A stretch of DNA of 64,000 nucleotides from Mesotoga infera. Lineage in GTDB: Bacteria; Thermotogota; Thermotogae; Petrotogales; Kosmotogaceae. The position numbers and the translations under genes were made by a program. Under the pieces are notes generated by a model that was given only the letters and a program-made list of their open reading frames with translations, did no database searches and was not told where the DNA came from. Shown piece after piece: positions 1 to 64,000 of this stretch. The stretch spans positions 1,116,001 through 1,180,000 of the forward strand of contig NZ_LS974202.1 of assembly GCF_900157305.1 (NCBI RefSeq). Direction: 5' to 3'. Numbering within the stretch: position 1 is the stretch's first letter; each line of letters opens with the position of its first letter.

Positions 1-6
1 GTAAAG

Positions 7-1392
7 TTGCTGCTGGAAGATCCTTACAGATGGATAGTACTCTTTCTTATCCTCTTGCTGGCCTTTCTGGTCGTATGGAGCAGTCAGAAGAAGATCAAGA
101 AAAAGAGTGAAAACGGTAAGGCTCCCCATTGGCTGCTGAACATCTGGACGATCCTCTTCGCGATGGTTCTCGGGTTCTACTCGGGTGGCGCCTTCCCGGA
201 CATCGTCGAAGGTCTCAGTCCGCTGGGTGAACTCTTCTTCAACTACATGTTGCTCTGTGGACTTCCGATCCTGTTCTGCGTGGTCACGCTGAACATCCTC
301 AGGCTTCTCATGAAATCCGGAGGCGGGGGCTTCCTTTTGAAATTTCTGGGGGTGGTGCTCGTCTTTTTCGTCCTGGGAGCTTTGATCGGAATAGTCGTGG
401 CGATGATAGTCGAGCCGGGAACAGGCGTCCCCAAAGAATCGCAGGAGGCGCTGGTGGTATCCATGAAGGCGACCAACCCCTTCGAGGAAGTTAACGTAAC
501 GACCGGCTCGATCCTTTGGTCCCTTCCAACCAACATGATAAGCAACAGCATAGTCAGGGCCTTCGCCGAGAACAAGACGCTTGCCATCGTCTTCTTCTCG
601 ATCATTCTGGCCTTTGCCATTAAATTCGTTAACGACTCCAAGAGAGAAGCGATAATCGATTCACTGGAGACGGTCGGAGAGATCTTCATATTTCTCTTCA
701 GGCTTTCCTATTACATACTTCCTTTCGGCATTTTCAGTCTCATGTTGAGCCAGGCATCGGTCTTCACCGGAGACACCAGTGTTATGAAATCGCTCATAAT
801 GCTTATAGGCTGTCAGTTTCTCTGCTTCGTCGTCTGGTTTATCTTCTCGACAGTGTTGGGGGCGAAACTGGCTAAAATGTCGCCCCTCGAGTATCTTGGA
901 GCCATAAAGAAGCCGACGATGCTTCTCTTCGCTCTCATGTCTTCGGTGGCGGTGATCCCCGAGGCCCTTCACACGAGCGAGCAGGTAGAGCAATTCAACG
1001 ATGAGAATCAGAGGGGGGTTTTGCCGCTTCTGGTGGTTATGCTCCAGCCGCACACCGTTTCGCTTTTTGCGGTCGTGGCGATCTTCAACCTCCAGCTGCT
1101 GGGTCGCAGCCTCGGCCCTATGGATTATATGTATATAGCTATATCCTCGATCATCGCTGTTATAGCGACGATAGGAGTTCCAAGTCCACTGGACCTCTTC
1201 ACCATTTCCATGGTCGTTCTTCCCTTCAATATCCCACCGACACAGGCGATCTTTTTCATGTTGCCATGGATGTACACGGGGAGGAGGCTGGAGGTTATGG
1301 GTATGATGATCAACAATTTCGCGGCGGTGCAGCTCTTCAGAAGCAAGAAACCGAAAGAAAACCTGTCTCCGGCTGCCAAAACCCTCGAATGA
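7..1392 (+). CDS. Dicarboxylate/amino acid:cation symporter (5' end uncertain)
   Basis: Polytopic membrane protein of about 461 residues resembling the DAACS (SLC1/GltP-type) secondary transporters, which import C4-dicarboxylates or acidic amino acids with Na+ or H+. Hydrophobic segments fill the chain, with a charged C-terminus. A stretch near residues 330-360 rich in small and polar residues and the segment around residues 395-415 (GVPSPLDLFTIS) fit the re-entrant hairpin region of this fold. The frame is open to the left edge and the first start seen is a TTG at base 7 without a visible ribosome site, so the true start may lie outside the window. Substrate cannot be told from sequence. The next gene is 208 bases away on the same strand and functionally unrelated. 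Confidence 0.7.
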   Translation: MLLEDPYRWIVLFLILLLAFLVVWSSQKKIKKKSENGKAPHWLLNIWTILFAMVLGFYSGGAFPDIVEGLSPLGELFFNYMLLCGLPILFCVVTLNILRLLMKSGGGGFLLKFLGVVLVFFVLGALIGIVVAMIVEPGTGVPKESQEALVVSMKATNPFEEVNVTTGSILWSLPTNMISNSIVRAFAENKTLAIVFFSIILAFAIKFVNDSKREAIIDSLETVGEIFIFLFRLSYYILPFGIFSLMLSQASVFTGDTSVMKSLIMLIGCQFLCFVVWFIFSTVLGAKLAKMSPLEYLGAIKKPTMLLFALMSSVAVIPEALHTSEQVEQFNDENQRGVLPLLVVMLQPHTVSLFAVVAIFNLQLLGRSLGPMDYMYIAISSIIAVIATIGVPSPLDLFTISMVVLPFNIPPTQAIFFMLPWMYTGRRLEVMGMMINNFAAVQLFRSKKPKENLSPAAKTLE

Positions 1393-1474
1393 ACCCGAAT
1401 TTACAGCCGGCTCTCATGGCATGCTCCAGTACATCATCCCAGACGAGAACTCGACAATCTTTCTCGCCTAATAA

Positions 1475-1509
1475 CGTCCCGGCCATAATATACCGTTTTG
1501 AGCCGGGAC
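1475..1509. repeat. Intergenic inverted repeat
   Basis: GTCCCGGC (1476-1483) and GCCGGGAC (1502-1509) form an 8-bp stem with an 18-base loop in the gap between the symporter gene and the addB-like gene. No T-run follows, so it is not a clear intrinsic terminator. Confidence 0.4.
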
Positions 1510-1600
1510 CCATGGAACTTTGAGGAAGCGGGAAAAGAATCCCGACAGGCCCTTTCAACGTTACAGGTGATAAAATTGTATCGCTGACAGGGGGTGTCCC

Positions 1601-4600
1601 ATGAAGTTGTCTTTGTTTTTCGGACCGACCGCTTCGGGAAAGACAGAAACTATTCTCTCACAGCTCGAAAAAGTCCACAGGGCCGATCCCTTTTCTTATT
1701 ACTTCGTCGGTCCGTCGGGTGACCATGTACGCTATTTCAGGGAGAATTTCGTGTCAAGGGTTGGCACGATTAACTCCTCCAGGTTTCTCGCCATGGACCA
1801 GTTCGCCGTCAATATATTCAGATTGCTGAATCCCGGTTCCTATCATATAAGCGACTACATCATAAGATTGGAAATCGGAAACGTCCTCGAGAAGATGGGA
1901 AAGAGAGAGCTCATAGACTCGACCATGTTCATAGACTACATACTCGAGATGATCCACGACGTGAAGGAGCAGGGAGGTTTCACCGAGATCTTCGCCAGTG
2001 ACGACGAGGTGGTCTCGACGCTGATTGATATATACCGGACCCTTCAGGAGAGGTTCGCGCAGAACACCATCTTCGACACGTTCGACGCTTACACCGGGAT
2101 AGAGGAGCGCGCCGACGAGATACACAAAGGCGAGTTCGGCAGGTACCTTTTCATAGACGGGTTTCACGATTTTAGCCCGGCGATTTCGAAATTCTTCGGC
2201 TCCGTCTTCCCCTCTTTCGAGGAGATCTTTATAACTATCCCCGACGACCCCGACAGGGAGGAACTGTATTCGGAGGTCGCCTCTATCAGGAGATTCATAG
2301 AGGATTTCGAGAAGCGGACTCCAGATATCGAGGTAAGCAGGATCTTCCTCAAGGAGAAGCATTACCCGGTTAAGCTAGAACACTTCATGTCGAATCTCTT
2401 TTGCGAGAATAAAAAGGCCGGACTCTGCCCGGCCGTGGAGGTAACGGCCTTTCCGGATCTCTTCTCGGAGGTGGAATGGACTGCCAGGCTCGTAAAGAAA
2501 TACCTGGTCGATGGCTATGAACCGGGAGAGATTTCACTGATTGCCTCCGATTTCCAGATCTACGACAGGCTCCTTTCTCAGAAATTGCGCGAATACGGCG
2601 TCCCCTGGAGAAGCGAAGGCGATGAGCCGCTGCTCTCCTCTCTGGCCGTCAAGAAGCTTATATTGCCGCTTGAGGCTGCCGTCCTCGGCTTTCCGCCAGA
2701 CAAGATTATAGCCATGGGTGACAGTGGCTATGGCGGGGAGATCGACGCCAGGTTTCTCGAGATGGCGGCCACCATGTCGCGAATAATATACGACAGGGCT
2801 CACGTCAGGCTGAAGTTGGAAGAGAGGCGCGCTTCGTGGGTAGAGCGGCTGGAAAAGTTCATTGAATTCACCTCCAGAAGGCGTGATGCGGTTCTCTCAC
2901 TGGCTGAAGACGACCTGGATAGCACGGCGGCCCTGGAGATGGACGAGACTATCCGCAGGGTGAGGGAAGATTTACTTCCGGCCGTCGGCAGGATCTTCGA
3001 TAAACTCCGGCCCTTCGAGAGTATGCGTATGAGACCGGTCGGGGAGTACTCACAGATGTTCGCCGGCTGGGAGAGAGATCTTGCCATAATCGATTCGTAC
3101 AGGAAACTCGACCGGAACGACGGCGAGGGCGAACTCCGGGCTCTGAAAGAGTTCTTCGACAGGGTTCTGCCCGAACTGGAACGCATTCTTCTGTTTATGA
3201 ACCGTCCCCGGATAGCTCCGGCGGAGTATTATTCCTATCTCATGCTGATGCTCAGGAAAGAGAGCTACCCGGCCTCACGCAGCATAGCCAACAGGGTAGA
3301 GATACAGTCGCTCCTCAAGTCGCGTTTCTCGAAGAGGAAGGTAAAGATCTTCCTGGGCTTCGTTGATGGGGCGTACCCCTACGTCAAACTGAATCCGCTG
3401 TACAGCTTCACGCAATACAGCGAGAGCCGGCCGAAGGATCTTCTTCTCACGCGCGAGAAACAACAGAGGCTGAACCTCTATCTTTCAATAACGACGGCGG
3501 GCGACGCGATCCACTTCACGTTCCCCGAATCGACAGTCGAAGGTGAGCCGATCCTGCCCTCTCCGTATCTCAAAGACATACTGGATAGCTCGGGGGCGAC
3601 CGTTCAAAAGCGCGGCCTGATAGCCGGGAAACGTCAGGGACTGATTCCCGAGCTGAAAGACGCGATGAGCCGTCTGGAACTGGATGTGGCCGCCTCGAAA
3701 TACTTCGACGGTCCCTTCTGGCCCGGATTGAGGGAAAGATTCGACCTGCAGAGACTGGAGGCCTCGCTTATAGACTTCAACAGGGAGTTCAGTTGGGAAG
3801 TGAGGGATCTCGAAAAGCTCCGCAAACATCTGGGGGAGACCTTCTCTTTTTCGAGGCTTAAATCCTACGACGACTGTCCCTTTCTCTTCTTCCTCTCGTA
3901 CGTAGCCGGACTCGATCAGAAAACCGACCATATCTTCGAGCTAACTCCCCTGGACGAAGGGAACGTCTATCACGCAGTGTTGAGAGATTACTTTTCTGGT
4001 AGGGGCGAAGAGTGGGAGGGCTCACTGGCCGAGAACCTCACCAAATACCTCCTTCACGACAGCAGCGTCGTCTTCAAATTCGAGTTCGCAAGATTGAGAG
4101 AGATCCTTCAGGAATATATAACGATCCGCGAATCGAAGAGGCCCCGGCTGATGAGCGGAGAGTACTACCCGTTCGATTTCGAGAAGGGCTTCGGACTCAA
4201 CGGAACCGCAAGGGTGGAAGTGATCCCCGGCGTCTATCTCAGAGGAAAGATCGACAGGGTTGATCTGGACGAGACGAGCGATTCTATATACATCATAGAT
4301 TACAAAAGGGGCAACAGCGGAGATAAAGAGCAGCTGATCCTCTACTCGCTGGCCGCGGATACGCTCTTCGCCGACAGCGGCTATACCGTTGCCGGCGGTG
4401 TCTTCAAAACGCTGACCGGAAACACCGTCAACAGGGCGGCCTTCAAAGTCGAGACGATCAACGGCGAAAGGGTCTGGCGCTTCGTCGGGGGTCGCGGCGA
4501 AGGCGGCGATTGGAGCGAGAGCGATGCGCTGGCCTGGGTTAGGGGGATAACGGAGGGATTGTACGCAGGGAAGTTTACCCCGATCTGCCTTTCCCAGAGT

Positions 4601-4684
4601 GGCAAGTGTTTCAATTGCCGTTTCAAGAAGATGAAACGTGTGGCCACATGGAGGGATGGAAAGGAGTTTGCCGATGAGGAGTGA
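1601..4684 (+). CDS. addB: AddB-like helicase-exonuclease subunit with PD-(D/E)XK nuclease
   Basis: 1027-residue protein with a Walker A motif at its N-terminus (GPTASGKT, residues 8-15), a large UvrD/RecB-like middle and a C-terminal RecB-family nuclease domain (GKIDRVDLD about 886, then IIDYKRG). Four cysteines, C759, C996, C1003 and C1006, are placed like the [4Fe-4S] staple of AddB nuclease domains. With AddA it would resect double-strand DNA ends in the cytoplasm for RecA repair. The start follows AGGGGGTG. The stop overlaps the addA-like start by 11 bases, which indicates co-translation. Helicase motifs beyond Walker A are weak, as usual in AddB. Assignment as AddB rather than another RecB-nuclease protein relies on the neighbour and the cysteine pattern. 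Confidence 0.8.
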   Translation: MKLSLFFGPTASGKTETILSQLEKVHRADPFSYYFVGPSGDHVRYFRENFVSRVGTINSSRFLAMDQFAVNIFRLLNPGSYHISDYIIRLEIGNVLEKMGKRELIDSTMFIDYILEMIHDVKEQGGFTEIFASDDEVVSTLIDIYRTLQERFAQNTIFDTFDAYTGIEERADEIHKGEFGRYLFIDGFHDFSPAISKFFGSVFPSFEEIFITIPDDPDREELYSEVASIRRFIEDFEKRTPDIEVSRIFLKEKHYPVKLEHFMSNLFCENKKAGLCPAVEVTAFPDLFSEVEWTARLVKKYLVDGYEPGEISLIASDFQIYDRLLSQKLREYGVPWRSEGDEPLLSSLAVKKLILPLEAAVLGFPPDKIIAMGDSGYGGEIDARFLEMAATMSRIIYDRAHVRLKLEERRASWVERLEKFIEFTSRRRDAVLSLAEDDLDSTAALEMDETIRRVREDLLPAVGRIFDKLRPFESMRMRPVGEYSQMFAGWERDLAIIDSYRKLDRNDGEGELRALKEFFDRVLPELERILLFMNRPRIAPAEYYSYLMLMLRKESYPASRSIANRVEIQSLLKSRFSKRKVKIFLGFVDGAYPYVKLNPLYSFTQYSESRPKDLLLTREKQQRLNLYLSITTAGDAIHFTFPESTVEGEPILPSPYLKDILDSSGATVQKRGLIAGKRQGLIPELKDAMSRLELDVAASKYFDGPFWPGLRERFDLQRLEASLIDFNREFSWEVRDLEKLRKHLGETFSFSRLKSYDDCPFLFFLSYVAGLDQKTDHIFELTPLDEGNVYHAVLRDYFSGRGEEWEGSLAENLTKYLLHDSSVVFKFEFARLREILQEYITIRESKRPRLMSGEYYPFDFEKGFGLNGTARVEVIPGVYLRGKIDRVDLDETSDSIYIIDYKRGNSGDKEQLILYSLAADTLFADSGYTVAGGVFKTLTGNTVNRAAFKVETINGERVWRFVGGRGEGGDWSESDALAWVRGITEGLYAGKFTPICLSQSGKCFNCRFKKMKRVATWRDGKEFADEE

Positions 4685-7592
4685 CATCTTCATATCCGCC
4701 TCGGCGGGTACCGGAAAGACCTACAACCTTGTCAAGAACTATATAGAGGTCTTCGAAGAAGCCTTCAGACGGGGCGAAACCCTGGATGTCCACAACGTAG
4801 TGGCCATAACCTTCACCAACAAGGCGGCCAAAGAGATGAAAGACCGTGTCATAAGCTGGATCGACGATCGAATCGCCCTTGGACATCCCGGCAAATGGAA
4901 AACTCTCAGAAACAGGCTCACTTACGCCTGGATCTCCACGATACACTCCTTCTGCGAGAGACTTCTCCGCGAGAGCGCCCTCTTTTTGGGAATCGATCCG
5001 GGCTTCCAGATACTGAGCGGCATGAAGAGGGTGATGCTGGAGCAGCAGACCGTTCGAGGCTTTTTCGAAGAGAACCTTGAAAAACTGGAGCCCTTGATCG
5101 AACTCACCGGACTCGACGAGGCCTTCAAAATCTTCAGAGACTCGCTTTCGAAACTCAGACACGAACTGGCCGTTCACCCCTCTCCTGCCGGCTATTCCAG
5201 TTTGGAGCTGGGGGAACACGCCGAAAAAGTCATGGCCGGTTCGGAGTGTTTCTGCGTGAACTTCCGCGAACTGCTCGACAGGTACGAGGCCCGCAGTTAT
5301 AGGATGGGCCTGGTGGATTTCGATCAGCTGCTGACCAAGACCCGCGACCTGCTTCTTCAGATGCCGCAGGTCAGGGAGAAATACAGAGAACGCTTCAAAT
5401 ACATACTGATCGATGAATTTCAGGATACCGACGAGCTGCAGAGCGAGATCGTATCGCTCCTAAGGAAGGAGGGCATGAATTACTGCCTCTTCGTGGGCGA
5501 CGCGAAACAGTCTATCTACAGGTTCAGGGGAGCCGATGTGACGATCTTCAACAGAACTATGGACGAATTCAAATCCAGCGGGCGGGAAGCGCTCCACCTG
5601 ACAGTCAACAGGCGTTCACACCCGGTGCTGGTCGAGTTTCAAAACCGCCTCTTCCAGAAGATCATGCCCCCCGACTATTCTGGCGATTACTTCCGCTCCG
5701 TCTATGAAAAGGAGGTAGAGGCCCTCCCTTACGAAAGCGACGAACTGCTCGAGAGGATAAGGCTGATCCGGAGCGAAACGTCCGACGATTCGAAAACCGT
5801 GGCCGCCGCCATCAGGGCGCTGCTTGAGGAGGAGATCCACTTCAGGCGAAAGGATGGAAGCTGCCTGAAACGCAAGATAAAGCCGGGCGATATCGCGATA
5901 CTGCTCAGGACCTTCTCGAGGGTTTCGAACTACGAACAAGCGCTGGAGGAGCTTAACATTCCCTTTTACACGGTCGGAAGCAAGAACTTTTACGACAGAC
6001 CGGAAGTTGCCGGACCGTTGGCCTGGCTAGATCTGCTGGTGGATCCGCTGGACGACTGGAACTTCGTGACCTTCCTCCTCTCGCCCTCGTTCGGTTGCTC
6101 GCTGGACGACATCCTCTCGCTGAGGAGTCTTCCGGGATCCAAGGGAAGACCTCTCTACTATGCGATTCAGGAGAGTAAAGAAAGCAAATTTATACACCTC
6201 AAAGAGCTCTTCGACAAATTCGCTCAACTGAAGCACGTGTTTTCTCCCAGCGAGATACTGGAAAGATTCGTCTCGGAAATCGACTATCTGGCCAGACTTG
6301 CGACGCTGAACGGCGCTGAGAGAATGATCGCAAACGTTAGAAAGATGCTTGAACTGGCCAGGGAACTGGACAGACTGGGGAGCTCTTTGCGCGAGCTCTC
6401 TTCAAACCTCAAGGCCTTCGTCGATTCTAGTGAGGAATCGGAGGCCTCTCTCGAGACTGAGGAGTCCGACAGCGTCAAAATCATGACCGTCCACAAATCC
6501 AAGGGGCTGGAGTTCCCGGTCGTTGTGCTGGCCGACCTCTTCTGGAAAGAGAAGGGGTCGCTCAGGAGGATACTCTTCGACGACAGGGGTTTCATTATCG
6601 TCAAGGAAAGCTCCGGCAGGAGGAACGAAGAAGAGACCGTACCTGGAAGGCTCCTTTCAAGAGAGGAGCAGAAGAGCTTCGAGGAAGAGAAGAGAACGCT
6701 TTACGTCGCCCTGTCTAGGGCCAGAGATATGCTACTCATGAGCGCCAATGGAAGGGGCAACGCCACCAGACCCTGGTCGAGGATGCTGGGGGGAACGCTC
6801 CTGGATATCGAATCGGGCGAATTGCTGCCAGAGATGGAAGATATAGTCTCTCAATTCGAGCCGGTCAGGCTTGGGCCTCTTCCGAAGAGAGAGGTAGAGG
6901 AAGGTTACGAGTTGCCGGATGAAAGGTATGTGCTTCCCGTCGAGGACCGATCTTACGTCAAGTATCTCTCCCCGACGGCTATCACGGCCGATATCGACGA
7001 CGAATTCGAACTCTCCGACAGAGGCGGGGACGCCGGGCTGGGCAGAAAGTCTATGGACCTGGGAACGCTGGCCCATAGTCTGCTGGAGCCGCTGGGAATT
7101 AGAGGCATACATGGAACCTCTCCCTCTCTCGGAGCGATACTGGACGGCGGAATGCCGGCCACGGTCGACAGGATAAGATTCACCCGGGAGGACCTAAACG
7201 GGGTAAAGCGCGTTCTGGACGGACTGAGGGACCATAGAATCATCAAAGAGATAGAGGAGAGTCAAAGGGCCATGAGCGAGGTTCACTTTCAACACGGTTT
7301 CCGGAAGTACGTATTGATGGGAATCGTTGATAAACTATACCTGAAGGATGGAGAATGGAAGATCGTAGATTTCAAATTCGCGCGAAAGAATCTCTCGAAC
7401 ATAGACAAATACAGGTTCCAGATGGAGTTCTATCTCTATATGCTGAGGGAATTTCTTTCGCCGGTCGAGGCGACGCTTTTTTTCCTCAAAGACGGCGAGA
7501 TCGAAACCGTGAGATTGGCAAGGCCGGAAATTTTCGAAAAGAAATTGATAGAGAAAATAGTCGAAAGCGGGGGTGATAGAGGTGAATCTTAA
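4674..7592 (+). CDS. addA: AddA-like UvrD/Rep helicase with C-terminal nuclease
   Basis: About 972 residues carrying the full superfamily 1A helicase set: SASAGTGKT (motif I, near the N-terminus), AITFTNKAAKEMK (Ia), IDEFQDTD (II), GDAKQSIYRFRGAD (III), MTVHKSKGLEFP (V) and YVALSRARD (VI). Near the C-terminus GIVDKLY and VDFKFA are the metal-binding and catalytic part of a RecB-type nuclease. I chose the ATG at 4674 because AAGGAG lies 7 bases upstream (4661-4666) and the protein then begins MRSDIFISASAGTGKT; an in-frame start at 4638 would put extra residues inside addB. It forms the 3'-5' helicase-nuclease of an AddAB recombination machine with the preceding gene. The following gene begins within its last 20 bases. 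Confidence 0.88.
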   Translation: MRSDIFISASAGTGKTYNLVKNYIEVFEEAFRRGETLDVHNVVAITFTNKAAKEMKDRVISWIDDRIALGHPGKWKTLRNRLTYAWISTIHSFCERLLRESALFLGIDPGFQILSGMKRVMLEQQTVRGFFEENLEKLEPLIELTGLDEAFKIFRDSLSKLRHELAVHPSPAGYSSLELGEHAEKVMAGSECFCVNFRELLDRYEARSYRMGLVDFDQLLTKTRDLLLQMPQVREKYRERFKYILIDEFQDTDELQSEIVSLLRKEGMNYCLFVGDAKQSIYRFRGADVTIFNRTMDEFKSSGREALHLTVNRRSHPVLVEFQNRLFQKIMPPDYSGDYFRSVYEKEVEALPYESDELLERIRLIRSETSDDSKTVAAAIRALLEEEIHFRRKDGSCLKRKIKPGDIAILLRTFSRVSNYEQALEELNIPFYTVGSKNFYDRPEVAGPLAWLDLLVDPLDDWNFVTFLLSPSFGCSLDDILSLRSLPGSKGRPLYYAIQESKESKFIHLKELFDKFAQLKHVFSPSEILERFVSEIDYLARLATLNGAERMIANVRKMLELARELDRLGSSLRELSSNLKAFVDSSEESEASLETEESDSVKIMTVHKSKGLEFPVVVLADLFWKEKGSLRRILFDDRGFIIVKESSGRRNEEETVPGRLLSREEQKSFEEEKRTLYVALSRARDMLLMSANGRGNATRPWSRMLGGTLLDIESGELLPEMEDIVSQFEPVRLGPLPKREVEEGYELPDERYVLPVEDRSYVKYLSPTAITADIDDEFELSDRGGDAGLGRKSMDLGTLAHSLLEPLGIRGIHGTSPSLGAILDGGMPATVDRIRFTREDLNGVKRVLDGLRDHRIIKEIEESQRAMSEVHFQHGFRKYVLMGIVDKLYLKDGEWKIVDFKFARKNLSNIDKYRFQMEFYLYMLREFLSPVEATLFFLKDGEIETVRLARPEIFEKKLIEKIVESGGDRGES

Positions 7593-8304
7593 GCCATCGA
7601 GACGGGCGTTTTTTATCAGGTACATCATTTTTCCATATTACTTCGTTCTGGGCATCATCTTCTATTTGAATTTCGACCTTTCGGGGATCGACGGCAACAA
7701 CAGGCTCTTTCTTATTTTCGGCTGGATAGCCCTCACGGTTATACCGGGGGTACTTCTCGCCTTCTCGCGGAGGAGATTCGGCTGGTTTTTCTGGCCATCC
7801 CTGATCAACACGGCGGGATGGTTAGCAAGGTTTATCTTTCCCGAGAATATCTACATGGACTTCAAACCCGTGTTCGATAACGGGCCAGTTCTGCTCTTCA
7901 TGATCGTGAGTTTGATAGCGATAATCTATCTCGAACTGTACAGAAACACCTTCAAGTACGATCTAAGCGAGAAAGGCGTCGAGATAAGCTTCGGCTTCTT
8001 CGGCGCCAACACTCATATGATAGTGTCCAAGCATATAACCAACGTAATGCTCAAACGAAACTTCCTGGAGCTTCTTCTGGGAGTGGGCCACGTCATACCG
8101 GTCACCTCCTCGGGACTTGGAACGGGCGATAAGGGAGTCGTCGGCGGTTTCACTGGCGACACCGGAACGAAAAACGTCAGGGGTGGGGCTTTCATAGGAA
8201 GCACGGCCTCCGAAAAGGAATTCGTGGCCAATCCCAAGAACTGCATCTACGGTGTCTCAAAGCCCAGAAAAGTCATGGATTCGCTCAAGGAGTTGGTACT
8301 TTGA
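7573..8304 (+). CDS. Membrane protein with C-terminal PH-like domain
   Basis: 243 residues (GTG start; a second GTG at 7582 is also possible). The first half has four hydrophobic segments (about 12-34, 42-62, 70-90, 98-122). The second half, from about residue 130, reads like a bacterial PH domain of the YdbS/bPH2 type: YDLSEKGVEISFG, then short strands. It is interrupted by a glycine-rich loop (about 180-205) and ends in KVMDSLKELVL, the terminal helix seen in such domains. Function is unknown. Overlap with the end of addA suggests co-transcription, but I see no functional link to recombination. Confidence 0.55.
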   Translation: MIEVNLKPSRRAFFIRYIIFPYYFVLGIIFYLNFDLSGIDGNNRLFLIFGWIALTVIPGVLLAFSRRRFGWFFWPSLINTAGWLARFIFPENIYMDFKPVFDNGPVLLFMIVSLIAIIYLELYRNTFKYDLSEKGVEISFGFFGANTHMIVSKHITNVMLKRNFLELLLGVGHVIPVTSSGLGTGDKGVVGGFTGDTGTKNVRGGAFIGSTASEKEFVANPKNCIYGVSKPRKVMDSLKELVL

Positions 8305-8319
8305 AGTGATAAAGGGATA

Positions 8320-8396
8320 TGGCGTGCCCGGGGCGATTTGAACGCCCGGCCTCCAGATCCGCAGTCTAGCGCTCTATCCAGCTGAGCTACGGGCAC
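8320..8396 (-). tRNA. tRNA-Arg, anticodon GCG
   Basis: A 77-base cloverleaf. The acceptor stem GTGCCCG pairs with CGGGCAC, the D-arm contains AGCTCAGCTGGATAGAGC, the anticodon stem CTAGA/TCTGG encloses loop CTGCGGA (anticodon GCG), and the T-arm contains GTTCAAATC. Discriminator G and CCA are encoded at the 3' end. Confidence 0.95.
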
Positions 8397-8410
8397 CCAC
8401 AACAATACAA

Positions 8411-8501
8411 TGGCGGAGAGAGAGGGATTCGAACCCTCGGAGGGTTAAACACCCTCACGTGCTTAGCAGGCACGCGCCTTCGGCCTCTCGGCCATCTCTC
8501 C
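8411..8501 (-). tRNA. tRNA-Ser, anticodon GCT
   Basis: A 91-base class II tRNA. The acceptor stem GGAGAGA pairs with TCTCTCC, the anticodon loop CTGCTAA gives anticodon GCT (AGC/AGU codons), a long variable arm typical of serine tRNA follows, then GGTTCGAATCC and an encoded GCCA end. It lies 14 bases upstream (in transcription) of the tRNA-Arg, so the two are probably one transcript. Confidence 0.95.
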
Positions 8502-8720
8502 ACCCTACAGAGTTCATTCTATCACGCTGACCTGAAGGTGTCAAGGCAACGCGTGTTCGATAATTATCTTTCAAAGCCCTTCAGCCAAGCCTCTCAGCGT
8601 TAATGACGCGCCTGAAGACGCCGTTGTTTTCGAATGAAACTCCCCCCTTCGGGGATCTGGCAACGCAAAGCACCTGCACTGGGCATAAAGAGAATTACAC
8701 GAAAACTGCCGGAGGTAAAA

Positions 8721-9182
8721 ATGACGATTAGAGAAGTGAAAATGGAAGACGCGGCCAGCCTGAGAGAGCTCCTCATAGACATCGGGTGGTTCAATCAGGG
8801 CAAGATAGCCGAAGAGGGTTTCATACAAAAACTTGAGATAATGGTCTCCTGGAATATAGAGGGGGAGGATCATCTGTTACTGGTTGCCGAAGAGAATGGC
8901 AGGATTATCGGCTACGTGGCGATCCACTTCATACCGTACCTGTTTATGGGCGGTCCCGAAGGCTACATCTCCGAATTGTTTGTCAAAAATGACGCCAGAG
9001 GAAAGGGAGTTGGTTCCAAACTGCTTTCCGAAGCCGTCAAAGAGGGTATATCGAGAGGTTGCTCGAGATTGCAACTGGTTAACATGAAGAACAGAGAGTC
9101 CTACGCACGCGGCTTTTACACGGCGCGGGGTTGGAGGGAACGGGTGAATGCCGCCGATTTTGTGTACGAAATAGATGACTAA
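8721..9182 (+). CDS. GNAT-family N-acetyltransferase
   Basis: 153 residues with the acetyl-CoA pyrophosphate-binding loop ARGKGVGS (residues 92-99) after a beta strand (GYISELFVK), plus the C-terminal ARGFYTARGWRER typical of small GNAT enzymes. It would transfer an acetyl group from acetyl-CoA to an unknown amine. The ATG at 8721 is preceded by GGAGGT (8711-8716) at good spacing; an earlier in-frame ATG at 8634 has no ribosome site. It stands alone between the tRNA pair and the next transcription unit. Confidence 0.85.
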   Translation: MTIREVKMEDAASLRELLIDIGWFNQGKIAEEGFIQKLEIMVSWNIEGEDHLLLVAEENGRIIGYVAIHFIPYLFMGGPEGYISELFVKNDARGKGVGSKLLSEAVKEGISRGCSRLQLVNMKNRESYARGFYTARGWRERVNAADFVYEIDD

Positions 9183-9293
9183 AACTCAAGGAAACATCGA
9201 CATGGGAGAGTAATCTTTCCCGACTCCCGGAATAACCGAAAAAGTTCTTCACTTACCTGCAAAGACCGCGGTTCGGACGGTGGGTTCATGGTA

Positions 9294-9323
9294 TTGACCG
9301 AAAGTCGCTCCGAAGTTTATACT
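9294..9323 (+). promoter_or_regulatory. Sigma-A-type promoter for the LysM-hydrolase gene
   Basis: TTGACC at 9294-9299 and TATACT at 9318-9323 with an 18-bp spacer, about 40 bases before the ATG at 9363. Confidence 0.5.
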
Positions 9324-9362
9324 TGTTATGATCACAGACCGCAGACAAAGGAAGGTGAAGAG

Positions 9363-10364
9363 ATGAAAGCGAAAATTAAGTTCCTGCCATTGCTTCTGGC
9401 AATGATCGCGTTGTTTGTTACCAGCGCTTTTGCAACAAAGCAGTACACCGTCGTTAAGGGCGACACCCTGTGGAGCATCGCCCGGAGGTACGGCGTGGAC
9501 TGGACGGAAATCGCATCCTTCAACGGTATCGAGAACGAGTACTCCCTGAAGGTGGGGACGATTCTGAAGATTCCCCATAGCTTTTCGGAACAGACCGTTC
9601 TGATCACAAACGGCGACCACGAAATTCCGGCGGTCGTGTGCATGCCTGACGGAGACGGTCCCTTCCCGGCAGTCGTAATGCTTCATGGAACGGGTTCGAA
9701 CAAGGACGAAGCGGGCGGAGGCTATCTTTTGACAGCGCCGGCCCTTGCAAAAGCGGGGATCGCCAGCATTCGTTTCGATTTCATCGGCAACGGTGACAGC
9801 AAGGCCGACTACATAAACTACAACTTCACGTCGGCCGTATCCGACACCAACGCGGCATTCGATTATATGGCCGGACTGAAAAGTATCGACCCCAACCGCA
9901 TCGGTGTTATGGGCTGGAGCCAGGGCGGAACGATTGCCATGCTGGCCGCCGGCCATAACCGCTCCTTCCGGTCGGTAGTCTGCTGGGCAGGCGCCCCCGA
10001 TCTCAAGTTGATAGGAACGGCCGAGAACTATGAAATCGCCAAAGCCAACGGCTATTACGAACTCACCTTCGACTGGCGCCCGTCGTTGAAGCTCGGTCTT
10101 CAGTGGTTCGAAGAAGTGTATAACACTGATGTTTTGCAGGTCTTCTCTAATTCCTCCGCCCCCGTGCTGGCTATCAACGGTGCAATGGACACCGTGGTCG
10201 ATCCAGTCAACGCACAGCGCATAGTCGATGCGTCCAGTAACAAAAACTCCAGAGTACTCCTGATAGAAGGCGCGGACCATACGTTCAACATCTTCACCGG
10301 CGACATGACGGCTTTCAACAAACTCATCGCCGCGACTGTTGACTGGTTCGCAGATACTCTCTGA
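9363..10364 (+). CDS. Secreted LysM-domain alpha/beta-hydrolase
   Basis: 333 residues. A signal peptide (residues 1-24, cleavage after SAFA) is followed by one LysM domain (about 27-72; YTVVKGDTLWSIARRYGVD) that would bind peptidoglycan or chitin-like glycan. An alpha/beta-hydrolase of the dienelactone-hydrolase/acyl-esterase type follows, with nucleophile elbow GWSQGG (Ser186), an acid in MDTVVDP (about 277) and His about 306 (GADHTF); HGTGSNKD is the oxyanion loop. It is probably an esterase held at the cell envelope. The ATG at 9363 sits after GGTGAAGAG and begins the signal peptide. An intrinsic terminator follows at 10477. Substrate is unknown. Confidence 0.85.
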   Translation: MKAKIKFLPLLLAMIALFVTSAFATKQYTVVKGDTLWSIARRYGVDWTEIASFNGIENEYSLKVGTILKIPHSFSEQTVLITNGDHEIPAVVCMPDGDGPFPAVVMLHGTGSNKDEAGGGYLLTAPALAKAGIASIRFDFIGNGDSKADYINYNFTSAVSDTNAAFDYMAGLKSIDPNRIGVMGWSQGGTIAMLAAGHNRSFRSVVCWAGAPDLKLIGTAENYEIAKANGYYELTFDWRPSLKLGLQWFEEVYNTDVLQVFSNSSAPVLAINGAMDTVVDPVNAQRIVDASSNKNSRVLLIEGADHTFNIFTGDMTAFNKLIAATVDWFADTL

Positions 10365-10476
10365 CCCTTTTCATGGTGGAAGCTCGAGTTCTCAAGAATC
10401 AACGGTGATGGAAGACGCACTGCCCGATCTCTTTGTGAAGGATTCGAAGCGATACCGTCATAGACTCTCTAAAATG

Positions 10477-10507
10477 AAACGGCCGGGAAGAAACCCGGCC
10501 GTTTTTT
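10477..10507. terminator. Bidirectional intrinsic terminator
   Basis: An 11-bp perfect stem (10477-10487 with 10494-10504, core CGGCCGGG/CCCGGCCG) and loop AAGAAA, followed by a T-run on the + strand. It lies between two convergent genes and also offers a T-rich tail on the - strand. Confidence 0.85.
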
Positions 10508-10518
10508 GTCCACTTCTA

Positions 10519-12282
10519 CTATTCCACTTTGACGTTTATCGCGAAGGTCTTTATCGGGTGTACGCTCTCCCAGGGTCTCCGCAGCGAAAAGACGATCACG
10601 CACTCTCCCGGACGTTCGGCCCGGAAGGTCCATTCCACTTCATAGGGGGCCCCCGTGAGACTTTCCTTTCCAGTATCTACGACACCATGTTTTACAAAAG
10701 CCAGTGAAAGCACATTCGGGTTGGAAATCCCCACATCCCAAACGTAACCGGTGCTCCCATTTTCTTCGAGTGTCAAGCTTGCCAGCTCCCCGATTTTCAG
10801 CGAGTTGACTACCGACTGCAGCATGACGGTAGAGGGTGTCGAAGACTGAAATAGCAACGGCGTGATCAGCACATTGGGAACATATTTACGAAGAATTTCT
10901 TCGAAACTGCCGTCGCGTTTCATGCTGTCAAGCGTCTTTTGCAGACTCAAAACCGTCTCCGGGTCGGTGCCTCTGGAGGCCGCGATGTAGAAATAGTTCG
11001 TCTGGATTTCGAGCAGACGGTCTAGATTCTCCATCTGGTAACCGGCGTTCTGCACCAGTTCGCTGACGGTGAGATCGGTGAATATCGCGAGATCGGCTTC
11101 GCCGCTCATCAGCTGCCGCACGGTGTCCAGAGGATCCAGAAAACTCTTCAGATTCGTGAAGCCCAGATCTATAAGGAGCTGTTCGGTCCACCAGTCCTTT
11201 GTAGTGGCGATCGTTCCGACCTTCCTGGCTTCTTCGAGATCGGCGGGAGCTACTGACGAACCGGCCCGCCCGTAAAGGTAAGCCGTGTTCCTGCCAACCG
11301 GTCCGATCCACTCGAAGAGTGGCTTTCGAAACTCCGTCTGATCCATACTGAAGAGAAGAACGTTGGGCAGGTTCGAAGCCAGTTCATAGCCTATCGTCCA
11401 CGGAACAAGGAAGATCTCTTCTTTCATACCGTTTCGATCCATGAGCTCTCTCACTATCTCGATCACAAAGCCTTCAGGTTCTCCGTCGCCCATGTATGTA
11501 ACGGGCGGATACTCCTCAGTGAGCAGGGTATAGATACCGGGAACGGGACGGCCCGGCAGCCATTTTTCATAAAGTCCAGCAAAGTCGCCGGAACTTTTCA
11601 AACTGTCCAGCGCCTCCTGCCACATCCGAAGGGTATCGAGCGGTACATCCTTCGAGAAACCTATATAGGTCATATCGAGGTCAAGAACGATCGTAGCGTG
11701 CAACTTTGAAGATTCAGGTATGTTCTCCGTCAGATGCTTATAGACATCGTAGTTGAAGGGTGCCAGGTCGATGCCGCCCTCCAGAAGGCTCTTCAACAAA
11801 GTCGTCTCGTCGTCGAAGATCACCGTATCCAGACCCTGTTCGGCCAGGAGTTGCTGGGAGTAATACCCCCGCACGGCGCCGACTTTCCCCGCTTTTCTTG
11901 CATCGTCTATCGAACGAATGTCTCGAGAATCATCGCGGGCGTAAAGGTATGTGGGTGTTACCGCGATAGGACCTACCCAGTTGAACTGGGATTTCCGCTG
12001 CGGGGTGAATACTAGCGTGGGCAGGGCGTACTCACCACCGTCCTGCAGCTTCGTGTAAGCCTCTTCAAAGGGCATAGCGACCATTTCCGCTTCAAGCCCG
12101 AATTCAGACGAGAGCAATTTTACAAGTTCGACCGCAAGACCCTTGAGCGAGCCATTTTCCTCGTAGCTGAAGGGGCTGTAAGACGGGTTGACGAGAAAGG
12201 TCACCCCCCGCGCCATCGCCATGGAAAGCGGGAGAGACGCTAACAACAGAAGAAAAAGTATCCTGCGCGAAATTCGCTTCAC
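10519..12282 (-). CDS. Tandem SBP_bac_3 solute-binding protein fused to a chagasin-like inhibitor
   Basis: 587 residues: signal peptide (1-25), two consecutive amino-acid-type periplasmic binding domains (about 26-245 and 250-470, each with the YSPFSYEENG/YPPVTYMGDGEPEGF start and a GTVRGYY/VGTIATTKDWW-type hinge region), then a C-terminal domain (about 485-587). That last domain carries the three loops of chagasin/I42 cysteine-protease inhibitors: NGSTGYVW, a glycine-containing middle loop and RRPWE. The GTG start follows GGGAGGCGATGAA. No permease gene is adjacent, so the binding domains may act as a sensor or scavenger. The domain order is directly visible; the inhibitor activity is inferred from motifs. 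Confidence 0.75.
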   Translation of the reverse strand: MKRISRRILFLLLLASLPLSMAMARGVTFLVNPSYSPFSYEENGSLKGLAVELVKLLSSEFGLEAEMVAMPFEEAYTKLQDGGEYALPTLVFTPQRKSQFNWVGPIAVTPTYLYARDDSRDIRSIDDARKAGKVGAVRGYYSQQLLAEQGLDTVIFDDETTLLKSLLEGGIDLAPFNYDVYKHLTENIPESSKLHATIVLDLDMTYIGFSKDVPLDTLRMWQEALDSLKSSGDFAGLYEKWLPGRPVPGIYTLLTEEYPPVTYMGDGEPEGFVIEIVRELMDRNGMKEEIFLVPWTIGYELASNLPNVLLFSMDQTEFRKPLFEWIGPVGRNTAYLYGRAGSSVAPADLEEARKVGTIATTKDWWTEQLLIDLGFTNLKSFLDPLDTVRQLMSGEADLAIFTDLTVSELVQNAGYQMENLDRLLEIQTNYFYIAASRGTDPETVLSLQKTLDSMKRDGSFEEILRKYVPNVLITPLLFQSSTPSTVMLQSVVNSLKIGELASLTLEENGSTGYVWDVGISNPNVLSLAFVKHGVVDTGKESLTGAPYEVEWTFRAERPGECVIVFSLRRPWESVHPIKTFAINVKVE

Positions 12283-12641
12283 TTCATCGCCTCCCTTTTC
12301 AAACCTTTTTCAAGGCATTAATACAATATATCACACAAATATGCGACAACAGAAAGGAAATCTTGTTATGGAACAGGGTAAATATATACAACTGACTCCT
12401 ACACGCCTCAACTTGCAAGTTGCGAACTATACCACCTGGAACGGTGGTGGATTGTGGGTAAGAGCAAAAGAACCGTTGTTGGTGGTGAGTTGGCGCAGCG
12501 TCGGAACGATGGATGCAGGATCGGTGCCCGGCATGCGGGAAGGAGGATCGATATCCAGAGCGGCTAATGTCTCTTCTCACTGTCCAATCCGTGTCATGAT
12601 AATATCTTTTATGGTTCCATAAATGCAACGGAGGTCAAACA
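12283..12641. promoter_or_regulatory. Intergenic region with two palindromes
   Basis: The gap lies between two divergent genes. It contains a perfect 14-bp palindrome, CAACTTGCAAGTTG (12409-12422), and a short hairpin ACCACC/GGTGGT (12431-12448). These could be an operator or an RNA element for either gene. AT-rich sequence near 12315-12350 is likely to hold the leftward promoter. I see no convincing coding sequence. Confidence 0.35.
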
Positions 12642-13253
12642 ATGGAACTGATATATGCGACTACCAACATAAGCAAAATAGAATATATGCGAAGAATGCT
12701 AGACGGTCTGGGGATCGATATACTCGCGCCGGACAGGGATATCGCGCTCCCGGAGGTACCCGAGGAAGGCGACACCCCGGCTGAAAATGCGTACTTAAAG
12801 GCTCAAGCGTATTATGAAGCGATCGGAAGACCTCTCTTTTCATGCGATTCAGGTCTCTACATACAGGGTCTAGATGAGAAGAGACAACCCGACCCGAGAG
12901 TCAGAAGAGTCAACGGCAGAGAATTGAGCGACGAAGAAATGATTGAGTATTACTCGAAACTCGTCAAGGAGCTCGGAGGAATGGCGAGGGCGAGTTACAG
13001 AAACGCGATCTGCCTTATTATTGATCATGAGAAAGTCATAACTTACGATGGGGAAGACCTGGCCGAGAGTTTCCTTCTCGTCGATAAGCCACACGCGATA
13101 AGAAAACCCGGCTTTCCCCTCGACTCTCTATCGGTAGAAATCGGCAGCGGCGAGTACTTCGTCGAGCTCTATGAAAAGGGAATGATCAACAGCAATGGTT
13201 GCGATGCGGGTTTCAGGAAGTTCTTCACTAACTTAAGCCACAACTTCAGATAA
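12642..13253 (+). CDS. RdgB/HAM1-like nucleoside triphosphate pyrophosphatase
   Basis: 203 residues, the normal length for this family. The N-terminal YATTNISKIEYMRRML matches the (T/S)xNxxK nucleotide-binding start, and SCDSGLYI is the conserved DSG metal-binding segment. Such enzymes hydrolyse ITP, dITP and XTP to monophosphates, cleansing the nucleotide pool in the cytoplasm. The C-terminal part (KPHAIRKPGFP, GFRKFF) is more divergent than in RdgB itself, so it may be a paralogue with other specificity. The ATG follows GGAGGTC. It appears monocistronic. Confidence 0.72.
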   Translation: MELIYATTNISKIEYMRRMLDGLGIDILAPDRDIALPEVPEEGDTPAENAYLKAQAYYEAIGRPLFSCDSGLYIQGLDEKRQPDPRVRRVNGRELSDEEMIEYYSKLVKELGGMARASYRNAICLIIDHEKVITYDGEDLAESFLLVDKPHAIRKPGFPLDSLSVEIGSGEYFVELYEKGMINSNGCDAGFRKFFTNLSHNFR

Positions 13254-13471
13254 TCCAAGCTCACACAATTTTTTAGCCATGGTGACCCAACAAGATACGG
13301 TGAGAAAAGTGAATTCGCAACTCGAGAATTCAATTTCTCAGCCAGAATGTGGATTAAATGGGCTTGTTTGAGGATCAGCAAAAGCAAAACAGAAGCATAT
13401 AATAACAGTGGCATTATCTGTCGCCTTAAGGAGACGGTTTTTGCTCGCTATATTACCGTGGAGGTGATCAA

Positions 13472-13576
13472 ATGATGATAATTGCCAGCTTAATCCCACT
13501 CTTTATCGTAGGTTTTGTTATTGCCGAGATTGTTGTAATAATCTACTCGTTGGCGCTGATCATAAAGTATTTTTAG
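13472..13576 (+). CDS. 34-residue predicted membrane peptide
   Basis: A short frame beginning ATG ATG with a near-perfect ribosome site just upstream (GGAGGTGATC, 13460-13469). The peptide starts MMIIASLIPLFIVGFVIAEI and is almost wholly hydrophobic, ending in LIIKYF: a single membrane helix with a basic C-terminal end. The strong ribosome site and membrane character support a real small protein. Function is unknown. Nothing else coding is seen between 13254 and 13784. Confidence 0.5.
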   Translation: MMIIASLIPLFIVGFVIAEIVVIIYSLALIIKYF

Positions 13577-13784
13577 AAACTGAAATTAACGGGTGGGCGC
13601 TGCCGCCTTCAGTCAGAAACTGTACTGGAATTCTCGATTGTGCAATCTGATCTATCGGATTCTGGAACAGTTATCCCCGGCGACAATCCAGGCAGCGTCT
13701 AGAGGTCCAAACATCTTTGTTGTGCAGAATATATGAAACTCCAATTCCACCAGCCGCTTCTATACAAACCAGTGTCGTAGCTGG

Positions 13785-14250
13785 CTACCTGATCCGATAG
13801 GCGGTGTTGTGTGGTTCGGGCTTTCCAACTCGCAGAAGGCAGTCGCGATTCGCCACACGTGCGTTCGACGCATCGTCGTCCCAGCTACCACCACGCACCC
13901 CCCGGCCGGAACCAGCTGTACTGTTGTACGGATTAGTCTGCGCAGAACTGGAGTAATCTCCATACCAGTCGCTGCACCATTCCCACACGTTACCCGACAT
14001 ATCGTATATTCCAAGCTCGTTCGGCGCCTTCTTCCCAACTTCCTGGGGTTGTCTCCCTGAATTGTCTTTGTACCAGGCAACATCACCGACGTTATCGCTC
14101 CCTGCGTACTTGTATCCCTCAGTTTTGTTTCCGCCTCTGGCCGCGTATTCCCATTCGGCTTCTGTCGGCAATCTGTATCCGAGTACCTTTGTTATGTCTG
14201 TCGTTACTCTGCCGTCTTTGTCCAGTAGGTTTCCGTTGCTGTCGTACGCT
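13785..14250 (-). pseudogene. Formylglycine-generating enzyme (SUMF1/FGE-sulfatase) gene, 5' truncated
   Basis: About 155 codons match the C-terminal half of FGE-sulfatase domain proteins. AYDSNGNLLDKDGRV leads into RLPTEAEWEYAARGG, then NVWEWCSDWYG, RGGSWDDDASNAR and the terminal YRIR. Just upstream of AYDSNG the frame breaks (the preceding sequence is in another phase and unrelated), so the N-terminal half and the start are missing. In intact members the domain oxidises a sulfatase cysteine to formylglycine or acts in other maturation roles. The remnant lies beside rearranged DNA and is probably not functional. Confidence 0.75.
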
Positions 14251-14389
14251 TGCTGATTCGTTTATCCACACTTCTGGATCCAGGAGTCGATGTGACAGGG
14301 TCAGCATCTTTCTGTGGATGCCTTATAGCTCATATAAAGAATATAATCTATTTAGAAGACCTGATCCCGTCTTTTTGAAAGGAGATGAA

Positions 14390-15082
14390 ATGATGAAAGC
14401 AGTTGTCTTCAATGGTAGCCCAAGGATGGAAAGAGGCTTCACTTCAAGACTGTTATCTCCGCTCCTGAAAGGAATTCAAAGTGTGGGATGTGATACCGAA
14501 CTCTTCTATACCAGCACTATTTCACCACGACCTTGTAGTTGCGGGACTATGCACTGCTGGGACAAAGAACCGGGAATCTGTTGCATAAATGATAGTTTGC
14601 AGCCGATTTATCAGAAGATCAAAGAATCTGAGATTCTCATTCTGGCTGCTCCGGTTTACATTCCTCTGCCGGGAGAGATGCAGAATCTCATAAACAGGCT
14701 ATGTCCTATGATAGATCCAGTGCTTGCCATTGTCGATGGCAGGACGAGAGCAAAGATGAGAGCCGGATGGAAGACGGAGAAGATTGTGCTGATATCCACA
14801 GGCGGCTGGTGGGAAAAGGAAAATTTCGACACTCTCATAAGAATCGTGCGTGAAATCGCGGAAAATGCGAACATAGTGTTTTCCGGAGCGATAATCAGGC
14901 CGCATGTTCACCTAATGTTTGACAGGGGAAAGCCAACAGATGAGGGGAAAGAGATACTCCTCAAAGTCGAGGAGGCGGGTCAAGAACTTGTGAGAAAAGG
15001 GACAATAGATGATGCTCTTCTAAACTTCATTAGCCGGCCGCTCGTCTCTCATCAGAGATTCATCGAAACCTGGAACAGTTGA
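14390..15082 (+). CDS. NAD(P)H-dependent FMN reductase-like flavoprotein
   Basis: 230 residues of flavodoxin fold. The N-terminal MKAVVFNGSPRMERGFT is the FMN phosphate-binding loop, and CSCGTMHCWDKEPGICC (about residues 45-63) is the cysteine-rich segment of the Isf/WrbA-like multimeric flavoproteins, which may carry a cluster or disulphide. LAAPVYIPLPGEMQNLINRL is the typical FMN ring contact helix. AAAGGAG (14378-14384) precedes two adjacent ATG codons at 14390 and 14393; either may start translation. It is probably a cytoplasmic quinone, flavin or metal reductase. It is not in an evident operon. Confidence 0.8.
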   Translation: MMKAVVFNGSPRMERGFTSRLLSPLLKGIQSVGCDTELFYTSTISPRPCSCGTMHCWDKEPGICCINDSLQPIYQKIKESEILILAAPVYIPLPGEMQNLINRLCPMIDPVLAIVDGRTRAKMRAGWKTEKIVLISTGGWWEKENFDTLIRIVREIAENANIVFSGAIIRPHVHLMFDRGKPTDEGKEILLKVEEAGQELVRKGTIDDALLNFISRPLVSHQRFIETWNS

Positions 15083-15309
15083 AGGATTTTCTGGAAAATG
15101 CTTTTTCGTGAATTCAAACGGATAAATATGAGAAGAATTCGCAGCCAGTGAAGACTTCGCCAGTATCACTCCGCGGGACCAATTACCCGGTGGCTCATTT
15201 TGTCTCACAAATCGCCCTCAGACCCCGACAAATCGTAGCGCTCTCGCAGGGAAGATAGATCGCGATCCCTCTAAGCAGCGTTGGCTGAACCACTATGTCG
15301 TATTCTTTT

Positions 15310-15570
15310 TTATTCAGCGTCGTCGTCTTTGAGCTCAATCTTCTGCGAAGCTTCAAGCTTCTCAACTATAGACCCTTTCAGAGAGATCATATGTGAAGCT
15401 AATACCAGGAACATCAAAAAGAGCTCAATGAACAGGAAAGCTAACACATTCAATAAGAGGATAAACAGGACTGGGACAATGAAGTACACAATTTGCTCGC
15501 GGTAGATCACACAAAAAATTGTTGCTAAGAAAAGCAGAGCGCTCACAATGAACAGTACTATCACCTCCAC
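15310..15570 (-). CDS. Small two-helix membrane protein downstream of the toxin gene
   Basis: 86 residues from a GTG (an internal GTG two codons later, after GGTGGAG, is equally likely). Two hydrophobic segments (about 5-22 and 27-60) and a charged tail ending KDDDAE. It begins 8 bases after the stop of the Gp49-like gene and is probably co-transcribed with it. I recognise no family. An accessory role to the toxin is only a guess from position. Confidence 0.45.
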   Translation of the reverse strand: MEVIVLFIVSALLFLATIFCVIYREQIVYFIVPVLFILLLNVLAFLFIELFLMFLVLASHMISLKGSIVEKLEASQKIELKDDDAE

Positions 15571-15578
15571 CAGCAGAA

Positions 15579-16031
15579 TTACTTATGCTTCTCAAAGTAC
15601 TCCTGATACCTGGAAAGAGCAACCTTTATATCCTTATTTTGCCTCTTGTCGTCTGACTTAAAGCACGCATTGAGAAACACAACTTTTTTGTTCTTGGAAT
15701 CAACCGAGAAGTAGACTCTTAGGTGCTTTCTCAGTTTGCTTGAATACTCTCTCAACTCATACAACTTGTCTCCTTGCTCAACTTTCTTGATCTTTGGCTT
15801 CTTACCCTTTATCATTTCGACCTGCAAGCCTTTGCCTCCCTGGAGCCTCTCGATGATATTGACAATATTCTCTGCTGTAGATGGGTCTGATTTTACCAGT
15901 TCCAAAATAAATCCCCCGACAAAATCGCGGTTTATGTCTTCATCAAACAAGTAAACGGAATAATCCTTCCATAGAAGCAATTCTTCTGAACCCTTTGTGG
16001 AGCTTACTTGCGTGAATTTCTTGTCTTTCAT
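15579..16031 (-). CDS. HigB/Gp49-like (RelE-superfamily) toxin
   Basis: 150 residues from an ATG preceded by GGAGGTGATT. The C-terminal two-thirds (KLYELREYSSKLRKHLRVYF, then KKVVFLNACFKSDDKRQ and ALSRYQEYFEKHK) match the phage-derived Gp49-like/HigB family of ribosome-dependent mRNA interferases: LYELRE, an arginine-containing strand, a KK-type loop and a final helix. The N-terminal 40 residues are extra. The likely antitoxin is the divergent XRE gene at 16439 rather than a downstream gene, which is unusual for HigBA. Toxicity is inferred from the family only. Confidence 0.65.
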   Translation of the reverse strand: MKDKKFTQVSSTKGSEELLLWKDYSVYLFDEDINRDFVGGFILELVKSDPSTAENIVNIIERLQGGKGLQVEMIKGKKPKIKKVEQGDKLYELREYSSKLRKHLRVYFSVDSKNKKVVFLNACFKSDDKRQNKDIKVALSRYQEYFEKHK

Positions 16032-16207
16032 ACAATCACCTCCAGCAGGATCTTCGAAAATATTATACACGTTCCGGGTCCAAAAGTCAAGGGCCATTTT
16101 TTACATTAGTAATATTGGGCCCACTCAACATTATTATATAAAGCCCTATAATTCTTATATAATAAGGATCATACTAAAAGATAAGCACATAGGTGAGTTA
16201 TAATAAA

Positions 16208-16275
16208 AGTAATACAAAAGTTATATATAATGAAAAGTAATACTTGGGTTATATATAATAAGAAGTAATACTTAA
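16208..16275. repeat. 28-bp direct repeats between divergent toxin and antitoxin genes
   Basis: AGTAATAC recurs at 16208, 16236 and 16264, exactly 28 bases apart. The first two units share AGTAATAC followed by GTTATATATAAT; the third is partial. They lie in an AT-rich 400-base gap and are placed like binding sites for the XRE protein or an iteron-like element. Confidence 0.6.
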
Positions 16276-16367
16276 GTATGTCATACCAAAAAAATAGATA
16301 TCCTAAGGAAGATTTATAGTTAGCACTTGTAGTAGTAATAAAGATAGAAACCAAACCAGTATAGGTA

Positions 16368-16396
16368 TTGATTTATATTATCATATGTGATAATAT
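16368..16396 (+). promoter_or_regulatory. Promoter with overlapping inverted repeat for the XRE gene
   Basis: TTGATT (16368-16373) and TAATAT (16391-16396) with a 17-bp spacer. Inside it TTATCA (16378-16383) and TGATAA (16388-16393) form an inverted repeat, as expected for an autoregulatory operator. Confidence 0.5.
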
Positions 16397-16438
16397 ACTG
16401 ATGTAAGTGAGTAATTAATCTAGAAGGTGGTGTTATAG

Positions 16439-16855
16439 ATGACAGGATTCGATAAACTCAAGGCTAATCTTATGAAGAATTCGGAGTTTGCAGCAATTTA
16501 TAATGAGAAGAAACCACTGAGAAACTTCATAGATGAACTGATCGAACTCAGAGTCGAAAAAGGTATGACCCAAAAGGACCTTAGCGAACTCACAGGTATA
16601 AGCGTTCCGAATATCTCCAGGATAGAGTCTGGGAAACAGAATTTATCGTACAAAATGATGTACAAGCTAGTGAGTGCCCTCGGCGGCAAGATAGCTCTCA
16701 CTCCAAAAGCGGATAACTACATTAAGCTGTCCGAAGAGGCTTCAGAAATGCTCACTGAACTGAGCCAGCAGGCAGACACCACCCCGGAGGAGTTTCTGAA
16801 TTCTCTTATAGAAAAGGCCGCCAAGGATTCCACAGCTGCCGGTGTGAAAGGCTAA
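16439..16855 (+). CDS. XRE-family HTH protein, probable HigA-like antitoxin
   Basis: 138 residues. A helix-turn-helix of the HTH_3 type spans about residues 32-85 (RVEKGMTQKDLSELTGISVP, then NISRIESGKQNLSYKMM). The N-terminal 30 residues resemble the leader helix of HigA antitoxins, and the C-terminal 45 residues are acidic and helical. ATG at 16439 with AAGGTGGTG upstream. It probably neutralises the divergent Gp49-like toxin and represses both promoters through the inverted repeat and the 28-bp repeats in the shared gap. Confidence 0.7.
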   Translation: MTGFDKLKANLMKNSEFAAIYNEKKPLRNFIDELIELRVEKGMTQKDLSELTGISVPNISRIESGKQNLSYKMMYKLVSALGGKIALTPKADNYIKLSEEASEMLTELSQQADTTPEEFLNSLIEKAAKDSTAAGVKG

Positions 16856-17099
16856 AAGCCTGGTGACGAAAGTGATTGTTGCCTATCACCACTACTTGTC
16901 GATAATTTCGACTCATAGGCAAGGTGAATAGATCGTCCGTCAAGATTGGCGGGTTTGATTTAACCGGTTTTGTGAAAACCACAAAAGATGCCTTTATAGT
17001 TCCCTCGAATGATCCTGAATGAAGTCCCGGTGGCATTCATTGTCTGCCAGAAAACTTGCCGATCTGGTCAAAACTTCGCTGCAGATGTTCTTTCCTTTT

Positions 17100-17122
17100 C
17101 ACATTTCAGGTTGGTGTTGACA
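17100..17122 (-). mobile_element. IS21-family end remnant
   Basis: 23 bases (CACATTTCAGG then TTGGTGTTGACA) match 20 of 23 positions of the sequence just after the IstB pseudogene at 34275-34297. A TGTCAACA terminus read on the - strand suits an IS21-type end. No transposase gene is attached here. Confidence 0.5.
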
Positions 17123-17180
17123 TGAACTTCTGAGATTGAAGACCATTATGGGCTAGTTCATGAGTTATGAGGAAGAATCC
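17123..17180 (-). mobile_element. ISL3-type end remnant, inverted
   Basis: On the - strand this reads ATTCTTCCTCATAACTCATG then AACTAGCCCATAATGGTCTTC, matching the left end of the ISL3 element at 44534-44600 with a few changes. It directly abuts the IS21 end remnant, so this is layered IS debris. Apart from these two scars I see nothing coding between 16856 and 17266. Confidence 0.65.
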
Positions 17181-17266
17181 GCAATAGCCTGCCCTGATGA
17201 GCCTGTCCTGAAGTGTTCCTATTCAGGGTTTCTATTCAGGGTCATCCCGTGGTGTCCCCGTACTGT

Positions 17267-18080
17267 CATCCCGGGCTTCGACCCGGGATCCACTCCTTAG
17301 AAAACCGTGATTCTGAGTTAAGCTCAGAATGACGGGAAGGGAGTAAGACTGTCATCCCGTAGTGCTCCTATACGGGATCTCGCTCTTCTCACTCTTTCGA
17401 AGGACGGAGATGCCGGATCGGGGTCCGGCATGACGGGAAGGGAGGAAAGACCGCGAAAATGGGGACTGACGGGCTCCTGACGTCTGTCCCGTTTTTCGCG
17501 AAGACCGAGCATGACGTGAGGGAGGAAGAACGTGATTCTGGCTAGGAACATGCCAGAATGACGTGAAGGGACTGTCATCCCGTGTCATCCCGTAATGCTC
17601 TTATACGGGACCCCGCTCTTGCTCTTTCGAAGGAGCGGAGATGCCGGATCGGGGTCCGGCATGACGGGAAGGGAGGAAAGACCGCGAAAATGGGGACTGA
17701 CGGGCTCCTGACGTCTGTCCCGTTTTTCGCGAAGACCGAGCATGACGTGAGGGAGGAAGAACGTGATTCTGGCTAGGAACATGCCAGAATGACGTGAAGG
17801 GACTGTCATCCCGGGCTCCGACCCGGGATCCACTCCTTAGAAAACCGTGATTCTGAGTCAAGCTCAGAATGACGTCAAGTGAGTCCGGCATGACGGAAAG
17901 GGAGGAAAGACCGCGAAAATGGGGACTGACGGGCTCCTGACGTCTGTCCCGTTTTTCGCGAAGACCGAGCATGACGTGAGGGAGGAAGAACGTGATTCTG
18001 GCTAGGAACATGCCAGAATGACGTGAAGGGACTGTCATCCCGTGTCATCCCGTAATGCTCTTATACGGGACCCCGCTCTT
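17267..18080. repeat. Composite palindromic repeat array with three identical 140-bp units
   Basis: A 140-base unit occurs at 17441-17580, 17672-17811 and 17901-18040 without differences. Each unit carries large inverted repeats: CGCGAAAATGGGGAC against GTCCCGTTTTTCGCG, and GATTCTGGC against GCCAGAATG. Around them are shorter REP-like palindromes (CCCGGGCTTCGACCCGGG at 17270, its variant at 17807; CCGGATCGGGGTCCGG at 17412 and 17643) linked by GTCATCCCG and ATGACGGGAAGG motifs. Open frames through the array are compositional artefacts. It looks like an extragenic repeat cluster enlarged by recent tandem duplication. Confidence 0.85.
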
Positions 18081-18278
18081 TATATGTGGAGTGGAAAACC
18101 TGTCGGTACGGATATCTTCGAGACTTTACGCGAAAAGGCGAATCTACCTCAATGGGATAACTTTAAGAAGAAAGAGTACGCAATCTTCAGCAGATCGGGC
18201 TTCACAAAAGCTGTAATCGAAGAAGCGAAGTCAGATAGATCTCTGATACTGGTTTCTGGAGACAAACGAATCGTTTAA
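18081..18278 (+). pseudogene. C-terminal fragment of a DUF234-type ATP-binding protein
   Basis: About 65 codons (KPVGTDIFETLREKANLPQW ... FSRSGFTKAVIEEAKSD) resemble the C-terminal DUF234/nuclease-like tail of archaeal-type AAA ATPases, where GKPVGTDVF and LFSKSGF motifs recur. The ATPase part is absent; the repeat array ends directly upstream and has replaced it. Not functional as it stands. Confidence 0.6.
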
Positions 18279-18292
18279 TCTCCCTCCTGTGC

Positions 18293-18339
18293 ATGGCAAA
18301 ATCGAAACGGTTCTTCCTAATAACCTATGAACTAGCCCA
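18293..18339 (+). mobile_element. ISL3-type end remnant
   Basis: TGGCAAAATCGAAACGG then TTCTTCCTAA and CTATGAACTAGCC match the left end of the ISL3 element at 44533-44580, truncated after about 47 bases. It is oriented opposite to the remnant at 17123. Confidence 0.65.
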
Positions 18340-18342
18340 ACT

Positions 18343-18710
18343 GACCTCGTAGACTATTCGGAAATGAGACAGAGACAATCAAGCGACTCTTCGATCTGGG
18401 AGTCCTTTTTGATAATCTGGCAAGTATCAAGGCGTTCAAATCATTCTCGTTCAACAACAGCTACTCTCCGGAAGACGCCATAAGAAGTTCAGCGAAGGTA
18501 GCGTGTCTTGTTCAGTTGCTCAAGACCGGCAAGGAAAGTCATGAAAAGTTTCGAGAAACGATCGACTTGCGTGATGTCAATATCGTCAGCAGGAATCGAC
18601 TGGAGATTTCCGGCATTGATCCTCGCGAGATTTGCTATTATTTGATATTGAAAATGTGTAGGGAGCCCCAGTTTTTTCAGGTTTGGCAACATACACTTCC
18701 GGATCGTTGA
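18343..18710 (+). pseudogene. Unidentified coding fragment, 5' truncated
   Basis: A frame without a start runs open from about 18343 to a TGA at 18710 (about 122 codons) and has protein-like composition (ETIKRLFDLGVLFDNL; SYSPEDAIRSSAKVACLVQL). It begins directly at the ISL3 scar, so the upstream part was probably removed. I recognise no family. Confidence 0.4.
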
Positions 18711-18748
18711 TCTTAGGCACTTCAGCTCCTTCGATGGAGGTGAAATCT

Positions 18749-19303
18749 ATGAGCAAGAGAATAAAGCTTATTTCATTACTGACAGCGGCAATTATTATCC
18801 TTGTTCTTGGAGGATGCGTGCTGCCTCGATTCATGCACAACACTCTTATCGAGAGAATGATCGCGGCCGCAAGAGAGTATCTGGCACAGAACCATCCCGA
18901 ATTCAACCTGAAGCTGTTCGCCGTCTATGCTTCTACAGACGAGGATCCAGAACCTTTTGAAAAGGCCGATGATCTGGCGTACTGGAGATTGATTTTTTCG
19001 GATTTCGATCTCTCCAAGATTGTTGAAGCCATTTATAAGGATGGATCATGGACCTCAAAAGTTGTCGACGATATCTGGTATGAGGATGCGGTTCTCGTTG
19101 ATCCGCTTTACATAATCTTCGACATTCAGGACGCCATAAACATCATTCATAACCGCAACCCCCTCTTGAAGTATCTCGGGGTGTATTTCCATCTCCCACT
19201 TGATCCGAACTTCAAACATCCGCAATACAAGTTCAAAATAGAAGACGGTGGCTTTGTGATCTTCAACTCAGTAACAGGCGAATTCGAGTTTTCCGATTAT
19301 TGA
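18749..19303 (+). CDS. Predicted lipoprotein
   Basis: 184 residues. The N-terminal MSKRIKLISLL, hydrophobic core and LGGC lipobox (Cys about residue 23) give a type II signal peptide, so the mature protein is lipid-anchored. The mature part has no domain I recognise; it is acidic and aromatic-rich (DLAYWRLIFSDFDLSKIVEA). The ATG at 18749 follows GGAGGTGAAATC. It is a single gene flanked by debris, with function unknown. Confidence 0.65.
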   Translation: MSKRIKLISLLTAAIIILVLGGCVLPRFMHNTLIERMIAAAREYLAQNHPEFNLKLFAVYASTDEDPEPFEKADDLAYWRLIFSDFDLSKIVEAIYKDGSWTSKVVDDIWYEDAVLVDPLYIIFDIQDAINIIHNRNPLLKYLGVYFHLPLDPNFKHPQYKFKIEDGGFVIFNSVTGEFEFSDY

Positions 19304-19320
19304 AATCTGCCAGAGAACTA

Positions 19321-19377
19321 TAACGGCTCTCAGCCGCAGGAGTCAATAATACCTGCCGGTAGGGCTTCTAATATCCG
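19321..19377 (-). pseudogene. RelE-type toxin scar
   Basis: On the - strand this reads DIRSPTGRYY, a stop, then LLRLRA. At DNA level it matches the RelE remnant at 41510-41570 (CTCAGC..CAGGAGTC, TGCCGGTAGGGCTTCTAAT). It is only a short scar. The rest of the gap 19304-19625 shows nothing else. Confidence 0.5.
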
Positions 19378-19625
19378 CCCCTTCGCCGATTTTTCGTCAT
19401 AATTACGAGTTGCCGGAAACTTCTGCCTGTTTTGAGAGCCGTAAAAACTCAGGAATAACCGCTTTTCCTGCGAGATATTTTTCTGTTAAGAGTCTGCTTT
19501 TTCCCCTGATTTAGAATCGTTCTGCAGTACAATAGGTCGTGTGCTTTCAAAACCGTAGCCACACATTTTCTCTTCTGCCGAAGCCCTTACATTCTTTAAT
19601 TGGAGTGCACAAGGGGGTGTGGAAA

Positions 19626-21041
19626 GTGTCGCAATGCAAGAATCTGATCACGCTTGTCATTCTCTGTCTCTTCCTGTTTTCTTCTCCAATTGCAAACGCA
19701 ACGGAACTGACAACCGATTTCGAGCAAGCAAAGGAAATCGCTAAGCAGGCCTACATCTTTGCTTATCCAATGTTGGAGGATTTCAAAACCATGTTCATCC
19801 AGGCGATCGATCCCGGGCTATTCAGCATGTTCTATCACAAAAGGGAGCTTCGCGGACCTGATTACAGAGAAGTTGTCCGGCCGAATAACGACAGCATCTA
19901 TTCCAGGCTCTGGCTAGACCTTAGATCGGAGCCTGTTGTTGTAAGCATACCGGCAGTAGAGGACCGTTATTACTCATTCGAGATGATCGACATGTACACA
20001 CATAACTTTGCCTACGTTGGCACAAGAACCACCGGAACGGGTGCGAGAACATTCGTGATATCCGGCCCTTTCTGGCATGGTGACACGCCTTCCGGAGTCG
20101 ATGACGTCTTCCGCAGCGAGGGCAATTTTGTCCTGTGCCTGGTTCGGATTTCGGTCAACATGCAAGTCGAAGGCGACCTTGAGAAGGTTTTGGTAATACA
20201 GGATGAGCATGAGATTCAATCTCTCAGTTCGTATCTTGGGGAAGAGGCTCCGCCGGCGGCAGACCCCGCTATCTTCCCGACCTATGACAAGACGAAGGCT
20301 GAATCCGCGGAGTTTATCTCATATTTCAATTTCCTTCTGGGCCAGCTGCAAATACACCCAAGTGAGAAGGAGCTGATAGAGCGGTTCGGCAAGATAGGCA
20401 TTGGTCCGAACCTCCCATTCGATGTCAATGCTATGCCATCAGGCATAAGAGAGGCAGTGGAGGAAGGGATCAAGGAAGCTCTGGAGATAATTCAGAACCC
20501 GGAAGAAATGGTGGGAATATCGAAAAACGGCTGGAATCTGAGTATCTTCGGCAATCGAGAAGAAATGCAGGGAGAGTATGAACTGCGGGCAGTGGCGGCT
20601 TATCGCAGCCTGTACGGGAACAGCCTTGAAGAAGCATATTGCCCAAATGGGCTGGTAGATGAAGACGGAGATGCTTTTGATGGATCGAAATTCAAGTACG
20701 TTCTCTCGTTCAATAGCGATGAGGTTCCGGCAGTTGAACCAAAAGGATTCTGGTCAATCACGATGTACGGCGAAGATCAATTCCTGGTTGCCAATGAGAT
20801 AAATCGCTATTCGATAGGCGATCGTACAGATATGAAGTATGGGGAGGACGGTTCGCTGGTTATCTATATTCAGCATGAGTCGCCAGGCGCAGACAAGGAA
20901 TCTAATTGGCTTCCCGCTCCCGATGGAATCTTCTCACTCACCATGAGAATATATCTTCCTTCATGGGAAGTGCGGGATCCTGTTCATTGTCTGGTTCCAG
21001 TGAAGAAATCTGGAGCTGTCGATAGTGGCGGCAAACCGTGA
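19626..21041 (+). CDS. Secreted DUF1254/DUF1214 protein
   Basis: 471 residues from a GTG at 19626 preceded by AAGGGGG; upstream in-frame codons lack a ribosome site. A signal peptide (about 1-27, ending ANA) is followed by a DUF1254 domain (about 35-170; AYIFAYPMLEDFKTM, RPNNDSIYSRLWLDL, EDRYYSFEMIDMYTHNFAYVG) and a C-terminal DUF1214 domain (about 330-460; PKGFWSITMYGEDQFLV, DGSLVIYIQHESPG, FSLTMRIYLPSWEV). These domains usually occur together in exported proteins of unknown function; a lipid- or hydrocarbon-related role has been suggested for some. The gene ends 82 bases before the inverted IS end that bounds the sugar island. Confidence 0.82.
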   Translation: MSQCKNLITLVILCLFLFSSPIANATELTTDFEQAKEIAKQAYIFAYPMLEDFKTMFIQAIDPGLFSMFYHKRELRGPDYREVVRPNNDSIYSRLWLDLRSEPVVVSIPAVEDRYYSFEMIDMYTHNFAYVGTRTTGTGARTFVISGPFWHGDTPSGVDDVFRSEGNFVLCLVRISVNMQVEGDLEKVLVIQDEHEIQSLSSYLGEEAPPAADPAIFPTYDKTKAESAEFISYFNFLLGQLQIHPSEKELIERFGKIGIGPNLPFDVNAMPSGIREAVEEGIKEALEIIQNPEEMVGISKNGWNLSIFGNREEMQGEYELRAVAAYRSLYGNSLEEAYCPNGLVDEDGDAFDGSKFKYVLSFNSDEVPAVEPKGFWSITMYGEDQFLVANEINRYSIGDRTDMKYGEDGSLVIYIQHESPGADKESNWLPAPDGIFSLTMRIYLPSWEVRDPVHCLVPVKKSGAVDSGGKP

Positions 21042-21123
21042 AGAGTCCGAAATTGAGCCTGTTTTTTGAATGCTGGGGTAATCCGTGACGGATACACTTT
21101 TTACAGAGCGGTGGTTGGCAAGA

Positions 21124-21288
21124 CTCAACTTATGCACTTTGACTTAACCTGAAGAAAACAGAACAGGGTCTTTGAAAAAGACACGAAACCACCGTATATT
21201 CGTGGTGGCCAGACCATACAAAAGGATGATTTCATGCCCACCACGAATATATCACAGACTAACATCGGATATCATCGATTCAGTTCAC
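21124..21288 (+). mobile_element. Truncated IS end, left border of the sugar island
   Basis: About 165 bases starting CTCAACTTATGCACTTTGAC match, in inverted orientation, 34330-34497. The segment holds an AAAGGATG ribosome site and an ATG at 21235 (MPTTNISQ), the start of a lost transposase. A 13-bp perfect stem (ATATTCGTGGTGG with CCACCACGAATAT) encloses the ribosome site and start codon. Between it and 21430 I see nothing coding. Confidence 0.65.
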
Positions 21289-21430
21289 TACCTACATCTC
21301 GAGAATGTTGAGCTCTCAGTCCCTTTCCACAAGAGACCTTTCATACGCGAGAGTAGATTACATCTCTAGATTCCTCCAGGAGAATTCTCTCGAGTTCAAG
21401 TACATTGCTAATTCTTTCGGTTTTAAAGCT

Positions 21431-23128
21431 TCACTTTCTGATTTCAAGTCCTTTCAGTATCTCTGGTGCTGCTCGAAGCTCAGAATTTGGTACATCATAC
21501 TTGTTACCACGACTGTCTTCTTCTTCAATAAAAAACTCCGGCATTAAATTGTGTCTGGAATTCAATCCACAGGCCTCGTTGAATTTCATCTCAAGAGTGA
21601 TAGTACTCTTGGCAATTTCGAAGATATCTTCTTTAGTTATTTGCTCATTGTAAAAGAGATTCACCAAAGTTGCAATAGTATCAAGGTTTTCTTCTGTAGC
21701 ACCTACATATATGCAGAGAAATATATCAAAAGCTGTGTACATTATTTGTCTATATAAAGACTCCGCAACTTGGCCCTCTCCATTTCTAACGTCCACTTTG
21801 CTAACTGCTGGAAAAACGTTTCCAGCTGTATGATCAGCACCCATTGTTGAAGTAGCATAGGTTGTTCCTGTACCCTTAAGACCTCTTGGGTCATAAGCGG
21901 CCATGGATTGGTTTTTGATAGCTGGAACTCTTGTTATGCCGAATACTTTTCCCAGTAGGCCTGACCCAGAAGCAAGAAGTCTTCCAAAAGGAGAGAGAGA
22001 TCTAATCTCATGCGTTAGGGCGCTAAAGCTTTCAGCATTACCAAATTCTGCGAGTCCAGCTTCCGCTGCTACTGCAAATGAGGCACCTGTCTCAATTGTA
22101 TCAAGGCCAAACTCGTCGCAAAATCTTTCAAGCGGTACCACTTTATCGAAGTTGAAGATTCCTAAATTAGAACCTAACATTACTATTGATTCATACTCGA
22201 ATCCCGAAGTAACATATTCTCCATTCTTGTCATGAATAATGTTTGAACATCGAACCACACAACCTTTGGAGCAGGCATGCCCCATCCTTCCTCCTCTCGA
22301 TTTCAGTTCATCAACGATATTCTCGCCGGACAACGCTAGAGCTTCTTCTGAAGATGACTCTCTATAATTTCTGATTGGAAGGGCTCCGAGTCTGTTAATA
22401 TAACTCACTAGAGAAAGATTACTGAATAAGGTCATGTTCACCTTGCTCTTTATTATTCTTTGCGCGAAATCCCTAGATACTTTGAGGAATTCTTTTTTTG
22501 TATCTTCAGGAGGCATAATCATAGGAGAGCCTGGTTCCAAGAAAATAATGGCTTTTATGTTCTTGCTTCCCATGACAGCTCCCATTCCCCCTCTGCCTGC
22601 ATGACGAGAAGCATGCCCTTCAAGATCGTTGCCCGAAATGGTGGAGTTAATCAACTTATTTTCACCGGCAGGTCCTATTCCAAGTATGCCGACATTTTTT
22701 CCATATTTCTCGTAAAGCTTCTCAAACAGTTCGTAGTTCATAAGACCCTTTAGCTCAGGAGCTTTTTCGAATCTGCAGTTTCCTTTGTCTATTATCAATA
22801 CTGACAGTTCTTCAAGTGCGCCAGAAACTGTTATTGCTCTTATACCACTTCTAGCAATCAGATCAGGAACTCTCCCTCCTATGTTCGATTCCTTTATTCC
22901 TCCTGTAAGAGGACTCTTCGCACCAATTGAAAGCCTATTTGAATTCGGCACTGGAGTTCCTGCAAACGAAGCCGGACATATTACAAGTACGTTCTTTTGA
23001 CTGAGTGGATGTATGTCTGGTTGGACATATTTAGCTATGAGCCTTGATGAAAGAGTTCTTCCTGCAACAAAGTGTCTGTATTCTTCTTTGTTTGAAGATT
23101 TTTTGTTCAGATCAATATTTAAAATCAT
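21431..23128 (-). CDS. Aldehyde:ferredoxin oxidoreductase (tungsten/molybdopterin)
   Basis: 565 residues. N-terminal pterin-binding domain (AGRTLSSRL, RLSIGAKSPLTGGIKESNIG, HAGRGGMGAVMGSKNIKAI) and the AOR helical domains; CSKGCVVRC (about 282-291) and a distal Cys about 519 (NEACGLNSR) are positioned as ligands of the [4Fe-4S] cluster. The enzyme oxidises aldehydes to acids and reduces ferredoxin, using a bis-pterin tungsten or molybdenum cofactor. It is the last gene of the sugar operon and overlaps the EamA permease by 4 bases. The likely role is disposal of the aldehyde released by the class II aldolase upstream. Slightly short for the family but complete at both ends. Confidence 0.88.
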   Translation of the reverse strand: MILNIDLNKKSSNKEEYRHFVAGRTLSSRLIAKYVQPDIHPLSQKNVLVICPASFAGTPVPNSNRLSIGAKSPLTGGIKESNIGGRVPDLIARSGIRAITVSGALEELSVLIIDKGNCRFEKAPELKGLMNYELFEKLYEKYGKNVGILGIGPAGENKLINSTISGNDLEGHASRHAGRGGMGAVMGSKNIKAIIFLEPGSPMIMPPEDTKKEFLKVSRDFAQRIIKSKVNMTLFSNLSLVSYINRLGALPIRNYRESSSEEALALSGENIVDELKSRGGRMGHACSKGCVVRCSNIIHDKNGEYVTSGFEYESIVMLGSNLGIFNFDKVVPLERFCDEFGLDTIETGASFAVAAEAGLAEFGNAESFSALTHEIRSLSPFGRLLASGSGLLGKVFGITRVPAIKNQSMAAYDPRGLKGTGTTYATSTMGADHTAGNVFPAVSKVDVRNGEGQVAESLYRQIMYTAFDIFLCIYVGATEENLDTIATLVNLFYNEQITKEDIFEIAKSTITLEMKFNEACGLNSRHNLMPEFFIEEEDSRGNKYDVPNSELRAAPEILKGLEIRK

Positions 23129-24075
23129 GTAACAGCCTCCTTATCTTTCGAAGCCTTACGATGGTAGTTTACAATCATTATCCCTATTGCGACTAGAAAC
23201 AGAGCGGCAGGTAGTGCAGGGGGTATTACTTCACCCGGAACAATCAATGATGAAATCAAAGTTCCCGCTAAGGGCACTATGAACTTGTATACTGTGATTT
23301 CACCCGCTTTGTTATATTTAAGGACAGAATACCAAAGCGGGAAGATTATCGAGGAAATTGCTCCCGAATAAAGTATGAGTAACCAACCTTTTTCTGATAT
23401 ATGTAAAATGTCACCAGGTTTCATGAAAACCAGCCCAATTAATAGAAGAATTAGGGAGCCCACAATCATTTGCCAGGTAGTTACAATAATGGGATTCGCT
23501 TCTCTAGATATCTCCTTTGCCATAAAGTAACCTATAGCCGACACAAGTCCAACAAGGATAAGTAGAAACTCTCCGTTCATTTTGAAGGTCCAACTCATTC
23601 CTTCATCCCAATTTGCAAGAGCTATACCCGAGAAACCAATAATAAGTCCTATGAATTTTGTGAGATTGATTTTGTCGTCTTTATAATAGAAGTGGCAGAT
23701 TATGATGAGAAAAAAGTTGAGAGTCGAAGTGAGTATTGATCCCTTCGAACCTGTTGTGTTCGCCATTCCAACGTATAGAAAAATGTACTGCAGAATGGTT
23801 TGGAAGAATCCTAACACTATAATCCTTGGGACAAGCTCCTTTTTAACTAGAAGTTGATTTCGAAACGCAAGAAGACTAATACAAAGGAGAATTGCGGAAG
23901 CTATAAGAAATCGTAAACTTGCAAGAAATATTCTCGCTGGCACCGAAACAGACTCGACTCCCAACTCTGAATAAATCAGTTTTATAACTGGAAAGGCGCT
24001 TCCCCAAAGAATTGATATCACTATTGTAAGAGGGATGACAGTGATCTTCTTAGTTAAGAATGATTGTACAGTCAT
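23125..24075 (-). CDS. EamA/DMT-family permease
   Basis: 316 residues with ten hydrophobic segments in two EamA repeats (first about 10-145, second about 155-305). Motifs such as SILWGSAFPVIKLIYSE, near the N-terminus, are typical of drug/metabolite transporters. The start lies within an operon, with stop/start overlap ATGA with the oxidoreductase gene. It probably exports or imports a pathway product such as the organic acid formed by the oxidoreductase; direction and substrate are unknown. Confidence 0.85.
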   Translation of the reverse strand: MTVQSFLTKKITVIPLTIVISILWGSAFPVIKLIYSELGVESVSVPARIFLASLRFLIASAILLCISLLAFRNQLLVKKELVPRIIVLGFFQTILQYIFLYVGMANTTGSKGSILTSTLNFFLIIICHFYYKDDKINLTKFIGLIIGFSGIALANWDEGMSWTFKMNGEFLLILVGLVSAIGYFMAKEISREANPIIVTTWQMIVGSLILLLIGLVFMKPGDILHISEKGWLLILYSGAISSIIFPLWYSVLKYNKAGEITVYKFIVPLAGTLISSLIVPGEVIPPALPAALFLVAIGIMIVNYHRKASKDKEAVT

Positions 24076-24135
24076 TTTTTCTCCTTTGGAAAGGCGAGAA
24101 CAGAGTCTTCTAAAAGCCTGTCCTAGTTTCTTCTA

Positions 24136-24789
24136 TTACTTTTGTCCGTAAGAGGTTTTGATGTACTCTCTCAATTCGTCACATTTTTCAGGAGATATTG
24201 GATACACTTGGCCAACGCTTCTTGCTAGAATATATATTTGAGCACAATGTTCGACACTAACACAAGTTTTCAATGCCTTAGCAAGAGATTCATCTGCTGC
24301 AAGTTGGCCATGATTTGCCATTAGAACCGCCTTCCTGTCTCCAAGCGCATTCACAACATTCATGGCAAGCTCCATACTACCATGCCTTGCATAGTCGGCA
24401 ACTTCGATTTGCCCTCTCATTAGAACAACACTTGACTCAATTTGGGGCAAAGGTTGCCTTGTTATTGAGAGAGCCGTTGAGTAAAGTGAATGAGTATGGA
24501 TTATGGCATTAACATCCTTTCTTTTTTTGTAGATTTCTCTGTGCATACCATGTTCAATGGATGGTCTTCTTTTCCCTTCAATTACTTTCCCATTCATGTC
24601 AATCAGCACGATATCATCCGGTACTATCTGTTCGTAGTCAATACCACTTGGAGTTATCAGGTACATATCACCGTTCTCTCCTACTCGCATGCTCAGGTTG
24701 CCACCCGTACCGTGTACCAGACCACTCTTGAAGACCTTTATTCCGTACTCGATTAGTTCTTTCTTTTCTGCTTCAAACATTTCGTCCAC
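24136..24789 (-). CDS. Class II aldolase (L-fuculose-phosphate aldolase-like)
   Basis: 217 residues, the usual length. GTGGNLSMR (about 28-36) binds phosphate, PSIEHGMHREIY contains the catalytic Glu region, HTHSLY supplies two zinc-binding histidines and MANHGQ the third. Such enzymes cleave a ketose 1-phosphate into dihydroxyacetone phosphate and a short aldehyde. The kinase upstream and the aldehyde oxidoreductase downstream in the same operon fit this reaction. Substrate (fuculose, ribulose/rhamnulose-like or another ketose phosphate) cannot be fixed from sequence. Confidence 0.88.
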   Translation of the reverse strand: MDEMFEAEKKELIEYGIKVFKSGLVHGTGGNLSMRVGENGDMYLITPSGIDYEQIVPDDIVLIDMNGKVIEGKRRPSIEHGMHREIYKKRKDVNAIIHTHSLYSTALSITRQPLPQIESSVVLMRGQIEVADYARHGSMELAMNVVNALGDRKAVLMANHGQLAADESLAKALKTCVSVEHCAQIYILARSVGQVYPISPEKCDELREYIKTSYGQK

Positions 24790-24799
24790 ACCTCCTTAT

Positions 24800-25837
24800 T
24801 CAGATTACCCTATACGGAATCTCAATGTTATTTGCATAAGCTAGGATACTTTCCAAAGCCATTTTCGAATGATGTGTTATTACGTCTAAGCTTGCACCAC
24901 CAATATGAGGCGTAATTATGAAATTATCAAGTTTTAGGAAAGGATCATCGAGAGCTATCGGTTCGTAATAGAAGACATCAACGGCCGCACCTGCGATCCT
25001 TTTTTCTTTAAGAACTCTATAAAGAGCGTCGTGATCAACTAAGGCTCCTCTAGCTGTGTTTATAAGATACGCCGTGTCTTTCATTTTGAGAAACTCTTGC
25101 ATACCAATCATCTTTTCGGTCTCTTTTGTTACACTAGCATGAAGACTTACAAAATCTGATTCGGATAGAAGTTCGTCCATTGAAGAGGGTTTGGCTCCAA
25201 TTCTTCGAATTTCATCTTCAGAGACATAGGGATCGAAAACCTGTACATCCATTCCAAGAGCTATCGCCTTTGATGCAGTTTTTCTTCCTATTGCACCAAG
25301 ACCAACAAGACCTAAGGTCTTCCCTTGAATATCAAATCCTCTAAATCTAATGTATGGTATAACTGCCAGTTGTGGATCTGACCAGATGACGTCTTTGCCC
25401 TTGGCGGCTACATTGGTCATTTTGTCGACTGCCGCCGTTCCATCTTTTATTGCTTCGAAAGATTGGAATAAATTCCTCGCTGAGCAAATCATAAGCGCTA
25501 TGACAAGTTCCGCTACGCAATTCGCATTTCTCGCCGGTGTACATGTCACAGTTATGCCCTTTTCTTTGCACGCATTAATATCTACATTCACAGGATTCCC
25601 GCGCGTAACCACTATTAATTTGACGCTATCAGTTGCTTTGATAATTGCCCTGTTAATCTTGTCTGCACTTATTATCAAGATTTCTGGTTCTAGGGCGTTT
25701 ATCTGTTCGATCATAACGCTTTCCGAAAGGAAGTTTTTTTCTCCCGCTGCCCGACCTTTCAAGGTTATTATAAACCCCTTCTCGAGCGCTTCTAGAGTCT
25801 TATTGTCTAGCTCGGATGTAATGAGAATCTTCTTCAT
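24800..25837 (-). CDS. D-2-hydroxyacid dehydrogenase
   Basis: 345 residues. Rossmann motif GLVGLGAIGRKTASKA (about 172-187) with an Asp after the second strand (VFDPY) indicates NAD+. Catalytic residues are seen as NTARGALVD (Arg), a Glu in the AAVDVFYYEP region and PHIGGAS (His). The family includes phosphoglycerate, glycerate, glyoxylate and lactate dehydrogenases. In this operon it could oxidise the acid made from the aldolase aldehyde (glycolate or lactate) or act on a sugar acid. It is 10 bases from the aldolase gene. Confidence 0.85.
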   Translation of the reverse strand: MKKILITSELDNKTLEALEKGFIITLKGRAAGEKNFLSESVMIEQINALEPEILIISADKINRAIIKATDSVKLIVVTRGNPVNVDINACKEKGITVTCTPARNANCVAELVIALMICSARNLFQSFEAIKDGTAAVDKMTNVAAKGKDVIWSDPQLAVIPYIRFRGFDIQGKTLGLVGLGAIGRKTASKAIALGMDVQVFDPYVSEDEIRRIGAKPSSMDELLSESDFVSLHASVTKETEKMIGMQEFLKMKDTAYLINTARGALVDHDALYRVLKEKRIAGAAVDVFYYEPIALDDPFLKLDNFIITPHIGGASLDVITHHSKMALESILAYANNIEIPYRVI

Positions 25838-25850
25838 GACATTCCTCCAG

Positions 25851-27350
25851 TCATGTTATGCTAATCATCTTTGAGTACCATTGTTTCCACATTTCAAATT
25901 TCTTATTGTAGAAGTCACCCACCATGTCCTCATTTGAGGAAAGTCTGCTTAGTGAATTCAATAATGCTTTCTCAATTTCAGAGTCCTTCTCTCTGCCTAT
26001 TATTGAAGCACCTAATGAAGTAGTATCGAGGTTGTCAGTAATTAATAATTCGTTTTCTCTCAATATTCTTGGAAGGATAACTCTTAGTAAGCTATTTCTT
26101 GATGCACCTCCTGTTAGTATGATTCGCCTTAGGCTAATGTTTGATATCTCCTTCAGCTGTTCTATGTTCGCTTTTATTGCAAAGGTCAGGTTCTCTATAT
26201 ATCCTATCAGAATTGCACTAAAGATATTGACTCGCTCATCGTAAAAGGAGAGAGAGATCGGGAGATCTTTGCCCTGTGAAACGTCAAATATACCAGGGCC
26301 AAGGAAAGCCATTGTGTCAAATGATCTATCTGCATTGATTGAAATAATCTTATCTAATTGTTCACTAGTAAGAGATAGACTATCATCGAATTGCGAAAGC
26401 AATTCTTGGAGATCATTCTTAATCTTTCTGAACATTAGACCTGTCTTTCTGCAGTTACTCTCAAGTGTCCAGAGATCGGGTAGATACGGACAAGTCCAAG
26501 TTCTACGCCGGTTATCTAATATGGGGGAATCTGTAACTAGCTGTACAGGAGTCGTGGAACCATTAACAATTACAATGTCTCCAGGTTCAAATCCGCCCGA
26601 CCCAAGAACTGCTGACTGAGTATCGGCCATAGAAATCTTGACATCAACACTTTCTGAGATTCCGATTTCTCGGGCTAGTGAACTGCTAACAGATCCGACT
26701 ATTGTACCTGGCTTCTCGATTTTTGCAAGCCGAAGATGTGAAAGCTCAAGCAATTCGATAATTTGATGCGACCAAGTTCTCTTTCGCACATCAAAAAGCA
26801 TTGACTCCGAAGCATTTGTCTCCTCAGACACTGATTCATCCTTATTCTTTCCGAGCAACTTATATACAATCCATTCATTAAGCATCATGAATCGGCTGAT
26901 CTTTGTATACGTTGAAGGCGCTTCGTGCTTGAACCAAAGAAGCCGCATGGCCGGAAAGTAGCAGTCCGGCCAATGGCCAGTTATATCGTAGATTTCCTCT
27001 TTAGTGCTTCTAGGAAGTGATTTAGCAATTTTAGATGCCCTAGAATCAATGTTAGGACAGGCAGACAAGACTCGATCTTCTCTATCCAAAAAGACGCAGC
27101 CTTCACGCTGGCTTGTAACTGCGATCTCAGAAATTCCTGCTGTAAGGTCTGGCCTAAATCGTAGACTTCGCATCATTTGAATTAGCAACGCCCACAGGGT
27201 ATCAGTATCAATTTCCTTTGCGCCAGGAATCTCTGACGTCAAGTACTCGAACTCCTTGTATTCTTTGTGGATAATCTGCATCCTCTTATCAACGATGCAT
27301 ATATGAATCCCACCTGTACTAACATCTATTGTTAGCGTCGAGCTACTCAA
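25851..27350 (-). CDS. FGGY-family carbohydrate kinase
   Basis: 499 residues. N-terminal TIDVSTGGIHICIVD is the first phosphate-binding loop, and GDIVIVNGSTTPVQLV and ILTGGASRNSLLRVI are the later phosphate and adenosine motifs. The N-terminal segment IPGAKEIDTDTLWALLIQMM recalls LsrK and related kinases more than xylulokinase. It phosphorylates an imported ketose or polyol for the class II aldolase. It overlaps the permease gene by 4 bases (translational coupling). Confidence 0.85.
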   Translation of the reverse strand: MSSSTLTIDVSTGGIHICIVDKRMQIIHKEYKEFEYLTSEIPGAKEIDTDTLWALLIQMMRSLRFRPDLTAGISEIAVTSQREGCVFLDREDRVLSACPNIDSRASKIAKSLPRSTKEEIYDITGHWPDCYFPAMRLLWFKHEAPSTYTKISRFMMLNEWIVYKLLGKNKDESVSEETNASESMLFDVRKRTWSHQIIELLELSHLRLAKIEKPGTIVGSVSSSLAREIGISESVDVKISMADTQSAVLGSGGFEPGDIVIVNGSTTPVQLVTDSPILDNRRRTWTCPYLPDLWTLESNCRKTGLMFRKIKNDLQELLSQFDDSLSLTSEQLDKIISINADRSFDTMAFLGPGIFDVSQGKDLPISLSFYDERVNIFSAILIGYIENLTFAIKANIEQLKEISNISLRRIILTGGASRNSLLRVILPRILRENELLITDNLDTTSLGASIIGREKDSEIEKALLNSLSRLSSNEDMVGDFYNKKFEMWKQWYSKMISIT

Positions 27351-28360
27351 AACAAGCGGCTCCTTTCATAGCGCTTCTTCATGACAGAAACAAGTAGCAT
27401 GATCAAAATTATCAGACCCTTGGCAAACTCTTTCCAGTAGAAAGCGAGTCCCATCAATGTAAGGCCATTTGCGACCGTAGCCATGACAACTGCACCAAAA
27501 AGCGTTCCAAATACATTTGGTCTGAAGTTCCTTCTTGACATTATTGTACTCAAGTACGCGGCACCGATGGCGTCCCACATGTAGGAATGACCTACGAGTG
27601 GCTGACCTGAACGTATCTGAGAGCAGAGAATTATTCCGCCTATAGTTGCACACAAAGCACTAATAAAATAAGCAGCTCCATAGTAAAGCCTTACAGGAAT
27701 GCCGGAAGCTCTTGAGGCCTTAATACTCTCCCCACATGCATAAAGTCTTCTTCCATATTTGCTCTTCTCAAGAAACAAATAGAGCAACAAGGTAAGTATT
27801 ATGAGAATCAAAATCGGATTTGGGATTCCGAGAGTGCTACCGCGATATATTTGATTGAGAGCAGGAGGGGCGGGATAAAGATAGACTGGGAGCCCTCCCC
27901 TTGTGACACTCTTTTCTATACTGTTGCCAATAAATAGCACAGATATCGTTGCTATAAACGGATTCAGATTGGCTTTTGCAATTAAGAAAGCATTTACTAG
28001 TCCGACAGCAACTCCAACTAGGACCGCAAGAAGTATTGAAAGACCAAAGTTCATTCCGGCTGTAACGCCGCTTGCGACAGTAATTCCGACAAGCCCCATT
28101 GTTGTTCCTGGAGTAAGATCAATGCCCTTTGCTACAAGTGCTAGCATTACCCCATATGCAGCTGGTGTTGTTATAGAAAGTCTCAGAAGAATGTCGGAAA
28201 TGTTGTCCCACTTGAAGAATGAGCTACTCGTTATAGCAAAGAAGATCACAACACCAACAAATCCGATTATTATGCTTCCATTTACCAGAAAATCAATAGC
28301 TTTCCGGGACGTAGTACTGCTGGTTGATATCACACTACTTTTCGAGTTGGACAATTTCAC
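27347..28360 (-). CDS. Ribose-type ABC transporter permease (second)
   Basis: About 337 residues from a GTG at 28360 with GGGGAG upstream; a start at 28375 is possible but lies deeper in the preceding gene. Eight to ten membrane segments of the BPD_transp_2 (RbsC/LsrC) family, with the conserved GIDLTPGTTMGLVG (about 75-90). It pairs with the next permease to make a heterodimeric channel, as in Lsr or xylose-like importers with two permeases. It overlaps both flanking genes. Confidence 0.85.
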   Translation of the reverse strand: MKLSNSKSSVISTSSTTSRKAIDFLVNGSIIIGFVGVVIFFAITSSSFFKWDNISDILLRLSITTPAAYGVMLALVAKGIDLTPGTTMGLVGITVASGVTAGMNFGLSILLAVLVGVAVGLVNAFLIAKANLNPFIATISVLFIGNSIEKSVTRGGLPVYLYPAPPALNQIYRGSTLGIPNPILILIILTLLLYLFLEKSKYGRRLYACGESIKASRASGIPVRLYYGAAYFISALCATIGGIILCSQIRSGQPLVGHSYMWDAIGAAYLSTIMSRRNFRPNVFGTLFGAVVMATVANGLTLMGLAFYWKEFAKGLIILIMLLVSVMKKRYERSRLF

Positions 28361-29291
28361 CACTCCCCATAGCATTTGTTATGACTACGACAATCACTAG
28401 ACAACCCTCAATGAGTTTTATCCAGTATGAGCTGACACCTGAAAGTGCAAGTCCATTTGCCAAGAGTGCCACGAAAAGAGCACCTACAACAGCTCCCGGA
28501 ATAGTTATGACGTTTTTTCTAGAAATCGACATTCCGAAAAACACTGACAGTATCACTTCATTCAAATTAGTGTACGCAGCTTCTGGAGTATAACCTGAAA
28601 GCTGTGACAGGTAAACAAGTGAGACAATCCAAATGCATACCCCCATTGCTGCGAAGGAACTAAAACGTAACCTTTCAACCTTGAGACCGGCCTTTCTTGC
28701 AGCTACCTCATTCCCTCCCACAGCATATAGATGCATACCAAACGCAGTTTTGTGAACGAGCAAGTACATCATTAGAAAAGACAGGCCAAGAATCCATACA
28801 GGGAGAGGAACTCCTATAAAGCTCTCAAATCTGATTGTTTGAAAGAACGAATGCGAAGTTGTCAGAAAGTAAGCCTTGCTTATAGCTTTCTCAAGACCGA
28901 GAGCAGCTAACATCGTTGATATTGTGGTTAACCAAGGATGTATCTTCAATTTGATTATCAGGAAAGCGTTTGCCAGTTCAAATCCCAAAGCAATTGCTAG
29001 TGCTGTTATCAACACAACTGGAATTGGTATTTCAGCGTGAACCATTCTGATAGACGTTACTGATACGACCCCAATTATTCCTACAAAAGAAAGATCAAAT
29101 GATCCTGATAACATAATTGTTCCAAGCCCCATAGCCGGTATTGCTACAAAAGTGGCGGAGACAATTACGTTCATTAGATTGTCGAATCTCAAGAAGCCCG
29201 GGGATACGATGATCAGATAAATTATTACTGAAGAGAATATTCCAAAAGTGATGTAACTCTTGAATTTTGTGATTCTCAATGCGTTTTCCAT
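28335..29291 (-). CDS. Ribose-type ABC transporter permease (first)
   Basis: 318 residues, BPD_transp_2 family. GTIMLSGSFDLSFVGIIGV is the family motif (a GGIDLSVG equivalent, here diverged) and NEVAARKAGLKVERLR is the cytoplasmic coupling loop. It starts right after the ATPase gene's stop (no gap). Partner of the second permease. Confidence 0.85.
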   Translation of the reverse strand: MENALRITKFKSYITFGIFSSVIIYLIIVSPGFLRFDNLMNVIVSATFVAIPAMGLGTIMLSGSFDLSFVGIIGVVSVTSIRMVHAEIPIPVVLITALAIALGFELANAFLIIKLKIHPWLTTISTMLAALGLEKAISKAYFLTTSHSFFQTIRFESFIGVPLPVWILGLSFLMMYLLVHKTAFGMHLYAVGGNEVAARKAGLKVERLRFSSFAAMGVCIWIVSLVYLSQLSGYTPEAAYTNLNEVILSVFFGMSISRKNVITIPGAVVGALFVALLANGLALSGVSSYWIKLIEGCLVIVVVITNAMGSGEIVQLEK

Positions 29292-30806
29292 TTATGACAC
29301 CACACTTCCGGATGATCCGATAGCATTCTTCAGAAGTATATCTTCATCTATGTCTTTCACATCAAGAGTGACTCTATGTTGCCCATCCTTCAGAATCATT
29401 ACTCTATCGCAAAGCATTTTGATCTCCTCATATTCTGGGGTGATTATTATTATCGATGTTCCTTCTGAAGATATCTTCTTTAGGAGACGATAGATTTCCA
29501 GTTTAGCCTGAACATCAACCCCCATAGTTGGATAATCGAGTATTAGAATCTTGAGAGGAAATGCTAGCCATCTTGCAATCGCAACCTTTTGCTGATTACC
29601 ACCACTGAGGAAGCTTACTACTGTTTTCGCGCTTCGTGTACTTATCGCCAAATCTTTTATCATCTGATCTGCAATTTCTAGTTCGGATTTTTTATTTACA
29701 AAACCGACTGGGGAAAATGCATTTAGATGAGAAAGGGTTATGTTTTCGGCCAATGTAAATGTCCTAACCAAGCTTTCTTCCTTTCTATCTCTAGGAACAT
29801 ATCCGATTCCTTTCCTTATTGCATCGGTCGGCTTTCTAATGTGCGTTTCCTTACCGTTCAGCTTGATTTTTCCTTTTTTTGGTAGCAACCCGTAGAATGC
29901 TCGAACCAATTCAACTTGACCTGCTCCCTCAGCACCGAAGAGTCCAAGAACTTCACCTTTATAGAGCAAAAAGGAGATCTTGTTAATTCTTTCAGTTTCT
30001 AGATCCTCAACTTCAAGCATGATTTCGTCGGAAACCTTTCTCTTTTCTCCTTCACTTCTACTAGCAATCTGCATATTTCCACCCGTCATATGGCTAATGA
30101 TCTCGTCCTCATTGGTTTCTTTGAGATTGAGATCAACGATTTTCTTTCCATCACGCATTATCGTTATTGAATCGGCTATCTCAAATATCTCTTCAAATCT
30201 ATGACTAATATATATGATTGTTATTCCATGAGATCGAAGTCCACGAATGATTTCGAAAAGTTTATCGATTTCTTTAGCTGAGAGGGGAGCTGTTGGCTCA
30301 TCGAATATCATTATCTTTGGTTCTCTTACAAGTGCTTTTGCAATCTGAACTAACTGTTTCTCAGAAACGCTGAGATCTCTTATAAGTTTTCTTGGATCAA
30401 TGTCTATGCCTATCTTTCCTAGTAGCAATTGATGTGCCTTTTCATTCATGTCTCTCCTGTCAATGAATGCCCTCACTGTGCCTCGGGGTTCGTTGTTGAG
30501 CATTATCGACTCTCCGACAGTGAAGTATGAGACCAAATCGTTCTCCTGATATATTGCTTGGATTCCTTCAGAATACATAACATCTGGTGTTATATGGCTG
30601 AAATGCTTTCCCTCGATTTCGACACTCCCAGAATCAGGAGTATAGATTCCCGTCAGGATCTTGATTAGCGTGGATTTGCCTGCGCCGTTTTTTCCAACTA
30701 TGGCTCTTATTTCACCCTTTGGAACATCGAAGTCTACTGAGTCCAAGGCAAGAATACCCGGAAATCTCTTTGTGATTCCTTTCATATTGAGTAATGATTT
30801 ATTCAT
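29292..30806 (-). CDS. RbsA-type sugar ABC transporter ATPase
   Basis: 504 residues with two fused nucleotide-binding domains. Domain 1: Walker A GKNGAGKST (about 36-44), signature LSVSEKQ, Walker B IMIFDEPTAPLS. Domain 2: the P-loop is degenerate (GAEGAGQVE), the signature LSGGNQQK is intact, and Walker B reads LILDYPTMGVD, with Tyr in place of the catalytic Glu. So domain 1 is probably the hydrolysing site, as often in this subfamily. It energises uptake through the two permeases. It begins after a stem-loop that separates it from the binding-protein gene. Confidence 0.9.
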   Translation of the reverse strand: MNKSLLNMKGITKRFPGILALDSVDFDVPKGEIRAIVGKNGAGKSTLIKILTGIYTPDSGSVEIEGKHFSHITPDVMYSEGIQAIYQENDLVSYFTVGESIMLNNEPRGTVRAFIDRRDMNEKAHQLLLGKIGIDIDPRKLIRDLSVSEKQLVQIAKALVREPKIMIFDEPTAPLSAKEIDKLFEIIRGLRSHGITIIYISHRFEEIFEIADSITIMRDGKKIVDLNLKETNEDEIISHMTGGNMQIASRSEGEKRKVSDEIMLEVEDLETERINKISFLLYKGEVLGLFGAEGAGQVELVRAFYGLLPKKGKIKLNGKETHIRKPTDAIRKGIGYVPRDRKEESLVRTFTLAENITLSHLNAFSPVGFVNKKSELEIADQMIKDLAISTRSAKTVVSFLSGGNQQKVAIARWLAFPLKILILDYPTMGVDVQAKLEIYRLLKKISSEGTSIIIITPEYEEIKMLCDRVMILKDGQHRVTLDVKDIDEDILLKNAIGSSGSVVS

Positions 30807-30835
30807 TTCGACACCTCAATGTTCTCTTAATATTG

Positions 30836-30863
30836 AGCCCCGTCGTCATTTCCAGACGGGGCT
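30836..30863 (-). promoter_or_regulatory. Intercistronic stem-loop between binding-protein and ATPase genes
   Basis: AGCCCCGTC (30836-30844) pairs with GACGGGGCT (30855-30863), a 9-bp stem with a 10-base loop. On the - strand no T-run follows (CAATATT), so it is more likely an mRNA-stabilising or attenuating hairpin that raises binding protein over transporter. Confidence 0.6.
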
Positions 30864-30905
30864 TTTCCTTAAAAAACTGAGAGCTGACTAGTTGAAGAAT
30901 TAGCC

Positions 30906-31817
30906 CTACTTTAGAAGATCCTTTACATTTTCTGTAGTAACCAAAATGTGATCTACAAATCTGAGAACTGGAACTTCCTTTCCAGCAAGGAGATCCATTG
31001 CGACTTCCGCACAGGTCTCACCTATTTTGTAAGGTTGCTGTGCTACTGTAGCTACAAAGGAGGAGTTAGGATCAGCAATCATTTTCAGAGCAGTAGGATC
31101 TCCGTCAAAGCCATAGCACTTGGCATGATATTGACTTCCCATATCATCGATTGCTTGTGCAGCCCCTATCATTGGCTGATCGAAGAGAGACCAGAAAGCA
31201 TCTATCTCTGGATGGGCTCTCAACATGTCTTTTGTTTTGTTGTAAGCGTCAGGAACTGTTCCCGGAACAACGTAAGCTTCTTCGGCTACCACTTTGATGT
31301 TTGGATATTCGCTCAAAACCAAATCGAAGCATTTCTTTCTCAATTCGGCTATTGGACTGCCTGGTCTGAAGAAAATTCCAACTTCGCCTTCACCTTTTAG
31401 GTCAGCTACCATTCTCAAAACAAGCTCAACCATTGCAGTCATGTTGTTTGTTGAAACATTACACTGACTGTAGACAGACTGAAAATCAGCTGTAACTACC
31501 TTAATACCTTTTTCTCTTGCGATCTTCAATTCAGGCTCAATTACATCTCGATATCCCAGAATTACGATCAGAACATCTACATCTCTCGAGATCAAGGTCT
31601 TTACATCGTTCAGCATCTTCTCAGGTCTTCTTTCACCATCGAATGCAATGACCTCAGCCCCTAGTTCTTTTGCCTTTGCAATTGCTCCATTGTAGGCCTG
31701 AATATCCCAATCATGCTCTGTGCCGATAACAGAAATTCCAATCAATGGTGCATTAGCGAACATTACAGCAGAAAGCATTAACACGACAGCAATCACTAAC
31801 AAAGTTCTTGTTTTCAT
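30906..31817 (-). CDS. Sugar ABC transporter substrate-binding protein (Peripla_BP_4)
   Basis: 303 residues. ATG at 31817 follows AAAGGGGGTAATGAA and starts a signal peptide (1-21, ending MFA). The mature part is a type I periplasmic binding fold (LIGISVIGTEHDWDIQAYNG; VLIVILGYRDVIEP; AFWSLFDQPMIGAAQAI). It captures the sugar outside the membrane for the importer. No lipobox Cys is seen, so it may be free or membrane-tethered. First structural gene after the regulator. Confidence 0.88.
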   Translation of the reverse strand: MKTRTLLVIAVVLMLSAVMFANAPLIGISVIGTEHDWDIQAYNGAIAKAKELGAEVIAFDGERRPEKMLNDVKTLISRDVDVLIVILGYRDVIEPELKIAREKGIKVVTADFQSVYSQCNVSTNNMTAMVELVLRMVADLKGEGEVGIFFRPGSPIAELRKKCFDLVLSEYPNIKVVAEEAYVVPGTVPDAYNKTKDMLRAHPEIDAFWSLFDQPMIGAAQAIDDMGSQYHAKCYGFDGDPTALKMIADPNSSFVATVAQQPYKIGETCAEVAMDLLAGKEVPVLRFVDHILVTTENVKDLLK

Positions 31818-31836
31818 TTCATTACCCCCTTTCGGA

Positions 31837-32778
31837 TTATTTGGAACTCGATCTAGATTTGTTCTCAAGGATTGTATTTGCAGTGCTTTCATCAGTTATA
31901 AGTACATCTATTAGATTTCCTTCAAGTGCGCCCTGGATCGCCTCGGCTTTTTCGATGCCCCCAGCTACTCCAATGGTCTTTCCTGGTGTCTTTACATCCG
32001 CACCAATAACTCTCCTGTTTAGTTCTTCGCAGACAAACTTGCCTTCAATGTTGAACCATCTTCCAAGAATATCTCCGACCGCACCCTTTGATTTAAGCAA
32101 TTTCATCTCCGCCTCATTTACAATGCCGCTGTTCAAGTTTCTATTTATGGTACTACCTATTCCTACTACCGAAATTTCAACCCTCTTAATAATTTCAAGT
32201 ACCTCAGACACGGCTTTCTGTTTCACCACGGTATCTACCGCCTCTACTGTATCGAGTTTGTAAGGAACCCAAAGACCATAATAAGGAACTCCAAATCTAT
32301 CCGAAAACTTCATCCCAATGCTCGTGGGGTTCGAAGAGTAATTCCTAAGCAAATTCCCCAGTAGAGAGACCACCTTGAAATCTTTCTTGAACGTAATTGA
32401 TGGATCGACATAATTCGGAAGGTGACTTAGAGTTGCCCCGTTTCCCAAACCAAGAATGCTTATCTTCTCGAGTTGAGGAGACAGGTAATTGGCTGCGGCG
32501 CGAGCAAGACTTCTCCTGAGTTCCTCACTATCTTCGGCGGTAGGTACAACGACAGCATCGTGAATTGAGAATACCTTTCTCAGCTTTCCCTCAACCGAGA
32601 GCAGGTTATGAACAGAATTGAGGATTTTTACCTGAACCAAGCCCTGTTCCTTTGCTTTGCTCAGAAGTCTCTGCACCTTCTGTCGTGACATCTTCAAGAT
32701 AGAGCTGATTTCGCTTTGAGTCTTGTCCTCACAGTAGTACATCCAAGTGACACGAATCATCATATCGTATTCGAACAT
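31837..32778 (-). CDS. SorC/DeoR-type (LsrR-like) transcriptional regulator
   Basis: 313 residues. The N-terminal HTH (about 8-50; YYCEDKTQSEISSILKMSRQ, then KVQRLLSKAKEQG) is followed by the SorC sugar-binding effector domain (VPTAEDSEEL, ISILGLGNGATLSHLP, ISVVGIGSTI, GVAGGIEKAEAIQGALEG). Such regulators repress or activate sugar operons and respond to a phosphorylated sugar, here likely the kinase product. It sits 19 bases upstream of the binding-protein gene, so it is part of the operon it probably controls. Confidence 0.87.
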   Translation of the reverse strand: MFEYDMMIRVTWMYYCEDKTQSEISSILKMSRQKVQRLLSKAKEQGLVQVKILNSVHNLLSVEGKLRKVFSIHDAVVVPTAEDSEELRRSLARAAANYLSPQLEKISILGLGNGATLSHLPNYVDPSITFKKDFKVVSLLGNLLRNYSSNPTSIGMKFSDRFGVPYYGLWVPYKLDTVEAVDTVVKQKAVSEVLEIIKRVEISVVGIGSTINRNLNSGIVNEAEMKLLKSKGAVGDILGRWFNIEGKFVCEELNRRVIGADVKTPGKTIGVAGGIEKAEAIQGALEGNLIDVLITDESTANTILENKSRSSSK

Positions 32779-33190
32779 TTGCTCACCTCATTGGGCATTT
32801 ACTCGATAATTATAAAGTCCTTTCTCAAAATAATCCTAAAACGATTAGGATGTATTATACGTAGTCTAAGGCTTACAGATGCAATTAATGGAGAAATCCT
32901 CATTTTTTGGTAGCTGCTAGAGATAAGTGTGTATGGAAAAGTCGAAATGCTTCTTCCTAATACTCAACTTTGGCAGCAATGATATGCCCCCAAAAGTGAG
33001 ACAAGTATAAAGAGAAAGTGTTGCATAAAGAGTGTCTCAATAGTGATGATTCACAGCGAATCATCACTCGCGAATCAGTAACTGAGAATATGGAATCTGA
33101 TCGGTGTTTCATAAGCGATACTCGAATGTGGTCTTTGACAATTATGCTCTTTGATCCAGCCATAGATAGCCTAATTAATCTCTTTCAAGG
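32779..33190. other. Non-coding gap with IS scar and hairpin
   Basis: No gene seen. TGGAAAAGTCGAAATGC then TTCTTCCTAA (32934-32966) is a degenerate ISL3-type end. AGTGATGATTC/GAATCATCACT (33042-33068) is a perfect 11-bp stem with a 5-base loop and no T-run. The operon promoter must lie near 32790-32850 on the - strand. Confidence 0.45.
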
Positions 33191-33439
33191 TCATTGCGAG
33201 CAGATCCTGTAGACCTTCTTGTGATTGACCTTAATGCCTTCTCTCTTGAGGAGAACGTGAATCCTTCTGTAACCATATTCCGGGTGTTCGTAAGCGATCA
33301 CCGCCATTGTGGATGATAATGGATCTATCTTCGAAGGGGCCAGCAACCTGTAGAGCTTGGCTCTGGATATTGAGAAGCCTTCACAGATGATCCTGGCTGG
33401 CAAACCGAACTCCTTCAAGAACATCACCGCATCTCTCAA
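33191..33439 (-). pseudogene. IS3-family transposase OrfB, N-terminal fragment
   Basis: About 80 codons of the IS3 OrfB leader (FGLPARIICEGFSISRAKLY; HPEYGYRRIHVLLKREG, the HTH_21 region). The DDE catalytic core is missing because the frame ends abruptly at 33191. It begins inside the end of OrfA, after an A8 run. Confidence 0.8.
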
Positions 33440-33702
33440 GACTCGTTTTTTTTAATGAACTCCCTGAGAGCCTGGTTTTCCAGCTCCTTCTCAACTACAA
33501 GCTTTCTTAGGGATTCGTTCTCCTCCTTGAGGACAGCCATTTCTTTTGCCTGATTTGAAGATAGACCGCTGTAGTTGTCTTGCCAGCGATAGTATGTGCT
33601 TGTGCATATGTTGTACTTTCTGCAAACGGCAGTCACTGAGGTCATCTTTGCTTCCGAGAGGATCTGAATTATCTTCTCGATTGAGTACTTTTTCCCTTTC
33701 AT
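33436..33702 (-). CDS. IS3-family transposase OrfA
   Basis: 88 residues with an N-terminal HTH (YSIEKIIQILSEAKMTSVTA, CRKYNICTSTYYRWQ) and a C-terminal coiled coil (LKEENESLRKLVVEKELENQ). ATG preceded by GGGAGGCG. Near its end the - strand reads TTAAAAAAAACGAG, the slippery run used for -1 frameshifting into OrfB. Because OrfB is truncated the element is dead. The left terminus lies near 33735. Confidence 0.8.
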   Translation of the reverse strand: MKGKKYSIEKIIQILSEAKMTSVTAVCRKYNICTSTYYRWQDNYSGLSSNQAKEMAVLKEENESLRKLVVEKELENQALREFIKKNES

Positions 33703-33738
33703 TTTGGTTCGCCTCCCTTAGTAAGTCTATCATTTACC

Positions 33739-34248
33739 TTGTATCATTTTAGGGGAGCAGACCAGAAAGAGAATGTCGTTCTGCTTGGACCTCCCGGGGT
33801 TGGAAAAACACATCTGGCAGTAGCCCTGGGAATGGAAGCGCTCAGAGAAGGGAAGAAGGTTTACTTTGTGAATGCAATATCGCTTGTGGACAAGCTGAAG
33901 AAGGCCTTTTCTGAAAGACGGTTCGAAAAGACGATAGGTTACTTCAAATCGATTGAGCTACTCATTGTAGACGAGTTGGGGTATCTCCCACTTGAAAATG
34001 AAGGTGCAAAGCTCTTCTTTGAACTGGTGAGTGAGAAATACGAAAAGGGAAGCATAGTCCTTACTTCAAACAGAGGCTTTGCAGAATGAAACAGAATCTT
34101 TGAAGACGAGATACTTGCAACAGCCGTTCTTGACAGACTATTGCATCACTGTACCATTGTCAACATACGAGGAAAGAGTTACAGGCTTAGAGAGAAACAG
34201 AAAACCGGTCTTATTGGTACACAATTGATTAGTTTGCCTGGTCATTGA
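33739..34248 (+). pseudogene. IS21-family IstB ATPase, truncated and with an internal stop
   Basis: IstB-like AAA protein: Walker A GPPGVGKTH, Walker B LLIVDELGYLPL, sensor TSNRGFAE. The N-terminal ~80 residues are missing, cut by the IS3 insertion. A TGA at 34087 replaces the expected Trp of the GFAEWNRIF motif, after which the frame stays open to 34248 (NRIFEDEILATAVLDRLLHH). No IstA remains. Confidence 0.85.
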
Positions 34249-34274
34249 TTTCACAAAAATCGTTGATGTTTTTC

Positions 34275-34297
34275 CACATTTCCGGTTGATGTTGACA
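34275..34297 (+). mobile_element. IS21-family right end
   Basis: CACATTTCCGGTTGATG then TTGACA follows the IstB pseudogene by 26 bases and matches the isolated scar at 17100-17122. Confidence 0.6.
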
Positions 34298-34329
34298 CTT
34301 CAACAAACCTTCTCTGCTCTATACGGAAG

Positions 34330-34497
34330 AAGCGAACTGAACCGATGACATCCGAGATAATCTGTGATATATTCGTTGTGGGCATGAAATCATCCTTTCG
34401 TATGGTCTGATCACCACGAATATACGATGATTTCATGCCTTTTTCAATGACCCTGTTCTATTTCCTTTTCTAGGTTAAGTCAAAGTGCATAAGTTGA
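34330..34497 (-). mobile_element. Truncated IS end, right border of the sugar island
   Basis: Inverted copy of 21124-21288. It contains the start of a lost transposase frame (MPTTNISQIISDVIGSVRFF) on the - strand. Two interleaved inverted repeats surround the start codon: GGCATGAAATCATC with GATGATTTCATGCC (14 bp, perfect), and ATATTCGTGGTG with CACAACGAATAT. The 5' terminus CTCAACTTATGCAC abuts the stop codon of the next gene. Confidence 0.65.
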
Positions 34498-34498
34498 G

Positions 34499-35875
34499 CT
34501 AGTCACTATCGGTCAGCAATTCACGATGCAGAAAATCAATGACCTTTTCCCAGGAATCTCGAGCCGCCCTGGCCGCATCTTCCGCTGTTCCTCCCAGTCC
34601 TTCCCAGACACTTATGGTAGGCAGATAAAACTGGCGCATAGTAGTCGGATAGTAAGGGTATGTAATCAGCATATGTCCACCGTTGTCGTAGCTCAGGAGC
34701 TCATAATAACGGGAATGGTTATTAGCCTGAAGTCTATCGATTGTGACTTTGGATAGTATGTCAGATGGCCAAACTCCGTCACCGGGATTGCCTATGAGCA
34801 GAAAGGCGGCTTTTGATTTTTCCACCTGAATGGTAGCCGCTTCCAGAGAGTCGGACTGCATTTTTAAGCTGTACAGGAAAGAAGATGAACCAAGATAGGG
34901 TGTGCCGTTATCTTGAGCTTCCTTGAACCGTCGCAGAGAATCTTCATCCTCCATGAACTTCAGGTAAGGAAAAGGCTTGCCTTGATACGTCCAGGCAGGG
35001 CTCTCGCTGGAGCCTATTCCCTGCCAGATAACGCCGCTGGGGGTATATCCAACCACCGCTTTAATCTGGGGAAAAAGGGACGCTGCCAGGATAGCCAGCT
35101 CGCCTCCCCGGGAAGCTCCGATAATCCCAAAGCTGTCGGAGACCACGTTCGGTTGCCTGGCCAACCAGTTCAAGGCTTTTTCGATAGTCTCCAAAGGGAT
35201 ATTTTCCAGCGTTGGTGGCAAACCTTCAGCCCCAAAATAGCCCAGCGCCAGAGTAGGAAGTCGGGTTTTGGAAGCAATAATAGCCGCCCAGGCTTCTTTT
35301 ACGCCACCCTCGGAACCCCCCAGAACGATAAGCGCCGGTGTAGGCTTGCTAATCTCGTGGGGCATCAGGAAGACTCCGACAATCTCATCGGAAACTTCCA
35401 GTCGATCGAGATTGTGATTGACAATTCGGGTAACGACCTGTTGGTCTTTCTCCTCTCCATCTATAAATAAAGCTATTGTAAAAGTAGGCGGTGTAGCGAA
35501 TGGAGAGACCATATTGCTTGCAGGCTTACAGACCATGGACCAGAATAATCCGGCTGGGTCCACACCACGGTAGGAGCCTTCTATCGGAGCATCCCGCGAA
35601 GGATCGACGGTTCCGTTTTTATCCGCCTGGAAAGATGCTTCAGACGACCAAGTATTACCAAACTGGTCCTTCCCGGAAACGATGAGTGTTGCAATCTGTC
35701 CAGCCGTAAGCCCTGTCACTACAATATTCACAGGGTCGCCGAACAATACTTCTTGCGGTGACACATTGAGTTTAGCTTGCATAGGTGTAGCCGCTTTTGC
35801 CGTCTTGGTAAATGAAGGAAACAGTAGCCCCAAGAGCAATACTTCTATCAAGGCTATTGTGAAGAGTTTTTTCAA
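34499..35875 (-). CDS. Secreted acyl-CoA thioester hydrolase/BAAT-type hydrolase
   Basis: 458 residues. Signal peptide (1-28, ending AKA), an N-terminal beta-sandwich like the acyl-CoA thioesterase/BAAT N-terminal domain (about 35-150; SPQEVLFGDPVNIVVTGLTA), then an alpha/beta-hydrolase (about 165-450) with LGGSEGG as oxyanion region and nucleophile GASRGGE, and a late His in NGGHMLI. The family hydrolyses acyl-CoA or related thioesters and esters. Export makes a CoA substrate unlikely, so I would call it an extracellular esterase. The stop codon lies exactly at the border of the inverted IS end, so the last residues may derive from the insertion. Confidence 0.8.
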   Translation of the reverse strand: MKKLFTIALIEVLLLGLLFPSFTKTAKAATPMQAKLNVSPQEVLFGDPVNIVVTGLTAGQIATLIVSGKDQFGNTWSSEASFQADKNGTVDPSRDAPIEGSYRGVDPAGLFWSMVCKPASNMVSPFATPPTFTIALFIDGEEKDQQVVTRIVNHNLDRLEVSDEIVGVFLMPHEISKPTPALIVLGGSEGGVKEAWAAIIASKTRLPTLALGYFGAEGLPPTLENIPLETIEKALNWLARQPNVVSDSFGIIGASRGGELAILAASLFPQIKAVVGYTPSGVIWQGIGSSESPAWTYQGKPFPYLKFMEDEDSLRRFKEAQDNGTPYLGSSSFLYSLKMQSDSLEAATIQVEKSKAAFLLIGNPGDGVWPSDILSKVTIDRLQANNHSRYYELLSYDNGGHMLITYPYYPTTMRQFYLPTISVWEGLGGTAEDAARAARDSWEKVIDFLHRELLTDSD

Positions 35876-35965
35876 GTGCCACTCCCTCCTTTAATCACCG
35901 TTCTCAGGTAAAGTCATGTAACATTTATTGTTATGATATTTCCATTATAGCATTAACACTATTAC

Positions 35966-36067
35966 ACCTCTGCCAAATTCCTCATCCACCCTCTACGATT
36001 TATTTCGCTTCTCTCCTGTCTTACGCCCTTTTCTCCGTTCTCCAATATATGCTGAGGAAGAACCTGT
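35966..36067 (-). mobile_element. ISL3-type right-end remnant
   Basis: About 100 bases match 46120-46220, the transposase start side of the ISL3 element (CTCATCCACCCTCTAC, TTATTTCGCT, TGAGGAAGAACC). It touches the stop codon of the helicase gene at 36070. No transposase coding part remains. Confidence 0.65.
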
Positions 36068-36069
36068 TT

Positions 36070-39000
36070 TTATCTTCCTATACTGATCTTCTCTCCTTGA
36101 ACTTTGATTTCATGGTTGCGAATCAGAAAATCGATTTCTTTGCCTATAACATTCGATATGATAGCCCCCATTCTTTTGAAACCGAACAGTCCGGCTACAT
36201 CTCTTTTCAAGTCCTCTTTAGACATTGTGAACGCGTTCTTCAAACAAAGTTTAATCGCTTCTTGGATCTCGACCGGAGCGATGTGCTCAGGCTTTCTTAT
36301 ATCGTCTTTGCTGGCCGATTTCCTTGGAAGTATCTTTTCGTTGCGCTTGATCAAGAAATCTCCCTGAAGAACGTACGAATCCCTAGGAAATTGTGTCATA
36401 ACGTATTCCCTGAGACTCTTACGCGAGATATTTCCAGACTTGGTGTACATATCCCAAGTCATCATCTGAAGTCGCTGAGGATTCGTCTCATAAAACGAGG
36501 CAATCCTCGATACAACTTCATCAAGGTGAACGGGAGCTTCTTTTTCAATAATCGCTTTCATAAGGACATGCATGTAGACAATCTTTTGCGATGAAATCAA
36601 TCTGTTTAAGTCGAACATCGAAAATTTTTCGTATTCGGGAAGAGTCATCTCTTCTCTTTTTATCGACGGCAAACGGTTTTCGATCGCTGACTCTTCCTGA
36701 CTGTGAGGATATTCAACCTTCCCAGAAGAAGAGCTCACGGCTTCTATTTCTGCAATAACCCTTTCAATTTCCGATTTTCTGTCGAAGACCCAGTCCCTTG
36801 ACCATATTCTTATAATCTTCCAGCCGAGTCTTTCGAGTACTTGTTGACGAAGTCTATCTCTGTCTCTGGCTGTCCTTGCCGAGTGGTACATGGCGCCATC
36901 GCATTCGATTCCGGCGATGTATTTTCCCGGGTGTTCTTTATCGACAATGGCGAGATCTATTCTATAACCGGAGCATCCCACCTGCTTGTGTACATTGAAA
37001 CCACGGGCAGTAAGCTCTTCATATACCTCTTGTTCAAATGGCGACTCGAACTCACCAGCCGTGTACTCTGCCTCCTTCAGAAGGAATTCCCTGCTTCCTC
37101 CCCGCTCAGCGTAGTTCAAATACTCTCTTAGCGCTTTGACTCCTGGAGTTTGGATTTCAGCAGGAATGTCACTTCCCTTAATTGAGCTTACAACGATCAC
37201 CCTTTGTCTTGCCCTGGTTATAGCAACATTCAGTCTTCTCTCTCCTCCGCTTTTGTTTAGGGGGCCAAAGTTCATGGTCAGCTTTCCCGAAGCATCTCTA
37301 CCATATCCAACGCTGAAGATCATTTCATCTCTTTCATCACCTTGAACGTTTTCGAGATTCTTCACGAAGAACGGTTCCTGCCTGTCTTCTTTGAAGAAAC
37401 CTTCTAGAGACTGATTCTGTGAACGTAGTTCTTCAATTCGATCAAGTATTGCCGTCTGCTGGGCCTCGCTAAAGGCGACAACTCCCAGAGATACACCCGG
37501 CTTTCTTTCCGCATGGTTCATAACCATCTCTGCCACTCTGCGGGCTTCTTGTAGATTCTTTCTGCTCTTGGCCCTATCATAAACTCCGTCTGAAACGTAT
37601 TCAAAGGAAATTCCAGAATCGAGTCCGTCGAAATTGCTGCCGGGGAAGGTACTCAGTCGATTCGAGTAGAAGTGATAGTTTGAGAAGGCTATCAGTGATT
37701 CATGGCGGCTCCTATAATGCCAGAGAAGCTTCTTCTCAGGAAGTCCCGCCGTGCTACATTCATCTAGAATACTCTCAAGGCTCTCGAGATCAAACTCTTC
37801 ATCTGCCAGTTCGGCTTCATCAGGTTCAGAGATTTTAAAGAAACTTGTGGGAGGCAGCTGTCGGTTGTCTCCCACGACTACCACTTGTTTAGCTCTCATG
37901 ATTGACCCCACCGCGTCTTCAGGAAATACCTGGGAAGCCTCATCGAAAATGGCAACGTCGAATTTGAACTTCTCTGGATCGATGAAAACACTAACCGAAA
38001 GAGGGCTCATCATCATGCATGGTTTCAAAACTTGAAGTAGATTTGGTATTTCTGAGAACAGTCTCCTTATCGATTTGTTTCGTCTCTTTTTTGCGATCTC
38101 TCTCTTAAGAATTGAAGTCTCGGCACTTCCAGAGTTCACAAGATTGGCAACGGGAACCCTCTGAGCGAGCAAAGAAGCGAGTCTCTTTCTGGCGTACAGC
38201 TGTTGCTTCGAATCGAGAACCCGGAACTTTTCAACAAGAAGATTATGATCGCTTGCGGAGAATGAGTTCAGTATTTCATCGTTGTTATAGAACGCTGACA
38301 AGAGCTTGCTATAAAAGCTCTTGAGGAAGACCTTTACGAGCATTCCGGGCTCTACTTCATTTGTCTCTGCTCTTTCAAGAAAGTCTTCCAGCCCGGAGCT
38401 TCTAAGAGCGATCATGCTCTTTTTCATTGACAGCCAATCATCTAGTCTGGGAAGGGAATCATGGAGTCTATTTATGAATTCCTCAAACCCTGAGAAGTCG
38501 AAGAGAGACTTACCGTCTGAGAATGGCTCTGTGTTTACCATATCGAAGAGATTCTCCAGCTCTATGTACAGTGCTTTCAGTGTTGAGATTACACGCTCTA
38601 TCCAGTCACCCGCTCCTGAGAGAGATTGCGAGGTGCTGGATCCGTATGGTAGAACAGCAAAGTCTGAAAAATAATCAAGGAGTTCCTTAAGATCTGATTC
38701 GCCATTCCTAAGAGCCTTTTCGAAATTATGGTAGCACTCGTAGAAACTCTCGATGCCGCCTTTCGAGCTGTCGAGAACAGTTTGCAACTCCTTTTCGTCA
38801 CAGGCCTTTGTAATCGTTCCACACTGGGAGAGAACTCTTTCCGCCTTTTGCATATCTTCAACGATTGTCTCGCTACTGAAAACTCCGTCGTATTTAAGCG
38901 AGGAAAGAATACGGACATTCTTCTTGTAACCCCCAAACAACCTACCGAAGAAGTTATTGTATGAACCCGAGAACTTTCTCTGAAGCTCTTTGTGATTCAA

Positions 39001-40908
39001 CTGAAGAATAGCCGGTCGATATTTGCTGAGCAATGACACCGTCTCCTCGAATGACTTCACAGACTTCAAGGCATTATTTATTCCCAAGAGCGAGCTAACT
39101 TTATCGAACTGACGGCTGACATCCTTATGCGAGGCCAAAGTGTTTTCAATCGACTCTTTTAGCTTCATAAATGACTCTCTGCGTTTCGATGGAACGTCTT
39201 CGATGATTACTGTAATATCCGAAAGGAGATCCTCCGCAAGTTTCAAGACTCTGGTTTCCTTTGAGCTGTCATTCTCAAAGATTTTGAGAATCTTCGATAG
39301 CTTTGAATATACATCCAAGAACTTTTCATTCAAAGCCGACCTCGATTCCAGGGACACTTCTTCGCAAATTCTCCGCAGTTTCGCGATTATCTCTTTCATC
39401 CTTTCAAGAGACTCGCGCAGACGCATAGCGAAAAAGGCATCCGGTGCAAGTGCTTTGACTTTGTCGAGAACGTCGTTTTTGTAGTTTCTGTACATTTCAG
39501 CGCGACGCTCAAGGTTACCAAGATCGCCGATAATCTCATCTAGTTGCTCTCGTGTTATCTCCTGTGCATTTCTAAAATCGAAACTCACTTGAGGAACATC
39601 ATGTAGTACGGCGAGCTTTCCGTGAAGATCAAATGCCGAGATCTCAAGACCGGCCCGTTTCTCGTGCAGCCTTTTAACATAGTTATTGAGCCTATTTCTT
39701 ATTTCCTTCAATCTAGATAGCTCATGCTCAAGATTCTTTGTATCTACCGCATGATTGTTCGCTTCATTAAGTACTCGATCCAGTTCATCCAGTACCACTC
39801 TCTTTCCGGTCTTTTTACTGTGAAGCTCCAGACAGAAATCTCCCAATCCACAATCATCCAAACGCCTCTTGACAACCTCAAGAGCCGCCATCTTCTCGCT
39901 GACAAACAACACTCTCTTTCCCTGACTAAGACACTCTGCAATGATGTTTGCTATCGTCTGGCTCTTTCCGGTTCCGGGAGGACCTTGTATCACGAGGTCC
40001 TGACCCTTCTTAACTGCAATGATAGCCTCTTGTTGACTGGAGTCGGCATCCAGTATCTGATAAGAATCAACAGGATCAACTATTTCATCCAGATCTTCAG
40101 TCAGGTCGGACTCGTAATCTTTAACATCCGAAGGCTTTCCCTCTGCGATGGTTCTTAAAACAGAGTTCTTGTATATCAGTTCCACATAGTTCTCAAGGTC
40201 CTTGTACATAGCAAGCTTTGCAAAAGAAAAGATCCCCAGAGCAACGTCTTCGATGACTGTCCAGCCCTCGATCGGTTCAACTAGCTTTTTAACACTGAGG
40301 AACAAATTACTGAGAGTCGATTTATCGGGTGATGAGTCCTGATCGAAGGCGGGATTAATATCAAGGCCGAATTCCTCCAGCTTCTCAGTAAGCGTTGGAT
40401 TGAGCACTATATCATCATCGATGATCCTAACCGTATAGGAAGAAGCGATCGTTTCGCGGTCAATCGTAACTGGAACAAGCAACAGAGGGGAGATCACGAA
40501 GTTTTTGCCATAATCTACTTCTTTCCATCTAAGGAATCCGAAAACCATGAACAGAGTGTTTATCCCCATCTCCTCATAAGACGTTCTTGATCTGAGCTTC
40601 AGTCTGCTCAGAACAAGATTCATCTCCTTTTCTTCACGGTCGGTCAGTATCTGGTTTGATTTAGGGGAAACAAAGTTTTGAGTTACTCGCCTTTCATCAT
40701 CTTCGCTTACCGTGGGGAGAGGAATGAAGCTCATCTGTTTTTCTTGAAGAACAACCTTTTCGAAAATCTCATCGATTGAAGGTTTGATCAACTTCAGATT
40801 GCTCGTCTTGCTTTGCCTGAAGTTGATAAGCATATTTCTCATCGAGAGATCTAGCAATGCCTTCTTCCACTTCTCGATCTTAACCGAAACAGCATCATTA
40901 CTCTGCAA
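36070..40908 (-). CDS. DUF4011-helicase-Vsr-like nuclease-DUF3320 protein, probable defence protein
   Basis: 1612 residues from a TTG at 40908 preceded by GGAGGGATG. Order: DUF4011-type N-terminal region (about 1-280); SF1 helicase with Walker A GPPGTGKS (about 309-316), long insertion, Walker B FDEASQVFPED (about 985), WHYRSRHESLIAFSNYHFY and RLNVAITRARQR (motif VI); PD-(D/E)XK nuclease of the MTES_1575/Vsr-like kind (about 1290-1400; SPFEQEVYEEL, GYRIDLAIVD, GIECDGAMYHS); C-terminal DUF3320 (about 1460-1520). From memory, this architecture has been reported among predicted antiphage proteins. It likely recognises and degrades foreign DNA. It stands alone and is flanked by an IS scar on one side and toxin-antitoxin scars on the other. 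Confidence 0.85.
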   Translation of the reverse strand: MQSNDAVSVKIEKWKKALLDLSMRNMLINFRQSKTSNLKLIKPSIDEIFEKVVLQEKQMSFIPLPTVSEDDERRVTQNFVSPKSNQILTDREEKEMNLVLSRLKLRSRTSYEEMGINTLFMVFGFLRWKEVDYGKNFVISPLLLVPVTIDRETIASSYTVRIIDDDIVLNPTLTEKLEEFGLDINPAFDQDSSPDKSTLSNLFLSVKKLVEPIEGWTVIEDVALGIFSFAKLAMYKDLENYVELIYKNSVLRTIAEGKPSDVKDYESDLTEDLDEIVDPVDSYQILDADSSQQEAIIAVKKGQDLVIQGPPGTGKSQTIANIIAECLSQGKRVLFVSEKMAALEVVKRRLDDCGLGDFCLELHSKKTGKRVVLDELDRVLNEANNHAVDTKNLEHELSRLKEIRNRLNNYVKRLHEKRAGLEISAFDLHGKLAVLHDVPQVSFDFRNAQEITREQLDEIIGDLGNLERRAEMYRNYKNDVLDKVKALAPDAFFAMRLRESLERMKEIIAKLRRICEEVSLESRSALNEKFLDVYSKLSKILKIFENDSSKETRVLKLAEDLLSDITVIIEDVPSKRRESFMKLKESIENTLASHKDVSRQFDKVSSLLGINNALKSVKSFEETVSLLSKYRPAILQLNHKELQRKFSGSYNNFFGRLFGGYKKNVRILSSLKYDGVFSSETIVEDMQKAERVLSQCGTITKACDEKELQTVLDSSKGGIESFYECYHNFEKALRNGESDLKELLDYFSDFAVLPYGSSTSQSLSGAGDWIERVISTLKALYIELENLFDMVNTEPFSDGKSLFDFSGFEEFINRLHDSLPRLDDWLSMKKSMIALRSSGLEDFLERAETNEVEPGMLVKVFLKSFYSKLLSAFYNNDEILNSFSASDHNLLVEKFRVLDSKQQLYARKRLASLLAQRVPVANLVNSGSAETSILKREIAKKRRNKSIRRLFSEIPNLLQVLKPCMMMSPLSVSVFIDPEKFKFDVAIFDEASQVFPEDAVGSIMRAKQVVVVGDNRQLPPTSFFKISEPDEAELADEEFDLESLESILDECSTAGLPEKKLLWHYRSRHESLIAFSNYHFYSNRLSTFPGSNFDGLDSGISFEYVSDGVYDRAKSRKNLQEARRVAEMVMNHAERKPGVSLGVVAFSEAQQTAILDRIEELRSQNQSLEGFFKEDRQEPFFVKNLENVQGDERDEMIFSVGYGRDASGKLTMNFGPLNKSGGERRLNVAITRARQRVIVVSSIKGSDIPAEIQTPGVKALREYLNYAERGGSREFLLKEAEYTAGEFESPFEQEVYEELTARGFNVHKQVGCSGYRIDLAIVDKEHPGKYIAGIECDGAMYHSARTARDRDRLRQQVLERLGWKIIRIWSRDWVFDRKSEIERVIAEIEAVSSSSGKVEYPHSQEESAIENRLPSIKREEMTLPEYEKFSMFDLNRLISSQKIVYMHVLMKAIIEKEAPVHLDEVVSRIASFYETNPQRLQMMTWDMYTKSGNISRKSLREYVMTQFPRDSYVLQGDFLIKRNEKILPRKSASKDDIRKPEHIAPVEIQEAIKLCLKNAFTMSKEDLKRDVAGLFGFKRMGAIISNVIGKEIDFLIRNHEIKVQGEKISIGR

Positions 40909-41264
40909 TTACATCCCTCCTGACGAATGGGTCATACAGCTTCTGCCGCAAAAGAGCAAAAGAAATCTGGAAAGCGCATAGACAATGACTCAACCCACCA
41001 ATAGCTTGGAAATATGTGATGTTGCAAGTCTTATTCATCCCGATCGACAGAACTTGCCGGCCCTATAATAGACATCACCAATAGCGAGATTCTCTGAGAA
41101 TCAGCTTTTTAGACAGTACGAACAGTCATGAGTTTACATGGCTTTAGTCGTATTAGATTCTGGGCATTTGTTCAGCATGATTATATCAGTTTTGTGAACA
41201 CACAAAAAATGTGAAGAACCTCGATATGCATGAGTTGAGACTTCGAAATCCCGTTAAACACCTG
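40909..41264. other. Non-coding gap
   Basis: Upstream of the helicase gene. AT-rich with stops in all frames; no gene, RNA or clear repeat seen. Confidence 0.4.
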
Positions 41265-41351
41265 GTGACACTACAAACCGAAGGATTTCTTCTACGAGAG
41301 TATCGGGGGTATGGTCTCTATTTCTTTCCTCAGGAGCTGACGTGTATCCAT
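41265..41351 (-). pseudogene. Scar of a DUF2281-like antitoxin gene
   Basis: Matches the antitoxin start at 55880-55964 (MDTRQLLRKEIETIP) but carries an extra G that shifts the frame to a stop after about 19 codons. The upstream ribosome region GAAAGGGGGCG is also kept. Confidence 0.7.
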
Positions 41352-41424
41352 TAGACCGCCCCCTTTCAATGTGATCATATCATCGCCAAATCATCCAGGT
41401 ATTCAGCCTGTGTATAAAGCGGGA

Positions 41425-41655
41425 CTATCTGTAAATATCCTCCAGCCTGATTATTATGATAATCAAAATCACGAACTCATCTCCCCGGAGTTTGAAGATG
41501 ATTCTGTAATCTCCGACTCTCAGCTGAAGGAGTCCATAGTATTTGCCGGTAAGGCTTCTAACATAGGGTTTCTTGTCGGTTTTTCCATCGTAGTATCTGG
41601 ACACGCCGACCGATCGGCCGGCTCGAAAGTAGATTCTCCACGCAAGCGCCTGATT
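41425..41655 (-). pseudogene. RelE-type toxin remnant
   Basis: The frame encodes KKPYVRSLTGKYYGLLQLRV then GDYRIIFKLRGDEFVIL and ends LEDIYR, the core of RelE/ParE mRNA interferases (conserved LxG.....RvGdYRi.y). The upstream half is not in frame and no start is present, so it is degraded. A similar scar lies at 19321. Confidence 0.6.
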
Positions 41656-41747
41656 TCACTCGCAGGTAACTGGAACCTACTGTTCGACCAACTTCAATGC
41701 GTTGAATAGATAAAAGAAGGCTTCTGGATCTGCCTTCTTCAGCTTGT

Positions 41748-42248
41748 TCAGCTTGCTTCACGAGCGGTCACCAACACGTCCGGCGGTGCTGTCTCTATTA
41801 CCCTATGCCTCACAGGGACTTTCAACAGCGACCTCGTGCCGACCTCCTGGTAAAGGATGTCCAGAAAGACTGCCCGTTCTCTCCCGTCCAGCACCGATTC
41901 CCTCACGAATCCATAGTGAGCTTTGGGAACATCCGAGGGAGTCTTGCGTTCATCCTCGAACCAGCTTTTGAATACGCCCTTCTTGCAGATTGCATCGAAT
42001 ATATCCTCGAGGCCTTCCCGCTCATCGCGGAGCAATATGTCTATGTCCAGCGAAAACCTGCTGAAATTATCCAGCAGAAGCATAAGAGACGTCCCGCCTT
42101 TGAATATGAAGTCGAGGCCTTCAACGGAAAGCTGTTCGAGCAACGTCAGCGCCATTATGCTCTTCTCGACTATTCCGGGATCGTTCTTCTTGTAGGATTT
42201 CATAACCGCATCCAGCCATTGTCCGGTAGCGGAGTTCTTTGTGATCAT
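41748..42248 (-). CDS. AbiEii/AbiGii-type nucleotidyltransferase toxin, short
   Basis: 166 residues. LDFIFKGGTSLMLLLD and FSLDIDILL are the conserved KGGT and DxD motifs of AbiEii toxins, which modify tRNA with nucleotides. The usual protein is about 250-300 residues; here it stops at VTAREAS, where the next conserved segment should start, so the C-terminal part is lost and activity is doubtful. It overlaps the antitoxin gene by 4 bases (ATGA), the standard abiEi-abiEii arrangement. The degraded RelE remnant lies directly downstream, so recombination probably removed the end. Confidence 0.75.
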   Translation of the reverse strand: MITKNSATGQWLDAVMKSYKKNDPGIVEKSIMALTLLEQLSVEGLDFIFKGGTSLMLLLDNFSRFSLDIDILLRDEREGLEDIFDAICKKGVFKSWFEDERKTPSDVPKAHYGFVRESVLDGRERAVFLDILYQEVGTRSLLKVPVRHRVIETAPPDVLVTAREAS

Positions 42249-42979
42249 ATGCTCTCCCCTTCTTGCTCAATAAGTCTGTTGACCTCTTCCAGCCTTCCAC
42301 GGCGGCTCGCATATCTTCTGATCGTGCTCAGGCTCACATCGTAATCGGTCAAAGCTCTCCTGTATATGTTGCGCAGCTCCTCTCCCTGGAAGGATACGAA
42401 GAGATCCTTATCGCAGACAAGATCGACAAGTATCTTCTCCAGCTTCGGAATGGAGACGTCACCAGAGGACGTTATAGGGGCTTCGGTCACAAGCGGCCTT
42501 ACAACGAAACACTTCTCGCACCCGAGGATGTAGTTGTCTATCTCTTTCGGAGTCGGATCGATGAAAACCCGGGAGCAGGAAGCTTTGACGAATTCAAACA
42601 CTGCCTTCTCTGTATCTCGCTCACTCTCTATGATCACTATCGAAGAGAGAGCCTGGTGAACCGTGAACTCGTTCAGCCATCTGCTGTCCCAGACACACAG
42701 GCTCTCCAGGTACGGGAACCTCTTCCGGAGCTTCTTGGATAAACCTGCGAGTTCCTTCGATACGGCAGGCTCGAACTCCCGCTTGCTTCCGGCAGCGTAT
42801 AGGCCTCTTCTGACGTTTCTCACGAGCCCCTCTCTCTTCAGTCGGTGGAGCTTTGCGTGAAGAGTCCCAGCCTTCGCGTCGGGGAAACGAAGACTCAGCC
42901 TCTTAACCAGTTCATCGGTTGTCAGAAACCGATCGTTCTCGAACCAGTTTCTTATATCGCTTTGGTCAATATAGCTCAT
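42245..42979 (-). CDS. AbiEi-type antitoxin/transcriptional regulator
   Basis: 244 residues from an ATG at 42979 with AGGTGATT upstream. N-terminal winged helix (about 15-65; FLTTDELVKRLSLRFPDA, LKREGLVRNVRRGLYA) followed by the AbiEi C-terminal domain (YLESLCVWDSRWLNEFTVHQ; SRVFIDPTPKEID). These antitoxins repress their own operon and block AbiEii toxicity. Complete in length, and coupled to the truncated toxin. Confidence 0.8.
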   Translation of the reverse strand: MSYIDQSDIRNWFENDRFLTTDELVKRLSLRFPDAKAGTLHAKLHRLKREGLVRNVRRGLYAAGSKREFEPAVSKELAGLSKKLRKRFPYLESLCVWDSRWLNEFTVHQALSSIVIIESERDTEKAVFEFVKASCSRVFIDPTPKEIDNYILGCEKCFVVRPLVTEAPITSSGDVSIPKLEKILVDLVCDKDLFVSFQGEELRNIYRRALTDYDVSLSTIRRYASRRGRLEEVNRLIEQEGESI

Positions 42980-43262
42980 AGAAATCACCTGCAATTAACG
43001 GCAATATATAGTTATCATTGCCACTTATATATTATAGCATAGCGTCTTTCTTTCATACGCTTGCAGAAGTTATGCTTGGAGTCACAGACCCAAGAGGACC
43101 CGAGAAGTTGGAAGACTGGAAGGATCGCGCCAGCAATTAAGGCGGGCAGATTCCTCTGTATTAAACGCGCCGTGCTGAAAGTTTTGTCTCCGGGCATATA
43201 GGTGAGGTTTTGAGGGTACCGCACAAGAAAACGCGTTACAGGGCATTTTACGAGGTGTAGTT

Positions 43263-43856
43263 ATGGAGGAAGTCCAGCCGATACGAGACACTAAGAAGAT
43301 CGACGCGATGAAGTCAATAATGAAGGGTGAATCCAACTACCGGGACCTTCTTCTCTTCACTCTGGGTATTAACACCGGCCTGAGGATCTCTGATATTCTC
43401 GCTCTGAAGTGGAGCAGCTTCATAAACGGTGGAAGTAGACTTCTGAAGGCAGGGGATCAGCTGAATGTAATGGAGATCAAGACGAAGAAGGTGAAGACGT
43501 TTGTTATAAACAAGTCGGTCGCGGAAGCGTTGAAGCTGTATTACGATTCTCTCGATAGTGTATCTCCCGAGGATCCTGTATTTCTGTCACGAAAAACCGC
43601 TAAAGGCGAACTGAAACCCATAACACGCATCGCCGCCTGGCAGATGCTGAATAGATATGCGAATATGGTCGGACTGGATGAGGGGATCGGCACGCACACG
43701 CTCCGCAAGACCTTCGGCTATCACCTGTACAAAAAAGGCGTGGCTCTGGAGTACATTCAAAAGATGCTTAACCATTCCTCGCCGGCGATAACCCTGCGGT
43801 ATATTGGTATCACCCAGGAGCAGCTTAACGATATCTATGTGGAGCTGAACTTATAA
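43263..43856 (+). CDS. Minimal tyrosine recombinase (copy A)
   Basis: 197 residues, only the catalytic core. Arg in GINTGLRISDILAL (about 43), a beta-hairpin Lys region (EIKTKKVKTFVINK), HTLRKTFGYH with the His-x-x-Arg pair (about 146-149), MLNHSSPAITLRYIGIT with His and the nucleophile Tyr (about 183). The N-terminal SAM-like DNA-arm domain of XerC-type integrases is missing. ATG follows CGAGGTG. Such short recombinases occur in mobile islands. It is identical to the copy at 56597 and probably took part in, or moved with, the duplication. Confidence 0.88.
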   Translation: MEEVQPIRDTKKIDAMKSIMKGESNYRDLLLFTLGINTGLRISDILALKWSSFINGGSRLLKAGDQLNVMEIKTKKVKTFVINKSVAEALKLYYDSLDSVSPEDPVFLSRKTAKGELKPITRIAAWQMLNRYANMVGLDEGIGTHTLRKTFGYHLYKKGVALEYIQKMLNHSSPAITLRYIGITQEQLNDIYVELNL

Positions 43857-43894
43857 CAGCTGGCTACTCCTACGATGTCGGACCGGTATTATCC

Positions 43895-44337
43895 TTAAGG
43901 CCATAGAGCCTCCAATATCTGCGTCTTCTCGCGCTTGCGGGCTACTCCTTGCCCGGCGCTCGAAGCCACAGCATCTGTAACCTCAGACAGAATGTCGGAA
44001 ATGCTGCTATCGGGATTTCTGAGGTCAACGAAACGCACGTCAACCTTAACGTTGTCATTGGAGGCGTATCTGATATCGGTCCTGCTGATCCTGTCGGAAT
44101 AGGGATAAAGCAAGACAATCCTGTCGGCCCCGTACTTCTTGCCATATGCGTACATCTGGTACATATCTAATTGCGAAATACCACTGTTTCGCTCGGTATC
44201 TGAGAGGAGTTTCCATTTTGTATCCATAACGACTTTATGCTTACCGAATTCCAGCACAATATACGGGCGAAGAGCAAAGGCGCGCCTGGGTGTATCAAAG
44301 AGGCTATAAGTCATATCCTGAGTCCTGATGTTGATAC
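43895..44337 (-). pseudogene. McrC C-terminal fragment
   Basis: About 147 codons match the C-terminal third of the intact McrC at 57253 (RRAFALRPYIVLEFGKHKVV, DRIVLLYPYSDRISRTDIRY). The upstream two-thirds is absent and the fragment begins at the breakpoint GTTGATAC/TTGAAAA. Convergent with the recombinase gene. Confidence 0.9.
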
Positions 44338-44367
44338 TTGAAAATAGGAGTCTGACCCTGTTTTTTT
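44338..44367. repeat. 30-bp scar shared with 55066-55095
   Basis: TTGAAAATAGGAGTCTGACC then CTGTTTTTTT occurs at both places, each directly at the same McrC breakpoint. It looks like the end of a lost element. Confidence 0.8.
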
Positions 44368-44370
44368 GGT

Positions 44371-44527
44371 CCGAAAAATATCAAGGTAAATTCTGCTGTG
44401 CCAAACACGGAAATAGAGAAGTATCTCCAAGTGTTTTTTGGTCTCTCTGTCAAGGACTCACAAGAAGCGCTTGTTAATCTAATAGAACTCGGTTTTCTAA
44501 AGATAAGCTATTATCGCTGGAACTCGT
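44371..44527 (+). pseudogene. Gene fragment interrupted by the ISL3 element
   Basis: The frame (NTEIEKYLQVFFGLSVKDSQ ... ELGFLKISYYRWNS) runs into the element. After the element, 46247-46312 continues the same frame (WNSSPKWVHDAGWNYLVSSN then a stop) if one copy of AACTCGT is removed. The host gene is therefore a C-terminal piece of an unidentified protein. No family recognised. Confidence 0.55.
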
Positions 44528-44570
44528 GTGAATGGCAAAATGGAAATGGTTCTTCCTCACAATCTATGAA

Positions 44571-45698
44571 CTAGCTCATAATGGCCTTCAATCTCAGAAG
44601 TTCAAAGGAACATCTGCCATACATTATCCGTTTAATCACCTTTATCTTGTTTATAACGCCTTCTATGATTCCGTTGCTGAACTCGGTTCTTATCGCATTC
44701 TTCACCGCTTCAATGTCTCTCTCTACCGACATGATGAAAGTGTTCAGCTCGCGGATGTTGTATCTCTTTACTTCTGAGAGCCAGTCCTCAAGTCTCGATT
44801 CATCTTTGCCCTTCAATATTTCTCTGAACCTGTTCACAGCCGAGTACAGGTTCTGTAAGTTACCGTCGGTTTCTATATACTCTTTCATCTTCTTCTGATC
44901 TGCCTCTTTGAATTTCGAGATGTCTTTGTTCAGAAGCGAGATCAACATTCCTCTTCTAAGCGTTGATTCAGGTGAAGTCTTTCTATGTCTCCTTCCCAGA
45001 CCTTCGTTATATTCAGCCAAAAAGGCGCTTAAGCTTCTGTAAGAACCTTTGTAAACGTCTTTTGCGATAGTTCTGAATATGTAAACTATCTTCTTTCTTT
45101 CGTGGTTGAGGGCAATTATGGTGTCCTTGTATGGATCGAGAATGCTTTTTCTTTCTCTTGAGGCGTTCACAAAGCGTCCCTGGTGCTTTATGTATTTGAT
45201 TGCCGTCTTAATGTCTATCTTGAGTTCTCTAGAAATGGCATTCGCTGAATAGCCGTTGAGGTGCATTTCTTTCACTGTCCTGACAAGCTCATTCTTTGCC
45301 TCTTCTCTATCTTGCTTTCTGATTGCAGCTTTGGTGAGCTTTTTCGCTTTTTGATCGGTTGGGGTGATGGATGCTTCCAGCTTTATCCTCACAGGTATTG
45401 TACGCTTTATATACTCCTTTGCCCCATCGACCAGGTTCTTTACCAGGTGAAAACGATCACTCACCTGCATCGCCTCGGGAAAAGCTTCTCTTATAGCTTT
45501 TGCGTATCCGATCGATCCGTCTCTTGAAACCACTTCTATCTCGGGATAGCTTTTCAGCCATTGGACAACTGAATCTGTATCTCTCGATGGAATCATGTCC
45601 ACAACCCTCGAAGTTTCATAGTCCACTATTAATGTGCCGTAGGTCTGCCCCTTCTTGATCGCGAAATCATCTATGCAGACTATCCTTGACTGAGTCAT
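44571..45698 (-). CDS. ISL3 transposase, catalytic part
   Basis: 375 residues beginning at an ATG inside the stop region of the upstream frame. DDE catalytic domain: VCIDDFAIKKGQTYGT (first Asp), VVSRDGSIGYAKAI (second Asp region), DRFHLVKNLVDGAKEY, and FSNGIIEGVINKIKVIKRIM YGR-type ending with the Glu. The family normally has a single frame of about 430-550 residues. Here -1 slippage at an A8 run (45711-45718) would join it to the preceding zinc-binding part. Confidence 0.85.
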   Translation of the reverse strand: MTQSRIVCIDDFAIKKGQTYGTLIVDYETSRVVDMIPSRDTDSVVQWLKSYPEIEVVSRDGSIGYAKAIREAFPEAMQVSDRFHLVKNLVDGAKEYIKRTIPVRIKLEASITPTDQKAKKLTKAAIRKQDREEAKNELVRTVKEMHLNGYSANAISRELKIDIKTAIKYIKHQGRFVNASRERKSILDPYKDTIIALNHERKKIVYIFRTIAKDVYKGSYRSLSAFLAEYNEGLGRRHRKTSPESTLRRGMLISLLNKDISKFKEADQKKMKEYIETDGNLQNLYSAVNRFREILKGKDESRLEDWLSEVKRYNIRELNTFIMSVERDIEAVKNAIRTEFSNGIIEGVINKIKVIKRIMYGRCSFELLRLKAIMS

Positions 45699-46144
45699 TA
45701 CTTGACTGCTGTTTTTTTTAACATCCTCAGTATCGTATCGTCCGATATCTCGACAAGCCCATTACTGACAACTCCCTCTGCTTTCAGAGCGCTCATGTTG
45801 GCTGCCAGTTCGATTATTCTTTCGTTCAGCCTTTTCGTTCTTCTTCCATAGTCCTCCACGAAAGAGTATCTCTCTGCGAATTGCGACTTAGCGCACTCTG
45901 GATTCTTGCAGAAGAACACCCTTCTCTGCAATACTATCCTCACCTCTTTGTCTTGAACCGGCAGATCGGCAATTGTCTTGATATATATCTTGTGTACACT
46001 CCTCGATTTCGCTCCACAATACGGACAGATTGCTTCTTCCCTCGCCATCTTCGTATGTAACTCTATTCTGTTCTCGTGAATCACTGTTTCGGTCAGTACT
46101 AAATCCCGGTCAAGTGTCTTCAGCATCTCTTCCAAGTTCCTCAT
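45698..46144 (-). CDS. ISL3 transposase, N-terminal zinc-finger part
   Basis: 148 residues (MRNLEEML start at 46144). CPYCGAKSRSVHKIY and FFCKNPECAKSQFAERYSFV are the two-cysteine-pair zinc domains of ISL3 transposases, followed by an HTH (VEISDDTILRMLKKT). It stops just after an A8 run; with a -1 shift there the product continues as NSSQV into the catalytic frame. Confidence 0.85.
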   Translation of the reverse strand: MRNLEEMLKTLDRDLVLTETVIHENRIELHTKMAREEAICPYCGAKSRSVHKIYIKTIADLPVQDKEVRIVLQRRVFFCKNPECAKSQFAERYSFVEDYGRRTKRLNERIIELAANMSALKAEGVVSNGLVEISDDTILRMLKKTAVK

Positions 46145-46401
46145 CCACCCTCTACAACTTATTTCGCTCCTTATCCTAATTTTACACCGTTTTCTCTTTT
46201 CCCTCATACATACTGAGGAAGAACCATTTCCCACTTGCCAAAAACAAACTCGTCTCCTAAATGGGTTCATGATGCTGGTTGGAATTATTTAGTATCATCG
46301 AACCTGCAATGAGATCATTTGGAGCACTTGGGAAAGGGATGTGAAGAATAATAACATCTATCGAGACCTTCTTTCACTATAGAGACACCCTATGTTTATA
46401 G

Positions 46402-46428
46402 GAAAAAGCGCGGCGTAAAGGCCGCGCT
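46402..46428 (-). terminator. Intrinsic terminator of the sigma/FtsZ-like cluster
   Basis: AGCGCGGC/GCCGCGCT 8-bp stem with a 6-base loop, followed on the - strand by TTTTTCC, immediately after the last gene. Confidence 0.9.
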
Positions 46429-46432
46429 CAAT

Positions 46433-47290
46433 TCAAAATTCGTACTGCATTTCTTTCCATCCACCTTCAGGTATTTGAACCTGTACCGGCAAAGGCTCTG
46501 GAATATCTTCCCATTTGTAATCAGTCTTTGCTGAGTTCATTTCAGAAATGATCTTATCAACTTCCTGCTGCTTCAAGAACGCTTCTTCGATCGACTTTGC
46601 AGTTGCCATTAGGCTCTCAAGCTTGGATTTACTTCCGGTATACATTTCTGCCTGATCCTTCAAAAATGATCGTTGCATCTTATTGTTTTGTAGTATTATT
46701 TTGAATTGTACAATCTTGTTTTCCCATTCCATGATATCAAATTTCAACTTGTCTATCGTCGCCCTGGAATTTTCGACCAATTGCTTCGTGCTTTCATAAT
46801 ACTGTCTTTTCAAGTCTACCGTCTGGGCTTTAAGAGAGGTTTCGGTGTTAATATGTGAAAGATTGATCTGGTGTTCTCGCAGACTGGCGTTTACACCTCC
46901 TATTTCTACTACCTTGTTAAGATCAGACTCTCCCGCATATGCACTCAGTTCTTCTTGAAGTCTGTTAGCTTTTCTTGCAGATAGATTGTAATCTTCCAAA
47001 GCCTTTTTAAAGTCTTCTTCGACTCCTTTTTCCTTTAGATTGGCCTCGGCGAGCTTTTCAATATATACGATTTGTTCGTTCTTTAACTCCACAACGAGTT
47101 GTTCGGCAGCTTTTATTGCTTTTTCATTAGCTTCCACCTTGTTTGCCATGTCATCTAGCGTCTTCTTGATTGCCAGATATTCCACACTCCCGCTAGGCCT
47201 ATTAAACCACCAAAGAGCTCCACCAATTCCAACTCCAGCAATGCAAACCACTATAATTACTAAAAGTGTTGCAATTCCTTTCTTACGCAT
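46433..47290 (-). CDS. Single-pass membrane protein with long coiled coil
   Basis: 285 residues. ATG at 47290 after GGGGAGGTG. One membrane helix (about 7-27), then a 220-residue heptad-rich helical region (about 38-260; KKTLDDMANKVEANEKAIKA, AKSIEEAFLKQQEVDKIIS) and a proline-rich tail. No family recognised. Last gene of the cluster; it is 137 bases after the FtsZ-like gene and ends at the terminator. The shape suggests a scaffold or adaptor outside the membrane. Confidence 0.7.
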   Translation of the reverse strand: MRKKGIATLLVIIVVCIAGVGIGGALWWFNRPSGSVEYLAIKKTLDDMANKVEANEKAIKAAEQLVVELKNEQIVYIEKLAEANLKEKGVEEDFKKALEDYNLSARKANRLQEELSAYAGESDLNKVVEIGGVNASLREHQINLSHINTETSLKAQTVDLKRQYYESTKQLVENSRATIDKLKFDIMEWENKIVQFKIILQNNKMQRSFLKDQAEMYTGSKSKLESLMATAKSIEEAFLKQQEVDKIISEMNSAKTDYKWEDIPEPLPVQVQIPEGGWKEMQYEF

Positions 47291-47427
47291 ATAACACACC
47301 TCCCCTTTTGGAGTACTTTGCCTGTTTTTTCTTCAACACCCTTCTGAACTATATTGGTGCTATGGCTGTGTTATTATTCCTGTTCAAAATTTTTCAACTA
47401 GAATTAAACTAAATCTTTATAAAAGCC

Positions 47428-48840
47428 TTAGTTGAACATATTTCTGGGAGATTCTTCCTGAGAAATTCTCAATATCTCTTCCCAGAATTGCCATTCGATG
47501 TTCTCCAGCATCTTGTCGATAGTGGAGAGTTTCTTAATTGAATCGGCAAAGCTTAACTGCATTTCGTAATTGATTAATCTAATTTCCCACAAGTTCAGAC
47601 TGTTAGACAAATTCTGCAAGTATTTCCCGCTGTAATACATGGTTTCATTGTAGGTATCAAGCTTTGATGAACTGATATCGTAGTTCTTGTAGATAATCGC
47701 TCTAAGGTTATCGAGTCTATTGAATAATTGCTTCCTGTAATTCTCAATGTTTCTGTTTTCCATTACCAAGAAGAAAGCAAGAGCTGCTAATGCAGACAAG
47801 CCAAGTCCAGTTGCCCAGTAAGCCGGTTTTCTCGAGAAGCGGGAGGTTTTTGCAACTCTTTCGGCTATGATAATATCATCAACTTTCGACAAACCTATGA
47901 TCAAAGTGGCGCTTATGATATCGTCCCCTAATTCCGGATCAATTCTTATCGCAATTGAATACCCAGCTAAAGCTTTTTTTATTTGCTTTTCAATTGTAGC
48001 AAAATTAAGACCTCTATTAGAATCTAGTTTCGACGTACGGAAAATTATTGCCACTGATTTTCTCGAGTTACTTCCCGGGAGCTTTTTTAGGATGTTTTTG
48101 ATCTTCTTAACTAGAGTCAAGGGGTTGAGTACATGCTCGACTCTTTCTATCATTGCATATAAGAAGTTGTCTGAGAGCATACAAAACTCGTTATCACTAA
48201 CGAATAGCATAGCTTTCGAACCGAGTTGGCTGAGAACATCCAATCCTAAACGACAGATTTCTTCAGGTGATCTCCTAATTGAAGGAAATCCCACGGGGAC
48301 TAGCAGTTTTTCACTGACTTCTCCGACTGCAATTATGAATCTCTTAAGCTCCTCAGTACACATAAGGCCTGTGCGTGATGAGAATACCAAGGTGAGAACT
48401 TTTGTACCATTGCTTTTGGCAATTGCGATTCTCTCTATGTAATCACCGCTGACAGCCCCATAAGAAGCATCTACAAGCAGTAGAAGATACTCTGTGTTTT
48501 CAAGAGCATTACCGAAGAGAATCTCTCCTTCCAGTACAAAGCAGGTTCGTCTGTCCATATATGAAACACACCTGGCACACTCGACCCCCGATAACCCTAT
48601 CCCACTTATCACGATCCTTTTGTCGGCTTTTTTGAGATTTTTCAACGTATCAATAGACCAGTTGTTCAGAACCTGGATTCTCTTTTTTGATTCCTCGTAG
48701 ATTTTCCTACAAGATTTACATCCCTTTATATGTAACTCCATCACAACCTTCTCCATAGGATCCAGCTCTCCGGAAACCATCTTTAACACTGTTTCTTGAT
48801 CTACATGAGGGGTAATTATCTTGTCAGTTTTCGAACTCAT
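47428..48840 (-). CDS. Anti-sigma-type zinc finger fused to an FtsZ/tubulin-like domain and a membrane anchor
   Basis: 470 residues, ATG at 48840 after GGAGTGA. Residues about 15-55 form a zf-HC2 anti-sigma motif (VSGELDPMEKVVMELHIKGC then KSCRKIYEE; His-x3-Cys-x2-Cys). Residues about 75-330 line up by pattern with FtsZ: IVISGIGLSGVECARCV (FtsZ VIGVGGAGGNAVNRM), ENTEYLLLLVDASYGAVSGD (FtsZ ADMVFVTAGMGGGTGTG, glycines lost), ELKRFIIAVGEVSEKLLVPV (FtsZ ELRENVDTLIVIP) and an FtsZ-like C-terminal subdomain. A membrane helix (about 338-360) precedes an outer domain of about 110 residues. With the GGGTGTG loop gone, GTP binding is doubtful. The partner is likely the sigma-like gene upstream. Confidence 0.6.
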   Translation of the reverse strand: MSSKTDKIITPHVDQETVLKMVSGELDPMEKVVMELHIKGCKSCRKIYEESKKRIQVLNNWSIDTLKNLKKADKRIVISGIGLSGVECARCVSYMDRRTCFVLEGEILFGNALENTEYLLLLVDASYGAVSGDYIERIAIAKSNGTKVLTLVFSSRTGLMCTEELKRFIIAVGEVSEKLLVPVGFPSIRRSPEEICRLGLDVLSQLGSKAMLFVSDNEFCMLSDNFLYAMIERVEHVLNPLTLVKKIKNILKKLPGSNSRKSVAIIFRTSKLDSNRGLNFATIEKQIKKALAGYSIAIRIDPELGDDIISATLIIGLSKVDDIIIAERVAKTSRFSRKPAYWATGLGLSALAALAFFLVMENRNIENYRKQLFNRLDNLRAIIYKNYDISSSKLDTYNETMYYSGKYLQNLSNSLNLWEIRLINYEMQLSFADSIKKLSTIDKMLENIEWQFWEEILRISQEESPRNMFN

Positions 48841-48875
48841 TTCTATCACTCCTTCCACTCAATTTCTGATCAAAA

Positions 48876-50420
48876 TCACTTCAACATGTGAATGCTTAAG
48901 AACTTTACCCATTTTCTGACTATCTCAATTGAATCTTGGCCGTCTTTGAAATATTCCTGCAAAGGGGTCTGCAAACAAGGTATTCGTAGGTAGCCTCTTT
49001 CTTTCAAGTGTTTTTTATAGAATCTATCTCTTCCAACAAAAAAGAAATTATCTTTTTGTGCTATTCTTTTGAACTCGGCGAACAGCGATTCATTAAGAGT
49101 AACCTGTTCAGTGATATCAAATTGCGATATTACTGATAAGTACTCCTTCTCTGCAAGATTTGTGAGTTCCTCTATTTTCATTTTCGAATACTCATTAATA
49201 AAAGTCGATTCCTCAATTTGAAGTACTTTTATAAAGAAGTAAGCTATCTTCTGCCAAGGGGTGCACTCATCAAACTTGATGAGTCTGTAAAGGAAGGTGT
49301 TGAAATCCTGCAAAGCCACAATTCTTGCTAACATTTCTTCTTTAGGATCTACTGCATCTGGATTTTTAGTGATTTCTATGAAGGTTGTCTCGTTTTCTTT
49401 ATCGGATGAAATTGAACTGTCCAGTGATAATACCAGGTTATCCTGTGAGTATGAAGATGGCCAAATTTCATCAATACGTTTCCTTCCCTGTTCAAAATCA
49501 TTCAGCATTCTCATCAGAAAGTTTTTTAGCTCTTCGAAAGTCCCACTTATTGATGAAATCATAGGAACAAAAAGCAAGCTTAGCCAAGAGTCTACAAAAT
49601 CCTCGATATTTATCCCTGCAGTCCCATGGCTACTATTCAGAAAATCGCAGATCTTTCTGATTTCCCTTCTCTTGAGCGATTTATACCTCTGACATTCTAA
49701 GCTACAATCAAAAATGCCATGTGATTGCTTGAGAATTTCGTAACTCCTTTCGTTCCTAGTACTCAAAAGCCTTTTCATTATTGTTTGAATCCATGTTGAC
49801 AAAGCTGCCTTTTGAGGATTGTATGTATGCAAGGATCTTTCCACTTCTTTCAGTAAAAGGGATAACAATTCGAATAGTTCGCCAGCGCTCGGCCAATAGG
49901 GGGCGAAGAAATTTTTTAATGGAAATTTTATACCGTTCACTACCTCTAACCGCAAAGGCTCGAGAAATTTATTCTTTTGGTCGTTCTTGGTACCAGCAGA
50001 AGAGCCAACGGTTTTTTCGTCCAGTTCTTTTCTGTACAATTTGTAAATGATATCTTTATCAAATAACTCCGTAAAATTCTGACTGTACATTACTTTATCC
50101 TTGAGCTCTTTAAGTATTAGAACCACGGAGTAGATAGCTGCAAGGTTCTTAATAAGCAAGATTTGTCTTTCAAGTGCCTTATCGCTGTTTGTAGCCTTTT
50201 TTATATCGTTGGCCGGCCTGCAGTGGTCTTTCTTATTAATATGCCTAGCACATAGAACTATCAGAAGATCGTTCTCAAGCTTCATATGCTCTTGCGGGGT
50301 GAAAGAATTCAACATAATTTTCTTTGCAAGTATTATAGATCTGGAGATATGAAATTTTGCAGCCTTTCCATACTCTTCAAACCATTCATGAAATCCAATT
50401 CTTTCGTACTCACATTTCAT
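48876..50420 (-). CDS. Large sigma-factor-like protein
   Basis: 514 residues, ATG at 50420 after GGAGGAAGAGTGAA. Residues about 190-225 (VERSLHTYNPQKAALSTWIQ then TIMKRLLSTRNERS) match the sigma-70/ECF region 2 pattern (Y-dp-x-a-x-f-x-tW-l-x-i-x-r). A segment about 330-360 (SLDSSISSDKEN, NPDAVDPKEEML) is like the sigma linker between regions 2 and 4. The C-terminal 100 residues (RIAQKDNFFFVGRDRFYKKH) could be a diverged DNA-binding domain. The N-terminal 180 residues are unique. Right next to an anti-sigma-type gene. It is much longer than a normal ECF sigma, so it may be a regulator derived from one. Confidence 0.5.
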   Translation of the reverse strand: MKCEYERIGFHEWFEEYGKAAKFHISRSIILAKKIMLNSFTPQEHMKLENDLLIVLCARHINKKDHCRPANDIKKATNSDKALERQILLIKNLAAIYSVVLILKELKDKVMYSQNFTELFDKDIIYKLYRKELDEKTVGSSAGTKNDQKNKFLEPLRLEVVNGIKFPLKNFFAPYWPSAGELFELLSLLLKEVERSLHTYNPQKAALSTWIQTIMKRLLSTRNERSYEILKQSHGIFDCSLECQRYKSLKRREIRKICDFLNSSHGTAGINIEDFVDSWLSLLFVPMISSISGTFEELKNFLMRMLNDFEQGRKRIDEIWPSSYSQDNLVLSLDSSISSDKENETTFIEITKNPDAVDPKEEMLARIVALQDFNTFLYRLIKFDECTPWQKIAYFFIKVLQIEESTFINEYSKMKIEELTNLAEKEYLSVISQFDITEQVTLNESLFAEFKRIAQKDNFFFVGRDRFYKKHLKERGYLRIPCLQTPLQEYFKDGQDSIEIVRKWVKFLSIHMLK

Positions 50421-50645
50421 TTCACTCTTCCTCCGTGGCCGGATTTTTCTTCTGACCCTTCTAATTGCAATCAAAAGACTATCCTTGCTATTGGACATCA
50501 GCAAAGTAAAAAGAGAGCTCCCACAACTCATTATTGGTGTACTAGTTTAGAGAGAAAACTCTCTTTATCTATATGTAATAAATAAACAATATAAAATTGC
50601 ATTTTCGACCTTTATCTTTTCTTTAAATGCTTTTTACCCATAAAT

Positions 50646-51380
50646 CTATCTGACCGACATTCTAGAAAAGTACCCCTCGAACTGGTTCATAAAAAAGATT
50701 CTCATTTCAGAATAACTAATATTTCTCTTCAAGTAGCTTTCGTAAAGAACAAGTCTAGTCTGAAATTCTTGATTCATGTCATCAGCCTTTTTTCGTGAGG
50801 CCACTTCATCAATGACCTCTCTTGAGTATTCTTTTGTGAACAGATCTCTCACAGTAAAATAAGATAGTATAATTGATAGTATCCCTGTCCCATAGTACAG
50901 CGATTGGTCATATGAATATAAATAGTAAGTAATTACACCACTGGCTAAAGCAGCAGCTCCAAGAAAAAGTGTTCCAAATATTGCTCCATAATCCGTTGAA
51001 CGTTCGAAAATAGTAGTCTCCTGTGCAGTATATTTTCTGAAATAGATATTTGAAGGATATGGTAAAGGAAATATCGAAAGACTTATTCCATTCTCATAAA
51101 CCGAGCCATCAAACAATCTGTGTTCAATGAATCGCGAATCTTTGATAGTAACAGAAACTCTGATCGCTCCATGTTGGTCAAGAGGAACATAATACAAAGT
51201 CTGCCTTCCTGAATCAAGTAGAAGATAGTCTTTTCTGAATGGACTTTCAATTAGCAAATTAAGTCCTTCAACATCCAATTTAAACTCACTGGCAACGGAC
51301 AGCCTTACTGGCGCTATAGAAGAGAATGCAATTGTGCAAAAGAGCATTTGAATTGTTATAATAGCTGTGAGTATTTTCAC
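50646..51380 (-). CDS. Exported/membrane protein of unknown function
   Basis: 244 residues from a GTG at 51380 with GGGGGTG upstream. Signal peptide (1-19), a beta-rich outer part (about 25-125; LDVEGLNLLIESPFRKDYLL, like a PEGA-type carrier of short strands), two membrane helices (about 132-150 and 157-175), then a charged cytoplasmic-type helix. No family certain. 25 bases after the beta-propeller gene. Confidence 0.55.
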   Translation of the reverse strand: MKILTAIITIQMLFCTIAFSSIAPVRLSVASEFKLDVEGLNLLIESPFRKDYLLLDSGRQTLYYVPLDQHGAIRVSVTIKDSRFIEHRLFDGSVYENGISLSIFPLPYPSNIYFRKYTAQETTIFERSTDYGAIFGTLFLGAAALASGVITYYLYSYDQSLYYGTGILSIILSYFTVRDLFTKEYSREVIDEVASRKKADDMNQEFQTRLVLYESYLKRNISYSEMRIFFMNQFEGYFSRMSVR

Positions 51381-51405
51381 TTTCTAACACCCCCAAAAAA
51401 TGTAA

Positions 51406-58573: not shown

Positions 58574-60808
58574 TCACATTTGCCTATAGGCTTCAATCAT
58601 CTTGAAGGCCTCTCTGTTCACCTCGTAATACTCCGGGAAATCTATTTCGGCACTACCAAACAGATCAATAGTGTCGCTCTTTTTCACGATGAAGCGTGTG
58701 CTATCGTCAGGCTTTCTGTTGTCTCCCAATACGAGCTGGATCTTCTCGTAGTCATCGTAGAAATACTCCTGCAAGAGAGGAACTATGCTGTTTTCAAAAA
58801 TCTCCGCAAGAGTCTCAATAGTCGCGCTTTTCCTAAGCGGTAGCAGATAGGAATGCCCGATCGTATGCTCACGATCTAATAGAACAGTGATGCGCTTGTT
58901 AATCGTATCGAGCATTTTGGCAATGTTGATATTCTCCACATGTACACCTTCGAGTGTCGTTGAGTCTGGCTGCATTTCGACAAAGCTGAATCTGCGGCGC
59001 AATGCGGAGTCTATCAATGCGATTGAACGATCGGCAGTGTTCATGGTTCCGATGATATAGACATTATTAGGCACACCGAAATCCTGCCCGGAGTAGGGCA
59101 GTTTTGCACGTAGCTGCTCACTTGCACCTATACGCTTCGAAGGTTCAATCAGCGTTATGAGCTCGCCGAAGATCTTGGAAATATTGCCGCGGTTAATCTC
59201 ATCTATTATGAAGACACGGTTTGGTATCTTAACTTTCTTTGTGAATAGATCTGGCTTCAGACTCCTGAGCATCTGCAATACATCCGAGACGGAAATAGAC
59301 AATTTGTACACAGTCGAAAGCGTCATTGTTCTCCCGCCATTGAGGTCGACTATATCCTCGTTAATCCCTTTTACTAACCACTTGACATTCCGTACCCGTT
59401 TATACTGCGGGTATTCGTCGTGCCATTCCGGCTCGCCGGTGATAACACCAATAGCATCGATCGTCTTGCTCGAATAGCAAGAAAGAACAATATCTCCAAT
59501 CTGCATCCTGTTGTAAAAGGCGCTAAGTACGTTACTTCCACCGTGCTCTCCAAAATCCGTAGCATCAGATATGTTTTCTCCGTATTCGTCCCATCCAATG
59601 CGAATGTGGTTATTCTCCATACATTCGGTCCGAGTCAGATTATCGCCTGCTGCTTCAAGAGAAACCTTCCATACTGTTGGGTTCTTCCCAATTCCCAAAT
59701 CTGCGTCCGCCTTTCCTCCGACAGGTTTCCCGGCATTATCGCAGAACGCCTTGAAGATTCCATCGTGAATCTCGTATTCAATTTCCTTGTTGGCATCAGC
59801 TTTCTCTTCCGGGGAGACAACGGGACGAATCCCTTCTATGAACTCCTCGTAGCTGAAAGATTGGTGGAAAGTCGTGAAGGCAATTAGTCCATCGTCTTTG
59901 TATTTTAGATAGCGACCGAACACTTCTCCGTAGTCCTCAGACTTCACTTCGGCAATAGTTTTGTCCTCAACAATAGCAACTGCGTACCGAATAGCGCTGT
60001 AGGTTTTCCCCGTTCCAGGGGGTCCGTAGAGAATAGTATTCTTCGCAGTTATCAATTTCTGATCTACATCTTCAACACCAGGTGGATTTGGAACGTCAAC
60101 TGAAGGCCGAGGTGACGGACCTCCTCTTTCAATCCAAGCCTTATATGACATCTCCGGGAATGACAAGCTGGGTATTTCCTTACTAAGTTCATTTTTCAAA
60201 GCGCCTAAGAATTCTGCATATTCACTGCCGGTGCAATGGGTGCTGGGTAAGTCTACGGAGTAATGTTCAGAAATGTACTTGCGGGAATTGGTGTCAAGCG
60301 CGAGAAATACATTCGGTCTAATCCAGAACAGGCCCATCGTGACATATGTCAACCCGTTGCCTTTTACGGCAACGGCCTTGTCAAAAGCCTCTTTGAATTC
60401 GTTGGAAAAAGTATTTGCATCGGCTGATTCCAAGGCGTAAATGAAAAGGTTCCACATTTCATCATCACCAACAAAAAACGACCGTCTGTTATCAAGAACA
60501 GGTATTCCAACAAATTGTGTTGGCGCAGGGATTTTCACTCCGAACTCGTCGCCAAGTATTTTCGCCAAAAGGGTTCTATTTGCATCTGTTGTCCCGCGAT
60601 TTATTACTCCCATTACTGAGAAAGGATCGATCCGATGCTGACGTGGCCCCCACCAATCTTCTCGGTCAAAATGAAGATATTTCATCAGCGGCTGATCCGA
60701 CGCAAGCTTCTTTATCACGTTGAATAGTTCGCCCGGCTTATCCTTAAATTCCAGTAGTCTATCGGCAAAAGTCTCGTAAAACGGAACCCATTGGAATCCA
60801 CTATCCAA
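58574..60808 (-). CDS. mcrB: McrB-like GTPase with an inserted EVE-like domain
   Basis: 744 residues from a TTG at 60808, nine bases after AAAGGAG (the TTG at 60817 touches the ribosome site). N-terminal domain (about 1-230), Walker A YGPPGTGKT (about 262-269), then before Walker B an insertion about 370-508 with EVE/PUA-like features (VWKVSLEAAG, HIRIGWDEYG, GDIVLSCYSSKTIDAIGVIT, VRNVKWL), Walker B FIIDEINRGNISKIFGELI (about 530) and the McrB signature MNTADRSIALIDSALRRRF. EVE domains read modified bases, so the insertion is likely the target reader. Forms the motor ring for McrC. Confidence 0.85.
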   Translation of the reverse strand: MDSGFQWVPFYETFADRLLEFKDKPGELFNVIKKLASDQPLMKYLHFDREDWWGPRQHRIDPFSVMGVINRGTTDANRTLLAKILGDEFGVKIPAPTQFVGIPVLDNRRSFFVGDDEMWNLFIYALESADANTFSNEFKEAFDKAVAVKGNGLTYVTMGLFWIRPNVFLALDTNSRKYISEHYSVDLPSTHCTGSEYAEFLGALKNELSKEIPSLSFPEMSYKAWIERGGPSPRPSVDVPNPPGVEDVDQKLITAKNTILYGPPGTGKTYSAIRYAVAIVEDKTIAEVKSEDYGEVFGRYLKYKDDGLIAFTTFHQSFSYEEFIEGIRPVVSPEEKADANKEIEYEIHDGIFKAFCDNAGKPVGGKADADLGIGKNPTVWKVSLEAAGDNLTRTECMENNHIRIGWDEYGENISDATDFGEHGGSNVLSAFYNRMQIGDIVLSCYSSKTIDAIGVITGEPEWHDEYPQYKRVRNVKWLVKGINEDIVDLNGGRTMTLSTVYKLSISVSDVLQMLRSLKPDLFTKKVKIPNRVFIIDEINRGNISKIFGELITLIEPSKRIGASEQLRAKLPYSGQDFGVPNNVYIIGTMNTADRSIALIDSALRRRFSFVEMQPDSTTLEGVHVENINIAKMLDTINKRITVLLDREHTIGHSYLLPLRKSATIETLAEIFENSIVPLLQEYFYDDYEKIQLVLGDNRKPDDSTRFIVKKSDTIDLFGSAEIDFPEYYEVNREAFKMIEAYRQM

Positions 60809-61432
60809 GAGTATCAACTCCTTTGCATGGCTATTTGCGTAATTACTCGTTTCTTCTATTACCTATCCTTTAATCAGCGACTTAACGTTAATCCCCGGGA
60901 TCGAATAGATGAGAACTATTGATTGATACCGTAGTCTATCAGCCAACAATAAAGCAGAACTCGATCTTAAACGTAATACTCTTATGCGAAATACAAAGGA
61001 GTTTGTATGGCTCGTTCCCTTGACCCGGCTTCATGTGCACAACCAAATAAAAACACCTGCCCCCTCGTGAAGATCTCATTTGTAGCCTCTCGCAAACCGG
61101 TGATCGATTCAAGGAGACAACCTATCTCCGGTAGTTGCCAAAATGAATTCTGTCACTGTTTTTCCACCTGTTTTCACGCTTAAGTGTCCAGCGTATTATC
61201 AGTCACGATTCTTTGCTAAGCAGAAGCCAACACCCCTCCAATTTGCAGAACCACTAGATCCCATGATTCACTCCGCTCCGAAGAGTCCTCAAAAAATCTA
61301 TTAGTAATTCCGGAAAACCATTCAAAACATCCTTTGTCTTACAGCTACTAGGAGGGGAATATACATAGATTCATGAGAATTCTTGAATACCAAATTATCA
61401 CACTGAACTATTCTCTCTTTCATCGTGGATGG
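60809..61432. other. Non-coding gap upstream of mcrB
   Basis: Stops in all frames and moderate AT content. I see no gene, tRNA or clear repeat. Promoters for mcrB must lie in its left part. Confidence 0.4.
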
Positions 61433-62359
61433 TTAGTTGTCATACTTTTTCGCAATGTTGCGAAGCTTCAATGCCATATCGCAGAGCCAATCGAATTGTT
61501 TGGGCCAAGCGCTTTCGCCTTTCTTTATATCACCATCTCGCAGAACAAGGATTCGACACGCCTTATTTGCTGTACGCCATTCAATCGAACTTCCAAGTTC
61601 TTCTTCAATGGCATCCTTATTCGCTCTGAATTTCTCAAATCGTTCTTTATCATCATCGATATAAATCTCTACTCCCAGTCGCTTCTTCTGCGTATTGGCG
61701 GTAAGAGCGATGTGATAAGCAGAGTTTCCCACACTCAAGTCGTACCAGTGTTGAGGACTTGCCTTCCGTTTTGAGAAGGCTCTTGAGAATTCTGGTCTAG
61801 CAAAAGCATAATCACAAAACGCCTGCCAGAAGTCCAGCTGAAGTTTCTTGGTATCGGACAACCCTTCAGATGCCTTCACAATCTTAGACCAATCATTGGG
61901 ACGTTCAATTACATTGAATTTCGGGGCTGGCAAAGAATCGTTTATTCTCCAAAGCTCAATTTCTATTAAGAAGAATCCAATATTCTCGTCTGTGTGTTGG
62001 TTAATCCACTCAACTGCTTGTTTGTGCTCATCTCTTGCTCTTTTGACAATCCACACAATCACTTCGGCTCCCTTACCTGAAGCGTAGGTGATTATCTTAC
62101 CCAAGTGGTCATGGTTTGTATCTTCCAGCTGGTTTTCGATAATGATTTTCCGACCTGTGCCGTCTTCAGTTCCATAGAGATCGACATTGAACCCTCCAAC
62201 AGGAGATTCTAGTTCTTCGAAAACAATATCAATACCGATTGCTTCACTAAGTAGGACCAGATTCTCTTCTTGAGCTAACCATTTGGAAAAGTCATGCGTC
62301 TCATGTTGCCAGATTGTTCGTAAATCATCTACGCGTTCAATTCTACCCAGCGCTGGCAT
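61433..62359 (-). CDS. DUF4268 PD-(D/E)XK-type protein
   Basis: 308 residues, ATG at 62359 after AAGGAGGT. N-terminal nuclease-like fold: FNVDLYGTEDGTGRKIIIEN gives Asp and Glu-Asn-Gln (ENQLEDTNHDHLGK), followed by YASGKGAEVIVWI. C-terminal DUF4268 (about 165-300; LQLDFWQAFCDYA, WYDLSVGNSAYHIALTANT). These proteins are common beside restriction systems. Possibly an accessory nuclease of this island. Confidence 0.8.
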   Translation of the reverse strand: MPALGRIERVDDLRTIWQHETHDFSKWLAQEENLVLLSEAIGIDIVFEELESPVGGFNVDLYGTEDGTGRKIIIENQLEDTNHDHLGKIITYASGKGAEVIVWIVKRARDEHKQAVEWINQHTDENIGFFLIEIELWRINDSLPAPKFNVIERPNDWSKIVKASEGLSDTKKLQLDFWQAFCDYAFARPEFSRAFSKRKASPQHWYDLSVGNSAYHIALTANTQKKRLGVEIYIDDDKERFEKFRANKDAIEEELGSSIEWRTANKACRILVLRDGDIKKGESAWPKQFDWLCDMALKLRNIAKKYDN

Positions 62360-62599
62360 GCAGTTACCTCCTTGTTTCGCAAAGAACTCTCTGAACCCTT
62401 CTGTGGACAATCCGCTTAGCAAGAAAAGCAAAAGTAGAAATGCTAGAACAAAATCGCCTCAATACTCTTTAGCGATAAGGCTTTCTTCACAGTATTATTG
62501 TTTTCACTTAGGTCCTTTCGGTGCATTAACTACTCGTCATTAATTCTCGTTTCATTCCTCTTTGATAATTCGGATGTTCTTTAGCCCCAGTTGCAGCCC

Positions 62600-64000
62600 T
62601 CAATCCTCCAGCCTGGCGCGCATAAAGGCATCTTCCGGGCCGGCGATGGGTATCGGGATGATTTTCGAGATCGTGTCCATCGAGACGCTAGACAGGTTTC
62701 CCATCTGCTCCAGAGGTATGGTGACTGCCCTTGCACCGTTCTCGGCGAGCATAGTGACCCTGTCGGCGAAGGACAGTGTGGTCTTAAGGCTTCCGGTTAT
62801 AGTCATATCCCCTATGATCCCCAGCCCCTTCTTCAGCGTGTTTCTGTGTATGGCCGAGAGTATGGAGACGAATATGGCGACGGTTATGTCATCGCCCACT
62901 TCACTGCCTATCATAGGGGTTAACTGTACTGCTATGTCATAGTCTTTCAAAGCCGAGTTGGATGGCAGGTACTTGCGCTGGTTGGAGGCTATGCAGGAGA
63001 CCGTTGTCTTCAGCGCCTCTTTGGCAGGCGTCCCGCCACCGCTTATGTTCTGCTTCCCCGAGCCCGGTACTACGATACTTTCGACTTTCAGCAGCGTGGT
63101 CTTTCCACCGGCTATCGAGACGGTATAAACAACCCCCGGAGGAAGAGGATCCTGAGAGATGAGAGCTTTGCTGCCGCCTTCGTTTACGGACACGTAGGTC
63201 TCTTTCTTGCTCTCTTTGTCTATATACGAGAAGTTGGTGTCCCAGAACTCGAGGCCTCCCAGTTTCTTCAGCTGTTCTTTTACACGTCTCCTGCATTCTA
63301 TGGCGAAGGAAAGAACACTCTCTATCCCCTCTTTCGTGTACTCGCCGTCGGGATAGAGGAGTTTGAGAAGGCCCGAGCAGGTCTTGCGTACCGCCTTCTC
63401 GTCCCTCCTGTTCAGCTGGCTCCCCAGATTGAAGTGTCTGTCCGGTACGTTTACCGCAGAGGTGCCCCTTAAGGATCTCATAACTTCCGAGAGGTAGTCT
63501 ATGGCAAATCCGAAGTGGTCGGTGAAGAGGTCCGCTCTCAGTTTCTCCACTTCCCAGCCTGGGAGGTAGGCGTGTATCCTGTCGAGTAAGGCGGTATCTT
63601 GCATCTCCACGGGGAATGGCTCAAAGAGGTGCGACATCTTCAGTAGCGTCTGCACATCGTCGTTTATATTCCCGTTGAAGACTATCCCGGCCTCGGCCAC
63701 TACCTCCACCTTTCTGGCGAACGAGCCTGCCTCCATAAAGTCTTTGAGCATCTGCAGCGCCTGTTTGTCCTTGAACTGTATGCCGGCGACTTCATCAAAA
63801 GCTATAAGGTCCCACTCTCCCACGAGCCCTACCTTGCGTGTGGCTATGTTGTAGAAGAGCTGTGCGACGGTCGTATTGCCTCCGGATAGCAAGAACGAGT
63901 ACGGCGAGATTTCACGGTAGATGTACGATTTACCCGTAGCCCTGGGTCCAAGCTCCACGAGGTTGTAGTTCTTCTCCACCAGAGGGACGAGTCTGAGGAG
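62600..64000 (-). CDS. brxL: BrxL, Lon-like ATPase of a BREX system (partial at window edge)
   Basis: 466 codons to the window edge; the full protein is about 680, so the N-terminal third lies outside. Walker A GPRATGKS, Walker B LIAFDEVAG, AAA+ sensor INDDVQTLLK region, then the C-terminal Lon-protease-like domain (LTPMIGSEVGDDITVAIFVS, GDMTITGSLKTT) and end IAGPEDAFMRARLED. brxL is usually the last gene of type I BREX loci; since it reads leftwards, the other brx/pgl genes should be just to the right. DNA-modification-based phage defence. Confidence 0.9.
   Translation of the reverse strand, partial: LLRLVPLVEKNYNLVELGPRATGKSYIYREISPYSFLLSGGNTTVAQLFYNIATRKVGLVGEWDLIAFDEVAGIQFKDKQALQMLKDFMEAGSFARKVEVVAEAGIVFNGNINDDVQTLLKMSHLFEPFPVEMQDTALLDRIHAYLPGWEVEKLRADLFTDHFGFAIDYLSEVMRSLRGTSAVNVPDRHFNLGSQLNRRDEKAVRKTCSGLLKLLYPDGEYTKEGIESVLSFAIECRRRVKEQLKKLGGLEFWDTNFSYIDKESKKETYVSVNEGGSKALISQDPLPPGVVYTVSIAGGKTTLLKVESIVVPGSGKQNISGGGTPAKEALKTTVSCIASNQRKYLPSNSALKDYDIAVQLTPMIGSEVGDDITVAIFVSILSAIHRNTLKKGLGIIGDMTITGSLKTTLSFADRVTMLAENGARAVTIPLEQMGNLSSVSMDTISKIIPIPIAGPEDAFMRARLED

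Follow-up and report, generated by a model that had tools for sequence, protein, structure and literature searches.

Does the long open reading frame that lies directly upstream of an anti-sigma-type gene in Mesotoga infera encode a sigma factor? This ORF (48876-50420, minus strand, stop codon included; 514 aa) is located in a 64,000-nucleotide stretch of DNA, the window analysed here, which is part of a 2.97-Mb single-contig genome. An earlier in-frame ATG at 50531 would give a product of 551 aa; since a GGAGG is located 9 nt 5′ of the ATG at 50420, the latter is the better start, in line with the choice made in the initial annotation. The downstream gene, which encodes a zf-HC2 protein, starts at ATG 48840 with an SD-like GGAGTG in front, and the GTG at 48858 retained by the ORF finder overlaps the ribosome-binding site of that gene. 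The gap between the two genes is exactly 35 bases (48841-48875), as initially stated. The 514-residue chain had been described as otherwise unknown sequence. Searches for full-length relatives covered plasmids, phages, viral contigs, genome contigs, a sample of 390 genomes from around the host and further sets of 7, 398, 195 and 314 genomes, each from another phylum; none was found. Matches to a phosphoglucomutase (L002), to IstB-type ATPases (L092-L094) and to a response regulator (L107) were read and discarded as chance. At the Pfam level, two sigma factors can be recognised in the host, one RpoD-sized and one ECF-sized (197 codons).

The resemblance to sigma factors is carried by residues 175-219 (YWPSAGELFELLSLLLKEVERSLHTYNPQKAALSTWIQTIMKRLL; 49764-49898, minus strand), a segment that resembles regions 2.2-2.4. 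When a 95-aa segment of the protein was scanned, NCBIfam returned three families with E values of 0.0032, 0.0082 and 0.072, all three being RNA polymerase sigma factors, and Pfam ranked Sigma70_r2 first (E 0.01; 16 bits, where the cut-off is 24). With the whole protein, Pfam gave no sigma match and NCBIfam gave one weak match, again to a sigma factor model (E 0.0027, residues 184-218, or 221-255 in the 551-residue form). A tblastn search of plasmids with the 95-aa segment produced no match. In 398 genomes of another phylum, the top two matches of the protein are complete ECF sigma factors, whose sequences HTYNPAKAKLSTWLYTI and HSYNSQKASLATWIYTI align with HTYNPQKAALSTWIQTI; their E values, 6.4e-4 and 1.0e-3, were each computed for one genome and neither is significant over 398 genomes. 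Because sigma factors make up a small share of genes, it is nevertheless unlikely that both top matches are sigma factors, aligned where the resemblance had been predicted, by chance alone. We then compared the protein with its own shuffled versions. On a region 2 profile of 27 sigma factors, from which the two ECF sigmas picked for similarity had been left out, it ranked 2nd of 5001 (itself and 5000 shuffles), with 8.5 bits against 8.6 for one shuffle, and hhalign placed 44 columns of the region 2 profile on residues 175-219 with a score of 27.7, the best of 300 shuffles reaching 23.8. Including the two ECF matches raised the protein to 1st of 5001, a partly circular result, and a first profile of low diversity, built from Thermotogota only, gave a weak signal (37th of 2001). 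All single region 2 scores are below the curated cut-offs. Judged from the sequence, the region 2 resemblance is above chance, and the initial claim of a region 2 match is upheld by NCBIfam, Pfam, the search of 398 genomes and the independent profile, at sub-threshold scores.

The sigma features beyond this segment are degraded or missing. In an ungapped alignment, the clamp-contact motif of region 2.2, DLxQE, reads ELLSL in the 514-aa protein. The acidic residue that follows the Gln is E or D in 29/29 reference sigmas and is replaced here by Leu; Ser in place of the Gln is also present in a genuine ECF sigma factor (L090). Regions 2.1 and 2.2 of sigma bind the beta-prime clamp helices (PMC7406223), and the degraded region 2.2 therefore puts binding of RNA polymerase by the 514-aa protein in doubt. 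Against a region 4 profile built with the same set of sigma factors the protein was at chance level, and the best score of a pairwise comparison with region 4 was reached by 30 of 500 shuffles. The profile searches thus recovered one of the two sigma regions, region 2, and left region 4 at chance. Family scans (NCBIfam, Pfam) gave no DNA-binding family match for the C-terminal part; with neither these scans nor the region 4 profile finding one, the "possible DNA-binding end" of the initial annotation is not retained. The linker-like part proposed there is a resemblance by eye only: the polar stretch at residues 320-358 (VLSLDSSISSDKENE...; 49347-49463, minus strand) looks linker-like, matches no family and is coil in an AlphaFold model of very low confidence. 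AlphaFold run without an alignment reached a mean pLDDT of 33.5, too poor to use, and 40.4 for a second model, with which Foldseek found no match at E 0.001; we therefore make no fold claim. The description "sigma-like" is justified; since no search supports a region 4 and the region 2.2 contact motif is degraded, the label "sigma factor" would go beyond the evidence.

The downstream gene provides the strongest sign that a sigma-type protein is to be expected at this place. It encodes a 470-aa protein (47428-48840, minus strand; Pfam, hydropathy) with one predicted transmembrane helix (342-360), a zf-HC2 domain that narrowly misses the Pfam cut-off (20.4 bits against 22.2; E 5.6e-4) and an HX3CX2C zinc motif (H37, C41, C44; 48709-48732, minus strand). 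Most class I anti-sigmas have a transmembrane helix, and about half of them have the Hx3Cx2C motif, as defined in the same work (PMC7406223). In the same 398 genomes, zf-HC2 proteins account for 11 of the best 12 loci listed for this protein, and all 11 are encoded directly downstream of an ECF sigma gene on the same strand, so that a sigma-type partner is expected upstream, precisely where the 514-aa protein sits; the order, sigma-type gene then zf-HC2 gene, is the same in M. infera and in the 11 checked relatives. The name "anti-sigma-type" given initially to this neighbour is supported by its domain, its motif and its best genome matches, themselves anti-sigma-type proteins, all from unbiased searches, and the anti-sigma-type identity of the 470-aa protein is, as far as sequence tells, firmer than the sigma identity of its partner. 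The sigma resemblance of the orphan 514-aa protein is itself real but modest, and is backed by this neighbour gene. The domains of class I anti-sigmas clasp regions 2 and 4 alike (PMC7406223); a partner lacking region 4 would hence call for another mode of binding, unless it has a region 4 that has diverged beyond recognition. Beyond the zf-HC2 domain, no relatives of the 470-aa protein were found in the same kinds of collections. Its middle region (about residues 67-335; 47835-48640, minus strand), to which no family is assigned, recalls FtsZ by eye, with GIGLSG near its start and IDPELGDDI..TLIIG near its end; an FtsZ profile scored it at chance and the reading as a member of the FtsZ/tubulin superfamily was dropped.

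The two genes belong to a cassette of six genes, all on the minus strand, which includes a WD40 protein and further membrane proteins. A 184-aa ORF (54141-54695) has one N-terminal hydrophobic segment according to hydropathy. The 920-aa WD40 repeat protein (51406-54168; Pfam, hydropathy) has a hydrophobic segment at its N terminus and, at 734-752, a transmembrane region, followed by a coiled-coil-like end. By hydropathy, the 244-aa protein encoded at 50646-51380 is a membrane protein with two hydrophobic segments, and a 288-aa protein (46433-47299; hydropathy, Pfam) combines an N-terminal transmembrane helix with a long coiled-coil-like region. Directly after this last gene lies an intrinsic-terminator-like hairpin (46406-46429, minus strand; 9 pairs, 7 of them G-C, and a T tail); such hairpins are present in the region at a number expected by chance, and this one is the strongest and stands at a gene end. 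Matches to sigma-70-type promoters within the cassette are also at chance number.

The cassette has a G+C content of 37.6%, versus 45.3% for the window, and a repeat search revealed a 157-nt direct repeat, a piece of an mcrC-like gene, on either side of it (left copy, 44211-44367; right copy, 54939-55095; 97% identical). A duplicate of about 1.2 kb, containing a small integrase-like gene and the 3′ part of the mcrC-like gene, is found at 43151-44367 and 56488-57704, 13.3 kb apart, with the 157-nt piece at 54939-55095 as a third copy in between; around the cassette the mcrC-like gene is present once whole and twice as fragments. A transposase-like pair (44571-46270; ORFs of 190 and 375 aa) separates the left repeat from the cassette. 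Adjoining the right repeat, at 54843-54899 on the minus strand, a sequence resembles a remnant of the brxL C terminus (VASIAWPEDAFMKSRLED versus IPIAGPEDAFMRARLED, with which the brxL gene ends at 62600). The surroundings comprise brxL, an McrB-like gene and a PDC-S11 gene, as in a BREX/McrBC-type island; the PDC-S11 candidate defence protein (E 1.6e-120) and brxL, which is cut by the window end (E 1.7e-174), occupy 61433-63979. Scanning genome contigs for BrxL gave three relatives, all Thermotogota-type, and none from other phyla. Searches across the rest of the genus and phylum turned up no relatives. Taken with the low G+C, the flanking repeats and the transposase-like pair, this indicates that the cassette is probably a horizontal acquisition; its location in a defence island does not by itself imply a function in defence.

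How might such a pair work? The region 2-like sequence, the zf-HC2 domain with its zinc motif, the sigma-then-anti-sigma gene order and the predicted membrane segments lead us to propose, with confidence evenly balanced, that the 514-aa protein is a divergent sigma-70-type regulator, held at the membrane by the zf-HC2 protein and freed by an envelope signal. We infer the following steps. A sigma-2-like core would be embedded in a large chain of otherwise unknown sequence, and the zf-HC2 (class I anti-sigma) domain of its partner, predicted to cross the membrane once, would keep this regulator inactive at the membrane. The WD40 protein, for which an extracytoplasmic location is predicted, and the other membrane proteins of the cassette would sense an envelope signal or relay it to the anti-sigma protein, which would then release the regulator. 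Once freed, the regulator would bind RNA polymerase and turn on target genes, DNA binding being presumably ensured by an unrecognised C-terminal part. Seen at this general level, the 514-aa protein is probably a switchable transcription regulator carried by an acquired cassette in a region of defence genes. A bolder version, that we consider quite improbable, is that of a mobile envelope-sensing switch in a defence island. In it, an extracytoplasmic WD40 protein would signal by way of the transmembrane zf-HC2 protein, and the receiver would be a large sigma-2-only regulator of a new class, working either with no region 4 or as a sigma mimic.

Because region 2.2 is degraded and region 4 was not found, a sigma mimic or adaptor is the main rival to this proposal. 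The sigma-2-like surface would then only bind the anti-sigma, as in PhyR, or another sigma part, as in RsoA-SigO, and relay a signal without starting transcription. The host already has one ordinary ECF sigma factor, and PhyR and SigO-RsoA are established precedents (PMC8103513). Against a mimic, the best preserved part is region 2.3-2.4, involved in promoter opening, rather than the face formed by 2.1-2.2, to which anti-sigmas attach (PMC7406223); moreover, neither a response-regulator domain nor a split region 4 partner was recognised in the cassette. On balance we regard this reading as rather doubtful. A fortuitous or convergent match of a short helix in an unrelated protein, the zf-HC2 neighbour serving another membrane complex of the cassette, would account for the shortness of the match (25-45 residues) and its sub-threshold scores, for the absence of a sigma match in the whole-protein Pfam scan, for the poor rank with the low-diversity profile and for the lack of region 4. 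We consider this unlikely: the same family comes up at the same place in both libraries, in the search of genomes and with the independent profile, and the adjacent zf-HC2 gene independently points to ECF anti-sigmas.

A further reading concerns the purpose of the cassette, which could be an anti-phage or other defence system whose sigma-like protein induces the defence genes of the island, as proposed for CASP-sigma in type III-E CRISPR. The neighbouring brxL, McrB-like and PDC-S11 genes, together with the lower G+C and repeat-flanked ends of the cassette, are consistent with it, and a sigma and its inhibitor do occur in a known defence locus (PMC10028731). However, a PADLOC scan of five cassette proteins returned only weak coiled-coil and WD40-type matches and no known defence protein, and islands also gather unrelated mobile genes, so that we think a defence role improbable. 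If the pair works as proposed, as an envelope-responsive regulator and its membrane-bound inhibitor, sigma/anti-sigma signalling would not be limited to compact ECF proteins of two domains. It would also involve large chains that show no recognisable sigma region other than region 2 and that escape current profile cut-offs. The lineage, with its two recognisable sigma factors, would have a third sigma-like regulator, and envelope sensing might be tied to genes of the defence island.

Among known systems, CASP-sigma/Csx30 of type III-E CRISPR likewise associates a sigma-type protein with an inhibitor in a defence locus, where CASP-sigma is proposed to induce defence genes (PMC10028731); the defence link of the M. 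infera locus is its location only, CASP-sigma is a clear ECF, and no CRISPR or caspase-like gene was recognised here. PhyR of alphaproteobacteria has a sigma-like domain with degraded polymerase contacts and binds an anti-sigma, and RsoA, which binds SigO, is a chain that has a region 2 but no region 4 (PMC8103513). By description only, the 514-aa protein is like both; unlike PhyR it has no response-regulator domain, and in contrast to SigO-RsoA no region 4 partner was recognised in the cassette. The group IV (ECF) sigma factors paired with membrane zinc class I anti-sigmas, such as SigW/RsiW, differ by their size (about 190-210 aa for the ECFs found, versus 514 aa); in the M. infera protein, region 2 lies mid-chain, region 4 is not recognisable and the acidic residue of region 2.2 is lost, and its anti-sigma carries about 270 aa of additional sequence in the middle. 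With these systems the M. infera pair nonetheless shares a region 2.2-2.4-like segment and, encoded directly downstream, a zf-HC2 anti-sigma that combines the Hx3Cx2C motif with a transmembrane helix.
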